This document shows positions 1 through 64,000 of a DNA stretch of 64,000 nucleotides, piece by piece. Source of the DNA: Halomonas alkalicola (GTDB lineage Bacteria; Pseudomonadota; Gammaproteobacteria; Pseudomonadales; Halomonadaceae). Position numbers and translations under genes: made by a program. Location of the stretch: the NCBI RefSeq assembly GCF_030704205.1, contig NZ_CP131913.1, forward strand, positions 3,162,001 through 3,226,000, written 5' to 3'. The notes under the pieces were generated by a model. It made no database searches. It was not told the DNA's origin and was given only the letters and a program-made list of their open reading frames with translations. Position 1 is the first letter of the stretch; each line of letters opens with the position of its first letter.

Positions 1-296
1 ACGATGCTGTCGGTCATCAGCCTGGCCACATGGCGCACGTCCAGGGACTCGCCGACGCCAATGGCGGGCTTGGCGCAGACGTCGTAGACGTTGATCAGGT
101 CGATGTCGCCGTTCTCGGCCACGATGGTCTTGAGGATATTGGTGTAGGTGATCAGGCCCCAGGCGTCGTGGGGGTCCTGCTGCTCCACCACCAGGCACTT
201 GAGGTTGTGCTTCTTCATCAGCGCCAGGGCGTCGCGCAGGGTGGCGAAGGGTGACACCGTCACCACGTCGCGCATCATGATGTCCTTGACCAGCAT
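1..296 (-). CDS. CBS-domain protein (3' end beyond window)
   Basis: The gene reads leftwards and is cut by the window edge, so only the first 98 codons are visible. The start is the ATG at 294-296. The N-terminus MLVKDIMMRDVVTVSPFAT is a typical opening of a CBS motif, and a second repeat begins near residue 75 (CAKPAIGVGESLDVRHV). CBS pairs generally bind adenosine nucleotides and gate enzymes or transporters. It lies 26 bp downstream of the PII-like gene and appears to be the third gene of the DUF1538 operon, so it may be a second nucleotide sensor for that membrane protein (inference). The full length cannot be seen. Confidence 0.85.
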   Translation of the reverse strand, partial: MLVKDIMMRDVVTVSPFATLRDALALMKKHNLKCLVVEQQDPHDAWGLITYTNILKTIVAENGDIDLINVYDVCAKPAIGVGESLDVRHVARLMTDSI

Positions 297-322
297 TGTC
301 TCTCTCCGTCAGTGGGTGGCGC

Positions 323-673
323 TCAGATATCCTGCCTGAGTCGTTCCTCGAAGCGCTTGACCTGGGCCATGTCGATGCCGCCGAGATGCTCCACGGGCAG
401 GGTCATCACCAGCCCCTTGGAATCCTCCCCCGTGGGGTTGAGGACCTGGCGCACCGCCTTGAGCACCTTGAGCGACAGCCCCTTCTCCAGGGTCAGCAGG
501 ATGATGCTCTGGCTGCCCTCGAAGGTCAGCCCGAAGAAGGTCTTCTTGCGCTCGCCGCCGATGCCGCGGCCGGACATCAGGGTCATGCCCACGGCGCCGG
601 CCTCGGTGGCGGCATCGATGCACTCCTGCTCCAGTTCCTCGGGCACGATGGCCACCAGCAGGGAAAACTTCAT
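323..673 (-). CDS. PII-like (GlnB-related) signalling protein
   Basis: A 116-residue protein starting MKFSLLVAIVPEELEQ. The length and pattern fit a PII fold. A T-loop-like glycine/basic stretch (SGRGIGGERKKTFFG) lies near residues 39-53, followed by a strand and helix (SIILLTLEKGLSLKVLKAV). PII trimers bind ATP/ADP and effectors and often regulate membrane transporters by contact. The classical PII tyrosine uridylylation loop is not recognisable, so this is PII-like rather than GlnB or GlnK. Its ATG overlaps the stop of the upstream DUF1538 gene by 4 bp, implying translational coupling and a 1:1 functional partnership. The specific effector is unknown. Confidence 0.85.
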   Translation of the reverse strand: MKFSLLVAIVPEELEQECIDAATEAGAVGMTLMSGRGIGGERKKTFFGLTFEGSQSIILLTLEKGLSLKVLKAVRQVLNPTGEDSKGLVMTLPVEHLGGIDMAQVKRFEERLRQDI

Positions 674-2166
674 GATTGCCTCTCTCTCCAGTGGGCCACC
701 CGTTCCATCAGGATGGCATAGCTCATCACGGTCACGATAGGGAAGATGGAGGCGAAGGCGATCAGGCCGAAGCCGTCGATCAGCACGTTGCGTCCCTCGA
801 TCTGGCCGGCCAGGCCGATGCCCAGCGCGGTCACCAGGGGGACCGTCACCTCCGAGGTGGTCACGCCGCCCAGGTCGAAGGCCAGCGCCACGATATAGCG
901 CGGTGCCAGGGCGGTCAGGGCGATCACCAGCAGGTAGCCGCCGATGATGTAGTAGTGGATGGAGTCGCCGCTGATGATGCGGTGGACGCCGATGGTGATG
1001 CCTATGGCCACCCCCACGGCCACCAGGATGCGGATCACGTTGCCGTTGATCTTGCCGGCGGCGGCCTCCTCGGCCTGCTGGCCCACGGCGATCAGCGCCG
1101 GTTCGGCCATGGTGGTGGCGAAGCCGATGGCGAAGGCGAACAGGTAGACCCACAGCCAGGTGTCGAATCCGATCAGCTGCTCGGCCATGCGCTGGCCGAT
1201 GGGGAAGAGCCCGAGCTTCAGGCCCACCACGAAAGCGTAGAGGCCGATGATCACCAGGGCGAAGCCGACGCCCACCTTGACGGGGCTGGCCAGGGGGCGG
1301 CGGATCACCGCGTACTGGAAGAACAGGATCACCAGGATGATGGGCAGCACGTCGCGCAGCATGCCGAACAGGTCGAGGATCATGACCAGCGGGCCAGAGG
1401 GCTTTTCCACGTCGCTGCCGGCGGCCACCAGGGCGGCGCCGTTGGCGACATCGCCGGGGTCGGCGTAGACCAGGATGCCGTAGAGCTGCACCCTGATCAT
1501 CGGCACCATCACGGCCAGCGCCACCAGGCCGAAGCCGTCGAGCAGCGGGTTGCGGCCGCGAATGGAGGAGGCCAGGCCGATGCCCAGGGCGGCGATCAGC
1601 GGCACGGTGACGATATTGGTGGTGACGCCGCCGGAGTCGTAGGCGAGCCCGACGATCTCCTCCGGCGCGAAGAAGGTCACCGCCACCACCAGGATGTAGC
1701 CGACGATCATGTACCAGTGGATGGGGTGGCCGAGGATCACCCGCAGCACGCCCAGCGCCATCACCAGGCCCACCGAGGTGGCCACGATCAGGCGCAGGGT
1801 GAGGGCGTCGATGCGTCCCTCGCTGATCTCGTAGGCCTGCTCGGCCACGGCGATCAGTGCCGGTTCCGCCACCACCGCCGAGAAGCCGATGGCGAAGCCG
1901 AAGGCCATCAGCAGCGGCATGGAGCCGCGCCTCGCGAACTGGTTGGCGAGCCGCTTGCCCACCGGGAAGATGCTCAGTTCGAGTCCCTGCAGGAAGAGCG
2001 CCACCCCGACGGCCACGATCAGCAGGCCGATGGCGATGCTCAGGCCGCCGTCGGGCCACTCCCGGAACAGCAGGGCCTGGAAGGCCACCACCACCACGAT
2101 GATCGGTGTCAGGTTGCGCAGGGCATGAAGAAAGGCGTGGGCGAAGTCCCTGAGTTGCTCGGCCAA
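670..2166 (-). CDS. DUF1538 family membrane protein, internally duplicated
   Basis: A 498-residue, very hydrophobic integral membrane protein made of two homologous halves. The first half carries AEPALIAVAEQAYEISEGRI and GLAYDSGGVTTNIVTVPLI. The second carries AEPALIAVGQQAEEAAAGKI and ALAFDLGGVTTSEVTVPLV. Each half has about six predicted membrane spans and a conserved Gly-Gly-Val-Thr-Thr segment, an architecture typical of transporters with inverted or duplicated repeats. The family has no established substrate that I know of. It is the first gene of a minus-strand operon with PII-like and CBS genes, so it is probably a nucleotide-regulated channel or carrier (inference). The ATG at 2164-2166 is the first good start. 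Confidence 0.88.
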   Translation of the reverse strand: MAEQLRDFAHAFLHALRNLTPIIVVVVAFQALLFREWPDGGLSIAIGLLIVAVGVALFLQGLELSIFPVGKRLANQFARRGSMPLLMAFGFAIGFSAVVAEPALIAVAEQAYEISEGRIDALTLRLIVATSVGLVMALGVLRVILGHPIHWYMIVGYILVVAVTFFAPEEIVGLAYDSGGVTTNIVTVPLIAALGIGLASSIRGRNPLLDGFGLVALAVMVPMIRVQLYGILVYADPGDVANGAALVAAGSDVEKPSGPLVMILDLFGMLRDVLPIILVILFFQYAVIRRPLASPVKVGVGFALVIIGLYAFVVGLKLGLFPIGQRMAEQLIGFDTWLWVYLFAFAIGFATTMAEPALIAVGQQAEEAAAGKINGNVIRILVAVGVAIGITIGVHRIISGDSIHYYIIGGYLLVIALTALAPRYIVALAFDLGGVTTSEVTVPLVTALGIGLAGQIEGRNVLIDGFGLIAFASIFPIVTVMSYAILMERVAHWRERQS

Positions 2167-2367
2167 GTTCGGCTCCCTGAATCGTCTCTTGGATCATCCC
2201 GGTGGCGACCCCGGGGCGCCGGCCTGCTAGCCTTGAAGCTGTCCCTGCCGGGCCGGTGTGTGCCGATGATAGCATCAAGCCCCTGCCACGACATGACCTG
2301 CCCGCGGGTCAGGACCTTGATACGGGTCAAGCCGTCTTGCCCTCCCAATCTCGACAAGGAGTCGACC

Positions 2368-2964
2368 ATGTCACTCTCGATGATCCTGCCGCTGGTGATC
2401 CTCGGCCTGCTGGTGGTCTATGCGGTCGCGGTCTACAACCGCCTGGTGGCGCTGAAGAACCGCTACCAGAATGCCTTCGCCCAGATCGAGGTCCAGCTCA
2501 AGCGGCGCTACGACCTGATTCCCAACCTGGTGGAGACCGCCCGTGCCTATATGAGCCACGAGCGCGAGACCCTGACCGCGGTGACCGAGGCGCGCAACGG
2601 CGCCCTGGCCGGACTTCAGAACGCCGCCGCCCACCCCGGTGAGCCGGGGGCCATGGCGGCGCTTGCCGGCGCCGAGGGGGCGCTGGGAGCGGCACTCGGT
2701 CGGCTCAACGTGGTGATGGAGGCCTACCCGGACCTGAAAGCCTCCGAGAACATGCGCCAGCTCTCCGAGACCCTGACCAGCACCGAGAACCGCGTGGCCT
2801 TCGCCCGCCAGGCCTTCAACGACGCGGTGATGCAGTACAACACCTACAAGCAGAGCTTCCCGCCGGTGGTCATGGCGGCCTCCTTCGGCCACAAGCAGGA
2901 TGCCGCGCTGCTGGAGTTCGCGGACAGCGCCGAGATCCAGGCGGCGCCAAGCGTCAGCTTCTGA
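2368..2964 (+). CDS. LemA family protein
   Basis: A 198-residue protein with one N-terminal membrane helix (MSLSMILPLVILGLLVVYAV) followed by a long helical domain. It contains the LemA signature: YNRLVALKNRYQNAFAQIEV, then RRYDLIPNLVETARAYM, and near the end ENRVAFARQAFNDAVMQYN. LemA proteins have an external N-terminus and a cytosolic or periplasmic coiled body of unclear function. They are very often paired with an M48/HtpX-type protease, as here, with only 12 bp between the genes. The ATG at 2368 follows AAGGAG-like sequence at about 2356-2361. Its divergent neighbour is the DUF1538 operon. Confidence 0.92.
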   Translation: MSLSMILPLVILGLLVVYAVAVYNRLVALKNRYQNAFAQIEVQLKRRYDLIPNLVETARAYMSHERETLTAVTEARNGALAGLQNAAAHPGEPGAMAALAGAEGALGAALGRLNVVMEAYPDLKASENMRQLSETLTSTENRVAFARQAFNDAVMQYNTYKQSFPPVVMAASFGHKQDAALLEFADSAEIQAAPSVSF

Positions 2965-2976
2965 CGGGGGCGGCCC

Positions 2977-4641
2977 ATGGATTTCTTTACCGCCCAGGAC
3001 CGCGCCCGGCGCCAGACCGGGCGCCTGGTCGTGCTGCTGCTGCTGGCGGTGGTCGGCCTGGTCGTGGCGGCCAGCGTGCTGGTGGCGCTGGCCGTGGTGC
3101 TGATGGATGGCCAACTGGGCGGACCGGACCCGCTGGCCCGCGCCCTCGAGCCCGAGCTCTTCGCCTGGGTGGCGCTGGGGGTGGTGGCCGTGGTGGTGGG
3201 GGGCGCGGCGATGCGCCACCTTCAGCTGCGCGCCGGCGGCTCGGCGGTGGCGGAAGCGCTCGGGGGCCGTCTGCTCAACCCCGAGACCCGGGACGCCGAC
3301 GAGCGTCAGCTGCTCAACGTGGTGGAGGAGATGGCCATCGCCTCGGGCATGCCGGTACCGGCGGTCTACCTGCTCGAGGACGCCGCCATCAACGCCTTCG
3401 CCGCCGGCCACCAGACCCACGATGCCGCCATCGGGGTGACCCGGGGGGCCATCGAGCACCTCGACCGTGACCAGCTGCAGGGCGTCATCGCCCACGAGTT
3501 CAGCCATATCCTGCACGGCGACATGCGCCTGAACCTGCGCCTGGTGGCGCTGCTTCACGGCATCCTGGTGATCGGCCTGATCGGCCAGCTGCTGCTGCGA
3601 GGAGCGGCGATGTCGGGACGCGGGCGCTCGTCGCGTCGCGGCGGCGGTGCCCAGGTGGGGCTGATGGCCGGCGGGGCGGCGCTGATGCTGGTCGGCTATG
3701 CCGGCACCCTGTGCGGCAACATGATCAAGGCGGCGGTGAGCCGCCAGCGCGAGTTCCTCGCCGATGCCAGCGCCGTCCAGTACACCCGCAACCCCGAGGG
3801 CATCGGGGGCGCCCTCCAGACCCTGGCCGCCTACCGGCTCGGGTCGCGGCTGATGGCGCCCCAGGCGGCGGAGTTCAGCCACCTCTACTTCGGCAGCGGC
3901 GTGCGAGCCCTGAGCCGCTGGACCGCCACCCACCCCCCGCTGGAGGCGCGCATCCGCCGCGTGCTGCCGCGCTGGGACGGGTCTCTGCCCGAGCCCTTCG
4001 CACCGGCACCCAAGGCCCCGCCGGCACAGGAGCCGGCGGCGGCCTCTCTCCGGGATGCCCGCCTCGGCGGCGGCCTGGGAGGCGCCGCGGCCGGTGCCGC
4101 CATCGCCGGTGCGGTGGTGGCCAGCGTCGGCCAGCCCGACCCCGAGGCGCTTGCCCTGGCCCGGCGCCGCCTGGCGGGGCTCGACGAGCGCCTGGTCGTG
4201 GCCGCCCATGATCCCTTTGCCGCCCGTGCGTTGCTCTACGGCATCCTGATGGGCGTCGACCCGGCCAGCCGCGAGGCCCAGCGCCGGGTGCTGGCGAACC
4301 AGGCGCTGCCGGAGGTGCTGCGCGAGCTCGACGCCCTCGAGGCGCCCCTCGCCGAGCTCTCGGCCGGGGATCGCCTGCCGCTGATCGAGGTGGCGCTGCC
4401 GGTGCTGCGCCAGCTCTCCGCCGCCCAGTTCGCCCGCTTTCGGGCCTGCCTCACCGGCCTGATGGCGGCCGAAACCGTGCCTGGTGCCCTGCAGTGGGCG
4501 CTGCACCGGCTGGTGCTGACCGGCATCGAGGGCGAGCCCCGGGCGCGACGCGACCGGCATCTGCGCGACCTCGCGGGGCCGCTGTCGCTGCTCGCTGCTG
4601 CTCTCCACCCTGGCCCGCGCCGGCCAGGCCACGCCGGATGA
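2977..4641 (+). CDS. M48 family membrane metalloprotease (C-terminus frameshifted)
   Basis: A zinc metalloprotease of the M48/HtpX type. Two N-terminal membrane helices lie at about residues 14-45 and 60-80. The zinc-binding motif HEFSH is near residue 173, inside VIAHEFSHILHGDMRL, and further hydrophobic segments follow. The third ligand region is REFLADASAVQ near residue 260. A long helical C-terminal region follows. The present frame ends at 4641 with an atypical Pro/Arg tail (HPGPRRPGHAG), while the natural continuation is found in the +1 frame up to 4897 (next entry). The catalytic domain is intact. Pairing with LemA suggests a membrane-protein quality-control or envelope role (family knowledge and inference). 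Confidence 0.88.
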   Translation: MDFFTAQDRARRQTGRLVVLLLLAVVGLVVAASVLVALAVVLMDGQLGGPDPLARALEPELFAWVALGVVAVVVGGAAMRHLQLRAGGSAVAEALGGRLLNPETRDADERQLLNVVEEMAIASGMPVPAVYLLEDAAINAFAAGHQTHDAAIGVTRGAIEHLDRDQLQGVIAHEFSHILHGDMRLNLRLVALLHGILVIGLIGQLLLRGAAMSGRGRSSRRGGGAQVGLMAGGAALMLVGYAGTLCGNMIKAAVSRQREFLADASAVQYTRNPEGIGGALQTLAAYRLGSRLMAPQAAEFSHLYFGSGVRALSRWTATHPPLEARIRRVLPRWDGSLPEPFAPAPKAPPAQEPAAASLRDARLGGGLGGAAAGAAIAGAVVASVGQPDPEALALARRRLAGLDERLVVAAHDPFAARALLYGILMGVDPASREAQRRVLANQALPEVLRELDALEAPLAELSAGDRLPLIEVALPVLRQLSAAQFARFRACLTGLMAAETVPGALQWALHRLVLTGIEGEPRARRDRHLRDLAGPLSLLAAALHPGPRRPGHAG

Positions 4642-4897
4642 GCAGCGTGAGTCCCTCGAGCAGGCCGGAAGGGCGCTGGGCGTGGCCCTGGACCTGGTGC
4701 GCGAACCGCCCTCGGCGGCGGACCTGGACTGGGCCATGGCCCGCCTGGTGCGGCTCGTCCAGGCCGAACGGGCGCCGCTGCTGGCCGCCATGGTGTGCTG
4801 TGTGGAGCAGGATGGCCGGATCGCCCCGGAGGAGGCCGAGCTGCTGCGGGCGGTGGCCTGGACCCTGGGCTGCCCGCTCCCCCTGCGCGACGACTAG
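4642..4897 (+). pseudogene. Displaced C-terminal tail of the M48 protease (+1 frame)
   Basis: From about 4598 onward the +1 frame reads LLLSTLARAGQATPDEQRES, continues through LDLVREPPSAADLDWAM and ends at a TAG at 4895-4897. It has normal high third-position GC and a TerB-like helical pattern (CCVEQDGRIAPEEAELLRAV). The upstream frame loses coding character at the same place. The simplest reading is one extra base in the GCTGCTCGCTGCTGCT tract around 4586-4600, either a real mutation or an assembly error. Without it the protease would be about 640 residues with a tellurite-resistance-like C-terminal domain. Confidence 0.6.
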
Positions 4898-4928
4898 GTG
4901 GGTTTACACAACTGGGCCGGGGCGCGGC

Positions 4929-4958
4929 TTGCGGTAGGCCTGCCGCCTCTGGTGGAAT
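4929..4958 (+). promoter_or_regulatory. Candidate promoter for the acidic lipoprotein gene
   Basis: A TTGCGG hexamer at 4929-4934 and TGGAAT at 4953-4958 are 18 bp apart, about 40 bp upstream of the lipoprotein start. The -10 context GCCTCTGGTGGAATATG closely matches the element upstream of rpe (45766-45782), where it reads TGGTAGAAT. The match to consensus is only partial. Confidence 0.35.
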
Positions 4959-4996
4959 ATGTTTCTCTCAGATGTCAGACATGCAGGAGCAGGTAG

Positions 4997-5707
4997 ATGC
5001 AGAAGAGACCCTGGAAACCCGCCCTGCTGGCGGCGCTGCTGGCGCTGGGGCTGGCCGGCTGTGGCAACGGCGACGAGACCCCGCCGGCCGCCGAGGAGCC
5101 CGCGGCCGAGCCCGCCGCCCAGGAAGAGAGCGCGGCGCCTGCCGAGGAGCCGGAGGCCCTCGAGGACGAGCTGCCCCCGGAGGAGCAGGCCGGCCTGGTG
5201 GATGACGCGGCCGAGGAGCCGGTGCCCGCCGAGGAGGCGCCGGACGAGGTGCCCGAAGAGATTCCCGAGGCCGAGACCCTGGGCGAGTCCCCGGCCAGCA
5301 CCCTGGACGAGGGCGCGGCGCTGCCCGGGGAGACCACCCGGGACGAGATCGACGCCATGCTCGAGGAGACCGAGCGGCGCTTCGAGGAGGCGCAGCGGCG
5401 CATCGAGGAGCAGTTCGAGGAGGCCGAGGAGGAGGCCGCCGTGCCCGAGCCCATGGAGGGCGACGAGGGCTTCGATACGGGAATGGACTTCGACTCGAGC
5501 CTGGACGACGAGGCGCTGGATACCGGCGGGCCGTCCCGCTCCGATATCGACGCCATCATCGAGGAGCAGGAGCGGCGCTTCGAGGAGGCCCAGCGTCGCC
5601 TCGAGGAGCAGTTCGATGCGGTGGAGCAGGAGCTTCCCGAATTCGAGCCGATGGAGGTCGAGGAGTACGAGTTCGAGCCCATGGAGTCGGAGTCGGAAGA
5701 GCGCTGA
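4997..5707 (+). CDS. Acidic, Glu-rich lipoprotein with duplicated coiled-coil motif
   Basis: A 236-residue secreted protein. The N-terminus MQKRPWKPALLAALLALGL is followed by a lipobox Leu-Ala-Gly-Cys, with the lipidated Cys near residue 24. After it comes an extremely acidic Ala/Glu/Pro-rich linker. Two related helical repeats follow: RDEIDAMLEETERRFEEAQR then RIEEQFEEAEEE, and RSDIDAIIEEQERRFEEAQR then RLEEQFDAVEQE. Strong acidity is common in envelope proteins of halophiles. No enzymatic domain is recognisable. It could be a periplasmic spacer or scaffold (inference). The start at 4997 was chosen because it gives a clean type II signal peptide. Confidence 0.8.
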   Translation: MQKRPWKPALLAALLALGLAGCGNGDETPPAAEEPAAEPAAQEESAAPAEEPEALEDELPPEEQAGLVDDAAEEPVPAEEAPDEVPEEIPEAETLGESPASTLDEGAALPGETTRDEIDAMLEETERRFEEAQRRIEEQFEEAEEEAAVPEPMEGDEGFDTGMDFDSSLDDEALDTGGPSRSDIDAIIEEQERRFEEAQRRLEEQFDAVEQELPEFEPMEVEEYEFEPMESESEER

Positions 5708-5732
5708 GCCGCCGTCCCCGAGCGCCGGCCAC

Positions 5733-5760
5733 AAAAAAGGCCCACCGTGCGGTGGGCCTT
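5733..5760 (-). terminator. Intrinsic terminator between lipoprotein and cold-shock genes
   Basis: A perfect 10-bp stem (5737-5746 with 5751-5760) closed by a GTGC loop. Read on the minus strand it is followed by a run of six T, so it is best suited to end the cold-shock transcript. It lies between two convergent genes and may also serve the lipoprotein gene on the plus strand. Confidence 0.8.
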
Positions 5761-5806
5761 CTCGTGACAGCGGCGGCGCCTTGGCGCCGCCGGCCGCGTC
5801 GCCGAA

Positions 5807-6013
5807 TCAGTCGGCGAGGCGGATGTTGGAGGCCTGAAGGCCCTTCTTGCCCTGGGTGACCTCGAAGGTGACCTTCTGGCCGTCCTGCAGGGTCTTGAAG
5901 CCCTCAGCCTGAATCTCGGAGAAGTGAGCGAACAGGTCATCGCCGCCGTCGTCCGGGGAGATGAAGCCGTAGCCCTTGGTGTCGTTGAACCACTTGACAG
6001 TGCCAGTTGCCAT
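5807..6013 (-). CDS. Cold-shock protein, CspA family
   Basis: A 68-residue single cold-shock domain: [20 protein letters not shown] at the N-terminus contains the RNP1 motif (KGYGFI), and RNP2-like LFAHFSEI follows. These small beta-barrel proteins bind single-stranded RNA/DNA and melt RNA structure. The start at 6011-6013 was preferred over an upstream in-frame ATG because it begins with the family-standard [10 protein letters not shown] and is preceded by AAGGAAA. The 5' leader seems short, unlike the long leader of classical cold-inducible cspA. The gene is monocistronic and ends at a strong terminator. Confidence 0.95.
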
Positions 6014-6291
6014 TGTCGATTTCCTTAACATACTTTAATGGTCGTACCGGGCTCGCCGGAGCGGAGTCCCGAGGTGCGTGGACGGGGCAAGCAAAAAAGT
6101 GCGCACTGGGTGGATCGAGGTGATCGAACGACAGCCGACGACTTGTTTCTTGCTGACCTACGCTGCGGTGCGGTGCCGAGGCCCCCTGACAGGCCGGTGT
6201 TCATCACGCCGTCCGTCAGCCGCAAATCCACTGTAGATCGAATCCCCTCGGGCAGCAAGCCCGCCACTCGACGCAAGGAAGGCCCCGGCCC

Positions 6292-6936
6292 ATGTTCATC
6301 GATGCCCAGTTCTGGCCCTTCCTGGTGGCCATTACCCTGCTCTCCATCAGCCCCGGGGTCGATACCCTGCTGGTGATCCGCAACACCGCCCGGGGCGGGG
6401 TGCGTGACGGCGTGCTGACCAGCCTGGCGATCTGCTGCGGGCTCTTCGTGCATGCCGCGGTCTCGGCGCTGGGGATCTCGCTGATCCTGCTGCAGTCGGC
6501 CTGGGCCTTCCAGCTGCTCAAGCTGGCCGGGGCCGCCTATCTGGTCTGGCTGGGCGTGCAGGGCCTGCTGGCGGCGCGGCGCGGCCAGGGGCTGCCGGTG
6601 GCGGGGGTCAGCGGCGAGCGCCGGCCCGTACCGATGTGGCGGCCGCTGCGCGAGGGACTGCTCTCCAACGTGCTCAACCCCAAGACGGTGGTCTTCTACA
6701 TGGCCTTCCTGCCCCAGTTCATCGCCCCCGGCGACCCCGCGCTTGCCAAGTCGCTGTTCCTGGCCGGGGTGCACTTCGTGATCGCCAACCTGTGGCAGAT
6801 CGGCGTGGCGGTGATGGTGAGCAGCGCCGGGCGCCTGCTGGGCAGCCGGCTCTTCTCCCGGGCCCTCAACGGGGTGACCGGGGTGGTGCTGATCGCCTTC
6901 GGCATCAAGCTGGCCCTGGAGCGCCCCCCGGCCTGA
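6292..6936 (+). CDS. LysE/RhtB family amino-acid exporter
   Basis: A 214-residue inner-membrane protein with six predicted helices. The N-terminal hallmark SISPGVDTLLVIRNTARGG is near residues 18-36, and the LNPKTVVFYMAFLPQF motif is near residue 125. LysE/RhtB proteins export amino acids such as homoserine, threonine or lysine; the substrate here cannot be told. It is monocistronic, divergent from the cold-shock gene across a 278-bp intergenic region that must hold both promoters, and ends at a strong hairpin shared with the convergent slt gene. Confidence 0.9.
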   Translation: MFIDAQFWPFLVAITLLSISPGVDTLLVIRNTARGGVRDGVLTSLAICCGLFVHAAVSALGISLILLQSAWAFQLLKLAGAAYLVWLGVQGLLAARRGQGLPVAGVSGERRPVPMWRPLREGLLSNVLNPKTVVFYMAFLPQFIAPGDPALAKSLFLAGVHFVIANLWQIGVAVMVSSAGRLLGSRLFSRALNGVTGVVLIAFGIKLALERPPA

Positions 6937-6954
6937 GCCATCGGGCATGGCAGT

Positions 6955-6992
6955 AACGACACCGCCCCGGCCATGGCCGGGGCGGTGTCGTT
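6955..6992. terminator. Bidirectional hairpin between lysE-type gene and slt
   Basis: A perfect inverted repeat: 16-bp arms at 6955-6970 and 6977-6992 around the self-complementary CCATGG. It sits exactly between two convergent genes. T-tracts are weak on both sides (TTG on plus, TT on minus), so termination strength rests on the long GC-rich stem. Confidence 0.7.
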
Positions 6993-7013
6993 GTGGGCTC
7001 GCGGGGACGGGGT

Positions 7014-8999
7014 TCAGTTCCTGGCCAGCAGCGAGCGGTCGTAGCGCACCGTCTTCTCGGTGGGGCTGAGCATGGAGACGCCCTGGCTCGAGCCGCCGTT
7101 GGCGAGGCTCTCGAAGATCGCCCGGTAGCTGAGCACCGCCTGCACGTAGAGGCGCGTCTCGCGGAAGGGGATGCTCTCCACGAAGAGGTCGAACTCCTCC
7201 GGGGCGTCGGCCAGCCAGCGGTCGACCCGGCCGGGGCCGGCGTTGTAGGCGGCCGCGGCGGCCAGGCGGTTGCCGCTGTAGCGGTTGAGCATGTCGCGGA
7301 TGTAGGTGCTGCCCAGGCGGATGTTGAGCTCCGGGTCGAGCACCCCGTAGGCGCCGGGGTCGCTGATGCCGAGCTGGCGAGCCAGCTGGGTGGCGGTGCC
7401 GGGCATCACCTGCATCAGCCCGCGGGCCCCGGCCGGCGAGACCGCCTCGGGGTTGTAGGCGCTCTCGCGCCGGGCGATGCCCATCAGCAGGTAGGGGTCG
7501 ACCCCCGTCATGCGGCCCCAGTGCAGGAAGTGCTCGCGGTAGGCCTCCGGGAAGCGCCAGTCCAGGGCGTCCCACATGCGTCCGGTGATCGTGGTCTGCA
7601 CCAGCTTGGCATGCCAGCCACGGCGCTGGGCGTAGTCGGCCAGGGCGCGGGCCTCGCGCTCGCCGGCGCGCTCCACGGCCGCATACCATTCGCTGGCGGC
7701 CAGGCCGGGTTCGTTGATGCGCAGCAGCGCCTCGGTGCGCTGCACGGCCGGCCAGCGGGAGACCTGCTGCCGGTAGCTGTCGTCGAAGCCGTTGCGCTCC
7801 AGGTTGAGCGCATAGGGCTGGCCCAGGCGGTCGGCGGCGGCGAAGCCGAAGAAGTTGCGCCCCTCGGCGGCCAGGGCATAGGCCTCCCGGGCCCGGGCGT
7901 CGTCGCCGAGCCGTTCGTGGGCGCGGCCGGCCCAGTAGTGCCAGCGGCTGTCATCCCGGGTGTCGGGCTCCATGCGCGCCAGCCAGTCCAGCACGCCGCG
8001 CCAGTCGCGGTCGGCCAGGGCGGCACGCACGCGCAGCTCCAGCAGGTCCGCGTCGCTGCGGGAGGCCAGGGCCTGGTCCACCCAGCCACGGTTGTGGCGG
8101 ATGTCGCGCACTAGGGAGTAGAAGATCAGGTCCCGCTCGATCTCGGCCCGATGCTCCCTCTCGATAGGCAACGGTTCGCCGATCCTGCGCCACGCCTCCA
8201 GGGCCGCCTCGGTGTCGGCGCGGGTGAAGCCGTGCATGGCGGCGGCGAACAGCGGGCCGCTGGCCCGGCACTCGGGGCCCAGGCAGGTCGGCACCCGGGT
8301 CACGGCGGCGAAGTCACCCGAGAGGCGCTCCTGGGCCTGGCGCGCCTCCTCCCAGCGGCTGCCGAGCTGGCGCCCGAGGTAGCCGACGAGGCCGCTTTCG
8401 CCGGCCTGCCAGGCGAGCATCTTGCGCTCCCAGATCTCCTGTTCGCCGATCACGCCACGGTCGCGCAGGGCCCTGAAGAGGTTGTTGCAGGCGTCCGGCT
8501 GGGAGCGGCCTACCATCCACAGGGAAAGCCCGCCTTCGGCGGCGGCCTGGGGGTCACTGCCGAGCAGGGCAGAGTAGTAGTAGCACTGGCGGGCGGTGCC
8601 GGCCGGCTCGCCGTCGGCCACGGCCAGCAGGCTGCCGTAGCGGCCGGCGTAGCCGTACTGGGCGATGGCCTGGCCGCGCAGCCACTCGCCCAGGGGCGAG
8701 TCGGCGTGGCGCTCGATGAAGTCGAGGACCTGCCCCGGCTCGGCCTGGGGCAGGCGTGTGCGCAGGCGGTGGTACTCCACGTAGCCGGCCAGCGGGTGGT
8801 CGGCAATGGCGCGCTGGTCGATGCGCTCCCACTGCTGGCTGCGCGCCGCTTCCAGGGCGTCGCGCATCGCGCGGTCATCGGCCTGTGCCAGCGGCAGCGA
8901 GAACGGCAGCGACAGTGCCAGGGCGCTCAGCAGGGTGCCGAGGCGCCGGATGCCGCTTCGCCGGGTGCCGTGTTGCGGGGCGGGGGGGCGTTGGCGCAT
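7014..8999 (-). CDS. slt: Soluble lytic murein transglycosylase
   Basis: A 661-residue periplasmic enzyme that cleaves peptidoglycan between MurNAc and GlcNAc, leaving 1,6-anhydroMurNAc. A signal peptide (hydrophobic LLSALALSLPFSLPLAQA) ends near residue 40. A large all-helical U-shaped domain with TPR-like repeats follows, with an SLT linker region (GRNFFGFAAADRLGQPY) near residue 390. The C-terminal catalytic domain holds GIARRESAYNPEAVSPAGAR, with the catalytic Glu near residue 510, plus GLMQVMPGTA and AAAYNAGPGRV. Length and order match Slt70 of other gammaproteobacteria. It is monocistronic and convergent with the LysE-type gene. Confidence 0.95.
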   Translation of the reverse strand: MRQRPPAPQHGTRRSGIRRLGTLLSALALSLPFSLPLAQADDRAMRDALEAARSQQWERIDQRAIADHPLAGYVEYHRLRTRLPQAEPGQVLDFIERHADSPLGEWLRGQAIAQYGYAGRYGSLLAVADGEPAGTARQCYYYSALLGSDPQAAAEGGLSLWMVGRSQPDACNNLFRALRDRGVIGEQEIWERKMLAWQAGESGLVGYLGRQLGSRWEEARQAQERLSGDFAAVTRVPTCLGPECRASGPLFAAAMHGFTRADTEAALEAWRRIGEPLPIEREHRAEIERDLIFYSLVRDIRHNRGWVDQALASRSDADLLELRVRAALADRDWRGVLDWLARMEPDTRDDSRWHYWAGRAHERLGDDARAREAYALAAEGRNFFGFAAADRLGQPYALNLERNGFDDSYRQQVSRWPAVQRTEALLRINEPGLAASEWYAAVERAGEREARALADYAQRRGWHAKLVQTTITGRMWDALDWRFPEAYREHFLHWGRMTGVDPYLLMGIARRESAYNPEAVSPAGARGLMQVMPGTATQLARQLGISDPGAYGVLDPELNIRLGSTYIRDMLNRYSGNRLAAAAAYNAGPGRVDRWLADAPEEFDLFVESIPFRETRLYVQAVLSYRAIFESLANGGSSQGVSMLSPTEKTVRYDRSLLARN

Positions 9000-9151
9000 G
9001 GCGAGGATCTCCGGGAGTTGACGTCCGATTGCTCCTATCGTGGCGCATTACGGGCCGCCTGGGTAGGGGAAAACGGTAACCGACGCGGGGGCTGCGTTGA
9101 CGGGCGGCGCCTTGTGCCCGGCCGGCCCCGCGGGTAGTCTGGCATGATCTT

Positions 9152-9169
9152 TTCAAACGCTTGTTGGAA
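9152..9169. promoter_or_regulatory. Palindromic operator-like site upstream of the thioesterase pair
   Basis: TTCAAACGCTTGTTGGAA is an imperfect 18-bp palindrome, symmetrical at 14 of 18 positions, 43 bp upstream of the first thioesterase start. It resembles the CAAAC-N4-GTTTG type operator of the fatty-acid-responsive TetR regulator PsrA of pseudomonads. Control of acyl-CoA thioesterases by such a regulator would make sense, but the assignment rests on motif resemblance only. Confidence 0.4.
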
Positions 9170-9211
9170 TGTCTTGCGCCACCAACTTGCGTCACCAAGA
9201 GGAGCCCCGGT

Positions 9212-9721
9212 GTGACGCCCCGTGCCGACCGATCCCCCGAGGCCTGGCTTCGGGCCCTGACCCGCTTCGTGCGGGTGATTCCCCATACCCGCGAACTGGG
9301 CCTCGAGGTGCTTACGGCCGACGCCGAGGCCGTCCGCATGCGTCTGCCCTGGTGCGACGACCTGCTGGGCGATGCCTCCCGCGGGCTGGTCCATGGCGGG
9401 GTGCTGACCATGCTGCTGGACACCGCCTGCGGTAGCGCCGTGCTGCGCGGGCTGCCGGCGCCGGAGGTGTGTCCGACCCTGGACCTGCGGGTGGACCATT
9501 TCCGCCCGGCGGTGGCGGGCCTGGCGCTCCATGCCGAGGCGCGGGTGGTCGGGGTCACCGCCTCGGTGGTCTTCACCGAGGGAACCCTGTGGCAGGAGGA
9601 GGGCAAGCCGGTGGCCCGGGGCATCGGCAACTTCGTGCGGCTGGGGCCGCGCAATACGCCGCCCGGCTTCGCCGAGGCGCTGTTTGCCGACGAGCATGAC
9701 GAGGAGAGCCGCGATGCCTGA
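9212..9721 (+). CDS. PaaI-type hotdog thioesterase (first of pair)
   Basis: A 169-residue hotdog-fold protein, expected to hydrolyse acyl-CoA or aryl-CoA thioesters in the cytosol. The family motif is LVHGGVLTMLLDTACGSAVL near residues 59-78, where the His-Gly-Gly precedes the catalytic acidic residue on the long helix, followed by TLDLRVDHFRPA. The GTG at 9212 was chosen because AGAGGAG lies 8 bases upstream; an in-frame start at 9161 would add a non-conserved N-terminus and overlap the putative operator. It overlaps the next gene, a related thioesterase, by 8 bp. The two may form a heteromeric enzyme (inference). Confidence 0.85.
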   Translation: MTPRADRSPEAWLRALTRFVRVIPHTRELGLEVLTADAEAVRMRLPWCDDLLGDASRGLVHGGVLTMLLDTACGSAVLRGLPAPEVCPTLDLRVDHFRPAVAGLALHAEARVVGVTASVVFTEGTLWQEEGKPVARGIGNFVRLGPRNTPPGFAEALFADEHDEESRDA

Positions 9722-10184
9722 AGGGTTCGATGACGTGGCGTGGCTCGAGCGCACCCGCACCGAGGGCGATGTGGCGGCCTGGCTGGCGCTGATTCCCTAT
9801 GCGCGCCGCATCGGGGTGAGCGCCGAGCCGGACCCCGGCGGCGAGGGGCTGCGCTTCCGGCTCGAGCCCGCTGCCGGCAACGTCGGCAACGTGCTGCTGC
9901 CGGCGCTGCATGGCGGGGTGGTGGCCGCCTTCATGGAGACCGCCGCGACCCTCGACCTGCTGCTGGCCGCCCGGGAGCCCCGCCTGCCGCGCATCGTCGA
10001 CCTCTCCATCGACTACCTGCGCACCGCCCGGGTGGTGCCCACCTTCGCGCGCTGCTCGCTGCTGCGTGAGGGGCGCCGCCTGGCCAACGTCCGGGTCAGC
10101 GCCTGGCAGGAGGACGAAGCGCTGCCGGTGGCCACGGCGCGGCTGCACTTCGTGCTGGGGGAGCCGGCCAGCGGCGAGACATGA
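9714..10184 (+). CDS. PaaI-type hotdog thioesterase (second of pair)
   Basis: A 156-residue hotdog protein related to its upstream neighbour. It carries PALHGGVVAAFMETAATLDL near residues 63-82 and DLSIDYLRTARVVPTFARC further on. The His-Gly-Gly and the following Glu on the central helix match acyl-CoA thioesterases of the PaaI/DUF4442 group. The ATG lies inside the upstream gene (8-bp overlap), so translation is probably coupled. The tandem arrangement suggests either a heterodimer or division of labour between acyl chain types; the substrate cannot be predicted. Confidence 0.85.
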   Translation: MPEGFDDVAWLERTRTEGDVAAWLALIPYARRIGVSAEPDPGGEGLRFRLEPAAGNVGNVLLPALHGGVVAAFMETAATLDLLLAAREPRLPRIVDLSIDYLRTARVVPTFARCSLLREGRRLANVRVSAWQEDEALPVATARLHFVLGEPASGET

Positions 10185-10288
10185 GTCGCGGCAAGGCTTG
10201 AAAAGCGCGCCTGGGGCCCCATATCGGCGACAGTGATTCCCCCCGCGGCACCGCTCGCCGCAGAACCTGTCGACGAGGTCCAGGACAC

Positions 10289-12193
10289 ATGACCACTGCC
10301 ACGCACGAAGAAACTCTTGGCTTCCAGACCGAGGTCAAGCAGCTGCTTCACCTGATGATCCACTCCCTCTACTCCAACCGGGAGATCTTCCTGCGCGAGC
10401 TGATCTCCAACGCCGCCGATGCCTGCGACAAGCTTCGCTACGCGGCGCTGGACAACGACGCCCTCTATGAAGGCGACAGCGAGCTGCGCATAGAGATCGA
10501 GCACGACGCCGAGGCGGGCACGGTGACCGTGCGCGACAACGGCATCGGCATGAGCCGCGAGGAGGTCATCGCCAACCTCGGCACCATCGCCCGCTCCGGC
10601 ACCGCCGAGTTCCTCAAGCAGCTCTCCGGGGAGCAGCAGAAGGATGCGCGGCTGATCGCCCAGTTCGGCGTCGGCTTCTACTCCGGCTTCATCGTCGCCG
10701 ACGAGGTCTCGGTGCGCACCCGCAAGGCGGGCAGCGACACGGCCGAGGGGGTCGAGTGGCGCTCGAAGGGCGAGGGCGAGTTCACCGTGGCCGACGTCGA
10801 GCGCGAGGTCCACGGCACCGAGATCGTCCTGCACCTGAAGGAGGACGCCAGGGAGTTCGCCGACGACTTCCGCCTGCAGGGCCTGGTGCGCAAGTACTCC
10901 GACCATATCGAGGTGCCGGTGCGCATGCCCAGGGTCGAGAAGGCCCGGGACGAGGAGGGCAAGGAGGTCGAGGGCGGAGAGACCGTCTCCTGGGAGACCG
11001 TCAACGAGGCCACCGCCCTCTGGACCCGCCCCAAGAGCGAGGTCACCGACGAGGAGTACCAGGCCTTCTACAAGCACGTCGCCCACGATTTCAGTGACCC
11101 GCTGATCTGGAGCCACAACAAGGTCGAGGGCAAGCTGGAGTACACGAGCCTGCTCTACGTGCCGGGCCGGGCCCCCTTCGACCTCTACGAGCGCGACGGC
11201 GCCCGCGGCGTGAAGCTCTACGTGCAGCGCGTCTTCATCATGGATGACGCCGAGCAGTTCCTGCCGCTCTACCTGCGCTTCATCAAGGGGGTGCTGGATA
11301 CCCGCGACCTGTCGCTCAACGTCTCCCGGGAGCTGCTGCAGCAGGATCCCCAGGTCGAGAAGATCAAGTCCGCGCTGACCAAGCGGGCCCTGGACATGCT
11401 CAAGAAGCTGGCCAAGGACAAGGAGGCCTACCAGACCTTCTGGAACACCTTCGGCAGCGTGCTCAAGGAGGGCCCGGCGGAGGACTTCGCCAACCGCGAG
11501 AAGATCGCCGGCCTGCTGCGCTTCTCCACCACCCACACCGACAGCGCCACCCAGGACCAGTCCCTGGCCGACTACGTCGAGCGCATGAAGGAGGGGCAGC
11601 AGAAGATCTACTACATCGTGGCGGACGGCTTCAACGCGGCCAAGTCCAGCCCCCACCTGGAGATCTTCCGCAAGAAGGGCATCGAGGTGCTGCTGCTGCA
11701 TGACCGCATCGACGAATGGCTGATGAGCCACCTCACCGAGTTCGACGGCAAGAGCTTCGTCGACGTGGCCAAGGGCGAGCTCGACCTCGGCGAGATCGAG
11801 GGCGAGGAGGAGAAGAAGGCCCAGGAGGAGACCGCTAAGGCCAAGCAGGACCTGGTCAAGCGGGTCAGGGAGGCGCTGGGCGAGGAGGTCCAGGAGGTCA
11901 AGGTAACCCACCGCCTCACCGACTCCCCGGCCTGCGTGGTGCTGCCCGAGCACGAGATGGGCTTCCAGATGCGCCGCATCATGGAGGCCGCCGGCCAGCC
12001 GCTGCCCGAGGTCAAGCCGATCCTCGAGCTCAATCCCGAGCACGCCCTGGTGGCGCGCCTGGAACAGACCGAGGGCGAGGGCTTCGCCGACCTGGCCCGG
12101 GTGCTGCTCGACCAGGCGATCATCGCCGAGGGCGGCCACCTGGATGACCCGGCGGCCTACGTGAAGCGGCTCAACGCCCTGCTGACCGCCTGA
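10289..12193 (+). CDS. htpG: Hsp90-family chaperone HtpG
   Basis: A 634-residue ATP-dependent dimeric chaperone of the cytosol. The N-terminal GHKL ATPase domain shows [20 protein letters not shown] near residues 31-50, DNGIGMS near residue 88 and [12 protein letters not shown] near residue 131. The middle domain includes [20 protein letters not shown] and [10 protein letters not shown], and the C-terminal dimerisation domain closes the protein. Length equals that of the E. coli homologue within about 10 residues. It is monocistronic and ends at a hairpin. No obvious heat-shock promoter was identified in the 104 bp upstream. Confidence 0.98.
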
Positions 12194-12217
12194 CGCCCGC
12201 CGCGCCGGGCCCGTATC

Positions 12218-12250
12218 GACGCCACCCCTCGGGGTGGCGTCATCGTTTCC
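12218..12250 (+). terminator. Terminator after htpG
   Basis: A stem of 11 bp (12218-12228 with 12231-12241; in practice a CTCG tetraloop) is followed by ATCGTTTCC. The T-tract is short, but the stem is GC-rich and well placed 25 bp after the htpG stop. Confidence 0.65.
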
Positions 12251-12366
12251 GGGTGCGACAGGGTGCCGCGCGTCGAAAGTCCAACCGGACGGGCGCTCGT
12301 TCGTGGCCTACGCTGAAGTCAGGCGGCGGCTGCCGCCGCCGGCAGGCCATTGAACGGGAGAGTGAC

Positions 12367-13938
12367 GTGAAGATTGGAGCCCCGAGGGAGCGAGCGAAGG
12401 GGGAGGCGCGGGTGGCACTGACCCCCGAAAGCGCCGCCCAGATCCAGAAGCTGGGCCACGAGTGTCTGGTCGAGGCCGGGGCCGGTGCGGCCGCCGGGTT
12501 CGACGACCAGGCCTACCGGGACGCCGGCGTCAGCGTGGTCGACGGCGCCGAGGCGCTGTGGGCCGAGGCCGACGTGGTCATCAAGGTGCGCGAGCCCAGC
12601 GAGGCGGAGGCCGGGCTGCTGCGCGAGGGGCAGACCCTGGTCAGCTTCTTCTGGCCGGCCCAGAACGAGGCGCTGCTGGAGACCTGCCGCGGCCGGGGGG
12701 CCACCGTGGTGGCCATGGACATGGTGCCGCGCATCTCCCGGGCCCAGAAGATGGATGCGCTCTCCTCCATGGCCAACATCGCCGGCTATCGTGCGGTGAT
12801 CGAGGCCGGCAACCACTTCGGCCGCTTCTTCACCGGCCAGGTGACCGCGGCGGGCAAGGTGCCACCGGCGAAGGTGCTGGTGATCGGTGCCGGGGTGGCA
12901 GGGCTCGCCGCCATCGGCACCGCGGTCAGCCTGGGGGCCATGGTGCGCGCCTTCGACGTGCGCCCCGAGGTGCCCCAGCAGATCGAGTCCATGGGCGCCG
13001 AGTTCCTTTTCCTCGACTTCGACGAGAGCCAGGACGGGGCCGAGACCGGCGGCTATGCGGCCCCCTCCAGCCCCGAGTTCCGCGAGAAGCAGCTGGCCTG
13101 CTTCCGCGAGCAGGCGCCCGACATCGACATCGTCATCACCACGGCGCTGATCCCGGGCCGGCCGGCGCCCAAGCTGTGGCTCGAGGAGATGGTCGCGGCC
13201 ATGAAGCCCGGCTCGGTGATCGTCGACCTGGCCGCCGAGAAGGGCGGCAACTGCGACCTGACCCGCCCCGACGAGCGGGTGATGAGCGACAACGGCGTGG
13301 TGGTGATCGGCTACACCGACTTCCCCTCGCGCATGGCCACCCAGGCCTCGCTGCTCTTCTCCACCAATATTCGCCATATGCTCACTGACCTGACCCCCGG
13401 GAAGGAGGGGGCCATCGTCCATGACATGGAGGACGACGTGATCCGCGGCGCCACGGTGACCCACGCCGGCGAGATCACCTTCCCGCCGCCGCCGCCCAAG
13501 GTGAAGGCGATCGCCGCGGCGAAGCCCAAGCCCCGGGAGAAGGCACCCACGCCGGAGGAGAAGCGGGCCGCGGAGCTCGCCACCTTCCGTGAGCAGACCC
13601 GCCGCCAGGTGACCCTGCTGGGCGGGGGGGGCGCGCTGATGCTGCTGCTCGGCCAGATCGCCCCGGCCTCCTTCATGCAGCACTTCATCGTCTTCGTGCT
13701 GGCCTGCTTCGTCGGCTTCCAGGTGATCTGGAACGTCAGCCACTCGCTGCACACGCCGCTGATGGCGGTCACCAACGCCATCTCCGGGATCATCATCCTC
13801 GGCGCCATCCTGCAGATCGGTTCGGGCAGCGGCATCGTCATGCTGCTGGCGGCGATCTCGGTGCTGATCGCCACCATCAATATCGTCGGCGGCTTCCTGG
13901 TCACGCGCCGGATGCTGGCGATGTTCCAGAAGTCCTGA
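12367..13938 (+). CDS. pntA: NAD(P) transhydrogenase alpha subunit
   Basis: PntA, 523 residues, forms with PntB the proton-translocating transhydrogenase of the inner membrane (NADH + NADP+ to NAD+ + NADPH, driven by proton entry). The NAD(H)-binding domain I carries [20 protein letters not shown] near residues 168-187 and [21 protein letters not shown] Pro/Lys-rich linker near residues 375-405 and about four C-terminal membrane helices follow. The GTG start at 12367 gives the family-standard (M)KIGAPRE and is preceded by GGGAG at 12356-12360. A GC-rich palindrome (12322-12340) lies in the leader. It is followed after 15 bp by pntB. Confidence 0.96.
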
Positions 13939-13953
13939 TCCCGGAGAGTCGAG

Positions 13954-15396
13954 ATGCTGAGTCAAGGATTCGTGTCCGCCGCGGCCATCGCGGCAAGCGT
14001 GCTCTTCATCCTCTCCCTGGGGGGGCTGAGCAATCAGGAGAAGGCCAAGCGGGCGGTCTGGTACGGCATCGCCGGGATGGCGGTGGCGGTGCTCTTCACC
14101 GCGCTGGGCCCCGGCATCGGTGCCCACTGGCTGATGCTGCCCCTGATCGCCATCGGTGCGGCGATCGGCTGGGTGGTGGCCAAGCGGGTCGCCATGACCG
14201 AGATGCCCCAGTTGGTGGCGGCCCTGCACAGCTTCGTCGGCCTGGCCGCGGTCTTCGTGGCCTGGAACGCCGACCTGGAGCGGCGCCGGGTGCTGGCCGC
14301 CCGCGCGCTCGATGCCACGCACCAGGAGTTCTCCGCCTTCGCCGCCCTGGTGGCCACCAAGGCTCCGGACGAACTGACCTTCCTCCAGCTGGAGGTGATC
14401 TTCGCCATCTTCATCGGGGCGGTGACCTTCACCGGCTCGGTGATCGCCTTCGGCAAGCTGGCCGGCAAGGTCGACGGCAAGGCGCGCCAGCTGCCCGGGG
14501 GGCACCTGCTCAATGCCGGGGCGGCGGTCGTCTGCCTGGTGCTGGCGATCGCCTACCTCAACGGCGCCGGCTTCTGGACCCTGCTGGCGCTGGCGGCGCT
14601 GGCGTTCTTCATCGGCTACCACCTGATCATGGGCATCGGCGGCGCCGACATGCCGGTGGTGGTGTCGATGCTCAACAGCTACTCGGGCTGGGCGGCGGCG
14701 GCGATCGGCTTCACCCTCTCCAACGACCTGCTGATCGTCACCGGCGCCCTGGTGGGCTCCTCCGGTGCCATCCTCTCCTACATCATGTGCAAGGCGATGA
14801 ACCGCAACTTCGTCAGTGTCATCCTCGGCGGCTTCGGCGGTAGCCAGGGCCCGGCGGCGGAGATCGAAGGGGAGCAGGTGGCCATCGACGCCGGTGGCGT
14901 GGCCAGCGCACTCAACGACGCCGACAGCGTGATCATCGTGCCGGGCTACGGCATGGCGGTGGCCCAGGCGCAGAACGCGGTCAGCGAGCTGACCCGCAAG
15001 CTGCGCAGCGCCGGCAAGGAGGTGCGCTTCGGCATCCATCCGGTGGCGGGTCGTCTGCCCGGCCACATGAACGTGCTGCTGGCCGAGGCCAAGGTGCCCT
15101 ACGACATCGTGCTGGAGATGGACGAGATCAACGACGACTTCGCCACCACCGACGTGGTGATCGTCATCGGCTCCAACGACATCGTCAACCCGGCCGCCCA
15201 GGAGGATCCCAACAGCCCCATCGCCGGCATGCCGGTGCTGAAGGTGTGGGAGGCCAAGCAGGTGTTCGTCTGCAAGCGTGGCCAGGGCACCGGCTACTCC
15301 GGCATCGAGAACCCGCTGTTCTTCAAGGAGAACACCCGGATGTTCTACGGCGATGCCAAGGCCAGCATCGAGTCGCTGCTGCCGCAGATCGACTGA
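13954..15396 (+). CDS. pntB: NAD(P) transhydrogenase beta subunit
   Basis: PntB, 480 residues, contributes the remaining membrane helices (about residues 1-265) and the NADP(H)-binding domain III. Domain III shows [40 protein letters not shown] and [20 protein letters not shown], all signature segments. It is an operon with pntA (15-bp spacing) and ends before two stem-loops, the second a clear terminator. NADPH made here would feed biosynthesis, including the PHA pathway found elsewhere in the window (inference). Confidence 0.97.
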
Positions 15397-15441
15397 GCCG
15401 GCCAACCGCCCGGGCCGAGGCCCGGGCGCTGTCGCCTCGAG

Positions 15442-15466
15442 ACGCCCCCTTCGCGGGGCGTTTTTC
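15442..15466 (+). terminator. Intrinsic terminator after pntAB
   Basis: A 7-bp stem ACGCCCC/GGGGCGT (15442-15448 with 15455-15461) with a CTTCGC loop runs straight into TTTTT. A second, longer GC palindrome without a T-tract lies just before it at about 15407-15428. Confidence 0.88.
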
Positions 15467-15507
15467 GTTACACTGCGCCCATCGATTCCGACCGACACGG
15501 GGCGACC

Positions 15508-16575
15508 ATGACCGACCAACCCCTGCGCGTGGCGGTGCTCGGCGGCGGCAGCTTCGGCACCGCGCTCGCCAGCATCGCCGCCGACAACGGCGCCCGGGTG
15601 CGCCAGTGGCTGCGCGACCCGGCGCTGGCTGAGCAGATCAACCGCGAGCACGTCAACGGCCGCTACCTGCCCGACTACGCCATCAACCCCGCGGGGGCGG
15701 CCGCCACCGGGATGGCCGAGGTGCTCGAGGGCGCCGACCTGGTGCTGGTGGCGATCCCCTCCAAGGCGTTCCGCGAGGTGGTGCGCCAGGCGCGTCCCTT
15801 CCTCGCCCCGCAGCAGATCCTGGTGACCACCACCAAGGGCATCCAGGAGGAGGGCTTCAAGCTGATGAGCCAGATCCTCGAGGAGGAGACCGGCTTCGCC
15901 CATATCGGCGTGATCTCCGGGCCCAACCTCGCCTCCGAGGTGGCCGACAAACAGCTGACCGCCACGGTGATCGCCAGCGACGACCCCGAGACCCGCACCC
16001 GGGTGCAGACGGCACTGGGCTGCGACTACTTCCGGGTCTACGCCAGCAACGACCGCTACGGGGTGGAGCTCGGCGGGGCGCTCAAGAACATCTACGCCAT
16101 CGCCGCCGGCATGGCCGCCGCGCTGGGCATGGGCGAGAACACCCGCAGCATGCTGATGACCCGGGCGCTGGCCGAGATGAGCCGTTTCGCCGTGGCCCAG
16201 GGCGCCAACCCCATGACCTTCCTGGGACTGGCCGGGGTGGGCGATCTGATCGTCACCTGCTCCTCGGCCCTCTCGCGCAACTACCGGGTCGGCTACGCCC
16301 TGGGCGAGGGGAAGAGCCTCGACGAGGCGGTGGAGGCCCTGGGCCAGGTGGCCGAGGGGGTCAACACCGTGCGTTTGGTGCGCGACAAGGCCCGGGAAGA
16401 TGGCGTCTACATGCCCCTGGCCGAGGGGCTCTACCAGGTGCTGTTCAAGGGGGTGCCGGCCAAGGAGATGGCGCGCATGCTGATGCTCGGCGAGCAGAGC
16501 AGCGACGTGGAGTTCATCCTGCCCCGGGAGGCCGTGCAGCAGGCCCACCGGGAGACCGGGGGGCGGCATGGCTGA
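15508..16575 (+). CDS. gpsA: Glycerol-3-phosphate dehydrogenase [NAD(P)+]
   Basis: A 355-residue cytosolic enzyme reducing dihydroxyacetone phosphate to sn-glycerol-3-phosphate for phospholipid synthesis. The N-terminal Rossmann motif is [31 protein letters not shown] and [20 protein letters not shown] are the conserved mid segments. The catalytic Lys region is [16 protein letters not shown] near residues 190-205, and substrate-binding [19 protein letters not shown] follows. About 15 extra residues relative to E. coli GpsA sit at the C-terminus, which overlaps sixA by 8 bp; the two genes form an operon. Confidence 0.97.
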
Positions 16576-17050
16576 GCGGCTGCTGATCATGCGCCACGGC
16601 GAGGCGGGCCCCGGGGCGCCGGATGCCGAGCGCGAGCTCACCGCCCGGGGGCGCCGGGAGGCCGAGCGCATGGCCGCCTGGCTGGCCGAGCGGGATGACC
16701 TCGCCGGGCTGCGCCTGATGGCGAGCCCCTATCGGCGCGCCCGCCAGACCGCCGCCATCGTCGGCGAGGCGCTGGGGCTCGAAGCGGAGGCGCTCTCGTT
16801 CATCACGCCGGATGACCCGCCCCGGGCGGTGGCCGACTGGCTGCTGGCGCAGCCCCAGGGGCGGCCGCTGCTGCTCGTCAGCCACATGCCGCTGGTGGGC
16901 GCGCTGACCGGCCTGCTGGTGGAGGGCCGGGCCGATCGCGGGCTCGGCTTTCCCACCGCAGCCGTCGCCGAACTCGAGGCCGACGTCTGGGCCGCGGGCT
17001 GCGCCCGGCTGGTGGAATTCGTTTCACCGGCTACTTGTGATTGCGGCTGA
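16568..17050 (+). CDS. sixA: Phosphohistidine phosphatase SixA
   Basis: A 160-residue histidine-phosphatase-superfamily protein. The catalytic RHGEA is at residues 9-13 ([20 protein letters not shown]), [13 protein letters not shown] is near residues 52-64, and the second catalytic His is in [17 protein letters not shown]. SixA removes phosphate from His-phosphorylated proteins such as phosphotransferase or phosphorelay components. Translation is probably coupled to gpsA through the 8-bp overlap. Its stop codon (17048-17050) lies within the first bases of the dispersed repeat at 17047-17152. Confidence 0.93.
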
Positions 17051-17152
17051 TCCGTCGACAGGCCTTCGAGGAGGCGCCATGAACCCCTCCCTGGGGGCTA
17101 CCTAGACCATCCCTGGTCCACGGACCTCCTCTTCGACCTGTCCCCGGCGCCG
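17047..17152. repeat. Structured dispersed repeat, copy A (intergenic)
   Basis: About 105 bp that match 47057-47161 at roughly 83 % identity with one gap. It folds as a long hairpin: GACAGG (17057-17062) with CCTGTC (17137-17142), GAGGAGG (17068-17074) with CCTCCTC (17125-17131), and an inner hairpin GACCA/TGGTC (17105-17109 with 17114-17118). Several of these pairs change on both sides in the other copy. It starts at the sixA stop codon and fills the gap to the convergent AEC-type gene, so it could also act as a terminator. Confidence 0.8.
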
Positions 17153-17168
17153 CTTTCCCGAACCCTGA

Positions 17169-18116
17169 CTAGATCAGCCCCGCCACCTTGAGGGCGAAGG
17201 CCCCGACGGTCACGGTGAGGCTGGCCATCAGGGTGGTCAGGGCGATGATATTGGCGCTCAGCACAGCGTTGCCGCCCATGGCCTTGGCCATCACGAAGGC
17301 CGCCGCCGCCGTGGGGCTGGCGAAGAAAAGGAACATCACCCCCAGCTCGCGCCCCTCGAAGCCGGCCAGCCAGGCCGCGCCGGTGGCCAGTATCGGCACC
17401 GTCACCATCTTGAGCAGGCTGGCGCTGGTGGCCAGGCGGCCCGAGTCGCGGATCGCCTCCAGGGAGGGGGTGGCACCGATGCAGATCAGCGCCAGCGGCA
17501 GGGTCAGGGAGGCGAAGTAGTCGCCGGAGGTCATCAGCCAGCCCGGCAGGCGCAGCTCCAGGGCGGCGATCGGCACGGCGGCCACCACCGCGAGGATCAG
17601 CGGGTTGCGGGCGATATGGGCGAGGATGCTGCGCCAGTCCGCGCGCTGTCCCTCCTGGTAGGTGGCCAGCGCCACCACCGAGAGGGCGTTGTAGGTGAGG
17701 ATCACCACCCCCAGCAGCAGCCCGCCGGCGGAGAGTCCGTACTCCCCGTACATGCCGGCGGCCAGGGCCAGCCCGACGATGCCGCAGTTACCTCGGAAGG
17801 CCCCCTGGATATAGACCCCGCGCTCCGCATGGGGCACGCGCAGCCTGGCCCAGCCCCAGCAGAACAGGAAGCTGCCCAGGGTGGCCAGGGCGAAGAAGCC
17901 CAGCAGCCGCGGGTTGAGGGTGGCGTCCAGGTCGGCGCGGATGATGCTCAGGAAGATCAGCGTCGGCATGGTGCCGCGGAAGACCAGCTGGGAGGCGGTG
18001 GTGACGAAGGCGCCGTCGATCCAGCCGGCGCGCTTGAGCCCCAGGCCGATGAACACCATGGCGAACACCGGCAGCGTCACCTCCAGGGTCTGGAAGAAGA
18101 GGGCGGCAAGCTCCAC
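17169..18116 (-). CDS. AEC family (auxin efflux carrier-like) transporter
   Basis: A 315-residue inner-membrane protein with about ten hydrophobic helices. Family traits include MVFIGLGLKRAGWID near the N-terminus, the FRGNCGIVGLALAAG loop near residues 108-122, and GGNAVLSANIIALTTLMASL near the C-terminus. Bacterial AEC members transport dicarboxylates such as malate or malonate; the substrate here is unknown. The gene is convergent with sixA across the dispersed repeat. A possible 34-codon gene starts just upstream on the same strand. Confidence 0.9.
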   Translation of the reverse strand: MELAALFFQTLEVTLPVFAMVFIGLGLKRAGWIDGAFVTTASQLVFRGTMPTLIFLSIIRADLDATLNPRLLGFFALATLGSFLFCWGWARLRVPHAERGVYIQGAFRGNCGIVGLALAAGMYGEYGLSAGGLLLGVVILTYNALSVVALATYQEGQRADWRSILAHIARNPLILAVVAAVPIAALELRLPGWLMTSGDYFASLTLPLALICIGATPSLEAIRDSGRLATSASLLKMVTVPILATGAAWLAGFEGRELGVMFLFFASPTAAAAFVMAKAMGGNAVLSANIIALTTLMASLTVTVGAFALKVAGLI

Positions 18117-18128
18117 GCGGCGGTGCTC

Positions 18129-18233
18129 CTAGCGGGCCAGCCAGAGGCCGACGACAATGGCGGCGATCACCGCGGCGAAGAAGAGGCGGTTGCGCAGGCG
18201 GGTATCACGGGGTGGCTTGGGCGTTGGGCTCAC
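18129..18233 (-). CDS. Possible small single-helix membrane protein (34 aa)
   Basis: An open frame from a GTG at 18231-18233 to a TAG at 18129-18131. It encodes a basic, Pro-rich N-terminus (VSPTPKPPRDTRLRNR) followed by one membrane helix (LFFAAVIAAIVVGLWLAR). A GGAG lies about 8 bases before the GTG. It ends 12 bp before the AEC transporter start, so the two could be co-transcribed. The composition looks like a genuine one-helix inner-membrane peptide with positive-inside topology, but the short length makes this uncertain. Confidence 0.45.
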   Translation of the reverse strand: MSPTPKPPRDTRLRNRLFFAAVIAAIVVGLWLAR

Positions 18234-18344
18234 GGGGGCTCCGGGCGTGTTCGGCGGGGAAGATGGCTTGGCGAATCATGGTAATCCCGTTAGCCTGCTA
18301 CTGCCACACGGGGCCTTCGTCGGCCCGCCTACCTGGATGATCCC

Positions 18345-19151
18345 ATGCCCTCACCGACCCCCCTTCCCCGGCTGCTGTTTGCCCACGCCAACGGCTTTCC
18401 CGGCTCCAGCTATCGCAGCTTCCTGGCGCCCCTGGCCGAGCGCTTCGATCTCCACCCGCTGGACCGCATCGGCCACCACCCCGACTTTCCGGTGGGCCAC
18501 AACTGGCTGGCGCTTCGCGATGAGCTGCTGCATACCCTCGAGTCCTTCGACGCGCCGGTGATTGGCGTGGGCCACTCCATGGGGGGCGTGCTGATGGCCA
18601 TGGCCGCCGAGGCGTCGCCCGAGCGCTTTCGCTGCGTGGTGATGCTCGACCCGCCCCTGATGCTGGGGCTGGACGCCTGGGCCATGAAGGCCGCCAAGCG
18701 CTTCGGCTTCGTCGACCGGGTGACCCCGGCCGGCCAGAGCCAGGGGCGCCGCGCCGTCTGGCCCGACCGCGAGGCCATGCGCCACTCGCTGCGCCGGCGG
18801 CGGCTGTTTCGCCGCTTCACCCCCGAGGCGCTGCAGGACTACGTTGCGGGCGGCACCCGGCTGCTCGACGACGGCCAGGCGGTGCTGCTCTACGACCCCC
18901 AGGTGGAAGTGGAGATCTTCCGCCATCTGCCCGATCACCTGGGCGACCTGCCGCGCCGGCTGCGGGTGCCCTTCGCCCTGCTCGCCGGAGAGGAGTCCGA
19001 CCTGCTCACCCCGCGCCGGCGCCGCAGGCTCCGGCGCCACGGCGTGCCGGTGACCCTGGTGCCGGGTACCCACATGTTTCCCATGGAGCACCCCGACGAG
19101 GCCCGTCGGATCCTGCTCGAGACCCTCGATGCACTGCTGGAGGCCCGATGA
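18345..19151 (+). CDS. Alpha/beta-fold hydrolase
   Basis: A 268-residue cytosolic hydrolase of the alpha/beta family. The oxyanion segment is LLFAHANGFPGSSYRS near residues 10-25. The nucleophile elbow is GVGHSMGGVLMAM (Gly-His-Ser-Met-Gly, Ser near residue 79). The C-terminal catalytic His lies in VPGTHMFPMEHPDEA. It starts a run of three hydrolase genes with 4-bp ATGA overlaps (this gene, a second alpha/beta hydrolase and a patatin), suggesting a coupled lipid or ester degradation unit. No specific substrate can be assigned. Confidence 0.85.
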   Translation: MPSPTPLPRLLFAHANGFPGSSYRSFLAPLAERFDLHPLDRIGHHPDFPVGHNWLALRDELLHTLESFDAPVIGVGHSMGGVLMAMAAEASPERFRCVVMLDPPLMLGLDAWAMKAAKRFGFVDRVTPAGQSQGRRAVWPDREAMRHSLRRRRLFRRFTPEALQDYVAGGTRLLDDGQAVLLYDPQVEVEIFRHLPDHLGDLPRRLRVPFALLAGEESDLLTPRRRRRLRRHGVPVTLVPGTHMFPMEHPDEARRILLETLDALLEAR

Positions 19152-20035
19152 ACGAACCTGTTGAACTGCGCCTGGCCGAGGGCCGCCTGGCCGCCCTGGC
19201 CTGGGGCGACGCCGGCAGGCCGACCTGGCTCGCCCTGCACGGCTGGCTCGACAACGCCGCCAGCTTCAGCCGCCTGGCGCCGCGCCTGGTGGCACGCCTC
19301 GGCATCCGGGTGGTGGCCCTGGACTTCTCCGGCCACGGCCGTTCGGCCCACTCCCCCGGCGACTACGCCCTCTGGGACTACTGCCACGACGTGCTGGACG
19401 CCGCCGATGCGCTCGGCCTCGAGCGGCTGACGCTGCTGGCCCACTCCATGGGGGCGGGGGTCGCCTGCCTGACCGCAGCGGCGCTGCCGGAGCGGCTCGC
19501 GCGACTGGTGCTCATCGACGGCCTGGGGGCGGTGACCACCGAAGCCGAGCACGCCCCGGAGCAGCTGCGCCGGGGCCTGCTGGCCCATCGTCGTGCCGTG
19601 TCCCCCGCTCCCCACTATCCTGATAGCGAGACCGCCGTGGCGTCGCGGGTCGCGGGAGGTGCGACACCCATCGATGCCGACACCGCCGCTCCCCTGGTGG
19701 CGCGCAACCTGGTCGAGCGTGCCGATGGACGCGTGGCCCTGGGTACCGATGCGCGCCTGCTGCGCCCCTCCCCGGTGCGCTTCTGCCCCGAGCAGGCCCT
19801 GGCCTGCCTGGGTGCGATTCGCGCGCCGACCCTGCTGGTGGAGGGGGAGACGGGGATCCTGGGCGAGAGCGAACGGGCCCGGCTGGCGCGAGGGGCGGTG
19901 CCGGGCCTGGTGCGCCGGGTGCTCCCCGGGGGGCACCACCTGCACCTGGAGCCCGGGGCCGTGGAGGCGGTCGCCGAGGCAATCGGCGCCTGGCGCGGAG
20001 AGACAACCGATGAAACCGAGGAGACGAGGGCATGA
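19148..20035 (+). CDS. Alpha/beta-fold hydrolase
   Basis: A 295-residue alpha/beta hydrolase. It has the N-terminal LALHGWLDNAASFSRLAPRL segment, DFSGHGRSAH, the nucleophile elbow LLAHSMGAGVACLTAAALPE (Ser near residue 100), and the catalytic His in VLPGGHHLHLEPGAVEAVAE. It resembles MhpC/esterase-lipase-type enzymes and eukaryotic serine hydrolase-like proteins. Its start overlaps the upstream hydrolase by 4 bp and its end overlaps the patatin gene by 4 bp, so the three are translationally coupled. Confidence 0.87.
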   Translation: MNEPVELRLAEGRLAALAWGDAGRPTWLALHGWLDNAASFSRLAPRLVARLGIRVVALDFSGHGRSAHSPGDYALWDYCHDVLDAADALGLERLTLLAHSMGAGVACLTAAALPERLARLVLIDGLGAVTTEAEHAPEQLRRGLLAHRRAVSPAPHYPDSETAVASRVAGGATPIDADTAAPLVARNLVERADGRVALGTDARLLRPSPVRFCPEQALACLGAIRAPTLLVEGETGILGESERARLARGAVPGLVRRVLPGGHHLHLEPGAVEAVAEAIGAWRGETTDETEETRA

Positions 20036-21126
20036 GCGACAGGGAGCGTAAGGGCAAGCGGGTGGCCCTGGTGCTGGGCAGCGGTGGGGCCCGGGGCTAT
20101 GCCCATATCGGCGTGATCGAGGAACTCGAGGCCCGGGGCTACCGGGTGGTGGCCATCTCCGGCTGCTCCATGGGGGCGCTGGTGGGGGGCATCTATGCGG
20201 CCGGGCAGCTCAAGGGCTACCGCGACTGGGTGTGCCGGCTCGCCTACTTCGACGTGCTCAAGCTGGTGGACGTCACCTGGAGTCCCATGGGGGCGATGCG
20301 CGCCAGCAAGGTGATGGAGAAGCTGGAGTCCCTGGTCGGCGACGTGCGCATCGAGGAGCTGCCGATACCCGTCACCACCGTGGCTACCGATCTCACCCGC
20401 CAGCGCGAGGTGTGGTTCCAGAGCGGGCCGCTGCTGGAGGCGATCCGCGCCTCCATCGCCGTGCCCGGGGTGATCACGCCGGTGCACCGCGGCGACCAGG
20501 TGCTGGTGGATGGCGGCCTGCTCAATCCGCTGCCGATCATCCCCATCGTCTCGGCCCACGCCGACTTCGTGATGGCGGTCAACGCCACCGCCCACAGCCC
20601 GCGCCCGGTCACTCTCGAGGAGCTGCTGCCGCCGGACCAAGCGGCCGAGGAGCGGGCCCGGGAAGAGGCCCGGGATGCCGGCGGCATCGACTTCGGCGGC
20701 TGGGTCGACGAGGTGCGCAGCGCCGCCAGCCGCTGGTTCGATGGCCTGGGGGCGGGCACCGGCAGTGCCGATGGCGAGGAGGGCGACCAGAGCGAGGCAG
20801 GGGTCCGCCGCCGCCAGTGGGGCCGGCTGGACATGGTGCTGGCCTCCTTCGATATCACCCAGGCGGCGCTGGCCAAGTACAAGGTGGCGGGCTATCCGCC
20901 GGACGTGCTGATCGAGGTGCCCAAGACGGTGTGTGGCGCCTACGAGTTCCATCGCGCCGAGGCGCTGATCATGCTGGGGCGCCACCTGGCGGTGGAGGCG
21001 CTGGATCGCTACGAGGGGCACTGCCATCCGGGCTTCGGGGAAGGTGGCATCGTGGTGGACCCGGTCCAGCCCGGTCTCATCTCCCCGGAGCCCCCGGGCG
21101 CGCCCGAACCGGACGGGCGCGAATGA
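20032..21126 (+). CDS. Patatin-like phospholipase
   Basis: A 364-residue patatin-domain protein with a Ser-Asp dyad. It shows the glycine-rich oxyanion loop VLGSGGARGYAHIGVIEELE near residues 13-32, the nucleophile elbow SGCSMGALVGGIYAAG (Ser near residue 46), and the Asp motif VDGGLLNPLPIIPI near residues 160-173. The N-terminal patatin domain resembles RssA/YchK of other proteobacteria; about 150 residues with a Glu/Gly-rich loop follow. It is the last gene of the hydrolase trio and ends 1 bp before the convergent Smr gene. Confidence 0.9.
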   Translation: MSDRERKGKRVALVLGSGGARGYAHIGVIEELEARGYRVVAISGCSMGALVGGIYAAGQLKGYRDWVCRLAYFDVLKLVDVTWSPMGAMRASKVMEKLESLVGDVRIEELPIPVTTVATDLTRQREVWFQSGPLLEAIRASIAVPGVITPVHRGDQVLVDGGLLNPLPIIPIVSAHADFVMAVNATAHSPRPVTLEELLPPDQAAEERAREEARDAGGIDFGGWVDEVRSAASRWFDGLGAGTGSADGEEGDQSEAGVRRRQWGRLDMVLASFDITQAALAKYKVAGYPPDVLIEVPKTVCGAYEFHRAEALIMLGRHLAVEALDRYEGHCHPGFGEGGIVVDPVQPGLISPEPPGAPEPDGRE

Positions 21127-21127
21127 G

Positions 21128-21700
21128 TCAGGCCTCGCCGCGGCGGCGCAGCAGCACGTAGACGGCGCCGGTGCCGCCATCGGCCTCGACGGCGGAGCAG
21201 AAGGCCAGCACGGCGGGCCATTCGCGCAGCCAGGCATTCACATGGCTCTTGATCACCGGGTAGTCGCTGGTGGTTCCCCAGGCCTTGCCGTGGACCACCA
21301 GCACGCAGCGGCGCCGCTCGGCGCTGGCCTCGCGCAGGAAGGCCTCGAGCTCGGCACGGGCCTCCTCCAGGGTGTAGCCGTGCAGGTCGAGGCCCGCCTC
21401 CCAGGCCAGCTGGCCGCGCTTGAGCCGCTGGCGGGTGCGCCAGGGCAGGTCGGGCAGGGCGAACTCCAGGGTCTCCGAGGGGCGCACGGCCTCCACGCGG
21501 CCGTCGGAGGTGCGCCCGCTGGCGCCGGCCTCGCTCGCGGCCTGGGCGGCGGCGCGGCGCTCGGCAGCCGCGGGATCCTCGCGCCGCACACGGCCGGGGT
21601 CGGCACGGTTGGTGCGCAGGCGGCGCACGCCTGCCTCGCGCAGCGCCTGGCGGAAGGCGCTGATCTCGTCGTCGTCCGGGCGGTGGCGGTCTCGGCTCAT
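21128..21700 (-). CDS. Smr-domain protein (SmrA/SmrB type)
   Basis: A 190-residue protein with a C-terminal Smr domain. The DLHGYTLEEARAELEAFL motif lies near residues 104-121 and the VVHGKAWGTT / VIKSHVNAWLRE block follows. The N-terminal part is charged and Ala/Arg-rich. Smr domains are nucleases; in E. coli SmrB cleaves mRNA at collided ribosomes and SmrA is a related endonuclease. Which of the two this is cannot be decided here. The ATG at 21698-21700 was chosen; no homologous sequence is visible upstream. It is divergent from prmB and convergent with the patatin gene. Confidence 0.9.
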   Translation of the reverse strand: MSRDRHRPDDDEISAFRQALREAGVRRLRTNRADPGRVRREDPAAAERRAAAQAASEAGASGRTSDGRVEAVRPSETLEFALPDLPWRTRQRLKRGQLAWEAGLDLHGYTLEEARAELEAFLREASAERRRCVLVVHGKAWGTTSDYPVIKSHVNAWLREWPAVLAFCSAVEADGGTGAVYVLLRRRGEA

Positions 21701-21826
21701 GGCGATGGGGGCCAGTCGGGAAAGTGAAGGGGACCCAGTATAACCAGCGTGGCGTGGCTGTGAACCGCCCCGGCGGTTACAATCGGCCCTCCTTGCCCGA
21801 TTCGCCCGACAACGACAGGATGCCCC

Positions 21827-22774
21827 GTGGCCGCCCGCAACGACTCCTCCTCGACCCTGACGCTTCCCGACTCCGAGCTGCGCGATGGCCTGATCACCCT
21901 GCGTGACTGCCTGCGCTGGGCGGCCAGCGAGTTCCACCTGGCCGGGCTCTTCTACGGCCACGGCACCGACTCCCCCTGGGACGAGGCGGTGGCGCTGACC
22001 CTGGGCGCCCTGCACCTGCCCTGGAGCGTCGACCCGGCGGTGCTCGACGCCCGCCTGCTGCCCATGGAGCGCGCGCGCATCGTGGCCCTGGTGCGCAGCC
22101 GCATCACCACTCGCCGTCCGCTGCCCTACCTGCTGGGCGAGGCCTTTTTCGCCGGCTACCCCTTCGACGTGGACGAGCGGGTGCTGATCCCTCGCTCACC
22201 CATCGCCGAGCTGATCGAGCACGGCTTCGCCGCCTGGTTCCCCGACGAGCCGCCGGCCCGGGTGCTGGATCTCTGCACCGGCTCCGGCTGCATCGGCATC
22301 GCCGCCGCCCTGCACCTGCCCACCTGCGAGGTGGACCTCGGCGACATCAGCGAGGAGGCCCTGGCGGTGGCCCGCCAGAACATCACCCGCCATGACGTGG
22401 GCGAGCGGGTGCGTGCGGTGCACTCCGACCTCTTCGCGGCGCTGCCGGGCCGCTACGACCTGATCGTCTCCAACCCGCCCTACGTGGATGCGCGCGACCT
22501 GGCCACCATGCCCGCCGAGTTCCGCCACGAGCCGGCTCTGGCCCTGGGGGCCGGGGCCGACGGCCTGGAGATCGTGCGGCGTATCCTGCGCGAGGCCCGC
22601 GAGCACCTCACCGAGCGCGGCGTGCTGATCGTCGAGGTCGGCAACTCCGACCACCATCTGGAGGCCGCCTTCCCCGAGGTGCCCTTCCTGTGGCTCGAAT
22701 TCGAGCGCGGCGGCCAGGGGGTCTTCGCCCTGACCGCCGATGAACTCGACGCCCATGCGGCGTCCTTCGCCTGA
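21827..22774 (+). CDS. prmB: Ribosomal protein uL3 glutamine methyltransferase PrmB
   Basis: A 315-residue SAM-dependent methyltransferase that N5-methylates a glutamine of ribosomal protein L3. The N-terminal helical domain is followed by SAM motif [21 protein letters not shown] near residues 147-166 and the glutamine-binding NPPYVDARD near residues 220-228. The GTG at 21827 was chosen because AACGACAGGA lies just upstream and an ATG at 21820 is in a different frame. It is followed after 28 bp by aroC, a common neighbour of prmB in gammaproteobacteria. Confidence 0.95.
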
Positions 22775-22802
22775 TTTCCGATCCCTTCGAGGAGGAGCGC
22801 CC

Positions 22803-23888
22803 ATGTCCGGCAACACCTTCGGCAAGCTGTTTACCGTCACCACCTTCGGCGAGAGCCATGGCCCCGCGCTCGGCGCCATCGTCGATGGCTGCCCGCCGGG
22901 GCTGCCGCTCACCGAGGAGGACCTGCAGCGCGACCTGGACCGCCGCCGTCCCGGCACCTCGCGCCACACCACCCAGCGTCGCGAGCCCGACCGGGTGAAG
23001 ATCCTCTCCGGGGTCTTCGAGGGGGTCACCACCGGCACCTCGATCGGCCTGCTGATCGAGAACACCGACCAGCGCTCCAAGGACTACGGCAACATCAAGG
23101 ACCAGTTCCGGCCGGCCCACGCCGACTACAGCTACCACCACAAGTACGGCCTGCGCGACTACCGCGGCGGCGGGCGCTCCAGCGCCCGGGAGACCGCCAT
23201 GCGGGTCGCCGCCGGGGCCATCGCCAAGAAGTACCTCGCCAGTCGAGGCATTGCCATTCGCGGCTACATGAGCCAGCTTGGTCCCATCGCCATCGACTTC
23301 CAGAGCTGGGAGGCGGTGGACGACAACCCCTTCTTCTGCCCCGACCCGGCCAGGGTGCCCGAGCTCGAGGCCTACATGGATCAGCTGCGCCGCGATCAGG
23401 ACTCGGTGGGGGCCAGGATCACCGTGGTGGCCGAAGGCGTGCCCCCCGGGCTCGGCGAGCCGGTGTTCGATCGCCTCGATGCCGAGCTGGCCCACGGCCT
23501 GATGAGCATCAATGCGGTGAAGGGGGTGGAGATCGGCGACGGCTTCGCCTCGGTCAGCCAGCGGGGCAGCGAGCACCGCGACGAGATGACCCCGGAGGGC
23601 TTCCTCTCCAACCACGCCGGCGGGGTGCTCGGCGGGATCTCCAGCGGCCAGGCCATCGTCGCCCACCTGGCGCTCAAGCCCACCTCCAGCATCACCACGC
23701 CCGGCCGCAGCATCGATGTCCATGGCAATCCCGTGGAGGTGGTCACCAAGGGGCGCCATGACCCCTGCGTGGGCATCCGCGCCACCCCCATCGCCGAGGC
23801 GATGATGGCGCTGACCCTGATGGACCACCTGCTGCGCCATCGCGCCCAGAACGCCGAGGTGCGCGTGGCGACCCCGGTGCTGCGTTGA
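22803..23888 (+). CDS. aroC: Chorismate synthase
   Basis: A 361-residue FMN-dependent enzyme converting 5-enolpyruvylshikimate-3-phosphate to chorismate, the branch point for aromatic amino acids. All family signatures are present: [19 protein letters not shown] near residues 16-34, [20 protein letters not shown] near residues 104-123, [20 protein letters not shown], and [13 protein letters not shown] near the C-terminus. The ATG at 22803 follows GAGGAG. Chorismate made here feeds the TrpE/TrpG enzyme encoded at 48-50 kb. It appears co-transcribed with prmB. Confidence 0.98.
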
Positions 23889-23955
23889 GGAGGGCTCCGC
23901 CAGGCAGTGTGCGGGCTGCTACACTGCCTGGCATCACCACCGCAAGGGCAACGCC

Positions 23956-24411
23956 ATGAAGATCAATGTCGAGTTCGACCTGACCCCCGAGGAGTTTCGC
24001 CAGTCGCTGGGGCTGCCCGACGTGGCGGTTTTCCAGCAGCAGCTGATGGAGCAGATCCAGAAGCAGATGGAGTCCGGCGTGGAGGGCTATGACCCCATGA
24101 GCCTGATGCAGCCGTTCCTGCAGCAGTCGGGCATGGGGCAGGGGCTGACCCAGGGGCTCTCCCAGGGGCTCTCCCAGGGGCTCTCCCAGGGCCTGTCGAG
24201 CTTCGGCACCTACCAGCTGATGATGCTCGACATGCTCAAGCAGGCCGGCCAGAGCGCCGCCCAGAGCAAGCCCGAGGCGTCCAGCGGCGCGGCGTCGGAT
24301 AGCGCTGCATCCTCCTCCGCGTCCCGCGCGACAGGCAAGGCCGGCGGCACCGGAAGCGCGGCGAAGAAGGGGGCTGCCAGCGCCCGCTCGCGGGCCAAGC
24401 GCGACAGCTGA
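23956..24411 (+). CDS. DUF6489 family protein with QGLS repeats (PHA-cluster associated)
   Basis: A 151-residue protein. The first part (MKINVEFDLTPEEFRQSLGL, then FQQQLMEQIQKQM) matches the short DUF6489 family commonly found beside PHA genes. The middle holds four to five Gln-Gly-Leu-Ser units encoded by a 12-bp tandem repeat. The tail is Ala/Ser/Lys-rich with a basic end. The arrangement resembles small phasin-like or granule-associated proteins, and the next genes are a phasin and PHA synthase. A role at PHA granules is inferred from context only. Confidence 0.75.
   Translation: MKINVEFDLTPEEFRQSLGLPDVAVFQQQLMEQIQKQMESGVEGYDPMSLMQPFLQQSGMGQGLTQGLSQGLSQGLSQGLSSFGTYQLMMLDMLKQAGQSAAQSKPEASSGAASDSAASSSASRATGKAGGTGSAAKKGAASARSRAKRDS
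24139..24198 (+). repeat. 12-bp coding minisatellite
   Basis: Five units of CAGGGGCTCTCC (24139, 24151, 24163, 24175, 24187). The second to fourth are identical, while the first and last diverge slightly. Each unit is four codons (Gln-Gly-Leu-Ser), so copy-number change by slippage keeps the frame. Confidence 0.95.
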
Positions 24412-24532
24412 TCCCCCGCCTGCCTTCGCCTTTCATCGTCTTGCAACCTGGGCCGTGGCAGACTAGGCTTTGTGCAGTGCAACATGCCGGGCGCATCGCC
24501 CGCCATCCGTCACCGTTTCGGGAGACCACCTC

Positions 24533-24961
24533 ATGCAGGACAACAAGATGATCGATGCCTTCAACGAGCAGACCCGCCAGTTCTTCGAGCCGATGCGCAA
24601 GCTCAACTCCCTGATGCTGGACAACATGGAGAAGCTGACCCAGTACCAGATGGAGTCCATGAAGCGCTACAGCCAGCTCGGCACCGAGCGGCTGCGTGAC
24701 GCCAGCGAGGTCAGCGACGCCGACTCCATGCAGGCCTTCACCGCCCGCCAGGCCGAGGTGATGAACCAGCTCTCCCAGCAGATGCTCGAGGACGCCAAGG
24801 CGCTCTCCGAGATGAGCCTGGAGTTCAAGGCCGAGCTGGAGAGCCTGTTCGCCGAGCAGGCCAAGCTGGCCGAGCAGGTGGCCGCCAAGGCCGCCGCTGG
24901 CGAGAAGGCGAAGGCCGAGCCCGCCAAGGCCGCTTCCACCCGCGGTCCCAGCAAGAGCTGA
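24533..24961 (+). CDS. Phasin family protein
   Basis: A 142-residue amphipathic helical protein. It has the phasin pattern: MIDAFNEQTRQFFEPMRKLN, then LDNMEKLTQYQMESMKRYSQ, and long heptad-rich helices to about residue 110. An Ala/Lys-rich tail (AAKAAAGEKAKAEPAKAAS) ends the protein. Phasins coat polyhydroxyalkanoate granules and control their size. A start at 24533 (TCATGCAGGAC) is preceded by GGGAGA. It sits between the DUF6489 gene and phaC, confirming a PHA locus. A stem-loop follows it. Confidence 0.9.
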   Translation: MQDNKMIDAFNEQTRQFFEPMRKLNSLMLDNMEKLTQYQMESMKRYSQLGTERLRDASEVSDADSMQAFTARQAEVMNQLSQQMLEDAKALSEMSLEFKAELESLFAEQAKLAEQVAAKAAAGEKAKAEPAKAASTRGPSKS

Positions 24962-25018
24962 GCCACCATTGCCAGGCAGGATGAACCAGCGGCGCGCCCA
25001 GACGCGCCTCTGAACAGC

Positions 25019-25045
25019 CCGCTACCCGTCCAGGACGGGTGGCGG
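25019..25045 (+). terminator. Stem-loop between phasin gene and phaC
   Basis: CCGCTACCCGTCC pairs with GGACGGGTGGCGG across a minimal loop, giving up to 13 pairs including one G-T. There is no T-tract downstream, so it is more likely an attenuating or mRNA-stabilising hairpin. It may let phasin be made in excess over the synthase (inference). Confidence 0.5.
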
Positions 25046-25100
25046 ATTGCGCTATTTGCAGTCGGCACCGAGGCGGTGGCCGGCGCGTCAGGAGGGGTCA

Positions 25101-26945
25101 ATGCAGCCAGGGGTTGAAGCACCGACACAGGCCGAGCTCGAGGCGTGGAACGTCCGGCTGAAGGAGATCGGCGAGGAGTATCGCGCCCTGATGGGGGATC
25201 TGCTGGAGCGCATGGTGCCCAGCGATGCCGCCGATTCCGTCTATGGGGACATGCGGGACAGCTTCCAGGCGGCGGCCGAGTCGCTGATGAGCAATCCTCC
25301 CCAGCTGTGGCAGACCCAGGCGCGGCTGATGCAGGACCAGTTCCAGCTCTGGCAGAACGGCCTGCGCGCCATGGCCGGCGAGCAGGTCGAGCCGCTGGTG
25401 ACACCGCACAAGGGCGATCGTCGCTTCAATGACGAGGCCTGGACCAGTGACCCCTACTATCTGGCGCTCATGCAGCAGTACCTGCTCTTCTCGCGCATGG
25501 TCGAGGAGCTGATCGACGGCCTGGAGCTGCCGGCCGACCAGAAGCAGCGCCTGGGCTTCTATGCGCGCCAGCTGGTCAATGCCATGGCGCCCACCAACTT
25601 CGTCACCACCAACCCCGAGGTGATGCGCCGCACCATGGAAAGCCGCGGCCAGAACCTGGTGGATGGGCTGGCGCGGCTGCGCCAGGACCTGGCCAACTCC
25701 GCCGAGGGCCTCAACGTCACCATGACCGACCGCAGCGCCTTCGAGGTGGGTCGCAACATCGCCGTGACCCCGGGCTCGGTGGTCTACGAGAACGAGCTGA
25801 TCCAGCTGATCCAGTATGCGCCGACCACCGAGAAGGCCTTCAAGACGCCGCTGCTGGTCATTCCGCCCTGGATCAACAAGTACTACATCCTCGACCTGCG
25901 CGAGGACAACTCCTTCGTCAAGTGGCTGGTGGAGCAGGGCCACACCGTCTTTCTCATCTCCTGGCGCAATCCGGGGCCAGAGCAGCGCGACCTCACCTGG
26001 GCCGACTACATGCAGCTCGGCCCCATCGCCGCCATGGAGGCGATCGAGCAGGCCACCGGTGAGAAGTCGGTCAACCTACTGAGTTACTGCGTGGGCGGCA
26101 CCCTGGCCGCCTCCACGGTGGCCTACCTGACCAGCACCCGTCGTGGCCGCAAGGTGAAGTCGGTCACCTACATGGCTACCCTGCAGGACTTCCGCGACCC
26201 GGGCGAGATCGGCGTCTTCCTCTCGGAGCCGGTGATTCAGGGCATCGAGGCCAAGATGGCGAAGGATGGCTACCTGGATGGCCGGGTGATGGCCTTCACC
26301 TTCAACCTGCTGCGCGAGAACGACCTCTTCTGGTCCTTCTACATCAGCAACTACCTCAAGGGAGAGGTGCCGGCGCCCTTCGATCTGCTCTACTGGAACA
26401 CTGACGGCACCAACCTGCCGGCTGGCACCCACGGCTGGTATCTGCGCCACATGTACCTGGAGAATCGCCTGGTTCAGCCGGGTGGCATCGAGCTGGACGG
26501 CGTCAAGATCGACCTGCGCAAGATCTCCACCCCCAGCTACTTCCTCTCCACCCGGGAGGATCATATCGCCAAGTGGAACAGCACCTACTACGGCGCGCTG
26601 CTGCCCAAGGGGCCGGTCAAGTTCGTGCTGGGGGGCTCCGGCCATATCGCGGGGGTGGTCAATCCGCCCCACAAGAACAAGTATGGCTACTGGACCAACG
26701 ATGCCCTGCCCGAGACCCACGAGGAGTGGCTGGCCGGCGCCGAGCAGCATGAAGGCTCCTGGTGGCCCCACTGGCAGGCCTGGATGACCGAGAACGGCTA
26801 CGCCGACCCGGCAGCGGAGAAGCTGGTACCCGCCCGGCAGCCCGGCGATGGCGAGCTCGAGATCATCGAGCCGGCCCCCGGCCGCTACGTCAGGATGACC
26901 ATCCCCGAGGTGCTGGGCGAGGTCCCGACTTCGTCGAAAGCCTGA
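25101..26945 (+). CDS. phaC: Class I poly(3-hydroxyalkanoate) synthase
   Basis: A 614-residue synthase polymerising hydroxyacyl-CoA (mainly 3-hydroxybutyryl-CoA) on the granule surface. The lipase-like box SYCVGGTLAAS contains the catalytic Cys near residue 330. The catalytic Asp lies in STREDHIAKWNSTYYG and the His in LGGSGHIAGVVNPP. The N-terminal domain (about 200 residues) shows the usual QMEPQ-like EAWTSDPYYLALMQQYLL segment. The ATG at 25101 follows AGGAGGGG; an upstream in-frame ATG at 25047 lacks a ribosome binding site and homology. A terminator follows. Confidence 0.97.
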   Translation: MQPGVEAPTQAELEAWNVRLKEIGEEYRALMGDLLERMVPSDAADSVYGDMRDSFQAAAESLMSNPPQLWQTQARLMQDQFQLWQNGLRAMAGEQVEPLVTPHKGDRRFNDEAWTSDPYYLALMQQYLLFSRMVEELIDGLELPADQKQRLGFYARQLVNAMAPTNFVTTNPEVMRRTMESRGQNLVDGLARLRQDLANSAEGLNVTMTDRSAFEVGRNIAVTPGSVVYENELIQLIQYAPTTEKAFKTPLLVIPPWINKYYILDLREDNSFVKWLVEQGHTVFLISWRNPGPEQRDLTWADYMQLGPIAAMEAIEQATGEKSVNLLSYCVGGTLAASTVAYLTSTRRGRKVKSVTYMATLQDFRDPGEIGVFLSEPVIQGIEAKMAKDGYLDGRVMAFTFNLLRENDLFWSFYISNYLKGEVPAPFDLLYWNTDGTNLPAGTHGWYLRHMYLENRLVQPGGIELDGVKIDLRKISTPSYFLSTREDHIAKWNSTYYGALLPKGPVKFVLGGSGHIAGVVNPPHKNKYGYWTNDALPETHEEWLAGAEQHEGSWWPHWQAWMTENGYADPAAEKLVPARQPGDGELEIIEPAPGRYVRMTIPEVLGEVPTSSKA

Positions 26946-26968
26946 AGCTGTAAGCTATAAGCTGTAAG

Positions 26969-27010
26969 AAGAAGCGCCCAGCCGAGTGATCGGCTGGGCG
27001 CTTCTTGTTG
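26969..27010 (+). terminator. Terminator after phaC
   Basis: Perfect 16-bp arms (26969-26984 with 26991-27006) around AGTGAT, followed by GTTGGGTT. Just before it, 26945-26968 holds a short run of AAGCTGTA/AGCTATA units of no obvious function. Confidence 0.8.
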
Positions 27011-27073
27011 GGTTCATCGCAGAGTGGCGTGCCTTCATCGCCCAATGAATCGAGCTCCTGGTATGGATTGACC

Positions 27074-27329
27074 CGTCAAGGGGTCGGTTGTCTCTGTTGC
27101 ATGTGGTCATCCTCAATGCCTTCGGATCAGGAAGCGAGGGGCTATCAGCGACGGTGGATCTCTCTGGTATTCGTGGGTTGGGTACCGACCTGTCATCACT
27201 TCGTCGCGGAGCTGCCCTGGTCTACGAGCGAGGGTCACCCTGCCCCGGAGGGCGGGGGCCTCATAGGAGCGTCAGGGGTTCTCCCACCGGCCCGACGCTC
27301 CCTGACCCGAAGGCACTGGGACGGAATGA
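27074..27329 (-). ncRNA. Candidate bridge RNA region of the IS1111-type element
   Basis: No gene is evident in these 256 bp. Established knowledge: IS110-family transposases use a bridge RNA encoded in a non-coding end, which for IS1111-group members lies downstream of the transposase. Consistent with that, the segment has strong stems such as GGAGCGTC/GACGCTCC (27266-27273 with 27294-27301) and a GC-rich hairpin near 27238-27257. Exact RNA ends and guide loops cannot be fixed by eye. Confidence 0.4.
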
Positions 27330-28532
27330 TCATGCCGTGGCTCGGCTGCCGTGCGGCTTGCCCATGGCCTCGCAGGCAATCGCCCACAGGAAGCCGGTGA
27401 GCTCCCGAGCCACGGCCGTCACCACCTGTTGCTTGGCCTTGCCCGTGGCCGCCAGCCGGCGGTAGCGCCCACAGAGTCGTTTCTGTGCGGCCCAGGCTAT
27501 CGCCTGCACCGTCGGCGAGGTCCTCTCGGCCCGCTGCTCAATAATGCGTGTCTTGCGGGCCGGAAAGCGGTAGCTCCAGGCAGCCTCCACCAGGACGCGT
27601 CGTACATGGCCATTGCCGGTCTTGGTAATGCCACCCTGGCGTCGGCTACCCCCGCTCGAGTGCTCGCTGGGCACGAGCCCCAGATAGGCCATCAGCTGAC
27701 AGGGCGAATCAAAACGGCTGATATCCCCCAGCTCAGCCATCACCGTCATGGCGGTGATCAGGCTGACGCCGCGCATCGCCTGGATGGCTTCGACCACCGG
27801 GGCCAGCGACCAGGCCGGCAGGGCCGCCTCCATCTGCTTCTCCAGGCCGGCCACCCGCCGCTGGGCCTCCTTCACCGCCTCGATGTACTCCTGCAGCACG
27901 ATCTGCTGAACCGGGGTGTCGAATCGGACCGTTTCCAACCAGCGGAAGTGCGCAGGAATCCACTTGCTCTTGCCGGGATAGGCCTTGCCGTGTCGCAGCA
28001 GGAAGGCGTTCAGGCGTTGCCGCGCCTTGAGCTCGATGGCCTTCATATCCTCGCGAGCCCGCGTCAGATCGCGAATCGCCTCCTGCTCCGGCGTAGGCAC
28101 CCAGACGGGGGTGAGTTCTCCGGAGCGCGACAGGCGGGCCAGCATCTGCGCATCGCGGCGGTCGGTCTTGACGCGATCGCCGGCGCGGCGTGGGATCAGG
28201 GTCGGAGCCACCACCTCGCAATCATGTCCGCTGGCCTGAATCTGGTGATAGACGCCGTAGCCGCAGGGTCCTGCCTCATAGCTGAATAGCATGGGCTGCC
28301 CATCAAAGCGCTCACTCAGCTGACGAATCAGCTTGTCGATCGCCTTGGGTTCATTGGGGATCTCGCCACGAAACTCGGGCGTTTGCCGGCCTGCCTCAGC
28401 GACCGCCACCGAGATGCTGGCCTTATGCACGTCCAGGCCGATATAGGCGGCGTGAACGTAGCTGGCGGCGTTGATCCGCTCGGTGACAGTGCGGTCGACA
28501 ACGGATCGCTGAGTTGCGTTAGACTGTTTCAT
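27330..28532 (-). CDS. IS110/IS1111-family transposase
   Basis: A 400-residue transposase. The N-terminal RuvC-like DEDD domain starts with AAYIGLDVHKASISVAVAEA (first Asp near residue 34), continues with LFSYEAGPCGYGVYHQ, and holds KTDRRDAQMLARLSRSGELT near residues 121-140. A coiled-coil linker leads to the C-terminal Transposase_20 domain (AMRGVSLITAMTVMAELGDI, then MAYLGLVPSEHSSGGSRRQG, GHVRRVLVEAAWSYR) with its conserved catalytic serine. Full length and apparently intact, so the element may be active. Confidence 0.95.
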   Translation of the reverse strand: MKQSNATQRSVVDRTVTERINAASYVHAAYIGLDVHKASISVAVAEAGRQTPEFRGEIPNEPKAIDKLIRQLSERFDGQPMLFSYEAGPCGYGVYHQIQASGHDCEVVAPTLIPRRAGDRVKTDRRDAQMLARLSRSGELTPVWVPTPEQEAIRDLTRAREDMKAIELKARQRLNAFLLRHGKAYPGKSKWIPAHFRWLETVRFDTPVQQIVLQEYIEAVKEAQRRVAGLEKQMEAALPAWSLAPVVEAIQAMRGVSLITAMTVMAELGDISRFDSPCQLMAYLGLVPSEHSSGGSRRQGGITKTGNGHVRRVLVEAAWSYRFPARKTRIIEQRAERTSPTVQAIAWAAQKRLCGRYRRLAATGKAKQQVVTAVARELTGFLWAIACEAMGKPHGSRATA

Positions 28533-28621
28533 GACCTGCCTCCCTTAATAGTGGCTCTGTGTTCTGGCCCAACCTCAACATAACCCACGACGTTGAGGTG
28601 GGGCAGGTCAATCCATCATGT

Positions 28622-30094
28622 CTACGGAGTGGAGCGGCGGCGCAGCCTCAGGCTCGGCAGCACCAGCAGCGCGGCCAGCAGCCAGGTGGGCCAGCTGCCG
28701 GTGCGGGTGAAGGGGGTGAGGCCCGCCATGGGGCGCACCTCGCCGGTGATGCTGGTCATCTCGAACGGGGGCGCGCGGGCGGTGATGCGGCCCATCGGGT
28801 CGACGATCACGGTCACCCCGTTGCTGGTGGCGCGCACCAGGTAGCGGCCGTTCTCGAGCGCGCGCAGGCGCGCCATCTGCAGGTGCTGCAGGGGGCCGAT
28901 GGACTCGCCGAACCAGGTGTCGTTGGAGACCGTCATCAGCAGGGCGCTGTCCCGGGCGCGCTCGGCCACCAGGTCGGCATAGATGATCTCGTAGCAGATG
29001 GCGTTGCCGATGGTGGTGCCGGCGGCGACCATCGGCGCCTGGCCCGAGGGTCCAGGGGTCATGGCGGGCATCGGCAGGTCGAAGAAGGCGATGGTGCCAC
29101 GCAGCAGGCTCTCCAGGGGGAGGTACTCGCCGAAGGGCACCAGATGCTCCTTGCGGTACTCTCCCTCGGCGTTGCCGAGGCCGATCACGCTGTTGAAGTA
29201 GCGCCCTTCGGCGTCGCGCTGCAGGATGCCGGTGAGCAGGGCGGTGTCGGGGGAGAGGTTGGACTGTACCCGCTCGAGAATCGGCCGCGCCTGGTCCTCG
29301 AACATCGGCAGCGCCGCCTCAGGCCAGACGATCAGGTCGAGGTCGTCGGGCTGGGTGCGGGTCAGCTCGGCGTAGATGTTGGCCGCCTCGCGCTGGCCCT
29401 CCGGTGTCCACTTGATCAGCTGGTCCAGGTTGCCCTGCAGCAGGGCGACCCGCAGCGGCTCGCCGGCGGGCTGGGTCCACTGGGTCGGCAGCGCCAGGGG
29501 GATGAGCCACAGGGCGGCCACCGGGGCCGCGGCCCACCAGCGCCGCGCCAGGAACTCCACCAGCAGGGTGCCGGTGAGGGCGGTGATCAGCGACAGCAGG
29601 TAGACGCCGCCGACGGGCGCCCAGGGGGCCAGCGGCGAGTCCACGTGGGCGGAGCCCAGCAGCAGCCAGGGAAAGCCGGTGAAGAGCCATGTCCTGAGCC
29701 ACTCGCCCAGCACCCAGGCGCCGGCAAACGCCAGGAAGGCCAGCCGCGGCCCGGTGAGGCGCCGGTAGAGCCACAGGGTCACCGCCAGGAACAGCGCCAT
29801 GCTGGCCACGAACAGCGCGGTGAGAAACACCGCCAGGGGCACGCCGGTGTAGCCGTAGTCGTGGATCGAGACATAGACCCAGGAGGCGCCGGAGCCGAAC
29901 AGGCCGAGGCCATAGCACCAGCCGCGCAGGGCGGCTTGGCCGGGGGTGAGCGCCTGGATGCCCAGGTAGACCAGGCCCACCGCGACCGGGCCGAGCCACC
30001 ACAGCTCGAAGGGCGAGGCGGTGAGGGTGGTGAGGACCCCGGCGGCCAGTGCCAGCAGGCAGCCGAGAAGCGGAGAGAGGCGAAGCTCAGACAT
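28622..30094 (-). CDS. lnt: Apolipoprotein N-acyltransferase
   Basis: A 490-residue inner-membrane enzyme that adds the third acyl chain to lipoproteins. Six to seven N-terminal membrane helices are followed by a periplasmic nitrilase-type domain. The Glu-Lys-Cys triad is visible in VWPEAALP (about residue 257), YRKEHLVPFGEYLP (about 313) and NAICYEIIYADL (about 366). The ATG at 30092-30094 was preferred over an in-frame TTG at 30124. It is the last gene of the miaB-phoH-ybeY-corC-lnt series. The IS element ends 6 bp past its stop codon without truncating it. Confidence 0.95.
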   Translation of the reverse strand: MSELRLSPLLGCLLALAAGVLTTLTASPFELWWLGPVAVGLVYLGIQALTPGQAALRGWCYGLGLFGSGASWVYVSIHDYGYTGVPLAVFLTALFVASMALFLAVTLWLYRRLTGPRLAFLAFAGAWVLGEWLRTWLFTGFPWLLLGSAHVDSPLAPWAPVGGVYLLSLITALTGTLLVEFLARRWWAAAPVAALWLIPLALPTQWTQPAGEPLRVALLQGNLDQLIKWTPEGQREAANIYAELTRTQPDDLDLIVWPEAALPMFEDQARPILERVQSNLSPDTALLTGILQRDAEGRYFNSVIGLGNAEGEYRKEHLVPFGEYLPLESLLRGTIAFFDLPMPAMTPGPSGQAPMVAAGTTIGNAICYEIIYADLVAERARDSALLMTVSNDTWFGESIGPLQHLQMARLRALENGRYLVRATSNGVTVIVDPMGRITARAPPFEMTSITGEVRPMAGLTPFTRTGSWPTWLLAALLVLPSLRLRRRSTP

Positions 30095-30146
30095 GGTGAC
30101 CGTCCGTGTTGGGGGCTGAATCAAGGGGGTGACGGGCAGCGGGGCC

Positions 30147-31016
30147 TCAGGCGTCGGCCTGCCCGCTGCAGGGCTCCGCCTCCAGCAGGCGGATGCGGCG
30201 GTTGTCGGCGTTGAGCACGGTGAAGCGCCAGCCGCCGATCTCGGTGTGCTCGCCGCGCCCGGGCAGGTGGCCGAAGCGCTGCATCACGAGCCCCCCGAGG
30301 GTGTCGAACTCCTCGTCGGAGAAGCGGGTGGCGAAGCGCTCGTTGAAGTCCTCGATGGGGGTCAGGGCGCGGATGGCGTAGCGCCCCTCTCCCAGTACGC
30401 GGATATCCTCCTCCTCGTCGGCGTCGTGCTCGTCCTCGATCTCGCCGACGATCTCCTCGAGGATATCCTCGATGGTGACGATGCCCGCGGTGCCGCCGTA
30501 CTCGTCCACCACGATGGCCATGTGGTTGTGGGTGTCCTGGAACTCCTTGAGCAGGCTGTTGAGGCGCTTGGACTCCGGCACGAAGAGCGCCGTGCGCACC
30601 ACCTCCTCGAGCCGGAAGGGGCGGCCATTCTGCTGGCCGCCCTGGAGCAGCGGGAGCAGGTCCTTGGCCAGCAGGATGCCCTTGACCTCGTCGAGGTTCT
30701 CGCCGATCACCGGGTAGCGGGAGTGGCCGGCCTCGAGGATGATCGGCAGGTACTCCTCCAGGGGCTGGTCGAGGCCGATGGCGGTTACCTGGGAGCGGGG
30801 GATCAGCACCTCGCGCACCTGCTGGTCGCTGATCTTCAGGGCGCCCTCGATGATCATCATGGCGTCCTGCTCGAGCTTCAGGCGGCTGGCGGCCTGGCGC
30901 AGGAAGGCGAGCAACTCGTCACGGGAACTGGGCTCGTCGCTGTCGCTGGAAAGCGCGCTGAAGAGCTTTTCCAGCCAGGATCGGCTGCCCTGGCCGCTCG
31001 TTCGGTCTTCGCTCAT
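30147..31016 (-). CDS. corC: CorC/HlyC family CBS-domain protein
   Basis: A 289-residue cytosolic protein. A short N-terminal helical part precedes a CBS pair ([14 protein letters not shown] [20 protein letters not shown], and [20 protein letters not shown] in the second repeat). A C-terminal CorC_HlyC transporter-associated domain holds [17 protein letters not shown] and [21 protein letters not shown]. coli CorC was linked to magnesium/cobalt efflux, and the group is now tied to Mg2+ transport. It overlaps ybeY by 4 bp and precedes lnt, the standard gammaproteobacterial order. Confidence 0.94.
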
Positions 31017-31525
31017 GGGTCGGGTCTCTCGTCCTCGGTCGCTGCGTCGTCGCGGGCGCTACCGCCCGCGTCTCGGTAGGGGTCGTCGATGCCCAGCTCG
31101 GCGAGGATCTCGCGCTCGAGCTGCTCCATCGCTTCGGCCTCGTCATCCTCGAGGTGGTCATAGCCGAGCAGATGGAGGGTGCCATGCACCACCATATGAG
31201 CGTAGTGATCGCGCAGGGCCTTGTCCTGCTCGCTGGCCTCGGCGGCCACCACCGGGTGGCAGATCACCAGGTCGCCCAGCAGCGGCAGCGCCACGCCCGG
31301 CGGGCACTCGAAGGGGAAGGAGAGCACGTTGGTGGGGCGATCCTTCCCGCGGTAGTCGCGGTTGAGCGCGCGGCTCTCCTCGGCGTCCACCAGGCGCAAC
31401 GTCAGCTCGCTGTCGGCGTCGACCTCATGGCGAGCGAGCACCGCCGCCACCCAGGCCTCGAGCTCGGCCTGGCCGGGGAGCCCCTCGGCCGCGACGGCCT
31501 GCTGGCGGTCGACCCGCAGGCTCAT
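31013..31525 (-). CDS. ybeY: Endoribonuclease YbeY (rRNA maturation factor)
   Basis: A 170-residue metalloprotein with the zinc motif [14 protein letters not shown] near residues 125-138 and the upstream [12 protein letters not shown] segment. YbeY is a single-strand endoribonuclease needed for 16S rRNA 3' end processing and ribosome quality control. An unusual acidic C-terminal tail ([20 protein letters not shown]) extends past the family core. It overlaps phoH upstream and corC downstream by 4 bp each, so translation of the three is probably coupled. Confidence 0.95.
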
Positions 31526-32607
31526 GGCTCGCCACGCTCGCGGTCGAGGCGCTCCTGTCGCTCGAGACGCAGCGCCTCGCGCTCCTGCTCCCGGGCCTGC
31601 TTGCGGGCGCGCTCGGCGACCTCCTGCTCGGCCTCGTAGTGGTCGTAGGCCTCGATGATGCGCTGCACCAGGGGGTGGCGCACCACGTCCTTGGCGGCGA
31701 AGTGGGTGGTGCCGATCCCCGGCGTGCCCTTGAGCACCTCCAGCACCTGGATCAGCCCCGAGGTCTGGCCGCGGGGCAGGTCGACCTGGGTCACGTCGCC
31801 GGTGATCACCGCGGTGGAGCCGAAGCCGATGCGGGTCAGGAACATCTTCATCTGCTCGCGGGTGGTGTTCTGGCTCTCGTCGAGGATGATGAAGGCGTTG
31901 TTGAGGGTGCGCCCGCGCATGTAGGCCAGCGGCGCGATCTCGATCACCTGGCGCTCGATCAGCTTGGCCACCTGCTCGAAGCCGATCATCTCGTAGAGGG
32001 CGTCGTAGAGGGGGCGCAGGTAGGGATCGATCTTCTGGGCCAGATCGCCGGGCAGGAAGCCGAGCTTCTCGCCGGCCTCCACCGCCGGGCGCACCAGCAG
32101 GATGCGGCGCACCTCCTGCTGGTTGAGTGCCTCCACCGCGGCGGCCACGGCCAGGTAGGTCTTGCCGGTGCCGGCCGGCCCGATGCCGAAGTTGATGTCG
32201 TGGGCGCGAATGCTCTGCACGTAGGCCTGCTGGTTGAGGCCTCGCGGCTTGATCAGGGTGCGCGGGGTGCGCAGCAGCACCTCGCCGTCGGCCGCGCCAC
32301 CTTCCTCCTCCTCCAGCGCCTCGAGGCCGGACTCCTGCAGGAAGAGATGCACGGTGTCGGGCTCCAGGTCGCTGGCCTCGGTCTCGCGGTAGAGGTGTTC
32401 GAGCAGGTTGGCGGCGGCCTTGACCCGGTGGATTGGGCCCGCCAGCTGGAAGATGTTGCCGCGGTTGCGCAGGGTGATGCCGAGGCGCGCCTCCACCAGC
32501 TTGAGGTGCTCGTCGCGCTGGCCGCACAGGTTGGCCAGGCGGCGGGGGTCATTGGGCTCGAGATTGAGGGTGATGATGCGATTGGCCGGGGAGGATGGCT
32601 GGCTCAA
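31522..32607 (-). CDS. ybeZ: PhoH family ATPase (YbeZ)
   Basis: A 361-residue cytosolic P-loop NTPase. The N-terminal KH-like part ([18 protein letters not shown]) precedes Walker [20 protein letters not shown] near residues 142-160 and Walker [37 protein letters not shown] lies further on. The C-terminus is a highly charged Glu/Arg helix. YbeZ interacts with YbeY and is thought to act in rRNA maturation. It follows miaB after an 79-bp gap containing a stem-loop. Confidence 0.94.
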
Positions 32608-32648
32608 GACTGGCGGATCCCGTGGAAGTTGGATTTAGGGCAGCTTAC

Positions 32649-32670
32649 TGCCCCGGCGCATGCCGGGGCA
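32649..32670 (-). terminator. Stem-loop between miaB and phoH
   Basis: TGCCCCGGC (32649-32657) pairs with GCCGGGGCA (32662-32670) around GCAT. On the minus strand it is not followed by a T-tract, so it may only attenuate read-through from miaB into the phoH-ybeY-corC-lnt genes. Confidence 0.5.
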
Positions 32671-32686
32671 ATAAAGGGGCGGGGCG

Positions 32687-34030
32687 TCAGTAGATCTCGG
32701 GCGAGGCGAGTTCGCCACGCAGCGAGTTGGGCAGCGCCTCGGTGATCTCCACGTCGACGAAGAAGCCGATCAGCTCCATGGGGTTGGCGGCACGGAAGTT
32801 GACCACCCGGTTGTTCTCGGTGCGCCCGGAGAGCTGGCCCGGGTCGCGGGGCGCGAAGCCGGTGACCAGGATGCGCTGGGTGGTGCCCACCATGCGCCGG
32901 CTGATCTGCATCGCCTGCTGGTTGATGCGCTCCTGGAGGATCGCCAGGCGCTGCTTCTTGGTGGCCTCCGGGGTGTCGTCCTCGAGGGCGGCCGCCGGGG
33001 TGCCGGGGCGCGCCGAGTAGACGAAGCTGAAGGAGTGGTCGAAGCCGATGCGATGGATCAGGTCCATGGTGGCCGCGAAGTCCTCGTCGCTCTCGCCGGG
33101 GAAGCCGACGATGAAGTCCGACGAGAAGCTGATGTCCGGGCGCAGCGCGCGGATGCGCTCCATCTTCTCGATGTACTCCGCCGCGGTATGGCCGCGCTTC
33201 ATGGCGGCCAGTATCCGGTCGGAGCCGGACTGCACCGGCAGGTGCAGGTGGCTGACCAGCTCCGGGATCTCGCCGAAGGCCTCGATCAGGCTGTCGGAGA
33301 ACTCCACCGGGTGGGAGGTGGTGAAGCGGATGCGGTCGATCCCCTCGACGGCCGCCACGCAGCTGATCAGCTCGGCCAGGTCGATCTCGTCGCCCAGTTG
33401 GTTGAGTCCGCGGTAGGCGTTGACGTTCTGGCCCAGCAGGTTGATCTCGCGCACGCCCTGGTCGGCCAGGTGGATCACCTCGTCCATCACCGCCTCGAAG
33501 GGGCGCGAGACCTCCTCGCCGCGGGTATAGGGCACCACGCAGAAGGTGCAGTACTTCGAGCACCCCTCCATCACCGAGACGAAGGCGGTGGCGCCATCGG
33601 AGCTCGGCTTGGGCAGGTGGTCGAACTTCTCGATCTCGGGGAAGGTGACGTCCACCACCGAGATCTGGTCCTGCTGACGGGCGTCGAGCATCGCGGGCAC
33701 CCGGTGCAGGGTCTGGGGGCCGAACACCATGTCGACGTGGGGCGCGCGCTTGCGCAGCGCCTCGCCCTCCTGGCTGGCCACGCAGCCGCCGACGCCGATC
33801 ACGAGATCGGGGTTGGCCTCCTTGAGCTTCTTCCAGCGCCCCAGCTGGTGGAACACCTTCTCCTGGGCCTTCTCGCGGATCGAGCAGGTATTGAGCAGGA
33901 TGACGTCGGCCTCGCGCTCGTCGTCGGTGAGCTCGAGCCGGTGGGATTCGCCGAGCAGATCCGCCATGCGTGCGGAGTCGTACTCGTTCATCTGGCAGCC
34001 GTGCGTCTTGATGAAGAGTTTCTTCGCCAT
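32687..34030 (-). CDS. miaB: tRNA-2-methylthio-N6-dimethylallyladenosine synthase
   Basis: A 447-residue radical-SAM methylthiotransferase modifying A37 of tRNAs that read codons starting with U. The N-terminal UPF0004 domain has [20 protein letters not shown] and [14 protein letters not shown]. The radical-SAM motif is [20 protein letters not shown] near residues 151-170 (Cys-x3-Cys-x2-Cys). A C-terminal TRAM domain ends the protein. The start at 34028-34030 gives the standard N-terminus. It is the head of the operon that ends with lnt. Confidence 0.97.
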
Positions 34031-34250
34031 AAGAATTGGGTCGTGGCGCCAGGCGCCCGACGTCTGTCACCAGTGGATGAAGGGGGAGTGTCGTGAACGT
34101 GCGGCCGCGGCGGGCCTGACCGGTCGGGTCGAAAAGTAACCCGGCATTATACGCATGGCCCGGCAACGGGGCCAGCATGGGCCGTCGACCGCGGGAGTGT
34201 GCTACGCTTGCGCCTCTTGTCGGAACACGGTTCGAGGGACACTCAGCACC

Positions 34251-34580
34251 ATGGCGGCGAAGCCTATCTATGGGGTGGTTTTTCACCAGCAGGGAGAAGT
34301 GTGGGAGCTCTACGCGCGCGAGATCTTCCAGAGTGACCTGTGGGGCTTCATCGAGGTCGAGGAGTTCGTCTTCGAGGATGCCTCCCGGCTGGTGGTGGAC
34401 CCCTCCGCGGACAAGCTGCGGCTCACCTTCGAGGGGGTCATCCGCAGCTATCTTCCGCTCAATGCCATCGTGCGCATCGACGAGGTGGAGCGGGAGGGGC
34501 CGCCTCGGGCGGTGAAGAGCGACGGGCGGGTCGCCGAGTTTCCGCGGCCCTTCTCGCCGCCCTCTCCCCCGAAGCGCTGA
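34251..34580 (+). CDS. DUF1820 family protein
   Basis: A 109-residue protein, MAAKPIYGVVFHQQGEVWEL followed by YAREIFQSDLWGFIEVEEFV, which are the hallmarks of DUF1820, a small uncharacterised family of gammaproteobacteria. An acidic, beta-rich body is followed by a Pro-rich tail (FPRPFSPPSPPKR). No function is known. It is divergent from miaB, as in several relatives; the 220-bp gap between them must contain both promoters. The ATG at 34251 follows GAGGGAC. Confidence 0.88.
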   Translation: MAAKPIYGVVFHQQGEVWELYAREIFQSDLWGFIEVEEFVFEDASRLVVDPSADKLRLTFEGVIRSYLPLNAIVRIDEVEREGPPRAVKSDGRVAEFPRPFSPPSPPKR

Positions 34581-34810
34581 GGGCGGCTGGTCACGAAGTG
34601 ATCAGAATGGGCGCAGGGCAGGCGCCACGCCGCCGGGCGACCCCTTTCCAGCGGTTGTCCCGAACCTTGTCCACAGGAGCTGTGGAAAAGCTCCTGCGGA
34701 AAACGGCCCGAGTGGCCGGAGATCTCATCGCAGCGGCGTCGGCAGGAAGCCGGCGTCGGACACAGGTCGCGCCAGAGTGGAAATCCGCCAGCTTTAGCCA
34801 GGACAGTGGC

Positions 34811-35437
34811 ATGACACGACACGACATCACACGACTCAGCCTGGGCCTTGCCCTGGGGTTTCTGGCCCTGCCCCTGCAGGCCCAGCAGAACGACGCGACC
34901 CACTGGGTCAGCGATTCCCTGACCACCTACGTGCGCAGCGGTCCCACCGACGGCTATCGCATCATCGGTACCCTCACCGCCGGCGAGCCGGTGACGCAGC
35001 TCGAGACCAGCGGCAACTACACCCGGGTGCAGAATGCCGACGGCAACAGCGTCTGGATTCTCACCAGCGAGCTGCAGGAGACCCCCAGCGCCCAGGTCCG
35101 CGTGCCGGCGCTGGAGCAGCAGGTGGCCGAGCTCTCCGCCGAGCTCGACGGCATCAACGAGGAGTGGGAGAGCCGCACCGCCAGCCAGCGCGAGGCCCTG
35201 GAGACCCGCGAGGCGCGGATCGCCGACCTCGAGGCGCGCAACGAGGCGCTGGACGCCGAGACGGAGCAGTCCCGCCAGACCATCCGCCAGCTGCAGGCGC
35301 GCCTGGACACCCAGGAGGAGGACCTGCTGATGCGCTACTTCATGTACGGTGGCGGCGTGGCCGGGGCCGGCCTGCTGGTCGGCCTGATCGTGCCCCACCT
35401 GCCGCGCCGCAAGCGCAAGCGCGACCGCTGGTTCTGA
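34811..35437 (+). CDS. SH3-domain membrane-anchored protein (TIGR04211 type)
   Basis: A 208-residue envelope protein. A signal peptide (LSLGLALGFLALPLQAQ) is followed by a bacterial SH3 domain (residues 25-90; TYVRSGPTDGYRIIGTLTAG, then NSVWILTSELQ). A long coiled coil occupies about residues 95-170, and a C-terminal membrane helix (GGGVAGAGLLVGLIVPHL) with a basic end completes it. This order defines the SH3-and-anchor family of gammaproteobacteria (E. coli YgiM). The SH3 domain would lie in the periplasm, perhaps contacting peptidoglycan (inference). The 230 bp upstream contain no evident gene. Confidence 0.88.
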   Translation: MTRHDITRLSLGLALGFLALPLQAQQNDATHWVSDSLTTYVRSGPTDGYRIIGTLTAGEPVTQLETSGNYTRVQNADGNSVWILTSELQETPSAQVRVPALEQQVAELSAELDGINEEWESRTASQREALETREARIADLEARNEALDAETEQSRQTIRQLQARLDTQEEDLLMRYFMYGGGVAGAGLLVGLIVPHLPRRKRKRDRWF

Positions 35438-35447
35438 GGAGGGCGCC

Positions 35448-36086
35448 ATGGCGAATGAATGGCTCGACCGCTGGCGTGAAGGGCGCATCGGGTTCCACCT
35501 CGAGCGTCCCCACCCCATGCTGGTGGCCCACTGGCCCGGCCTCGAGGTCAGGCCGGGAACCAAGGTGCTGGTGCCGCTATGCGGCAAGAGCCTGGACATG
35601 CGCTGGCTGGCCGGCCATGACCATCCGGTGCTGGGCATCGAGCTGGCGCCGGAGGCGATCGAGCAGTTCGTGGCCGAGGGGCAGGGGGTGGTCACCCGCT
35701 ATCATCAGGCGGGGTTCCAGATCTGCCGCCAGGCTAACGTGGAGCTGTGGCAGGGCGACTTCTTCCACTTTCACATCGAGCAGGCGGCGGAGATCGGGGC
35801 CTTCTACGACCGTGCCTCGCTGATCGCGCTGCCGCCGGCCACGCGCCAGCGCTATGCCTTCCACCTGGCCCAGCTGGTCCCGCCGGGCAGCCGCGGCCTG
35901 CTGATCAGCCTCGAGCGAGAGCCGGGCGATGAAGGCGGCCCGCCGTTCAGTGTGCCCCCCGATGAGGTGCGCGAGCTGTTCGCGCCCAACTTCCGGGTCA
36001 CCCTGCTGGCGCAGGGCGAGCCGGAGGCCGGCAGCGGCTTCCGCGAGAGCGTCTGGGCGCTGGTGCGCCGCGGGCCGCTGGAGTAG
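35448..36086 (+). CDS. tpm: Thiopurine S-methyltransferase family protein
   Basis: A 212-residue SAM-dependent methyltransferase. It shows WLDRWREGRIGFHLERPHPM at the N-terminus, the SAM-binding VLVPLCGKSLDMRWLAGHDH near residues 41-60, and the family block FYDRASLIALPPATRQRYAF near residues 119-138. Bacterial TPMTs methylate thiopurines and can volatilise selenium or tellurium oxyanion derivatives. It follows the SH3 protein after 10 bp and ends at a strong terminator. Confidence 0.94.
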   Translation: MANEWLDRWREGRIGFHLERPHPMLVAHWPGLEVRPGTKVLVPLCGKSLDMRWLAGHDHPVLGIELAPEAIEQFVAEGQGVVTRYHQAGFQICRQANVELWQGDFFHFHIEQAAEIGAFYDRASLIALPPATRQRYAFHLAQLVPPGSRGLLISLEREPGDEGGPPFSVPPDEVRELFAPNFRVTLLAQGEPEAGSGFRESVWALVRRGPLE

Positions 36087-36103
36087 CCGCGGACACCCGA
36101 ACG

Positions 36104-36134
36104 CAGCGAGGGCGCCCGGTGGGCGCCCTCGCTG
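36104..36134. terminator. Hairpin between tpm and the YajG-like gene
   Basis: Perfect 14-bp arms (36104-36117 with 36121-36134) around GGT, between convergent genes. No long T-tract is present on either strand. Confidence 0.75.
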
Positions 36135-36153
36135 AGTTGGCGTATCCGATCGC

Positions 36154-36759
36154 TTATCGCGCCAGCAGCTGCCCCAGCTCCGGGTCCCGGAAGGCCCGGT
36201 TCAGGCCGTCGGAGAGCAGGTCGTTGACCATGCGGGTGTTGGTGTCGCGATCCGGGCGCACGGCATAGCTCTGGGTGCGGCGCGAGGTGTAGGTGCCGGT
36301 GTAGGTGTTGCCGCCGTTGCGCGCCTCGGCGATGAACACCGCCTCCAGGCGTGCCTCGTCGATCACCGGCCGGCTCTGGCCGCGCTCGTAGCCCAGGTGG
36401 TCCAGGGTCAGGGTCAGGCTGGGGCGGTTCGGGGCGCTCTCGGTGGTGGGGCTGAAGCCCATGTCGCGAACCGCGCGCTCGGCCTCGCGCTGCAGGCGCG
36501 GCACCAGCTCGTGGGCGTTGGCGGTGATGGTGGCGGTGGACATGGCGCTGCCGGTGCGGGTGCCGATCACTTCGCTGTCGCGGCCGTCCACGGCGATCAC
36601 CGTCACTGCCTGACCGCTGCCGGTGACCGGCACCTCGGCGCTGCGCTGGGGGTTGAGCTGCAGGTAGTGGGGGCTGGCGCAGGCGCTGAGCAGGCCAGCC
36701 GCCAGCAGGCCGGCAGACAGGCGAAACAGACGGGTACGAAGACGGCGACGCTGCAGCAT
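36154..36759 (-). CDS. YajG-like outer-membrane lipoprotein
   Basis: A 201-residue lipoprotein. The signal peptide RLSAGLLAAGLLSACAS has a lipobox with the lipidated Cys near residue 26. The mature part shows the YajG family pattern: PHYLQLNPQRSAEVPV, VIAVDGRDSEVIGTRTG, LTLDHLGYERGQSRPVIDEA and a C-terminal NDLLSDGLNRAFRDPEL. YajG-type proteins are uncharacterised, surface-linked lipoproteins. The start at 36757-36759 is preceded by GGGAG. It is divergent from the downstream GNAT gene. Confidence 0.85.
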   Translation of the reverse strand: MLQRRRLRTRLFRLSAGLLAAGLLSACASPHYLQLNPQRSAEVPVTGSGQAVTVIAVDGRDSEVIGTRTGSAMSTATITANAHELVPRLQREAERAVRDMGFSPTTESAPNRPSLTLTLDHLGYERGQSRPVIDEARLEAVFIAEARNGGNTYTGTYTSRRTQSYAVRPDRDTNTRMVNDLLSDGLNRAFRDPELGQLLAR

Positions 36760-36936
36760 GGGGTAACTCCCTGGGGCGACGGGGGATAAGGGTTGTGCCC
36801 GCCAGTATATCGCCTCGCCCCGGGGCCCGGAATTCCTCGGGCAGGGGGCCTGCCTCAACGGTACACTTCAGTCAGGGCGCTTCAGGCAGGCGCCCCGGAC
36901 ACGTTGCCCGTCGGTATCGCCCACTGGAGAAGCGCA

Positions 36937-37365
36937 ATGATTCGTCCTGCCGTCCCGCACGAGATTCCGCGGCTGGCCGATATCTGGCTCAGGGCCTCCC
37001 TGCGCGCCCACGACTTCATCCCGGCGGCGTTCTGGGAGTCGTGCCGCGAGCCCATGGCCAGTGACCACCTGCCCGGCGCCGAGGAGCTGCTGGTGCTCGA
37101 GGTGGAGGGGCGGGTGATCGGCTTCGCCGCGCTCAACGGCGAGCGCCTCGAGGCCCTCTTCATCGACCCCGAGGTGCAGAGCTACGGCCACGGTTCGCTG
37201 CTGATGGCGCATGCCATGGCCCACCACGCCCGGCTGTCGCTGTGCGTCTTCTCGCGCAACGTGCGCGCGGTCTCCTTCTATCGCCGCCTGGGCTTCCAGG
37301 TGGTCGAGGAGCGCATCGAGCCGCTCACCGGCGAGCCCGAGACCCTGATGGCCTGGCAGCGCTGA
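36937..37365 (+). CDS. GNAT family N-acetyltransferase
   Basis: A 142-residue acetyl-CoA-dependent acetyltransferase. It starts MIRPAVPHEIPRLADIWLRA, and the acetyl-CoA pyrophosphate-binding part is EALFIDPEVQSYGHGSLLMA (a degenerate Gln/Arg-x-x-Gly-x-Gly loop). LCVFSRNVRAVSFYRRLGFQ is motif B. It resembles YjaB-type acetyltransferases. The ATG at 36937 follows GGAGA. It is convergent with msrQ, 22 bp away. The substrate is unknown. Confidence 0.88.
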   Translation: MIRPAVPHEIPRLADIWLRASLRAHDFIPAAFWESCREPMASDHLPGAEELLVLEVEGRVIGFAALNGERLEALFIDPEVQSYGHGSLLMAHAMAHHARLSLCVFSRNVRAVSFYRRLGFQVVEERIEPLTGEPETLMAWQR

Positions 37366-37387
37366 GAGATAGCCTGGCCGATCGCTT

Positions 37388-38008
37388 TCAGGCGCGGCTG
37401 ACCGCCCGGCGCACCCTGGGCAGGGCGCGGGCGACCGGGGGCAGGCGAGTCGCCATGATCAGCGCCGCGGCGACGGCATACATCACCCACTCCTTCAGGT
37501 CGGCACGCACGACCAAGAAGAAGTGCAGCAGGACCAGGCCGAGGATGGGGTAGGCGAGCCGGTGCAGCGGCTTCCAGCGCTTCCCCAGGCGGCGCATGGC
37601 CCAGTGGCTGGAGGTGGCGCCCAGCGCCATGAGGCCCAGCAGCGCCAGCATGCCGACGATGATGTAGGGCCGCTTGACCAGCTCGCTGCCGAGCAGCGCC
37701 CAGTCGAGCCCGAGAATGAACAGCGCATAGCTGAGCACGTGCAGGCAGGCGTAGGCGAGGGTCCAGAGCCCGAGCTGCCTGCGGATCAGGGTGAAGCCCT
37801 TCCAGCGGGTCAGGCGGGTCAGCGGCGTGAGGCTCAGGGTGAGCAGCAGCATCCAGAGCGCGCCGAGGCCGGTATTGAGCAGCAGGAAGCGCCCCGGTTC
37901 GGGGCCGGCGGCGTGGGTGGCCACCTGCCACGCCCATAGCGCGAGGGGCGCCAGCGCCGCCAGGAAGACCCCGCCGCGCCACAGCCACCAGCCATGCCTG
38001 GCCGTCAT
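37388..38008 (-). CDS. msrQ: Heme-binding membrane subunit MsrQ
   Basis: A 206-residue inner-membrane b-type cytochrome of the MsrPQ system. About six helices are visible, with LNTGLGALWMLLLTLSLTPL and conserved His residues in YACLHVLSYALF, GATSSHWAMRR and RLAYPILGLVLLHFFLVVR. It passes electrons from the respiratory chain to the periplasmic reductase MsrP. Its start shares one base with the msrP stop, so the two are translationally coupled. GC content is high like the chromosomal average, in contrast to the 5' half of msrP. Confidence 0.95.
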   Translation of the reverse strand: MTARHGWWLWRGGVFLAALAPLALWAWQVATHAAGPEPGRFLLLNTGLGALWMLLLTLSLTPLTRLTRWKGFTLIRRQLGLWTLAYACLHVLSYALFILGLDWALLGSELVKRPYIIVGMLALLGLMALGATSSHWAMRRLGKRWKPLHRLAYPILGLVLLHFFLVVRADLKEWVMYAVAAALIMATRLPPVARALPRVRRAVSRA

Positions 38009-39024
38009 CAGTAATGGGTCCTCAGGTCCAGCCCGGCATAGAGGCTCGCCACCTCGTCGGCATAGCCGTTGAACAGCTGAGTCTCGATGATGTTGGGCCG
38101 GAAGAGGGTGTTGGGCAGCCGACGCTCGGTGGCCTGGCTCCAGCGGGGGTGGTCCACGTCGGGGTTCACGTTGGCGTAGAAGCCGTACTCGTCGGGGGCG
38201 ATCTGCTGCCAGGTGTTCATCGGCTGCTCCTCGACCAGCGAGATGCGCACGATCGACTTGATGCTCTTGAAGCCGTACTTCCAGGGCACCACCAGCCGCA
38301 GGGGGGCGCCGTTCTGGTTGGGCAGCTCGCGACCGTACATGCCCATGGCCAGCAGCGTCAGCGGGTGCATGGCTTCGTCCAGGCGCAGTCCTTCCACGTA
38401 GGGCCAGTCGATGATCGAGAACGAGGAGCGCTGACCGCGCATCTGCTCCGGGTCTACCAGGGTTTCAAAGCGCACGTAGTTGGCTTTGCTGGTGGGGTCG
38501 GCACGCTTGATCACCTCGGCGAGGGGGATGCCCAGCCAGGGGATCACCATCGACCATGCCTCTACGCAGCGCAGGCGGTAGATACGCTCTTCAAACTGCG
38601 AGGGCCTGGCTAAGTCTTCCAGGGCAATACGCCCTCCGTTATTGACTTCGCCATCCACCACTACGCTCCAGGGCTGGGTTTCCAGGCTATCGGCATGACG
38701 GGCGGGGTCGCGCTTATCTGTGCCAAACTCGAAAAAATTGTTATAGCCACTGGCGTCATCAAAGGGCGTCAGCGCATCTTGTTCGGGATCGCTTGGGGTG
38801 ATGGCTCGCCACTGGGTATCGCTGATCTTTTCCTCAAGCCACGCAGGCGCGTTGCCTTCAGGTACATCCGAGTAGTCGGCATTGGCACTTACGTTACCGG
38901 GTAGGGCAAGCCCCGCGCCCAACCCGGCGATACCCCCCATGAAGCGTCGACGTGAAAGATAGATGGACTCTGGAGTGACATCGGATTCGTGCAGATCACT
39001 TGGCTTGGCAATCTTTATCAGCAT
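38008..39024 (-). CDS. msrP: Periplasmic methionine sulfoxide reductase, catalytic subunit MsrP
   Basis: A 338-residue molybdopterin enzyme that reduces oxidised methionines in periplasmic proteins. A Tat signal (SRRRFMGGIAGLGAGLALPG) is near residues 28-47. The molybdenum ligand Cys lies in RLRCVEAWSMVIPW near residue 153. GLRLDEAMHPLTLLAMGMYG and WKYGFKSIKSIVRI are family blocks. The ATG at 39022-39024 was chosen (GAGG 8 bases upstream); a GTG 12 bases earlier is possible. Base composition changes inside the gene near 38575: about 67 % GC towards the 3' end, about 52-58 % towards the start. It follows a two-component system by 97 bp. Confidence 0.96.
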   Translation of the reverse strand: MLIKIAKPSDLHESDVTPESIYLSRRRFMGGIAGLGAGLALPGNVSANADYSDVPEGNAPAWLEEKISDTQWRAITPSDPEQDALTPFDDASGYNNFFEFGTDKRDPARHADSLETQPWSVVVDGEVNNGGRIALEDLARPSQFEERIYRLRCVEAWSMVIPWLGIPLAEVIKRADPTSKANYVRFETLVDPEQMRGQRSSFSIIDWPYVEGLRLDEAMHPLTLLAMGMYGRELPNQNGAPLRLVVPWKYGFKSIKSIVRISLVEEQPMNTWQQIAPDEYGFYANVNPDVDHPRWSQATERRLPNTLFRPNIIETQLFNGYADEVASLYAGLDLRTHY

Positions 39025-39121
39025 CTGGCACCTCACACCGGGGGTAAGCCTGTCAATGACATGCTTGGTAGCGACTTCGCTCAGTTTGCATGAGATTTAT
39101 CACAGCCAGCTCCCCGGGTTA

Positions 39122-40612
39122 TTACGTGTTTATAACGTCAGATGAGTGGGAAGCGTACGCCGGTAATCGTATGCAGAAAGAGGCTCCCCCGGAGGCAAGG
39201 TTCTCAGCGCGGATATCGCCGCCCTGAAGCGTCATGATTCTGCGGGCGATCGCCAGCCCTAGCCCGGCATGGCCAGAGCCGTCAGTGGCTTCGCCGCGAT
39301 AGAAAGGATCAAAGATATGCGGTAGATCCTGTTCTGAAATACCCGTGCCGCTGTCCCGCACGCAGACCTCCGGTTCGCCACCCGCCTGGCCGACCACGAC
39401 GTCAATGCGACCTCCAGCAGGGCTGTAGGCAATGGCGTTGCTGATCAGGTTATCCAGTACGCGCTCGGTCATGGCCAGGTCGGCGTAGGCGGTCGGCAAC
39501 GCCGGATCTCCGCTCAGGGTTAGCGTCAACTGATTGTCACGAGCTGCCTGTTCGTGTTTCTGCACCACGTCGTGGACCAGTTCCGCCAGCGGGAAGGGCT
39601 CCGGCACGGGCTGTTTCTCCCTCGCCTCGAGGGCGGCAAGTTCGAAGAGCTCATCCACCAAGCGGCTCAACCGCCGGCCTTCCTTGAGCGCGATGTCGAG
39701 AAAGCGATCCTGCTCTTGCGGGCTGAGACGGTCACGTCGCAATTTCAGACTCTCGATATAGCCCTGCATGGACGCCAGCGGCGTGCGTAGATCATGGGAT
39801 ACCTGGGCGACCAGACGACGGCGCTGGGCATCCTTTTCCGTCAGCTGTTCGATCTGGCAGGCAATGCGGTGGGCCATTTCATCGAAGGTGACGCCCAGAT
39901 AGTCGATCTCATCACGCACCACGGGCCGCCTGCCGTGCTGTGGGCTGAGGCTCATGTCGCTGTTCTCGAATTCCTCCACTAGCCGCGTCAGCGATCTCAG
40001 CCGGCGGGTCAGCAGGCGGAAGATCGTCAGTCCTGCGATCATTGCCACCACCAGGCTCACCAGCAGCGCCCAGGCGCTCATCTCCAGCACTTTGCCGCCT
40101 CGGGCCATGGTTTCCGCCGCGTCGTATTCCTCACCCCGCAATACCACATAAAGATAACCTTCGGGATTCTCCGCCCCTGGCACCGGGGTGACGGAAAAGA
40201 CTTTCTGCCGGTCATGACTGCGGGGGTCGTCGCCGAGTAGCGGGTAGAGGTTCATGTCACTCATCAATCTATGTATGGGCGACAGTGAGACCTGGTTGCG
40301 TTTGATCTTCGTCGGGTCCGCGGAATAGGAGAGGATGGTGCCATCCAGGTCCAGCAGGTAGATCTCGATGCTGGGGTTGATCGTCATGTACAGAGCGAAC
40401 AGCTCTTCCAGGGCGCTACGGTCAAGTTCTCCTTCGCTGACCAGATTCCTGTCTGATACCAGGTTCTTGGCCAGATCCTGGTAAAGCGCCTGGTTGACCG
40501 AGGCGCTATATTCACGCAACGAATAGAGGCTGATGAAGGTATACAGTAGGCCGACAGCCAGTAACAATAAAAACAGGCCCAAGGACAGCCGTGTGTAGAG
40601 TGTCTTCAGCAT
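39122..40612 (-). CDS. Sensor histidine kinase
   Basis: A 496-residue membrane kinase. An N-terminal helix (LSLGLFLLLLAVGLLYTFIS) and a second near residues 175-200 flank a periplasmic sensing domain of about 145 residues. A HAMP domain follows. The phospho-acceptor His is in VAQVSHDLRTPLASMQGYIE near residue 275. The ATPase has the N box LDNLISNAIAYSPAGG, G1 DSGTGISEQDL and G2 GHAGLGLAIARRI. Four bases separate it from the response regulator gene, so they are a pair. Position beside msrPQ recalls HprS/YedV of E. coli, which senses reactive chlorine or peroxide; orthology is not established. Base composition is lower in GC than flanks. Confidence 0.92.
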   Translation of the reverse strand: MLKTLYTRLSLGLFLLLLAVGLLYTFISLYSLREYSASVNQALYQDLAKNLVSDRNLVSEGELDRSALEELFALYMTINPSIEIYLLDLDGTILSYSADPTKIKRNQVSLSPIHRLMSDMNLYPLLGDDPRSHDRQKVFSVTPVPGAENPEGYLYVVLRGEEYDAAETMARGGKVLEMSAWALLVSLVVAMIAGLTIFRLLTRRLRSLTRLVEEFENSDMSLSPQHGRRPVVRDEIDYLGVTFDEMAHRIACQIEQLTEKDAQRRRLVAQVSHDLRTPLASMQGYIESLKLRRDRLSPQEQDRFLDIALKEGRRLSRLVDELFELAALEAREKQPVPEPFPLAELVHDVVQKHEQAARDNQLTLTLSGDPALPTAYADLAMTERVLDNLISNAIAYSPAGGRIDVVVGQAGGEPEVCVRDSGTGISEQDLPHIFDPFYRGEATDGSGHAGLGLAIARRIMTLQGGDIRAENLASGGASFCIRLPAYASHSSDVINT

Positions 40613-40615
40613 GGA

Positions 40616-41317
40616 TCATTCACGGAAACGATAGCCCACCCCCCAAACCGTCTGGATAAACTCCGGTCTGGCTGGGTTCGTTTCGATCTTGCCCCGCAGG
40701 CGATTGATGTGGGTGTTGACGGTATGTTCGTAACCTTCGTGGCTGTAGCCCCACACGGTATCCAGTAGTTGGACACGGCTGAATACCCGCCCCGGATGGC
40801 TGGCAAAGTGCCAGAGCAGGTCAAACTCCCGCGCAGTAAGTTCGACTGGCTGATCCTTTACGAATACCCGACGGCGCAGTGGGTCAATACGCAGCCCATC
40901 GGCGGACAATTCTTCATTGCAGGTTGCTGCTGCCGCCGCAGATGCCATGGCATCCACGCGCCGGAACAAGGCCTTCACCCTCGCGGAGAGTTCGGCCACA
41001 CTGAAGGGTTTGGTAAGGTAATCATCTGCCCCCATTTCCAGGCCCAGCACTCGGTCCAGTTCACTGCCTTTGGCCGTCAGCATCAATACGGGGACGTAGC
41101 CAGGGCCCGAGCGGATTTCACGACACACCGACAGCCCGTCCATGCCGGGCAACATCAGGTCGAGGATTACCAGGTCGATATCCCCCTCACGAAAGCGCGT
41201 AAGACCGGTATCACCCCGTTCACAAAGAACGGGGTTCATACCAAGTTCGGTCACGTGCATGCTTACGAGTTCACCGATACCCGGGTTGTCTTCGACAATC
41301 AGTACGTTTCGCGTCAT
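40616..41317 (-). CDS. OmpR-family response regulator
   Basis: A 233-residue regulator. The receiver domain begins NVLIVEDNPGIGELVSMHVT, with the phosphorylated Asp in LVILDLMLPGMDG near residue 52 and the Lys in YLTKPFSVAEL near residue 102. A short Ala-rich linker leads to a winged-helix DNA-binding domain (LTAREFDLLWHFASHPGRVF, then EHTVNTHINRLRGKIE and VWGVGYRF). Its likely target is the array of 11-bp-phased half-sites at 41704-41769 (inference). It lies 55 bp downstream of the Met-rich gene and 3 bp upstream of its kinase. Confidence 0.94.
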   Translation of the reverse strand: MTRNVLIVEDNPGIGELVSMHVTELGMNPVLCERGDTGLTRFREGDIDLVILDLMLPGMDGLSVCREIRSGPGYVPVLMLTAKGSELDRVLGLEMGADDYLTKPFSVAELSARVKALFRRVDAMASAAAAATCNEELSADGLRIDPLRRRVFVKDQPVELTAREFDLLWHFASHPGRVFSRVQLLDTVWGYSHEGYEHTVNTHINRLRGKIETNPARPEFIQTVWGVGYRFRE

Positions 41318-41372
41318 GGGCTCCTTGCTCTAGGCACGTGAATGGCCGCGATGAAACCCGGGAGCCTGAGGT

Positions 41373-41636
41373 TTACATGCTCTCGCTTTCCATCTCTTCA
41401 TCCATGTCCATATCGTCTCCCATATCCATGTCGTCTTCCATGTCACCGTTCATTTCCATGTCGCTTTCCATTTCCATGGAGTCGGACATGCCTTCCCTTT
41501 TCATGTCGCTCTCGTCCATGGATTCATGCATGTCGTCTTCCATCATGCCCTCTTCGGACATCATTTCATCCGCCTGGCTGGCCGTTGTCATCAGGCTGAA
41601 GATACAGATTGCAGCAACTGCAGTGAACTTGCTCAT
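41373..41636 (-). CDS. Secreted Met/Asp/Glu-rich small protein (MrpX-like in composition)
   Basis: An 87-residue protein. The signal peptide (FTAVAAICIFSLMTTASQA) is cleaved after Ala-Ser-Gln-Ala, leaving a mature chain of 65 residues. Of these 19 are Met and 30 are Asp or Glu; only two are basic and none is Cys. Met mostly alternates with acidic residues (DMEDDMDMGDDMDMDEEM). GGAGGAG lies 9 bases before the ATG. A periplasmic Met-rich peptide repaired by an MsrP enzyme is known as MrpX in Azospira, where it scavenges hypochlorite. Composition and context match, but sequence orthology is not claimed. Metal (Cu/Ag) binding is an alternative. Confidence 0.85.
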   Translation of the reverse strand: MSKFTAVAAICIFSLMTTASQADEMMSEEGMMEDDMHESMDESDMKREGMSDSMEMESDMEMNGDMEDDMDMGDDMDMDEEMESESM

Positions 41637-41659
41637 AGTGATTTCTCCTCCGAAGATGA

Positions 41660-41680
41660 AGCCTGCCGGGCTGGCAGGCT
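41660..41680 (-). promoter_or_regulatory. 5'-leader hairpin of the Met-rich gene
   Basis: AGCCTGCC (41660-41667) pairs with GGCAGGCT (41673-41680) around a 5-base loop. The stem ends 7 bases before the GGAGGAG ribosome binding site (41646-41652), so it could protect the mRNA or tune translation. Confidence 0.5.
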
Positions 41681-41703
41681 CGAACCTATCGTGGATGCAC
41701 GGC

Positions 41704-41769
41704 ATCACGGGAGAATCACGGGGTGATTAAGAGTGTATCGCGCAAAGTTCACAAATGTATCACGGCCGG
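41704..41769. promoter_or_regulatory. Six half-sites phased at 11 bp (response-regulator operator)
   Basis: Half-sites start at 41704, 41715, 41726, 41737, 41748 and 41759, every 11 bp: ATCACGG, ATCACGG, ATTAAGA, ATCGCGC, TTCACAA, ATCACGG. The first, second and sixth are identical over seven bases. OmpR/PhoB-family regulators bind head-to-tail sites with 10-11 bp period. The array lies 68-133 bp upstream of the Met-rich start codon, next to a -10-like GATAGG on the minus strand at about 41686-41691. Confidence 0.65.
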
Positions 41770-41810
41770 GCTTCGTATCCGCTCGACGACGTTTCGGGCG
41801 AAGCCCTAGG

Positions 41811-42899
41811 TCAGGCCGCGGTGGGCTGGCGTAGCTGACTTGCCTCATCGCTGAAGCGATGCCAGCGCCGCGGAACGGCGTACAGGCGCGTACCGCGTGT
41901 GAGGTGGAGCCTTTCGTAATCGGCGTGGCTCACCGTGGCCAGCCAGGGCTCGCCCAGCCAGTCCGCCTCCAGCTCCACGCGCACTTCGGCGCCCACCGGT
42001 GAAATGGCGGTCACGCACACCGGCAGGTGGGCGTGCTGTGTGGCGCTGGGCGCGAGCTCCAGCTCGTGCGGGCGCAGCAGCAGCTCTTCGGGGCCGTCCT
42101 TGAGATCCACGGCCAGGCGTGCATCGCCACAGGTCAGCACGCCGTTGCGCACCGTGCCTTCGAGGTGATTGACGTCGCCCAGGAACTCGAACACGAAGCG
42201 GTTGGCCGGATGACGATAGAGTTCGTCGGGGGTGTCGATCTGCTCGATGCGGCCGTTGCTCATCACCACCACGCGGTCGGAGAGCTCCAGCGCCTCCTCC
42301 TGATCGTGGGTGACGAACAGGCTGGTGAAGTTGAGCTCGTCGTGCAGATGGCGCAGCCAGCGGCGCAGCTCCTGGCGAACCTTGGCATCCAGCGCGCCGA
42401 AGGGTTCGTCGAGCAGCAGCTCGTCGGGGCGCAGGGCCAGGGCGCGTGCCAGCGAGCCCCGCTGCTGCTGACCGCCGGAGAGCTGGGCGGGGTAGCGGTG
42501 GGCCATATGCTCGAGCTTGACCATCTCCAGCAGGCGATGCACCCGGCTGCGAATCTCGCCGCTCGAGGGACGACTCTTGCGCGGCATCACCGTGAGGCCG
42601 AAGGCCACGTTGTCGAACACCGTCATGTGTCGGAACAGCGCGTAGTGCTGGAACACGAAGCCGATGCGCCGGTCGCGCACGTGCAGATGGGTCACGTCGC
42701 GCTCGCCGAACAGGATGCGGGCGCCGGCCACGTTGTCTGCCGTTTCCAGTCCGGCAATGATGCGCAGCAGCGTGGTCTTGCCGGAGCCGGAGGGGCCGAG
42801 CAGGCCGACCAGCTCGCCTTCGGCGATGTCCAGATCGATCGGCTCCAGCGCCTGGGTCCTGCCGAAGTGCTTGCCGATCTCGTGAAGGCGGATGCTCAT
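41811..42899 (-). CDS. cysA: Sulfate/thiosulfate ABC importer ATP-binding subunit
   Basis: A 362-residue ATPase energising sulfate uptake. Walker A is [20 protein letters not shown] near residues 33-52, the signature [20 protein letters not shown] near residues 135-154, and Walker [15 protein letters not shown]. The C-terminal TOBE-like regulatory domain shows [12 protein letters not shown]. Overlaps cysW by 4 bp. It is the last gene of the sbp-cysT-cysW-cysA operon. The signature reads RGSLARA where most CysA proteins have RIALARA, a minor variation. Confidence 0.94.
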
Positions 42900-43723
42900 G
42901 GGTGAACCTCCCGGCGCGCAGCGCGCCATTCCAGGCCGGCCTTGGCGACCAGCGTGAGCAGGGCGATCAGTGCCAGCAGCGATGCGCTGGCGAAGGCGCC
43001 CACGGTATTGTAGTCCTGATAGAGCTGCTCCAGGTGCAGCGGCAGGGTGTTGGTCTGACCGCGGATGGCACCGGAAACCACGGAGACGGCGCCGAACTCG
43101 CCCACTGCCCGGGCGTTGGTCAGGATCACGCCATAGAGCAGCGCCCAGCGGATGTTGGGCAGGGTGACCCGGCGGAAGATCGTCCAGCCCGGGGCACCCA
43201 GGGTCACGGCGGCCTCTTCCTCGCGAGAGCCCTGAGCCTGCATCAGCGGGATCAGCTCGCGGGCAACGAAGGGGCAGGTGACGAAGATGGTCACCAGCAG
43301 GATGCCGGGCCAGGCGAACATCAACTGAATGTCGTGGCCGTCGAGCCAGTTGCCCAGCCAGCCGGTGCGGCCGTAGAGCAGCAGGTAGACCAGGCCCGCC
43401 ACCACCGGGGATACGGCGAAGGGAATGTCGATCAGGGTCTGCAGGATGCGCCGCCCCGGGAAGCGGAAGCGGGTCACCAGCCAGGCCAGCGCCACGCCGA
43501 ACACCAGGCACACCGGAATCGTCAGCACGGCGATGAACAGGGTCAGCTGAATCGCCGCCAGGGTGTAGTGGTTGGTGACGTTGGCCCAGAACACGTCGAT
43601 GCCCCGGGCGAAGGCCTGGGCGAAGATCGCCACCAGCGGCAGCAGCAGGAACAGGGCCGCCAGTACCACGGCGGCGCCGATCAGCAGACGCCGAACGGCG
43701 ATGCCATCTCCGATTCGTTGCAT
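42896..43723 (-). CDS. cysW: Sulfate ABC importer permease CysW
   Basis: A 275-residue inner-membrane permease with six helices. The ABC permease loop that docks on the ATPase is [20 protein letters not shown] near residues 173-192, with [20 protein letters not shown] after it, a CysW-type sequence. The start at 43721-43723 shares its last base with the cysT stop, and the end overlaps cysA by 4 bp. It forms the channel together with CysT. Confidence 0.93.
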
Positions 43724-44586
43724 CAGCCGTGTCCTCCGTGCAGGCGCTTGATGAAGCGGCCCTGCCAGATGTTGATGGCCAGCAGCAGCGCCAGCGACAC
43801 GAAGAGCACCACCGAGGCGATGGCCGAGGCGCCGGCGTAGTCGTACTCCTGAAGGCGCACGAAGATCATCAGCGCGGTGATCTCGGTCTCGTAGGGCATG
43901 TTGCCGGCGATGAAGATGATGGCGCCGAACTCGCCCAGCGAGCGCACGAAGGCGAGCCCCGTGCCGGTGACCAGCGCCGGCCACAGGTGGGGCAGGATCA
44001 CCCGCCGAAACGCCGTGGCGTCACTGGCGCCCAGCGTCAGCGCCGCCTCGTCCACTTCATGGGGCAGGTCCTCCAGCACCGGCTGCACGGTACGCACCAC
44101 GAAGGGGATGCTGGTGAAGGCCATGGCGAGCGCGATGCCCACCCAGGTGTAGGCCACCTGCAGCCCCAGCGGCTCGAGCAGTCGGCCCATCCAGCCGTTG
44201 CTCGAGTAGAGGGTGGCCAGGGTGATGCCGGCCACCGCCGTGGGCAGGGCGAAGGGGAGGTCCATCAGGGCGTCGAGCAGGCGCTTGCCGGGAAACTCGT
44301 AGCGCACCAGCACCCAGGCCAGCAGCAGGCCGAAGGCGGCGTTGACCAGCGCCGCCACGAAGGCGGCGCCGATGGTGACCGTGTAGCTGGCCACCACCCG
44401 GCCATCGCTGATGATCGCCCAGTACTCGGCGAGGCTCAGTCCGGCCAGCTGGCCGAACAGGCCGGTCATCGGCAGCAGCAGCACCAGCGACACGAACAGC
44501 AGGCTCACGCCCAGCGACAGGCCGAACCCCGGCAGCACCCGCTTGGGGGCGCGGCCGATGGCGAAGGGAAGGGCGCGGGTGCTCAT
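43723..44586 (-). CDS. cysT: Sulfate ABC importer permease CysT
   Basis: A 287-residue inner-membrane permease. It has [20 protein letters not shown] near residues 109-128, typical of CysT/CysU. The coupling loop is [20 protein letters not shown], followed by [20 protein letters not shown]. The ATG at 44584-44586 is 32 bp after the sulfate-binding protein gene. Coupled to cysW by a one-base stop/start overlap. Confidence 0.93.
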
Positions 44587-44618
44587 GGACGTGGCTCGTC
44601 TCCGAAGGCGCGGGTGGC

Positions 44619-45629
44619 TCAGCGGCGCTGCAGCTGATCGAGCAGGGCGCCGCCGGCAAAGTGCTCTTCCATGGCTTGATCCCAGCTGCCGAAGATCTCC
44701 TCGACGCGCAGAAGCTCGGTCTCCGGGAACTGGTCGGCGAACTCCTCGACCACCGCTTCGTGGTGCACGCGGTAGTTGAAGCCGGCCAGGGTGCGCTGGG
44801 CCTCCTCGCCGTAGAGGTACTCCACGTAGGCCTGGGCCAGGTCGCTGTTGCCGTTGCGCTCGGCGTTGGGAGCGACCACCGCCACCGGGAACTCCGCCAG
44901 GATGCTGACCGGCGGCACGATCACTTCATAGTCGTCCTCGCCGTATTCGCCGCGGATGTTGTTGACCTCGGACTCGAAGCTGATCAGCACGTCGCCCAGG
45001 CCGCGCTCGATGAAGCTGGTGGTGGCGCCGCGGCCGCCGGTGTCGAACACCGCCACGTTGCGCAGGAAGGTGCGCATGAAGTCGTGGATCTGCTCCTCGT
45101 CGCCGTCGAAGTGCTGGTCGGCGAAGCCCCAGGCGGCCAGGTAGGTGTAGCGGCCGTTGCCGGAGGTCTTGGGATTGGGGAAGACCATGCGGACATCGTC
45201 GCGTACCAGGTCATCCCAGCTCTCGATGCCCTTGGGGTTGTCCTTGCGCACCAGGAAGGCGGTGGTGGAGTAGTAGGGCGAGGCGTTGTTGGGCAGGGCC
45301 TCCTGCCACGCCTCGTCCACCAGGCCGCCGTCGGCCAGGGCCTGGACGTCGGTGACCTGGTTGTAGGTCACCACGTCGGCGCGCAGCCCCTGCAGGATGG
45401 CGCGGGCCTGGGCGGAGGAGCCGCCGTGGGACTGGCTGACCGCCACCGTCTCGCCCTGGGTCTCCTGCCAGTGGGCCACGAAGTCGGGGTTGATGGCCGA
45501 GAAGAGCTCGCGGGCGATGTCGTAGGAGGAGTTGAGCAGCTCGCGCTCTGCCGCCGCGGCCGGGCCGGCGAGGCCTACGCCGAGGGCGATGGCAAGCAGC
45601 GAGCGCTGAAAGAGGGGGCGCAGGGTCAT
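44619..45629 (-). CDS. sbp: Periplasmic sulfate-binding protein
   Basis: A 336-residue solute-binding protein delivering sulfate (or thiosulfate) to CysTWA. The signal peptide (LAIALGVGLAGPAAAAE) is cleaved near residue 28. Mature hallmarks are LLNSSYDIARELFSAINPDF, VSQSHGGSSAQARAILQGL (the sulfate-binding Ser-His-Gly-Gly-Ser) and FPNPKTSGNGRYTYLAAWGF. The ATG at 45627-45629 gives a clean signal peptide; an in-frame ATG at 45680 would precede it with a non-hydrophobic stretch. An AT-rich leader with a LysR-type box lies upstream. Confidence 0.93.
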   Translation of the reverse strand: MTLRPLFQRSLLAIALGVGLAGPAAAAERELLNSSYDIARELFSAINPDFVAHWQETQGETVAVSQSHGGSSAQARAILQGLRADVVTYNQVTDVQALADGGLVDEAWQEALPNNASPYYSTTAFLVRKDNPKGIESWDDLVRDDVRMVFPNPKTSGNGRYTYLAAWGFADQHFDGDEEQIHDFMRTFLRNVAVFDTGGRGATTSFIERGLGDVLISFESEVNNIRGEYGEDDYEVIVPPVSILAEFPVAVVAPNAERNGNSDLAQAYVEYLYGEEAQRTLAGFNYRVHHEAVVEEFADQFPETELLRVEEIFGSWDQAMEEHFAGGALLDQLQRR

Positions 45630-45703
45630 GGAAGGCACTCCGGAACTTGGTGAGATTGCCGGAAGAGTAAATCTCGACAATAGTAATTACAATGGTTTTT
45701 TTT

Positions 45704-45718
45704 ATTCGATTAAAGAAT
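45704..45718. promoter_or_regulatory. LysR-type box (CysB candidate) upstream of sbp
   Basis: ATTC-N7-GAAT (45704-45718) is a perfect inverted repeat fitting the T-N11-A rule of LysR regulators. It sits in a conspicuously AT-rich 70-bp stretch about 80 bp upstream of the sulfate uptake operon. CysB, itself LysR-type, controls such operons in enterobacteria. Assignment is by position and symmetry only. Confidence 0.4.
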
Positions 45719-45770
45719 ATATCCCTGCGGGGAGCGTATCGCCCCTGCGCTGCCGGGCCGCCTGAGCCTC

Positions 45771-45779
45771 TGGTAGAAT
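45771..45779 (+). promoter_or_regulatory. Extended -10 promoter of rpe
   Basis: TGGTAGAAT: a TG one base before TAGAAT (45774-45779), the pattern of an extended -10 promoter that needs no strong -35. Transcription would start near 45786, which rules out the in-frame ATG at 45780 and supports the rpe start at 45813. Confidence 0.55.
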
Positions 45780-45812
45780 ATGCCCTCTCGCAAGCGACCC
45801 CTGGACACCGTC

Positions 45813-46514
45813 ATGACCGATGTGCCCCGCGACTTCCTGATCGCCCCCTCGATCCTCTCCGCCAATTTCGCCCGCCTGGGTGAGGAGGTGGATGACGTGC
45901 TGGCCTCCGGCGCGGATATCGTCCACTTCGACGTGATGGACAACCACTATGTGCCCAACCTGACCATCGGGCCCATGGTCTGCGAGGCGCTCCGCAAGCA
46001 CGGTGTCACCGCGCCCATCGACGTGCATCTGATGGTGCGCCCGGTGGATCGGCTGATCGGCGACTTCATCGACGCCGGCGCCAGCATCATCACCTTCCAC
46101 CCCGAGGCCTCGGACCACATCGACCGCTCGCTGCAGCTGATCCGCGACGGCGGCTGCCAGGCGGGCCTGGTGTTCAATCCGGCCACGCCGCTCTCCTATC
46201 TCGACTACGTGATGGATAAGGTGGACATGGTGTTGCTGATGAGCGTCAACCCCGGCTTCGGCGGCCAGGCCTTCATCCCCGGCACCCTGGACAAGCTGCG
46301 CGAGGCGCGGAGCCGCATCGACGCCTCCGGCCGCGATATTCGCCTCGAGATCGACGGTGGGGTGAAGGTGGAGAACATCGCCGAGATCGCCCGGGCCGGC
46401 GCCGACACCTTCGTGGCGGGCTCGGCGGTGTTCAAGGCCAGAAACGAGGCCGACCCGCACCGCTACGACTCCGTGCTGCGTGACTTCCGAGAGCAGCTGG
46501 CCGGCGCGCGCTGA
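45813..46514 (+). CDS. rpe: Ribulose-phosphate 3-epimerase
   Basis: A 233-residue TIM-barrel enzyme interconverting ribulose-5-phosphate and xylulose-5-phosphate in the pentose phosphate pathway. Signatures are [20 protein letters not shown] at the N-terminus, [20 protein letters not shown], and [20 protein letters not shown] near residues 143-162. [12 protein letters not shown] carries the catalytic Asp. Start chosen at 45813 because the alternative at 45780 overlaps the likely promoter. It heads the cluster rpe - gph - trpEGDC that is common in gammaproteobacteria. Confidence 0.97.
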
Positions 46515-46518
46515 GGCC

Positions 46519-47640
46519 GTGAGCGAGCAGCCCCCCGCCGCCGAGGCGCCGGTCTGGCACCTCTACCTGCTGGAGACGGCGGGCGGGGCGCTCTATACCG
46601 GCATCACCACCGACGTCGACCGGCGCCTGGCGGAGCATGCCGCCGGCCGAGGCGCCAAGGCGCTGCGCGGCCGCGGCCCCCTGACCCTGCGTCACCGCGA
46701 GCCGGTGGGCAGCCACGGCGAGGCGCTGCGCCTCGAGGCCGAGATCAAGCGGCTCTCGGCGACCCGCAAGCGCGCCTGGCTGGCGGCACGCCAGCCAGTG
46801 CAGGACGATCAGCAACGCATAGGAGCAAGCATGCACCCCATTCTCGACGGTATCGAGCTGGTGGCCTTCGACCTGGACGGCACCCTGATCGACTCGGTGC
46901 CCGATCTGGCGCTGGCCGTGGACGCGGCCCTGGCAGACCTCGGCCTCCCCGCCGCCGGCGAGGCGAGGGTGCGCGACTGGGTCGGCAACGGCTCGCTGGT
47001 ATTGATGGAGCGCGCGCTAAGGTTCGCCGCTGATGCTGACGCCGGTGCCGGCGAGGCTGATCCGGCGACAGCCCTGCGAGGGGGCGCTGTGAACCCCTCC
47101 CTGGGCGCTACCGATGCCGTCCCTGGCATAGGACCCCCTCTTCGGGCTGTCCCCGGCGCCTCGCCCGATGGCGCCTCGCAAGCTGTCGACACTACCCTGT
47201 TGGAGCGCGCGCACGCGGCATTTCTGGCGCACTACGGCCGCGACCCCGGCGCCCATACCCGGCTCTACCCCGGCGTGCGCGAGTGCCTGGATGCCCTGCG
47301 TGAGCGCGGCCTGCCGCTGGCGCTGGTGACCAACAAGCCCTATGCCTTTATTGCCCCGCTGCTGGAGGGGCTGGCGCTTGCCGAGCACTTCGCCCTCTGC
47401 CTGGGTGGCGACAGCCTGCCAGAGAAGAAGCCTCATCCGGCGCCGCTGCTGCACGTGGCCAGCCACTTCGGCCTGGCCCCTCGGGCCTGCCTGATGGTGG
47501 GGGACTCCCGTCACGATATCGCCGCCGGTCAGGCCGCGGGCTTTCGTACCCTGGCGGTGCCCTACGGCTACAACCACGGCGAGCCGGTGCGCGAGAGCGG
47601 CCCGGATGGCGTGGTTGAATCGCTGGTGGAACTCGTTTAA
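46519..47640 (+). CDS. gph: GIY-YIG nuclease domain in one frame with phosphoglycolate phosphatase (Gph)
   Basis: One uninterrupted frame of 373 codons from a GTG at 46519. Residues 10-95 form a GIY-YIG domain of the YhbQ type ([20 protein letters not shown]). From residue 105 (ATG at 46831, preceded by TAGGAGCAAGC) begins a HAD phosphatase: [20 protein letters not shown] with the nucleophile Asp, [33 protein letters not shown] and [16 protein letters not shown]. Gph hydrolyses 2-phosphoglycolate. Relatives usually have two separate genes; here no stop divides them, so either a fusion is made or Gph starts internally at 46831. About 45-50 extra codons in the cap domain (near 47035-47190) derive from a dispersed repeat. 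Confidence 0.85.
47057..47161. repeat. Structured dispersed repeat, copy B (inside gph coding sequence)
   Basis: About 83 % identical to 17047-17152. The fold is kept: GACAGCCC (47067-47074) with GGGCTGTC (47144-47151), GAGGGGG (47078-47084) with CCCCCTC (47134-47140), and an inner ATGCC/GGCAT hairpin (47114-47118 with 47125-47129). It is inserted in the cap-domain coding region of gph without a stop or frame loss, and is read as a low-complexity stretch including [19 protein letters not shown]. Canonical Gph continues directly into [14 protein letters not shown]. Confidence 0.82.
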
Positions 47641-47711
47641 CGTGAATTCGGCTAATGCTATAAGCGCGGCCTAATCAATATGTTATTGCTATAAGAAGCG
47701 GAAGCCTCTCG

Positions 47712-47828
47712 ATGAACAGCCGCACCCTGTCGGACACCTGCCCTGCCTTCGGTGGCGCCCCGGCCGCCGAGCCCCGCCTGCGCCGCTCGCCGCTCCGCTC
47801 GCCGCTCCGCGGCGGCTGGCGATGGTGA
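47712..47828 (+). CDS. trpL: Putative trp operon leader peptide (38 aa)
   Basis: A frame starting MNSRTLSDTCPAFGGAPAAE and ending in Gly-Gly-Trp-Arg-Trp-stop, 93 bp upstream of trpE. The only two Trp codons are TGG CGA TGG right before the stop, where a ribosome short of charged tRNA-Trp would stall. Upstream AGAAGCGGAAG could serve as ribosome binding site. The rest is Arg/Pro/Ser-rich with no homology I recognise. Trp-containing leaders before trpE are well established in many proteobacteria. Confidence 0.6.
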   Translation: MNSRTLSDTCPAFGGAPAAEPRLRRSPLRSPLRGGWRW

Positions 47829-47898
47829 CGCTCCTTCCATGTTGAGCCGCGGCGCTGGCTACCTTCAGGTCGCGCCGCCCTGCGCCCCATCGCCAACC
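47814..47898 (+). promoter_or_regulatory. Candidate trp attenuation structure
   Basis: The Trp-codon segment (47814-47825) is complementary at 11 of 12 positions to 47887-47898, just before the trpE ribosome binding site, including a perfect TGGCGATGG/CCATCGCCA core. Between them lies a second stem GCGGCGC/GCGCCGC (47849-47855 with 47872-47878). A ribosome stalled at Trp would break the long-range helix. No T-tract is seen, so control may act on translation initiation or Rho access rather than by intrinsic termination. Confidence 0.45.
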
Positions 47899-47921
47899 CG
47901 TTACACCGAGGATTCCCGGGC

Positions 47922-49421
47922 ATGATGACTCCCGAACGCTTCCGCGAGCTGGCCGACGCCGGCTACAACCGTATTCCGGTCACCCGCGAGGTGCTGGCCG
48001 ATCTCGACACCCCGCTCTCCACCTACCTCAAGCTGGCCAATGCCCCCTGGTCCTTCCTGCTGGAGTCCGTACAGGGCGGCGAGAAGTGGGGGCGCTACTC
48101 CATCATCGGCCTGCCCAGCCGCGAGCGCATCGAGGTGCGCGGCTTCACGGTGAGCCATATCGTCGACGGCGAGCAGCAGTGTGTGGCCGAGGTGGAGGAC
48201 CCGCTGGCGTGGATCGAACAGTTCCAGGCCCGCTTCAGGGTGCCGCGCCTGGACGACCAGCCGCGCTTCGACGGTGGCCTGGTGGGCTACTTCGGCTACG
48301 ACACCATCCGCTATATCGAGCCGCGGCTTCGCAGTGAGGCCGCCGCCGCCAAGCCCGACCCGCTGGGCGTGCCCGATATCCTGCTGATGGTGTGCGACGA
48401 GTTGGTGGTCTTCGACAACCTCTCCGGGCGCCTGGCGCTCTGGACCCATGCCGACCCCGCCGAGCCAAAGGCCTACCCCCGGGCGGTGCAGCGCCTGGAA
48501 GAGCTGGAGATCCGCCTGCGTAGCGCCACCCTCAATACCATCAGTCCCGGTACCGGTGGCGCCGCGGTGGAGGAGGGGGACTTCACCTCCGGCTTCACCG
48601 AGGCGGGTTTCAAGGCCGCGGTGGAGACCATCAAGGAGTACGTGCTGGCCGGCGACGTGATGCAGTGCGTGCCCTCCCAGCGCATGTCGATTCCCTATCG
48701 CGCCGCCCCTCTGGACCTCTATCGCGCCCTGCGCAGCTTGAACCCCTCGCCCTACATGTTCTTCCTCGACCTCGGCGATCATCAGGTGGCCGGCTCCTCG
48801 CCGGAAATTCTGACCCGCCTGGAGGAGGGCGAGGTGACGGTGCGCCCCATCGCCGGGACCCGCAAGCGCGGCCGCAGCGAGGAGGAGGACCAGGCGCTGG
48901 AGGCGGAGCTTCTGGCCGACCCCAAGGAGCGCGCCGAGCACCTGATGCTGATCGATCTGGGCCGCAACGACGTGGGGCGCATCAGCGAGACCGGTTCGGT
49001 GAAGGTCACCGAGGAGATGGTGGTGGAGCGCTACTCCCACGTCATGCATATCGTCTCCAACGTCACCGGCCGGCTCTCGCCGGGGCTTACCGCCATGGAC
49101 GCCCTGCGCGCCACCTTCCCGGCGGGCACCGTCTCCGGGGCGCCCAAGATCCGCGCGCTTGAGATCATCGACGAGCTCGAACCGGTCAAGCGCGGCATCT
49201 ACTCCGGCGCCGTGGGCTACCTCTCCTGGCACGGCAACATGGACACCGCCATCGCCATCCGCACCGCGGTGATCAAGGATGGCCAGCTGCACGTCCAGGC
49301 GGGTGCCGGCATCGTCGCCGACTCCGTGCCCGAGATGGAGTGGCAAGAGACCCTCAACAAGGGGCGCGCCCTGTTCCGCGCCGTGGCCATGGCCGAGCGC
49401 GGCCTGGACAACCTCGAATAA
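47922..49421 (+). CDS. trpE: Anthranilate synthase component I
   Basis: A 499-residue enzyme that makes anthranilate from chorismate with ammonia supplied by TrpG, the first step of tryptophan synthesis. The Trp feedback-site motif Leu-Leu-Glu-Ser is present in [18 protein letters not shown] near residue 46. The C-terminal chorismate-binding domain shows [50 protein letters not shown] and [20 protein letters not shown]. Two ATGs lie in tandem at 47922 and 47925. First structural gene of trpEGDC. Confidence 0.97.
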
Positions 49422-49438
49422 GGCGCCGGAGAGATCCC

Positions 49439-50047
49439 ATGAAAGTCTGCATGATCGACAACTTCGACAGCTTCACCTACAACGTGGTGCAGTACCTGGC
49501 CGAGCTGGGGGCCGAGGTGATCACCCACCGCAACGACGCCATCACCCTCGAGCAGATCGAGGCCATGGCGCCGAGCCATCTGGTGATCTCGCCGGGGCCC
49601 TGCACCCCCAACGAGGCGGGCATCTCCATGGCGGCCATTCGCCACTTCGCCGGCCGGCTGCCGATACTTGGCATCTGCCTGGGCCACCAGGCCATCGGTC
49701 AGGTCTACGGCGGCGAGGTGGTACGCGCCCCCCAGGTGATGCACGGCAAGACCTCGGCCATTCGCCACTCGGGCCTGGGGGTCTTCGCAGGCCTCGATGA
49801 CCCCTTGGAGGTGACCCGCTATCACTCGCTGGTGGTGGAGCGCGCCTCGCTGCCCGACTGCCTGGAGATCACCGCCTGGACCGCTGACGATGACGTCACC
49901 CCGGGGCTGATCATGGGCCTGCGCCACCGGGAGCTCGACGTGGAGGGGGTGCAGTTCCACCCGGAGTCGATCCTCACCCGCCAGGGCCATGAGCTCCTGG
50001 CCAACTTTCTACAGCGTCGTCCTCAAGCGCCGCTGGGCCGTGCCTGA
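49439..50047 (+). CDS. trpG: Anthranilate synthase component II (glutamine amidotransferase)
   Basis: A 202-residue class I glutamine amidotransferase supplying ammonia to TrpE. It begins [20 protein letters not shown]. The oxyanion strand is [11 protein letters not shown], the nucleophile Cys is in [16 protein letters not shown] near residue 79, and the His-Glu pair is in [10 protein letters not shown] near residue 175. It follows trpE by 17 bp and precedes trpD by 13 bp. It may also serve aminodeoxychorismate synthase, as in several gammaproteobacteria. Confidence 0.96.
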
Positions 50048-50060
50048 GTCGAGGAGAGCC

Positions 50061-51089
50061 ATGATGCAGATGCGAGATGCCCTGGGCGCCCTGCTGCGCC
50101 GCGAGAACCTCAGCTTCGCCGAGACCCACGAGGTGATGCGCCAGATCATGACCGGGGAGGCCGGCGACGCTCAGATCGCCGCCTTCCTGATGGGCATGGC
50201 CATGAAGGGCGAGACCGCCGAGGAGATCAGCGCCGCCGCCCAGGTGATGCGCGAGCTGATGAAGCCGGTGCGGCTGCCGGCCGCGCTCGAGAACGTGGTG
50301 GACATCGTCGGCACCGGCGGCGACGGCGCCAACCTCTTCAACGTCTCCACCGCGGCCAGCTTCGTGGTGGCCGCCGCCGGCGGCCACGTGGCCAAGCACG
50401 GCAACCGCGGCGTCTCCTCCTCGTCGGGGAGCGCCGACCTCTTCGCTGTGGCCGGCATCCACCTGGACATCGACGCCGAGCAGGTGGCGCGCTGCATCGC
50501 CGAGGTGGGCGTGGGCTTCATGTTCGCCCCCAACCACCACCCGGCCATGCGCCATGCGGTGGGGCCGCGTCGGGAGATGGGCGTGCGCACCCTGTTCAAT
50601 ATCCTCGGCCCCCTGACCAACCCCGCCGGCGCCCCCAACCAGGTGCTGGGTGTCTACTCCCCGGAGCTGGTGCCGCTGATGGCCGAGGTGCTACGCCGCC
50701 TGGGCAGCCGCCACGTGCTGGTGGTGCATGCGCAAGATGGCCTCGACGAGATCTCCCTGGCCCAGCCGACCCTGGTGGCCGAGCTGAAGGAGGGCAAGAT
50801 CACCGAGTACGTGATCACCCCTGAGGAGCTCGGCATCCCGCGTCAATCCCTGGACCCGCTGCGGGTGCAGTCCGCCGAGGACAGCCTGCGGCTGGTGGAG
50901 CAGGCGCTGGTGGGTGAAGGCCCGGCGGCGGATATCGTCGCCCTCAACGCCGGTGCGGCGCTCTATGCGTCGGGTATCGCCGACAGCCTCAAGGAGGGCG
51001 TGGCCCTGGCCCAGGACGCCCAGGCCTCCAGGCTGCCCCTGGAGAAGCTCAGGGAGCTGGCCAACTTCACCCGGGTCTTCCTGCAGTGA
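50061..51089 (+). CDS. trpD: Anthranilate phosphoribosyltransferase
   Basis: A 342-residue enzyme transferring phosphoribose to anthranilate. The phosphoribosyl-diphosphate-binding loops are [20 protein letters not shown] near residues 79-98 and [37 protein letters not shown] and [19 protein letters not shown] follow. GAGGAGAGCC lies directly before the ATG at 50061 (a second ATG follows at 50064). Part of trpEGDC. Confidence 0.97.
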
Positions 51090-51150
51090 GCGCGCCCCGT
51101 TCTCTCGGCGCACCCCCTGTCTCAGCGCACCGCCTACAAGGAGTCACATC

Positions 51151-51960
51151 ATGAGCGCATCCCCTGGGGCGACCCCCACCATCCTGACCCGCATTCTGGC
51201 GCGCAAGGACGAGGAGGTGGCCGAGCGCTCCCGCGCCGTCCCCGAGGCCGAGCTGCTGCGCCTGGCCGCCGAGCAGAGCGCACCGCGCGGCTTCGTGGCG
51301 GCCATGCAGCGCATGATCGCCGCCGGCGACCCGGCCGTGATCGCCGAGGTCAAGAAGGCCTCCCCCTCCAGGGGGGTGATCCGCGAGGACTTTCACCCCG
51401 CCGAGATCGCCGCGAGCTACGCCAAGGGCGGCGCCGCCTGCCTCTCGGTGCTCACCGATGCCGACTTCTTCCAGGGCCACGAGGACTACCTGATCGAGGC
51501 CCGTGACGCCTGTGAGCTTCCGGTGATCCGCAAGGACTTCATCACCCACGGCTACCAGGTGAGCGAGGCCCGGGCCATCGGCGCCGACTGCATCCTCCTG
51601 ATCGTCGCCGCCCTGGACGATGCGCAGATGGCGGACCTCAACCGCCAGGCCATCGAGCTCGGCATGGACGTGCTGGTGGAGGTGCACGACGTCCGTGAAC
51701 TCGAGCGCGCGCTCAGGCTGGACCTCTCCCTGGTGGGCATCAACAACCGCGACCTGCACACCTTCGACACTACCCTTGACACCACCCTGGAGCTGCTGCC
51801 GCGCATCCCGAAGGAGGTGACCGTGGTGACCGAGTCGGGCATCCACACCCGCGGCGACGTGCTGCGCATGCGCGAGCACGACGTCAACGCCTTCCTGGGG
51901 GGCGAGGCCTTTATGCGCGAGGCCGACCCCGGCGAGGCGCTGCGCCGGCTGTTCTTCTGA
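51151..51960 (+). CDS. trpC: Indole-3-glycerol-phosphate synthase
   Basis: A 269-residue monofunctional TIM-barrel enzyme closing the indole ring. It has [14 protein letters not shown] near the N-terminus, [20 protein letters not shown] near residues 58-77, [18 protein letters not shown] and the late [18 protein letters not shown]. It lacks a fused TrpF domain, as in pseudomonads. AAGGAG precedes the ATG at 51151. Last gene of the trpEGDC operon; trpF, trpB and trpA are not in the window. Confidence 0.97.
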
Positions 51961-52039
51961 GGCCGACCGGCTGGCGCCGCGCTCCAAGAGCGGCTAAGAG
52001 TGGGAGGCTGGTTCTGCCGGCGGGCAACGATTCGACGAA

Positions 52040-52058
52040 GGGAGGCCGCAGGCCTCCC
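52040..52058 (+). terminator. Stem-loop after trpC
   Basis: GGGAGGCC (52040-52047) pairs with GGCCTCCC (52051-52058) around GCA, 80 bp after trpC. It is followed by TATAAC rather than a T-run. It marks the boundary with the restriction-modification island. Confidence 0.6.
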
Positions 52059-52138
52059 TATAACTATTCGGCAGGGTCCTTTGCAGTACCTAATATTCTG
52101 TACGGGGACTTTGCTGACGGGAAACAAAGCGACTCATC

Positions 52139-54919
52139 ATGGCGATTAAGAAATCCGAACTCTACTCCTCGCTCTGGGCCAGCTGTGACGAGCTGCGCGG
52201 CGGCATGGACGCGTCGCAGTACAAGGACTATGTACTGTTCATGCTGTTCATCAAGTACATCTCGGACAAGTACGCCGATTCCGACGACTTCTCGCCGCCG
52301 GTAATCATCCCCGAGGGTGCCAGCTTCGCTGATATGGTCAAGCTCAAGGGCAAGAGCGACATCGGCGACAGGATCAACACCCAGATCATCCAGCCCCTGA
52401 TCGATGCCAACCAGCGCCTGGCGCGAAGCGACTTCCCGGACTTCAACGACCCCAACAAGCTCGGCGAAGGCAAGGCGATGGTGGATCGCCTCACTAACCT
52501 GATCAGCATCTTCCAGAAACCGGAGCTCGACTTCGCCAAGAACCGCGCCGAGCACGACGATATCCTCGGCGACGCCTACGAATACCTGATGCGTCACTTC
52601 GCTCAGGAGAGTGGCAAGAGCAAGGGACAGTTCTACACGCCCTCCGAGGTCAGCCGGATCATGGCGCAGGTCATCGGCATCTCGCCGGAGTCGGCGGTGG
52701 CGGCCACCACGGCCTATGACCCCACCTGTGGCTCGGGCTCGCTGCTGCTCAAGGTCGCCGCCGAGGCAGGCACACACATCACCCTGGAAGGGCAGGAGAA
52801 GGACGTCACCACCGCCGGTCTGGCGCGCATGAACATGATCCTGCATGACTTCCCCACCGCCAACGTGGTGCAGGGCAACACCCTGGCCAACCCCAAGTTC
52901 AAGGAGCAGGGCGGGGGGCGTGAGCAGCTGCGCACCTACGACTACGTGGTCGCCAATCCGCCTTTCTCGGACAAGGGCTGGAGCGCGGGCCTCACGCCGG
53001 AAAACGACCCCTGGGAGCGTTTCGGCTGGGGCACGCCGCCCGCCAAGCAGGGTGACTACGCCTACCTACTGCATATCCTTCGCTCGATGAAGAGCACCGG
53101 CAAGGGCGCGGTGATCCTGCCTCACGGTGTGCTGTTTCGGAGCAACGCCGAGGCGGGCATTCGCCGGCGGCTGGTGCGGTCGGGGTATCTGAAGGGCATC
53201 ATCGGCCTGCCGGCCAACCTCTTCTACGGCACCGGCATTCCCGCCTGCATTCTGGTGCTGGACAAGGAGAACGCCCAGGCGCGGAAGGGGATCTTCATGA
53301 TCGATGCCGCCCGGGGCTTCATCAAGGATGGCAACAAGAACCGGTTGCGCGAGCAGGACATCCACCGCATCGTCGATACCTTCAGCAAGCAGGTCGATGT
53401 GCCCCGCTTCGCCCGCATGGTGCCCCTTGACGAGATCGCCTCGCCCAGGAATGACTTCAACCTCAACCTGCCGCGCTACATCGATGCCAGCGAACCGGAA
53501 GACCGCCACGATCTCCACGCCCACATGAACGGTGGGATTCCCGTACGCGATATCGACGGTGACCGCGCCGCCAACCCGCCGGTGCCCGGCCTGGCCGCCT
53601 ACTGGGGCGTCTTCCCTGGCCTGCGGGCATCGCTATTTCGACCTACCCCGCACGCCGGCTACGTCGATCTCGCCGTAGCCCCCCAATCGCTGAGAACCGC
53701 CATCCTCGAGCACACCGAGTTCGCCACCTTCCGTGAGCGGACTTTTGCCCTGTTCGACGACTGGCGCACGCGGAACCGGCCGGTGCTCAAGGACTTTGGT
53801 ATCGATGACCAGCCCAAGGCCCTGATCACCCGGGTGGGCGAGGACCTGCTGAACACCTTCCGCGCCGCTCCCCTGCTCGACCCCTACGACATCTACCAGC
53901 ACCTGATGGACTACTGGTACGAGATCCTTCAAGACGACGCCTACGAGATCGCCGCCGACGGCTGGGTGGCGGAGACGCGCCGCGTGCTGGAAGAGGTCAA
54001 GTCTGGAAAGAAGAAGGGCGATATGAAGGACAAGGGCTGGACCTGCGACCTGATTCCCAAGCCCTATATCGTGGCCCGCTACTTTACCGCTGAGCAGGCC
54101 GAGCTGGATACCCTGCGCGGAGAGCTGGACAGCGTTGGCACCGGCCTGGCGGAGCTCACCGAGGAGCATGGCGGCGAAGAGGGCCCGCTCAGGGATGTCT
54201 CGTCGAAGAGCGATGCCCAGGACGCCTTTGCCCAGGCACTGGTGGAAGTCTGGCATGAAGAAGAACCTGAGGCCTGCGGCCGCTACCGTGCCCTGACGAG
54301 TCAGGCCGAGGAGCATGCCGCCGAGCTGCATGCCCTCGCCGAAGGCGGCTACCTATCCTTGCTGAAGAGCCCCACGGGAAAGCTGACCCAGAAGGCGATC
54401 AAGGGCCGGCTCGACGCCACCACCGATGTGGAGGAGCACAAGGCGTTGCAGCGCTATCTCGGCCTGGAGAAGCGGTTGAAGGCCACCGACAGGGAGACCG
54501 CAGGCCTGCTTGCCGAGGCCGAGGTGCACTACCGTGAGCGCCTGCAGCAGGAGCCGCTGCCAGACGCGTTGACTGATCTGCATGCCATTTCCCGCTACCT
54601 GGAGCTTAGCGATCGGCAGGCGGTCCTCAAGGCAGAGGTCAAGGAGGCGGATGCTGCCCTTGACCTGCTCGCCTACGAGAAGTACCCACAACTCGACGAG
54701 GAAGAGATAAAGACCCTGGTGGTGGACGACAAGTGGCTCGCCGCCCTGCAGGTCACCGTCCAGGAGGAGTTGGAGCGCGTCTCCCAGACGCTTACCTCCC
54801 GCGTGCGCGAGCTGGCCGACCGCTACGCCACCCCGCTTCCCCAGCTGAGCCGCCAAGTCGAAGCGCTCTCGGCCCGGGTGGAAGACCACCTGATGACGAT
54901 GGGGGTGGCGTGGGAATGA
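52139..54919 (+). CDS. hsdM: Type I restriction-modification DNA methyltransferase subunit HsdM, long form
   Basis: A 926-residue adenine-N6 methyltransferase subunit. HsdM N-terminal helical bundle (residues 1-150), then KGQFYTPSEVSRIMAQVIGI near residue 162. SAM motif I DPTCGSGSLLLKVAAEAG is near residue 194, and the catalytic Asn-Pro-Pro-Phe (YVVANPPFSDKGW) near residue 273. The family core ends near residue 480; the remaining 440 residues are mostly helical, with coiled coils near residues 660-700 and 790-920. E. coli HsdM is about 530 residues. With HsdS it protects host DNA. Overlaps hsdS by 4 bp. Confidence 0.95.
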   Translation: MAIKKSELYSSLWASCDELRGGMDASQYKDYVLFMLFIKYISDKYADSDDFSPPVIIPEGASFADMVKLKGKSDIGDRINTQIIQPLIDANQRLARSDFPDFNDPNKLGEGKAMVDRLTNLISIFQKPELDFAKNRAEHDDILGDAYEYLMRHFAQESGKSKGQFYTPSEVSRIMAQVIGISPESAVAATTAYDPTCGSGSLLLKVAAEAGTHITLEGQEKDVTTAGLARMNMILHDFPTANVVQGNTLANPKFKEQGGGREQLRTYDYVVANPPFSDKGWSAGLTPENDPWERFGWGTPPAKQGDYAYLLHILRSMKSTGKGAVILPHGVLFRSNAEAGIRRRLVRSGYLKGIIGLPANLFYGTGIPACILVLDKENAQARKGIFMIDAARGFIKDGNKNRLREQDIHRIVDTFSKQVDVPRFARMVPLDEIASPRNDFNLNLPRYIDASEPEDRHDLHAHMNGGIPVRDIDGDRAANPPVPGLAAYWGVFPGLRASLFRPTPHAGYVDLAVAPQSLRTAILEHTEFATFRERTFALFDDWRTRNRPVLKDFGIDDQPKALITRVGEDLLNTFRAAPLLDPYDIYQHLMDYWYEILQDDAYEIAADGWVAETRRVLEEVKSGKKKGDMKDKGWTCDLIPKPYIVARYFTAEQAELDTLRGELDSVGTGLAELTEEHGGEEGPLRDVSSKSDAQDAFAQALVEVWHEEEPEACGRYRALTSQAEEHAAELHALAEGGYLSLLKSPTGKLTQKAIKGRLDATTDVEEHKALQRYLGLEKRLKATDRETAGLLAEAEVHYRERLQQEPLPDALTDLHAISRYLELSDRQAVLKAEVKEADAALDLLAYEKYPQLDEEEIKTLVVDDKWLAALQVTVQEELERVSQTLTSRVRELADRYATPLPQLSRQVEALSARVEDHLMTMGVAWE

Positions 54920-56226
54920 CGGACGAGGCGATGGAAGTGCGCGATGCCTCGGCGGGGTATGCTCCGCAGGTGGATAGGCCGGCGGTGCCGGAAGGTTACA
55001 AGCAGACCGAGGATGGGGTGATTCCGAAAGGTTGGGAGTTAAAGCAGCTATGTGAGATCGCTCAGATTCGTTCTGGCATCGCGAAAAACTCCGCAGCCCA
55101 GGTCCAAGACCCTATTCGCGTTCACTACCTTCGAGTTGCGAATGTTCAAGATGGATACCTTGACCTCTCAAAGATGAGCCAGTTGACCATTTCGCGCTCA
55201 GATCTGGAACGATTCTCTGTGCAGCTTGGTGATGTCCTCATGAATGAGGGTGGTGATCGAGATAAGCTAGGCCGAGGTGCAGTCTGGCGTGGCCAATATC
55301 AGCCTTGTGTTCATCAAAATCATGTATTTGTGGTTAGGCCAAAAAAAGTGGTGGACCCTGAGTATCTTGCATTCTGGTCTGCTGGTGAGGGGGCAAAAAA
55401 GTACTTTTTGATTGCCGGAAGGCAGACGACTAACCTTGCATCGATAAACAAAACATCCCTCGGGCAGCTACCGGTTTTATTGCCTCCAGCACCTGAGCAG
55501 CGTACTATCGCCACCGCCCTTAGCGATGTGGACTCCCTGCTGGAGTCGCTTGACCGACTGATCGCCAAGAAGCGCGATATCAAACAGGCCGCCATGCAGC
55601 AGCTCCTTACCGGCGAGGCCCGACTGCCGGGGTTTGAGGGGAAATGGCGGGTGAAGCGGCTAGGCGAAGTAGCTGAGATGGATCCAGAGAACTTGGGCAG
55701 CTCAACTCATCCCGCCTACGCGTTTAATTACATCGCACTTGAAGACGTGAACATTGGAAACCTAGAGAGTCACTCTGAGATCACTTTCTCTTCTGCGCCA
55801 TCGCGTGCAAAGCGAAAGTTGCGGTATGGTGATATTCTTGTGGCAACGGTGCGGCCTAACCTTAAAGCACATTTGCATTTCAATAGGGCTGGTGGCGAGT
55901 GGGTTTGTTCGACAGGCTTCTGTGTTATTCGTTGCAAGCAAGAGTTATTACACCCCGGGTACGTGTTTCAGCATTTTTTTGCGCACCCGATAAATAAGCA
56001 AATTGAAGCGTTGATTGCCGGGTCTAACTATCCGGCAATAAGCAACAAAGATGTAAGCGAGCTTGAGCTTACAATCCCACCATTCGAGGAGCAAGTGGCC
56101 ATCTCTGGTGTCCTGTCCGATATGGACGCCGAGATCGAAGCCTTGGAACAGCGCCGCGCCAAGACCGTTGCCCTTAAACAGGCATTGATGCAGGAACTGC
56201 TGACAGGAAGGACGCGGCTGATATGA
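54916..56226 (+). CDS. hsdS: Type I restriction-modification specificity subunit HsdS
   Basis: A 436-residue subunit with two target recognition domains (about residues 40-190 and 250-390). Each is followed by a conserved helical spacer: SDVDSLLESLDRLIAKKRDI then QAAMQQLLTGEARLPGF, and SDMDAEIEALEQRRAKTVAL then KQALMQELLTGRTRL. The two domains set the two halves of a bipartite DNA target. The recognition domains are markedly AT-rich (55060-55500 and 55700-56090) while the spacers are GC-rich like the rest of the island, the usual sign of domain swapping. Overlaps the DUF1016 gene by 4 bp. Confidence 0.94.
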   Translation: MTDEAMEVRDASAGYAPQVDRPAVPEGYKQTEDGVIPKGWELKQLCEIAQIRSGIAKNSAAQVQDPIRVHYLRVANVQDGYLDLSKMSQLTISRSDLERFSVQLGDVLMNEGGDRDKLGRGAVWRGQYQPCVHQNHVFVVRPKKVVDPEYLAFWSAGEGAKKYFLIAGRQTTNLASINKTSLGQLPVLLPPAPEQRTIATALSDVDSLLESLDRLIAKKRDIKQAAMQQLLTGEARLPGFEGKWRVKRLGEVAEMDPENLGSSTHPAYAFNYIALEDVNIGNLESHSEITFSSAPSRAKRKLRYGDILVATVRPNLKAHLHFNRAGGEWVCSTGFCVIRCKQELLHPGYVFQHFFAHPINKQIEALIAGSNYPAISNKDVSELELTIPPFEEQVAISGVLSDMDAEIEALEQRRAKTVALKQALMQELLTGRTRLI

Positions 56227-57272
56227 GCGACAGGGCCGTCACCGATCCGGCGCTGGTCGCCGATCTTCGCCAGCTCATCGATGGTGCCCGCCAGCGTGCG
56301 GCGGTGGCGGTCAACGCCGAGCTGACCCTGCTCTACTGGCAGATCGGGCGCCGTATCCACCGGGAGGTCCTGGCGGGCAAGCGGGCCGGTTATGGCGAAG
56401 AGATTGTCTCCGCGCTGGGGAGACAGTTGACCCATGAGTACGGCAGGGGCTTTTCGACCAAGAACCTGCGCCACATGATTCGCTTCGCCGAGGTGTTCCC
56501 TGAGGAGAACATTGTCTCGACGCTGTCGAGACAATTGTCCTGGAGCCATTTCCTGGAGGTGATCTACCTGAAGGAGCCCCTGGCTCGGGAGTTCTATGTT
56601 CGGTTGTGTCAGGAGGAAGGCTGGAGCGTGCGCAGGTTGCGGGAGCGTAAGGAGACCCTGCTCTTCGAACGCACCGCGATCTCCCGCAAGCCCGAAGAGA
56701 CCATCCGCCATGAGCTACAACGCCTGGATGACACCGGGCAACCTTCGCCGCAGCTGCTGCTCAAGGACCCCTACCTGCTCGACTTCCTCGGCCTCAACGA
56801 CCGATACCTCGAGCGCGACCTGGAAGACGCCATCCTGCGCGAGATCGAGCAGTTCCTGCTGGAACTGGGCGCGGGTTTCACCTTCGTGGCGCGCCAGAAG
56901 CGCATCCATATCGATGACGAGGATTTCTACATCGACCTCCTGTTCTACAACCGCAAGCTCAGGCGGTTGGTGGCCATCGACCTCAAGCTCGGGCGCTTCA
57001 AGGCCGAGTACAAGGGCCAGATGGAGCTCTACCTGCGCTGGCTGGCGCGCCACGAGCAGGAGGTGGGTGAGAGTCCGCCGTTGGGTATCATCCTGTGTGC
57101 CGGCAAGCAGCGCGAGCAGATTGAACTGTTGGAACTGGACAAGAGCGGCATCCATGTTGCCGAATACCTGACAGTGTTGCCTTCCAGAGAGGCCCTGCAG
57201 GCCAAGCTGCATCAATCCATCGCCGCCGCCAGGGCGCGGCTGCAGGGAGGCCAGGACGAGCCGACCGACTGA
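56223..57272 (+). CDS. DUF1016 / YhcG-type PD-(D/E)XK nuclease family protein
   Basis: A 349-residue protein. The N-terminal helical DUF1016_N domain (LTLLYWQIGRRIHREVLAGK, then GRGFSTKNLRHMIRFAEVFP) is followed by a nuclease-like C-terminal domain. There IDDEDFYIDLLFYNRKLRRL and LVAIDLKLGRFKAEYKGQME supply the Asp and Asp-x-Lys of a PD-(D/E)XK core near residues 237-252. YhcG proteins are frequent in type I loci and mobile regions; their role is unsettled. It is coupled to hsdS by a 4-bp overlap and lies 21 bp before hsdR, so it is part of the same operon. Confidence 0.92.
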   Translation: MSDRAVTDPALVADLRQLIDGARQRAAVAVNAELTLLYWQIGRRIHREVLAGKRAGYGEEIVSALGRQLTHEYGRGFSTKNLRHMIRFAEVFPEENIVSTLSRQLSWSHFLEVIYLKEPLAREFYVRLCQEEGWSVRRLRERKETLLFERTAISRKPEETIRHELQRLDDTGQPSPQLLLKDPYLLDFLGLNDRYLERDLEDAILREIEQFLLELGAGFTFVARQKRIHIDDEDFYIDLLFYNRKLRRLVAIDLKLGRFKAEYKGQMELYLRWLARHEQEVGESPPLGIILCAGKQREQIELLELDKSGIHVAEYLTVLPSREALQAKLHQSIAAARARLQGGQDEPTD

Positions 57273-57293
57273 GCCACGCAAGGAGCCCGCCAG

Positions 57294-60200
57294 ATGTTGA
57301 ATGCCACACGCCCGGAGCGCCTGACCCAGAACCGCGTGATCCACCTGCTGACCAGGCCTGAAGGGGAGAACGGCCTGGACTACCGCTGGCTCGGCAACTG
57401 GAGCCGCCGGGAGGGCAATCGCGCCATCGAGCCCGAGCTGCTGCGCGACAACCTGAGCGAACGCGGCTACTCCGAGGCGCATATTGCCGCCGCCCTGCAT
57501 AAGCTGCAGGCGGCAGCCGATGTCACCGGAGTGACGCTCTACCAGGCGAATCTGCGCACCTACAACCTGCTGCGCTACCCCGTGAAGGTGCTCCTCTCGC
57601 CGGGGAAGCCGCACGAGGATGTGCATCTGGTCGATTGGGAGCACCCGGAGAATAACGACTTCGCCCTGGCCGAGGAAGTGACCCTCAAGGGTGGGCATGA
57701 GCGCCGCCCCGATCTGGTGATCTACCTCAACGGCATCGCCGTGGCGGTGATCGAGCTCAAGCGTAGCTCCGTGGAGGTGGCCGACGGGGTGCGCCAGCTC
57801 ATCACCAACCAGGAGCCGATCTTCAACGAGGGCTTTTTTACCACCGTGCAGCTGTTGCTTGCCGGCAGCGATGCCCAGGGGCTGCGCTACGGCACTACCG
57901 GCACGCCGGAGCAGTTCTTCGTGCAGTGGAAGGATGAGGAGGGCAGCCGCGCGGCGTCGCCCGGGGTATTGCTGGACAGACCGCTGGTGCAGATGTGCGG
58001 TAAGCAACGCCTGCTGGACCTGATCCGCAACTTCGTGATCTTCGATGCAGGGCAGAAGAAGGTGCCCCGGCCCCATCAGTACTTCGGCGTCAAGGCGGCC
58101 CAGCAGCGCATTGCCCAGCGCGAAGGCGGGGTGATCTGGCACACCCAGGGCAGCGGCAAGAGCATCCTGATGGTGCTGCTGGCCAAGTGGATCATGGAGC
58201 ACGATCCGGCGGCACGCATCCTGGTGGTGACCGACCGCGACGAGCTGGACACACAGATCGTCGGCGTGATGCGCAATGCCGGAGTGGTGGGCGAGGAAGC
58301 CCCCTCGCCGCGTATCACCTCACGGGCACAGTTCATGGAGAAGCTGGGGGCGACTACGCCGCGACTGCTCTGTGCCCTGGTGCACAAGTTCGCCCCGGGC
58401 GACCTCAAGGGCGATCCGCCACCGGTGCACGGGCGTTTCTATGTCTTCGTCGACGAGTGCCACCGCACCCAGGGTGGTGCCATGAACCGTCAGATGAAGC
58501 GCTGGCTCGCCGATGCGATCTTTATCGGCTTCACCGGTACCCCACTGTTGCGCAAGGACAAGCAGACCACCCGCGAGGTCTTTGGCACTTATATCCACAC
58601 CTACAAGTTTCCCGAAGCGGTGGCCGACGGCGTGGTGCTGGACCTTAAGTACGAGGCACGCGACGTGCCGCAGCGTCTGACCTCCCGCCAGGCCATCGAC
58701 AAGTGGTTCGAGCAGAAGACACGGAACCTCAACAACTACCAGAAGGCAGTGCTGCGAAAGCGCTGGGCCACGCTGGAGGAGCTGATGAGCGCCGGCGAGC
58801 GCAAGCAGCGCATCGTTGCGGACATCATCGAGGACTTCGGCCTCAAGCCACGTCTGAACAACGATCGTGGCACTGCCATTCTGGTGGCCGCCTCGATCTA
58901 TGATGCATGCCACTACTTCCGGCTGTTTCAGAACACCCCATTCGGTCGTTACTGCGGGATCATCACCTCGTTCGAGCCCAACCACAACGCCATCTCCCGG
59001 GAGCCCTCCAGCAGCGATGAACGCTACAAGTTCGACACCTATACGCAGCATGTGTTGAAGGATGGACAGAGTACTAGCCAGTACGAGGCCGAGGTGAAGC
59101 GCCGCTTCATCGAGGAGCCAGCCAACACCAAGCTCTTGATCGTGGTGAGCAAGCTGCTGACCGGCTTCGATGCCCCTTCGTGCAGCTACATCTACTTGGA
59201 CAATAAGCTGCGCGATCACAACCTGTTCCAGGCAATCTGCCGGACTAATCGCCTGGACGGCGACGACAAGGATTACGGTCATATCGTCGACTTCAAGCAG
59301 CTCTTCGGCGATGTGCAGCAAGTGATCGCGGTCTACAGCTCCGACGAGCTGGACCTGGACGACGGCGGATCATCCGAGAACAACATCGAGTTGAAGGACT
59401 GGCGCAAGGAGGGCCGCAGGAAGCTCGATACGGCTCGCGAGGCGCTCAAGTACCTCTGCGAGCCGGTGCCGCCGCCTCGTGATATCGAGCACTACCTGCA
59501 CTACTTTTGCGGTGATGCCGGTACGCCGGAGGCGCTGAACGACACCGAAGTGCTGCGGATCTCCTTCTACAAGGCGGTGGCCAGCTTCGTGCGGGCCTAT
59601 TCCGCCATCGTCCAAGAGCTGGATGCCATCGGCTACACGACGAACGAGATCGCCACCCTGCAGGACGAGGTCGCCTTCTTCAGCGAGGTGCGTGCCGCCA
59701 TCAAGTGCCATTCCGGCGAGGAGCTGGATATCAAGCCCTTCGAGGCGGACATGCGCCACCTCATCAACACCTATATCCAGGCGGACCCGGCGAGCAAACT
59801 GGGCTCGGTGGATAATTACTCCCTTGTGGATCTAATCGTCGAGACCGGCATCCATGATGCCATCGCCAGGAAGCTCAATCAGAAGGGAAAACCGTCGAAG
59901 AACGGAGTCGCCGAAGGCATCATCAATAACGTGCGCAAGACCATCATCCGTGACCAGCTCACCGATCCACGTTTCTACGAACAGCTATCCAAGCTGCTGG
60001 ACGATCTGATCGCGGATTGGCGAAGTGATACGGCTTCCTATCAGCAGTTCCTGGCGCGCGCCGAAACACTGGTCAAGCAGATGGCACAGGGCCAGCGTGG
60101 TGAAGCGCTGCCCCCGGAATTGGACAATCGCCCCGAGGCACAGGTGATCTATCACAATCTCCCGGATATTCTGGCCGCGTCGCGCTCGGTAGGCGAGGTG

Positions 60201-60410
60201 CAGGAGCCTGCCCCCGACGCTGATGAGCAGCGCCTGCGACTCTCGCTGGCCATTGACCGGGCGATGCGCGAGCAGGCGCCGGCTGGCTGGCGGGGCGACG
60301 ATGCGCGCGAGCGGCAGGTGCTCAACGCCTTACATCCAATCCTGGACAGGAATCGACAGGCCACCAAGGCGGTTTTCGAATTGGTCAAGCAGCAGGCGGG
60401 TTACCCGTGA
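57294..60410 (+). CDS. hsdR: Type I restriction endonuclease subunit HsdR
   Basis: A 1038-residue motor nuclease. The N-terminal nuclease core is [20 protein letters not shown] (Asp and Glu-x-Lys, residues 139-158). The translocase has Walker [17 protein letters not shown] near residue 282, DEAD-type Asp-Glu-Cys-His in [17 protein letters not shown] [13 protein letters not shown] near residue 386, and helicase motifs [34 protein letters not shown] and [12 protein letters not shown]. The C-terminal helical domain binds the HsdM/S core. It cuts unmodified DNA after translocation. Full length, with no disruption seen. Confidence 0.96.
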
Positions 60411-61117
60411 CCGAGACGATCACATTAGGGGATATCCCCATCGAGGTGATGCGCAAGAATGTCCGCAACGTGCATCTTTCCGTGCATCCGCCGGACGGGC
60501 GGGTCACCTTGGTAGCACCGCGTGCGACCCGCCTGGAAGTGGCGCGTGCCTATGCGATTGCCAAGCTCGGCTGGATACGCGACCAACAAGCGAAGCTCCA
60601 TGCCCAAGCGCGAGAGGCGCCACGCCGTTTCGTCGAGCGGGAGAGTCACTATCTCTGGGGGCGACGCTACCTGCTGAATGTTGAAGAGAGGGAGTCCCGT
60701 CCCGGTGTCCGCATCGATCACAAGCGCATCACCCTCAGTGTGCGACCGGGAAGCGATCGGGAAAAGCGCGCCGAGGTGATGCACGAGTGGCACAAGCGGT
60801 TGCTGCATGACGCCGTTCCCCCGCTGATCGAAAGATGGGAACCTCGCTTGGGCGTGCGTGTGTCGGCTTATCATCTGCAACGTATGAAGACGAAGTGGGG
60901 AAGCTGCAATCCATCGAAGGGTAATATTCGACTGAACACGGAACTGGTTAAAAAGCCGAAGGACCTGCTCGAATATATCGTTGTGCATGAAATGCTGCAC
61001 TTGGTCGAGGCTAATCATAATGAGCGCTTCATTGCGCTACTGGATGAGTGTTTTCCCGGTTGGCGGGAGGCGCGTGATGAGCTAAACAGTTTGCCGTTGT
61101 CCGCCGAGAACTGGTAG
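60407..61117 (+). CDS. YgjP-type (DUF45/SprT-like) metallopeptidase
   Basis: A 236-residue protein of the YgjP/M48-like group. The N-terminal beta-rich part has [24 protein letters not shown] [21 protein letters not shown] zinc site follows: [40 protein letters not shown] (His-Glu-x-x-His near residues 194-198). The GTG start at 60407 overlaps the hsdR stop by 4 bp, so the gene is part of the restriction operon. Such metalloproteases commonly accompany type I systems; they could limit HsdR activity, as ClpXP does in E. coli, but that is inference. Confidence 0.9.
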
Positions 61118-61203
61118 ACATCCGTCCTATTTAAGCTCCTCTGGTATAAAGCTATCGGTAGAAAAGGCATGTCACCTGGCATGGCTCGAGCACCAGACAC
61201 CAA

Positions 61204-61236
61204 AAGGCCGGCGGGACTACCGCCGGCCTTCTTTCA
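61204..61236 (+). terminator. Terminator of the restriction-modification operon
   Basis: AAGGCCGGCGG (61204-61214) pairs with CCGCCGGCCTT (61220-61230) around GACTA, followed by CTTTCA. It lies 87 bp after the YgjP-type gene. Confidence 0.8.
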
Positions 61237-61253
61237 TATGTCAACATTCTGGC

Positions 61254-61288
61254 CGCCCCGACGGGCGCGTTTCGCGCTCGCCGGGGCG
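61254..61288 (-). terminator. Hairpin downstream of the secreted NTF2-like gene
   Basis: CGCCCCG (61254-61260) pairs with CGGGGCG (61282-61288), enclosing an inner GCGCG/CGCGC stem. It ends 10 bp before the stop of the minus-strand gene at 61298 and lacks a T-tract. Confidence 0.55.
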
Positions 61289-61297
61289 CCTTGCCGT

Positions 61298-61870
61298 TTA
61301 CTCGTCCCCGGTGAAGGGAAGCGATGAGTGGTGCAGCACGATGCGCAGGTCGCCGTCGTCGTCCAGATGGTAGCCCCAGCTCTTGTCCACCACGGTGGTG
61401 TTGCCGTCGGCATCCAGGATCGAGACGTTGCCCATGGTCAGCGCCATGTCGCCGCTGATGAAGATGGCGGCGTTGTCGATGGTGACCTCCTGCCAGCCCT
61501 TCAGGGCGAAGCCGCTGTCCGCGCTGTACTCGTCGCTGTGGCCGACGAAGTAGGCCAGGGCCCCCTCGGGGGTGGTGCGGAAGGTCTGGGGCGCTTCGGC
61601 CAGGGTCGGCTTGAAGAGCACCGCGCCCATGTCGTGGCCATAGGCGCCGGCGATGATCTCCTCGGCCAGGGCGCGGGCGGCGTCGATGCCCTCTTCCTCG
61701 TAGGTGTTGGAGATGGCGACCAGCGCATCGCCCCAGGCCTGCTGGGCCTCCAGCACCTGCGCTTCGGTGATGTCGCCGCCCATGTGGGTCACTTCGGTGG
61801 CGCTGGCCAGGCCGGCGGCGCCGAGGCCCATACCCAGAGCGGTGGCGGTAACCAGTGTCTTGAGCTTCAT
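61298..61870 (-). CDS. Secreted NTF2/SnoaL-like protein of unknown function
   Basis: A 190-residue periplasmic protein. The signal peptide (TLVTATALGMGLGAAGLASA) is cleaved near residue 24. The mature part has an N-terminal helix (EAQVLEAQQAWGDALVAISN) and a beta-rich end (FALKGWQEVTIDNAAIFISG, then WGYHLDDDGDLRIVLHHSSL), the layout of SnoaL/DUF4440-type NTF2-like folds. Homologues are sometimes labelled phosphoribosyl-AMP cyclohydrolase, which the sequence does not support. A clean GGAGAG ribosome binding site precedes the ATG. It is adjacent to, but 137 bp from, the downstream two-component genes. Confidence 0.75.
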   Translation of the reverse strand: MKLKTLVTATALGMGLGAAGLASATEVTHMGGDITEAQVLEAQQAWGDALVAISNTYEEEGIDAARALAEEIIAGAYGHDMGAVLFKPTLAEAPQTFRTTPEGALAYFVGHSDEYSADSGFALKGWQEVTIDNAAIFISGDMALTMGNVSILDADGNTTVVDKSWGYHLDDDGDLRIVLHHSSLPFTGDE

Positions 61871-62007
61871 CGTGTCTCTCCTTGAAAAGCCGGGAAGTGT
61901 CAGAGCGTCTTGTTCTGATGCAGGTCCAGACTAACGCGAATCACCGTTCAAGTAAGGGTGTGCCGGGGTGAAGATTCATGGCCGGGAAGATGAACGCAAG
62001 GTGAACG

Positions 62008-62730
62008 TCACCGGTGAGCCTCGGGAGGGGCCTCCAGCCGATAGCCGAAGCCCCGCTGGGTGGTGATCAGCGAGCCCCCCGGGTGGCCGTCGTCCAGCTT
62101 GCGGCGCAGGCGCCGGATATAGACGTTGACGACGTTGGTGAGAGGATCCTCGCTGCTGCCCCAGACGCTGGCAAGGATGCGCTCGCGGCTGAACAGCTTG
62201 CCGGGCGAGGCCATCAGCAGTTCGAGAATGGCCAGCTCCTTGGGCGTCAGCTCGATGGCGCGGCCGGCACGGGTCACGCGGCGCTGGTCGCGGTCCAGCT
62301 CCAGCTCGCCGACCCGCAGCCGCCGCTGCGGCTCCGCCATGCCGGGGCGGGCGTGGCGCCGAGCGAGGGCGCCGAGCCTGGCCAGTAGCTCTTCGAAGGC
62401 GAAGGGCTTGATCAAGTAGTCGTCGGCGCCGGCGTCCAGCCCCGAGACGCGGTCCTCGACGCTGTCCAGCGCGGTGAGCATCAGCACCGGGCAGTCGACC
62501 CCGGCGGTGCGCAGGCTGCGGCACACCTCGAGCCCGCCGATATCCGGCAGCAGGCGGTCCAGTATCACCACCGGCAGCGGCGAGGACGCCGGCTGGCGTG
62601 CCGTTTGTACCAGATGCACCAGCGCCGGCTGCCCTTCGCTGAAGCTCTCCACCCGATGGCCCTCCGCCGTCAGGCCGCGCTGCAGGAAGTCCCGAATGCG
62701 GGGGTCGTCTTCAACGATCACGATGTGCAT
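62008..62730 (-). CDS. OmpR-family response regulator
   Basis: A 240-residue regulator. The receiver starts MHIVIVEDDPRIRDFLQRGL, with the phospho-Asp in PVVILDRLLPDIGG near residue 58 and the Lys in DYLIKPFAFEELLARLGAL near residue 109. The DNA-binding winged helix shows LTPKELAILELLMASPGKLF and VVNVYIRRLRRKLDDGHPGG. It resembles QseB/TctD-like regulators. Its start lies within the 3' end of the upstream kinase gene (20-bp overlap), so kinase and regulator are translationally coupled, with the kinase gene first. Confidence 0.94.
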   Translation of the reverse strand: MHIVIVEDDPRIRDFLQRGLTAEGHRVESFSEGQPALVHLVQTARQPASSPLPVVILDRLLPDIGGLEVCRSLRTAGVDCPVLMLTALDSVEDRVSGLDAGADDYLIKPFAFEELLARLGALARRHARPGMAEPQRRLRVGELELDRDQRRVTRAGRAIELTPKELAILELLMASPGKLFSRERILASVWGSSEDPLTNVVNVYIRRLRRKLDDGHPGGSLITTQRGFGYRLEAPPEAHR

Positions 62731-64000
62731 CGCTCGGCTCCGTGTGGTCATTGGCAATGTGGTCATTGGCAGTGTGAACGGGCAGGCGCAGCAGCGCCTG
62801 GCAGCCCCCTTCGGGCAGGCTGTCGAGCTGCAGCTGGCCGCCATGCAGCCGCATCAGCAGCATGGCGATGGCGAGCCCCACCCCCTGGCCGTCCGGGCGG
62901 TGGCGGCGGGCCTCCGGGCTGCGGTAGCCGCGCTCGAAGATGCGGGCGGCCTCCCGGTCGGGCAGCCCGATGCCCCGGTCGCGAATGCGCAGCTCCCAGA
63001 CGGCGGTGCCCTGGTGCTCGACCAGGCTGGCCTCGACGTCGACCTGGCCGCCGGGGTGCGAGTACTGCACGGCGTTGTCGAGCAGGATGCCGAACACCTG
63101 CTTCAGGCGCTGAGCGTCGCCCAGCAGCAGGGCGCTTTCCAGGTGGGCCACCCGGATGCGGATACCGCGCAGACGCCCGAGGGTGGAGGCCTGGCTGATG
63201 GCATCGCGCAGGGGGGACAGAGGGTCAAGCGGGCGGTGCTGTACCTGCCACTCGGCGATATCGCTGCGTGCCATGGTCAAGAGGTCGCTGATGACACCGC
63301 TGAGGTGAGCGGCATCGTCGGCGATGCGCTGCAGCGCCTGGCGATACTCCGCTTCGCTGCGGGGCTGGCCGCGCAGAGTGATTTCCGCCTCGCCGCGGAT
63401 GGAGGTGGCGGGCGTGCGCAGCTCGTGGCTGATGTCCTCCAGCAGCTGCTGGCGCTGCTTCGAGAGCTGGTTGAGCCGGGTCAGCGCCTGCTCCAGCTCG
63501 CGGGTGCGGGTGTCGACCAGGTCTTCCAGGTGGCGCTGGCGGTCGCGCTCGGTGCGGCGATGCTGATCCAGTTCGCTGGCCATCTGATTGATATGCGCGG
63601 CGATGCGCCCGAACTCGTCCTGCAGGCTGTCATCGAGGCGGTGGCTCAGCTCGCCGCGCTGCAGGGCCTGGGCGCCGCGCAGCAGCTCGCCGATCGGGCG
63701 GCGCAGGGCGCGGGCAAAGTGCCAGAAGACCCAGAGGATGATCAGGCTGAGCGCCAGAGTGGTCAGTGCGGCCATCAGCATCAGCTGGTGCAGCGAACGG
63801 TCGGCCTCGCTGCGCTGCTTGGCCAGCAGGGTGCGCTCGCGGGCCAGCGTGTCGGCCATGGTCAGGCGCAGGTCGCGGCCTTCGAACTTGTTGAAGTCAT
63901 CCAGCGGGGCATAGTGTGGGCCGCCGGGGTCCTGGCTCTCCAACCGCTGCAGAAAGTCATCGAACAGGTCGAGCGCCTGCTGACGCTCCGTGATCAGGCT
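62711..64000 (-). CDS. Sensor histidine kinase (5' end beyond window)
   Basis: The frame is open to the right edge, so the N-terminus is missing. The visible part holds the end of a periplasmic helical sensor, a membrane helix (LTTLALSLIILWVFWHF), a HAMP domain, a coiled coil, and the phospho-acceptor His in LLEDISHELRTPATSIRGEA. The ATPase has ILLDNAVQYSHPGGQ, DRGIGLPDREA and GQGVGLAIAMLLMRL. The last residues are encoded by a 15-bp tandem duplication (62743-62772). It overlaps the response regulator gene by 20 bp. Confidence 0.92.
   Translation of the reverse strand, partial: SLITERQQALDLFDDFLQRLESQDPGGPHYAPLDDFNKFEGRDLRLTMADTLARERTLLAKQRSEADRSLHQLMLMAALTTLALSLIILWVFWHFARALRRPIGELLRGAQALQRGELSHRLDDSLQDEFGRIAAHINQMASELDQHRRTERDRQRHLEDLVDTRTRELEQALTRLNQLSKQRQQLLEDISHELRTPATSIRGEAEITLRGQPRSEAEYRQALQRIADDAAHLSGVISDLLTMARSDIAEWQVQHRPLDPLSPLRDAISQASTLGRLRGIRIRVAHLESALLLGDAQRLKQVFGILLDNAVQYSHPGGQVDVEASLVEHQGTAVWELRIRDRGIGLPDREAARIFERGYRSPEARRHRPDGQGVGLAIAMLLMRLHGGQLQLDSLPEGGCQALLRLPVHTANDHIANDHTEPSDAHRDR
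62743..62772. repeat. 15-bp tandem duplication in the kinase 3' end
   Basis: TGTGGTCATTGGCAA at 62743-62757 is followed by TGTGGTCATTGGCAG at 62758-62772, 14 of 15 bases the same. It encodes two Ala-Asn-Asp-His units just after the kinase ATPase domain and keeps the frame. Confidence 0.9.

What the first reader, a model, noticed from the sequence alone, without database searches (positions are those of the whole stretch)
38008..41769. A regulated periplasmic methionine-oxidation defence unit: Met-rich secreted protein, two-component system and MsrPQ
Seen: on one strand, in order, a 65-residue mature secreted protein with 19 Met and 30 acidic residues, an OmpR-type regulator, a sensor kinase, then msrP and msrQ. 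Known: MsrP reduces Met sulfoxide in the periplasm. In Azospira a Met-rich periplasmic peptide (MrpX) is oxidised by hypochlorite and recycled by an MsrP homologue, under a sigma/anti-sigma pair. E. coli msrPQ is under the HprSR (YedVW) two-component system. Inference: this locus joins both ideas, with a two-component system controlling a sacrificial Met-rich scavenger and its repair enzyme. I know of no description of this combination with this extremely acidic peptide. A Cu/Ag-binding role is the main alternative.
Basis: partly seen in the sequence, partly recalled or inferred. Interest (0 to 1): 0.82.

Follow-up and report, generated by a model that had tools for sequence, protein, structure and literature searches.

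The report
Swappable methionine-oxidation defence operon
A salt-loving bacterium carries a five-gene set in which a two-part sensor appears to switch on a methionine-packed secreted protein and the enzymes that repair it after oxidation, and relatives keep the same sensor and methionine-packed protein but pair them with an unrelated repair enzyme.

Summary
On the minus strand, in order: a secreted Met-rich acidic protein (MRP), an OmpR-type regulator (RR), a sensor kinase (HK), msrP, msrQ. The order recurs in 14 of 25 family loci whose kinase N-terminal region is at least 78% identical (type I). A two-component-controlled Met-oxidation module is well supported by comparison, untested at the bench. 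The claim that the combination is undescribed fails: UPEC OrhK/OrhR controls MsrP-like, MsrQ-like and Met-rich genes (PMC8550376).

Beyond that: (1) GTGA boxes at 11-bp phase recur upstream across this gammaproteobacterial TCS family. (2) The same RR-HK lineage sits beside MsrPQ in Halomonas/Vreelandella but beside MsrAB in Marinobacter and Nitrincola; a distant second type pairs with an MsrP-like/cytochrome b561 set. The simplest tree reading is one replacement of MsrAB by MsrPQ, MRP kept. (3) In three genomes of one genus a Met-rich stretch is fused to MsrAB. (4) Sensor Met76 is invariant (82 of 82 outside the second type), where a Cys pair stands instead (22 of 22). (5) MxxM spacing is depleted and a crude scan saw no copper pump nearby, weakening the Cu/Ag alternative. 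The cassette shows signs of recombination with a junction inside msrP. Many class-wide members lack any Msr neighbour.

The parts
41705..41763 (-). promoter/operator region: GTGA/GCGA boxes at 11-bp phase (first base at 41763, 41752, 41741; 41730 reads TTAA; then 41719 and 41708)
   Evidence: in 23 of 25 type I loci; three-box pattern once in the 3.61 Mb genome; spacing and background controls
41373..41636 (-). MRP: secreted Met-rich acidic protein, 87 aa
40616..41317 (-). OmpR/PhoB-type response regulator
   Evidence: recognition-helix region strongly conserved in 104 aligned loci
39122..40612 (-). sensor histidine kinase; periplasmic sensor with invariant Met76 (codon 40385-40387), phospho-acceptor His273 (assigned by motif)
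38008..39024 (-). msrP, molybdo-enzyme, Met-sulfoxide reductase, twin-arginine signal by eye
   Evidence: NF003767 473.4 bits, cut-off 207; 54% identical to E. coli MsrP
37388..38008 (-). msrQ, membrane haem partner
   Evidence: NF003831 229.8 bits, cut-off 130; 36% identical to E. coli MsrQ
38100..38550 (.). inferred recombination junction inside msrP: upstream matches G032 at 91-99%, downstream is closer to the TCS-less G004
   Evidence: GC shift

Best explanation
A two-component-controlled periplasmic methionine-redox module. The sensor kinase detects envelope oxidation, plausibly by oxidation of Met76 in its periplasmic domain (inferred). The regulator binds 11-bp-phased GTGA boxes upstream of MRP and turns on MRP-RR-HK-msrPQ (inferred from conserved sites). 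MRP, probably disordered, with 29% Met, is oxidised in place of functional proteins, and MsrP, fed by MsrQ from the respiratory chain, reduces it again (inferred from known families). Shown here by sequence: gene order, conserved upstream boxes, different reductases beside the same TCS lineage with MRP kept, a Met-rich/MsrAB fusion, and a recombination signature in msrP.
For: Five genes in one direction with conserved order. 23 of 25 type I loci have MsrPQ, 15 have MRP, 14 both. 11 of 11 Marinobacter loci and the one Nitrincola locus have MsrAB beside the same TCS (in L251 about 4 kb off), six of the Marinobacter with MRP. MsrPQ loci form one clade nested among MsrAB loci, with a reductase-less MRP-RR-HK locus as sister. 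Second type: MRP + cyt b561 + MsrP-like in 23 of 25 loci fetched. Met-rich stretch fused to MsrAB in three genomes of one genus. GTGA-N7-GTGA upstream in 24 of 25, 36 of 61 and 14 of 22 loci against 15 of 430, 77 of 974 and 6 of 359 control windows. Met76 in 82 of 82 non-type-II sensors aligned. A related kind of locus gives resistance to a peroxide in UPEC (PMC8550376) and to HOCl in Brucella (PMC8315932).
Against: No expression, binding or turnover data. 10 of 25 type I loci lack MRP. 47 of 60 class-wide loci show no Met-sulfoxide reductase within 5 kb (some stretches are cut by contig ends), while 27 of 60 have Spondin_N-like genes, so the TCS family is not devoted to Met repair everywhere. 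25 of 61 class-wide and 8 of 22 type II loci lack an exact GTGA-N7-GTGA pair in the stretch tested. The UPEC paper points to inverted repeats as the likely OrhR site, not direct repeats. No sigma-70 consensus promoter was found. The sensor model is mediocre (mean pLDDT 70.5). In the passages of PMC8550376 that I saw, oxidant tests name c3564 to c3567 mutants; the c3568 (Met-rich) deletion is named for hemolysis only, without effect.
Confidence: 0.75

Rival explanations
1. MRP is a periplasmic Cu(I)/Ag(I)-binding protein and MsrPQ protects its Met ligands, as MsrPQ protects CusF in E. coli.
For: E. coli msrPQ is also induced by copper through CusSR, and MsrP restores oxidised CusF (PMC9302797 abstract and passages). 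CusS sensor chains are among weak fold matches. MxxxM is enriched in type I MRPs (97 against 61.0).
Against: MxxM spacing is 6 observed against 61.6 expected in 15 type I MRPs and 0 against 60.8 in 23 type II MRPs; MxM 35 against 62.6 and 6 against 60.9; MxxxM is depleted in type II (10 against 60.7). One His and no Cys in the window protein. RR and HK fall below the heavy-metal models TIGR01387 (170.4 of 279.2) and TIGR01386 (160.1 of 292.55). No P-type ATPase or multicopper motif ORF in the stretches held for 60 MRP loci, 52 distinct (crude motif scan). The CusR/HprR box is a different sequence.
Confidence: 0.08
2. MRP is mainly a signalling partner of the kinase: its reduced or oxidised form binds the sensor and resets it, and scavenging is secondary.
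For: MRP lies upstream of RR-HK in the same order in Halomonas/Vreelandella, Marinobacter, Sedimenticola and a Rhodospirillales MAG, sometimes with no reductase found beside it (L118, Sedimenticola).
Against: In 10 of 25 type I loci MRP is missing while the sensor stays conserved, and 9 of the 10 keep the upstream motif. Mature MRP sequence and length drift, keeping composition. The fusion seen is to MsrAB, not to the kinase.
Confidence: 0.12
3. MRP is an acidic disordered protein with another job (Met store, chaperone or cation buffer) and its link to reductases is repair of an easily oxidised protein, not scavenging.
For: Very high acidity in type I and II; E. coli MsrP also repairs ordinary periplasmic proteins such as SurA (PMC9302797 passages).
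Against: Acidity is not conserved: four class-wide MRPs average 20% Asp+Glu and 19% Lys+Arg. What is shared is Met richness and few aromatic or bulky hydrophobic residues.
Confidence: 0.05

Closest known systems
UPEC OrhK/OrhR (c3564/c3565) with c3566-c3568
   Same: A two-component system directly activates an MsrQ-like, an MsrP-like and a Met-rich peptide gene; resistance to a peroxide (PMC8550376: abstract and passages).
   Different: UPEC enzymes are only 27.6% and 23.1% identical to MsrP and MsrQ (paper), whereas the window has MsrPQ above the family cut-offs. c3565 and c3566 do not cotranscribe (legend), whereas here the five genes lie head to tail. By gene content UPEC resembles my type II; I did not fetch it, so homology is untested.
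Azospira MrpX/YedY1 with SigF/NrsF; Brucella BcrX with BcrQP under BcrS/AbcS
   Same: Secreted Met-rich peptide plus an MsrP-type reductase, HOCl-linked (PMC8315932 abstract and passages, PMC4623255 passages; Melnyk 2015 not held, recalled and as cited there).
   Different: Regulated by ECF sigma/anti-sigma; here a two-component system lies between MRP and msrP.
E. coli HprSR-hiuH-msrPQ
   Same: Two-component control of msrPQ; sensing of oxidants through periplasmic Met of HprS (PMC10151825, PMC13367049 passages).
   Different: No Met-rich peptide annotated in the 9 kb seen; the sensor half gives no BLAST hit, RR 38% identical; operator differs.
Perchlorate island periplasmic MsrA/MsrB beside MrpX systems
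   Same: Two perchlorate islands hold msrA and msrB predicted to be exported, in the same functional group as the Met-cycling genes (PMC4623255 passage).
   Different: There they come in addition in an island; here the reductase differs behind one conserved TCS lineage.

Membership tests
MsrPQ | MsrP and MsrQ models above curated cut-off | tested here: met
   NF003767 473.4/207 bits; NF003831 229.8/130 bits
MsrPQ | Met-sulfoxide reductase activity | not testable with these tools
   inferred from family
MrpX-type Met-cycling system | small secreted Met-rich peptide beside MsrP | tested here: met
   mature 65 aa with 19 Met
MrpX-type Met-cycling system | control by an ECF sigma/anti-sigma pair in the locus | tested here: not met
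   RR-HK lies in the locus instead; the next two genes upstream are ABC-transporter parts, downstream an acetyltransferase and a lipoprotein. Sigma genes elsewhere in the genome were not searched
MrpX-type Met-cycling system | peptide oxidised and recycled in vivo | not testable with these tools
   -
HprSR | HprR model above cut-off | tested here: not met
   NF008567 149.9 against 353 bits
HprSR | homologous sensor domain | tested here: inconclusive
   no BLASTP hit of the HK N-terminal 235 residues to the HprS N-terminal 200; fold not compared
Heavy-metal TCS (CusRS/CopRS/SilRS) | cztR_silR_copR and cztS_silS_copS models above cut-off | tested here: not met
   170.4/279.2 and 160.1/292.55 bits
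OrhK/OrhR-c3566-c3568 | TCS + Met-rich peptide + molybdo-reductase pair in one locus | tested here: met
   gene content as described in PMC8550376
OrhK/OrhR-c3566-c3568 | sequence homology of the TCS | not tested
   UPEC locus not fetched because it adjoins a hemolysin operon

The most novel reading that the evidence does not exclude
One broadly spread gammaproteobacterial sensor lineage reads methionine oxidation directly through an invariant periplasmic Met76 (a Cys pair in the second type), and governs, by a shared GTGA-N7-GTGA operator, a plug-in Met redox buffer whose repair enzyme is exchangeable between three reductase systems (thiol MsrAB, molybdo MsrPQ, MsrP-like/cyt b561), up to physical fusion of the buffer to the enzyme.
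Probability: 0.4. Interest if true: 0.8.

Novelty: new variant of a known kind. Interest (0 to 1): 0.62.

Why it matters
Sacrificial Met-rich proteins are known from a few species. Here nature seems to have run the control: the sensor, operator and Met-rich protein stay while an enzyme of one family (MsrPQ) stands in for an unrelated one (MsrAB) with the same reaction. That points to Met-sulfoxide reduction as the selected function, and makes sensing by a single Met testable in non-pathogenic marine bacteria.

Tried and rejected

Literature searches for the combination; in the listings only the UPEC paper fits TCS + Met-rich + Msr; none of the 3 papers listed has a title or abstract start about a Met-rich/MsrAB fusion. 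Melnyk 2015 and El Hajj 2022 are not held.

Corrections and rows left out: GC3 of the msrP halves was out of frame and is replaced. 60 of 66 class genomes outside the family with a kinase hit were fetched; 25 of 39 distant family loci; 31 of the 80 loci (HK at least 51%); 104 of 110 loci in the alignment; 2 of 110 loci not oriented; 50 chosen RR+HK pairs (25 type I, 9 class-wide, 16 of the 31 named). MRP was called by my own thresholds (at least 10% Met, a hydrophobic N-terminal stretch, over 25% Asp+Glu+Lys; looser, 8%). Signal peptides are by eye or by that crude rule.
Full report
OBSERVATION. A good ribosome-binding sequence (GGAGGAG) precedes ATG 41636. The mature MRP (cleavage judged by eye) has 65 residues, 19 Met, 30 Asp+Glu, one His and no Cys. 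MsrP and MsrQ pass their curated models; MRP matches none. The genome search found one MRP and a second msrPQ elsewhere (G000:C1:347227). Neighbours are ABC-transporter genes upstream and an acetyltransferase and a lipoprotein downstream.

CONSERVATION IN THE FAMILY. MRP is found in 16 of 275 family genomes. The kinase N-terminal region is at least 78% identical in 25 of 275 genomes, then drops to 35% or less (64 of 275 pass E 1e-10). I call those 25 loci type I. 23 of 25 have MsrPQ downstream, 15 have MRP, 14 have both. One locus (L117) has an MsrAB with a signal-like N-terminus directly after the kinase instead; one (L118) has MRP-RR-HK and no reductase found. The sixteenth MRP genome (G233, 80% complete) has MRP beside only a short remnant of the RR (L119), and no kinase or MsrP hit. 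Ten of the 25 loci lack a detectable MRP (L107, L108, L110-L117); nine of these keep the upstream motif before the RR.

OPERATOR. Upstream of MRP, GTGA or GCGA boxes sit at exact 11-bp phase: offsets 0, 11, 22, 44 and 55, with TTAA at 33 in the window. I looked for the motif that spans boxes 11 and 22 and found it in 23 of 25 type I loci (not L117, L118). In those 23, box 0 and box 11 are GTGA in 23, box 22 GTGA/GCGA in 22, box 44 in 20, box 55 in 15; boxes 11 and 22 were part of the search, boxes 0, 44 and 55 were not. The three-box pattern occurs once in the 3.61 Mb genome, 0 in the reversed-pattern control. Across loci, GTGA-Nk-GTGA (either strand, about 1 kb upstream of the RR) peaks at k=7: totals 39, 52 and 27 in the type I, class-wide and distant-family sets, against at most 10 at any other k from 2 to 13. 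Loci with at least one such pair: 24 of 25, 36 of 61, 14 of 22; control windows from the same loci: 15 of 430, 77 of 974, 6 of 359. Most residues of the RR recognition-helix region (HTVN-HINRLR-K-E) are identical in all or nearly all of 104 aligned loci. The E. coli HprR/CusR box is a different inverted repeat (PMC9302797); the UPEC paper marks inverted repeats as the likely OrhR site, which I could not compare.

THE TCS FAMILY. The kinase region matches 68 of 369 genomes drawn from the class. I fetched 60 loci. Of 60, 12 have MsrA and/or MsrB hits within 5 kb, 1 has MsrPQ, 4 have a separate MRP, 27 have Spondin_N-like genes and 6 DUF1223-like genes (one representative of MsrAB, Spondin_N and DUF1223 each confirmed by Pfam). 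So the family is not limited to Met repair. Among distant kinases of the window's family, 23 of 25 fetched loci (of 39) carry MRP, a cytochrome b561 and an MsrP-like molybdo-protein, divergent from RR-HK (type II).

REDUCTASE SWAP. A scan of named genomes returned 80 loci; I examined the 31 with kinase identity of 51% or more. Halomonas/Vreelandella: 12 of 12 with MsrPQ, 8 with MRP (these overlap type I). Marinobacter: 11 of 11 with MsrA, 6 with MRP; Nitrincola: MsrA, no MRP. One search shows MsrA and MsrB motifs in one frame in all 12 of the latter, 11 of them with a signal-like N-terminus; in L251 the gene lies about 4 kb downstream. Sedimenticola (3 of 3) has MRP and no reductase found in the stretch held. 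A Rhodospirillales MAG (L269) has MRP and MsrAB; of three symbiont-type gammaproteobacteria (L263-L265) one has an MsrB hit, none MRP. In a tree of 50 RR+HK pairs, all MsrPQ loci form one clade (support 0.954) whose sister is the reductase-less L118 (0.95) and then Nitrincola with MsrAB (0.989), within a wider group with MsrAB (supports as printed after re-rooting). The simplest reading is one replacement of MsrAB by MsrPQ, with MRP kept.

FUSION. In three genomes of one genus (G406, G522, G620) MsrAB itself begins with a signal-like segment and a Met-rich repeat before the MsrA domain, in one open frame; the 14 other genomes of that order searched gave no such full-length match. These are close relatives, so probably one event. 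Locus L159, sister to these three in the trees, has a separate MRP and an MsrAB without the Met-rich part. Fusion of the two is the strongest single hint that they act together.

SENSOR. Met76 lies before a conserved INPSxExYLLD stretch. It is Met in 25 of 25 type I and 57 of 57 other non-type-II sensors; in type II it is Met in 3 of 22, and there two Cys (window positions 102 and 131) are present in 22 of 22. HprS senses through periplasmic Met (PMC10151825 passages), but BLAST shows no similarity between the sensor halves. That Met76 is the switch is inference.

COPPER. MxxM pairs are 6 observed to 61.6 expected in 15 type I MRPs and 0 to 60.8 in 23 type II; MxM 35 to 62.6 and 6 to 60.9; MxxxM 97 to 61.0 and 10 to 60.7 (residues shuffled within each protein, 300 times; the proteins are related and repetitive, so the counts are not independent). 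No P-type ATPase or multicopper-oxidase motif ORF in the stretches of 60 MRP loci (52 distinct, crude motifs).

HISTORY. A relative, G004, has the cysA-like gene, msrPQ and the same downstream genes without MRP-RR-HK; G020 and G022 also have close msrPQ (83-84% MsrP) without them in the stretches held. Window and G032 are 91-99% identical in 150-base bins from 41.85 to 38.25 kb, then fall to 81% and below (about 70-80%) through msrQ, where G004 is closer; G032 is also the closer one in much of the upstream transporter genes, so the other edge is not sharp. GC is 0.49 (MRP), 0.58 (RR), 0.59 (HK), 0.58 (msrP 5' half) against 0.64 (3' half), 0.72 (msrQ) and 0.67 (window). This fits a cassette exchanged by recombination with one crossover inside msrP; loss in G004 cannot be excluded. 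A genome flagged as the same species, G087, gave no hit for the kinase or MRP and only the other MsrP type.

PRIOR ART. UPEC OrhK/OrhR directly activates c3566-c3568 in response to peroxide (PMC8550376; abstract and passages). Brucella BcrS controls BcrXQP (PMC8315932; abstract and passages). Perchlorate islands hold MrpX/YedYZ and in two strains msrA/msrB predicted to be exported (PMC4623255 passages). The kind is therefore known; the swap, the fusion, the box array and the sensor split were not seen in the passages and listings I saw, within the searches named in Tried and rejected.

Noticed in passing
L165, L170, L171: Met-rich repeat fused to the N-terminus of an MsrAB with signal-like start, beside the same TCS and DUF1223.
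   Followed up: partly
L122-L124, L219-L238: Type II loci: RR-HK divergent from a Met-rich protein, cytochrome b561 and MsrP-like gene; sensor has a conserved Cys pair instead of Met76.
   Followed up: partly
class-wide loci, e.g. L160, L163, L180: Spondin_N-like genes, often in tandem, lie near the same TCS in 27 of 60 loci; function unknown.
   Followed up: no
G000:C1:347227-348189 (L031): Second full msrPQ (65% identity over 256 aligned residues of MsrP) in the same genome, without the GTGA motif in the scan.
   Followed up: partly
G000:C1:2256044-2256172 (L032): A 68-codon frame matching only the C-terminal end of MsrP; looks like a remnant.
   Followed up: no
L119 (G233): MRP beside a short RR remnant, no kinase or MsrP found in that genome by the searches made.
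   Followed up: no
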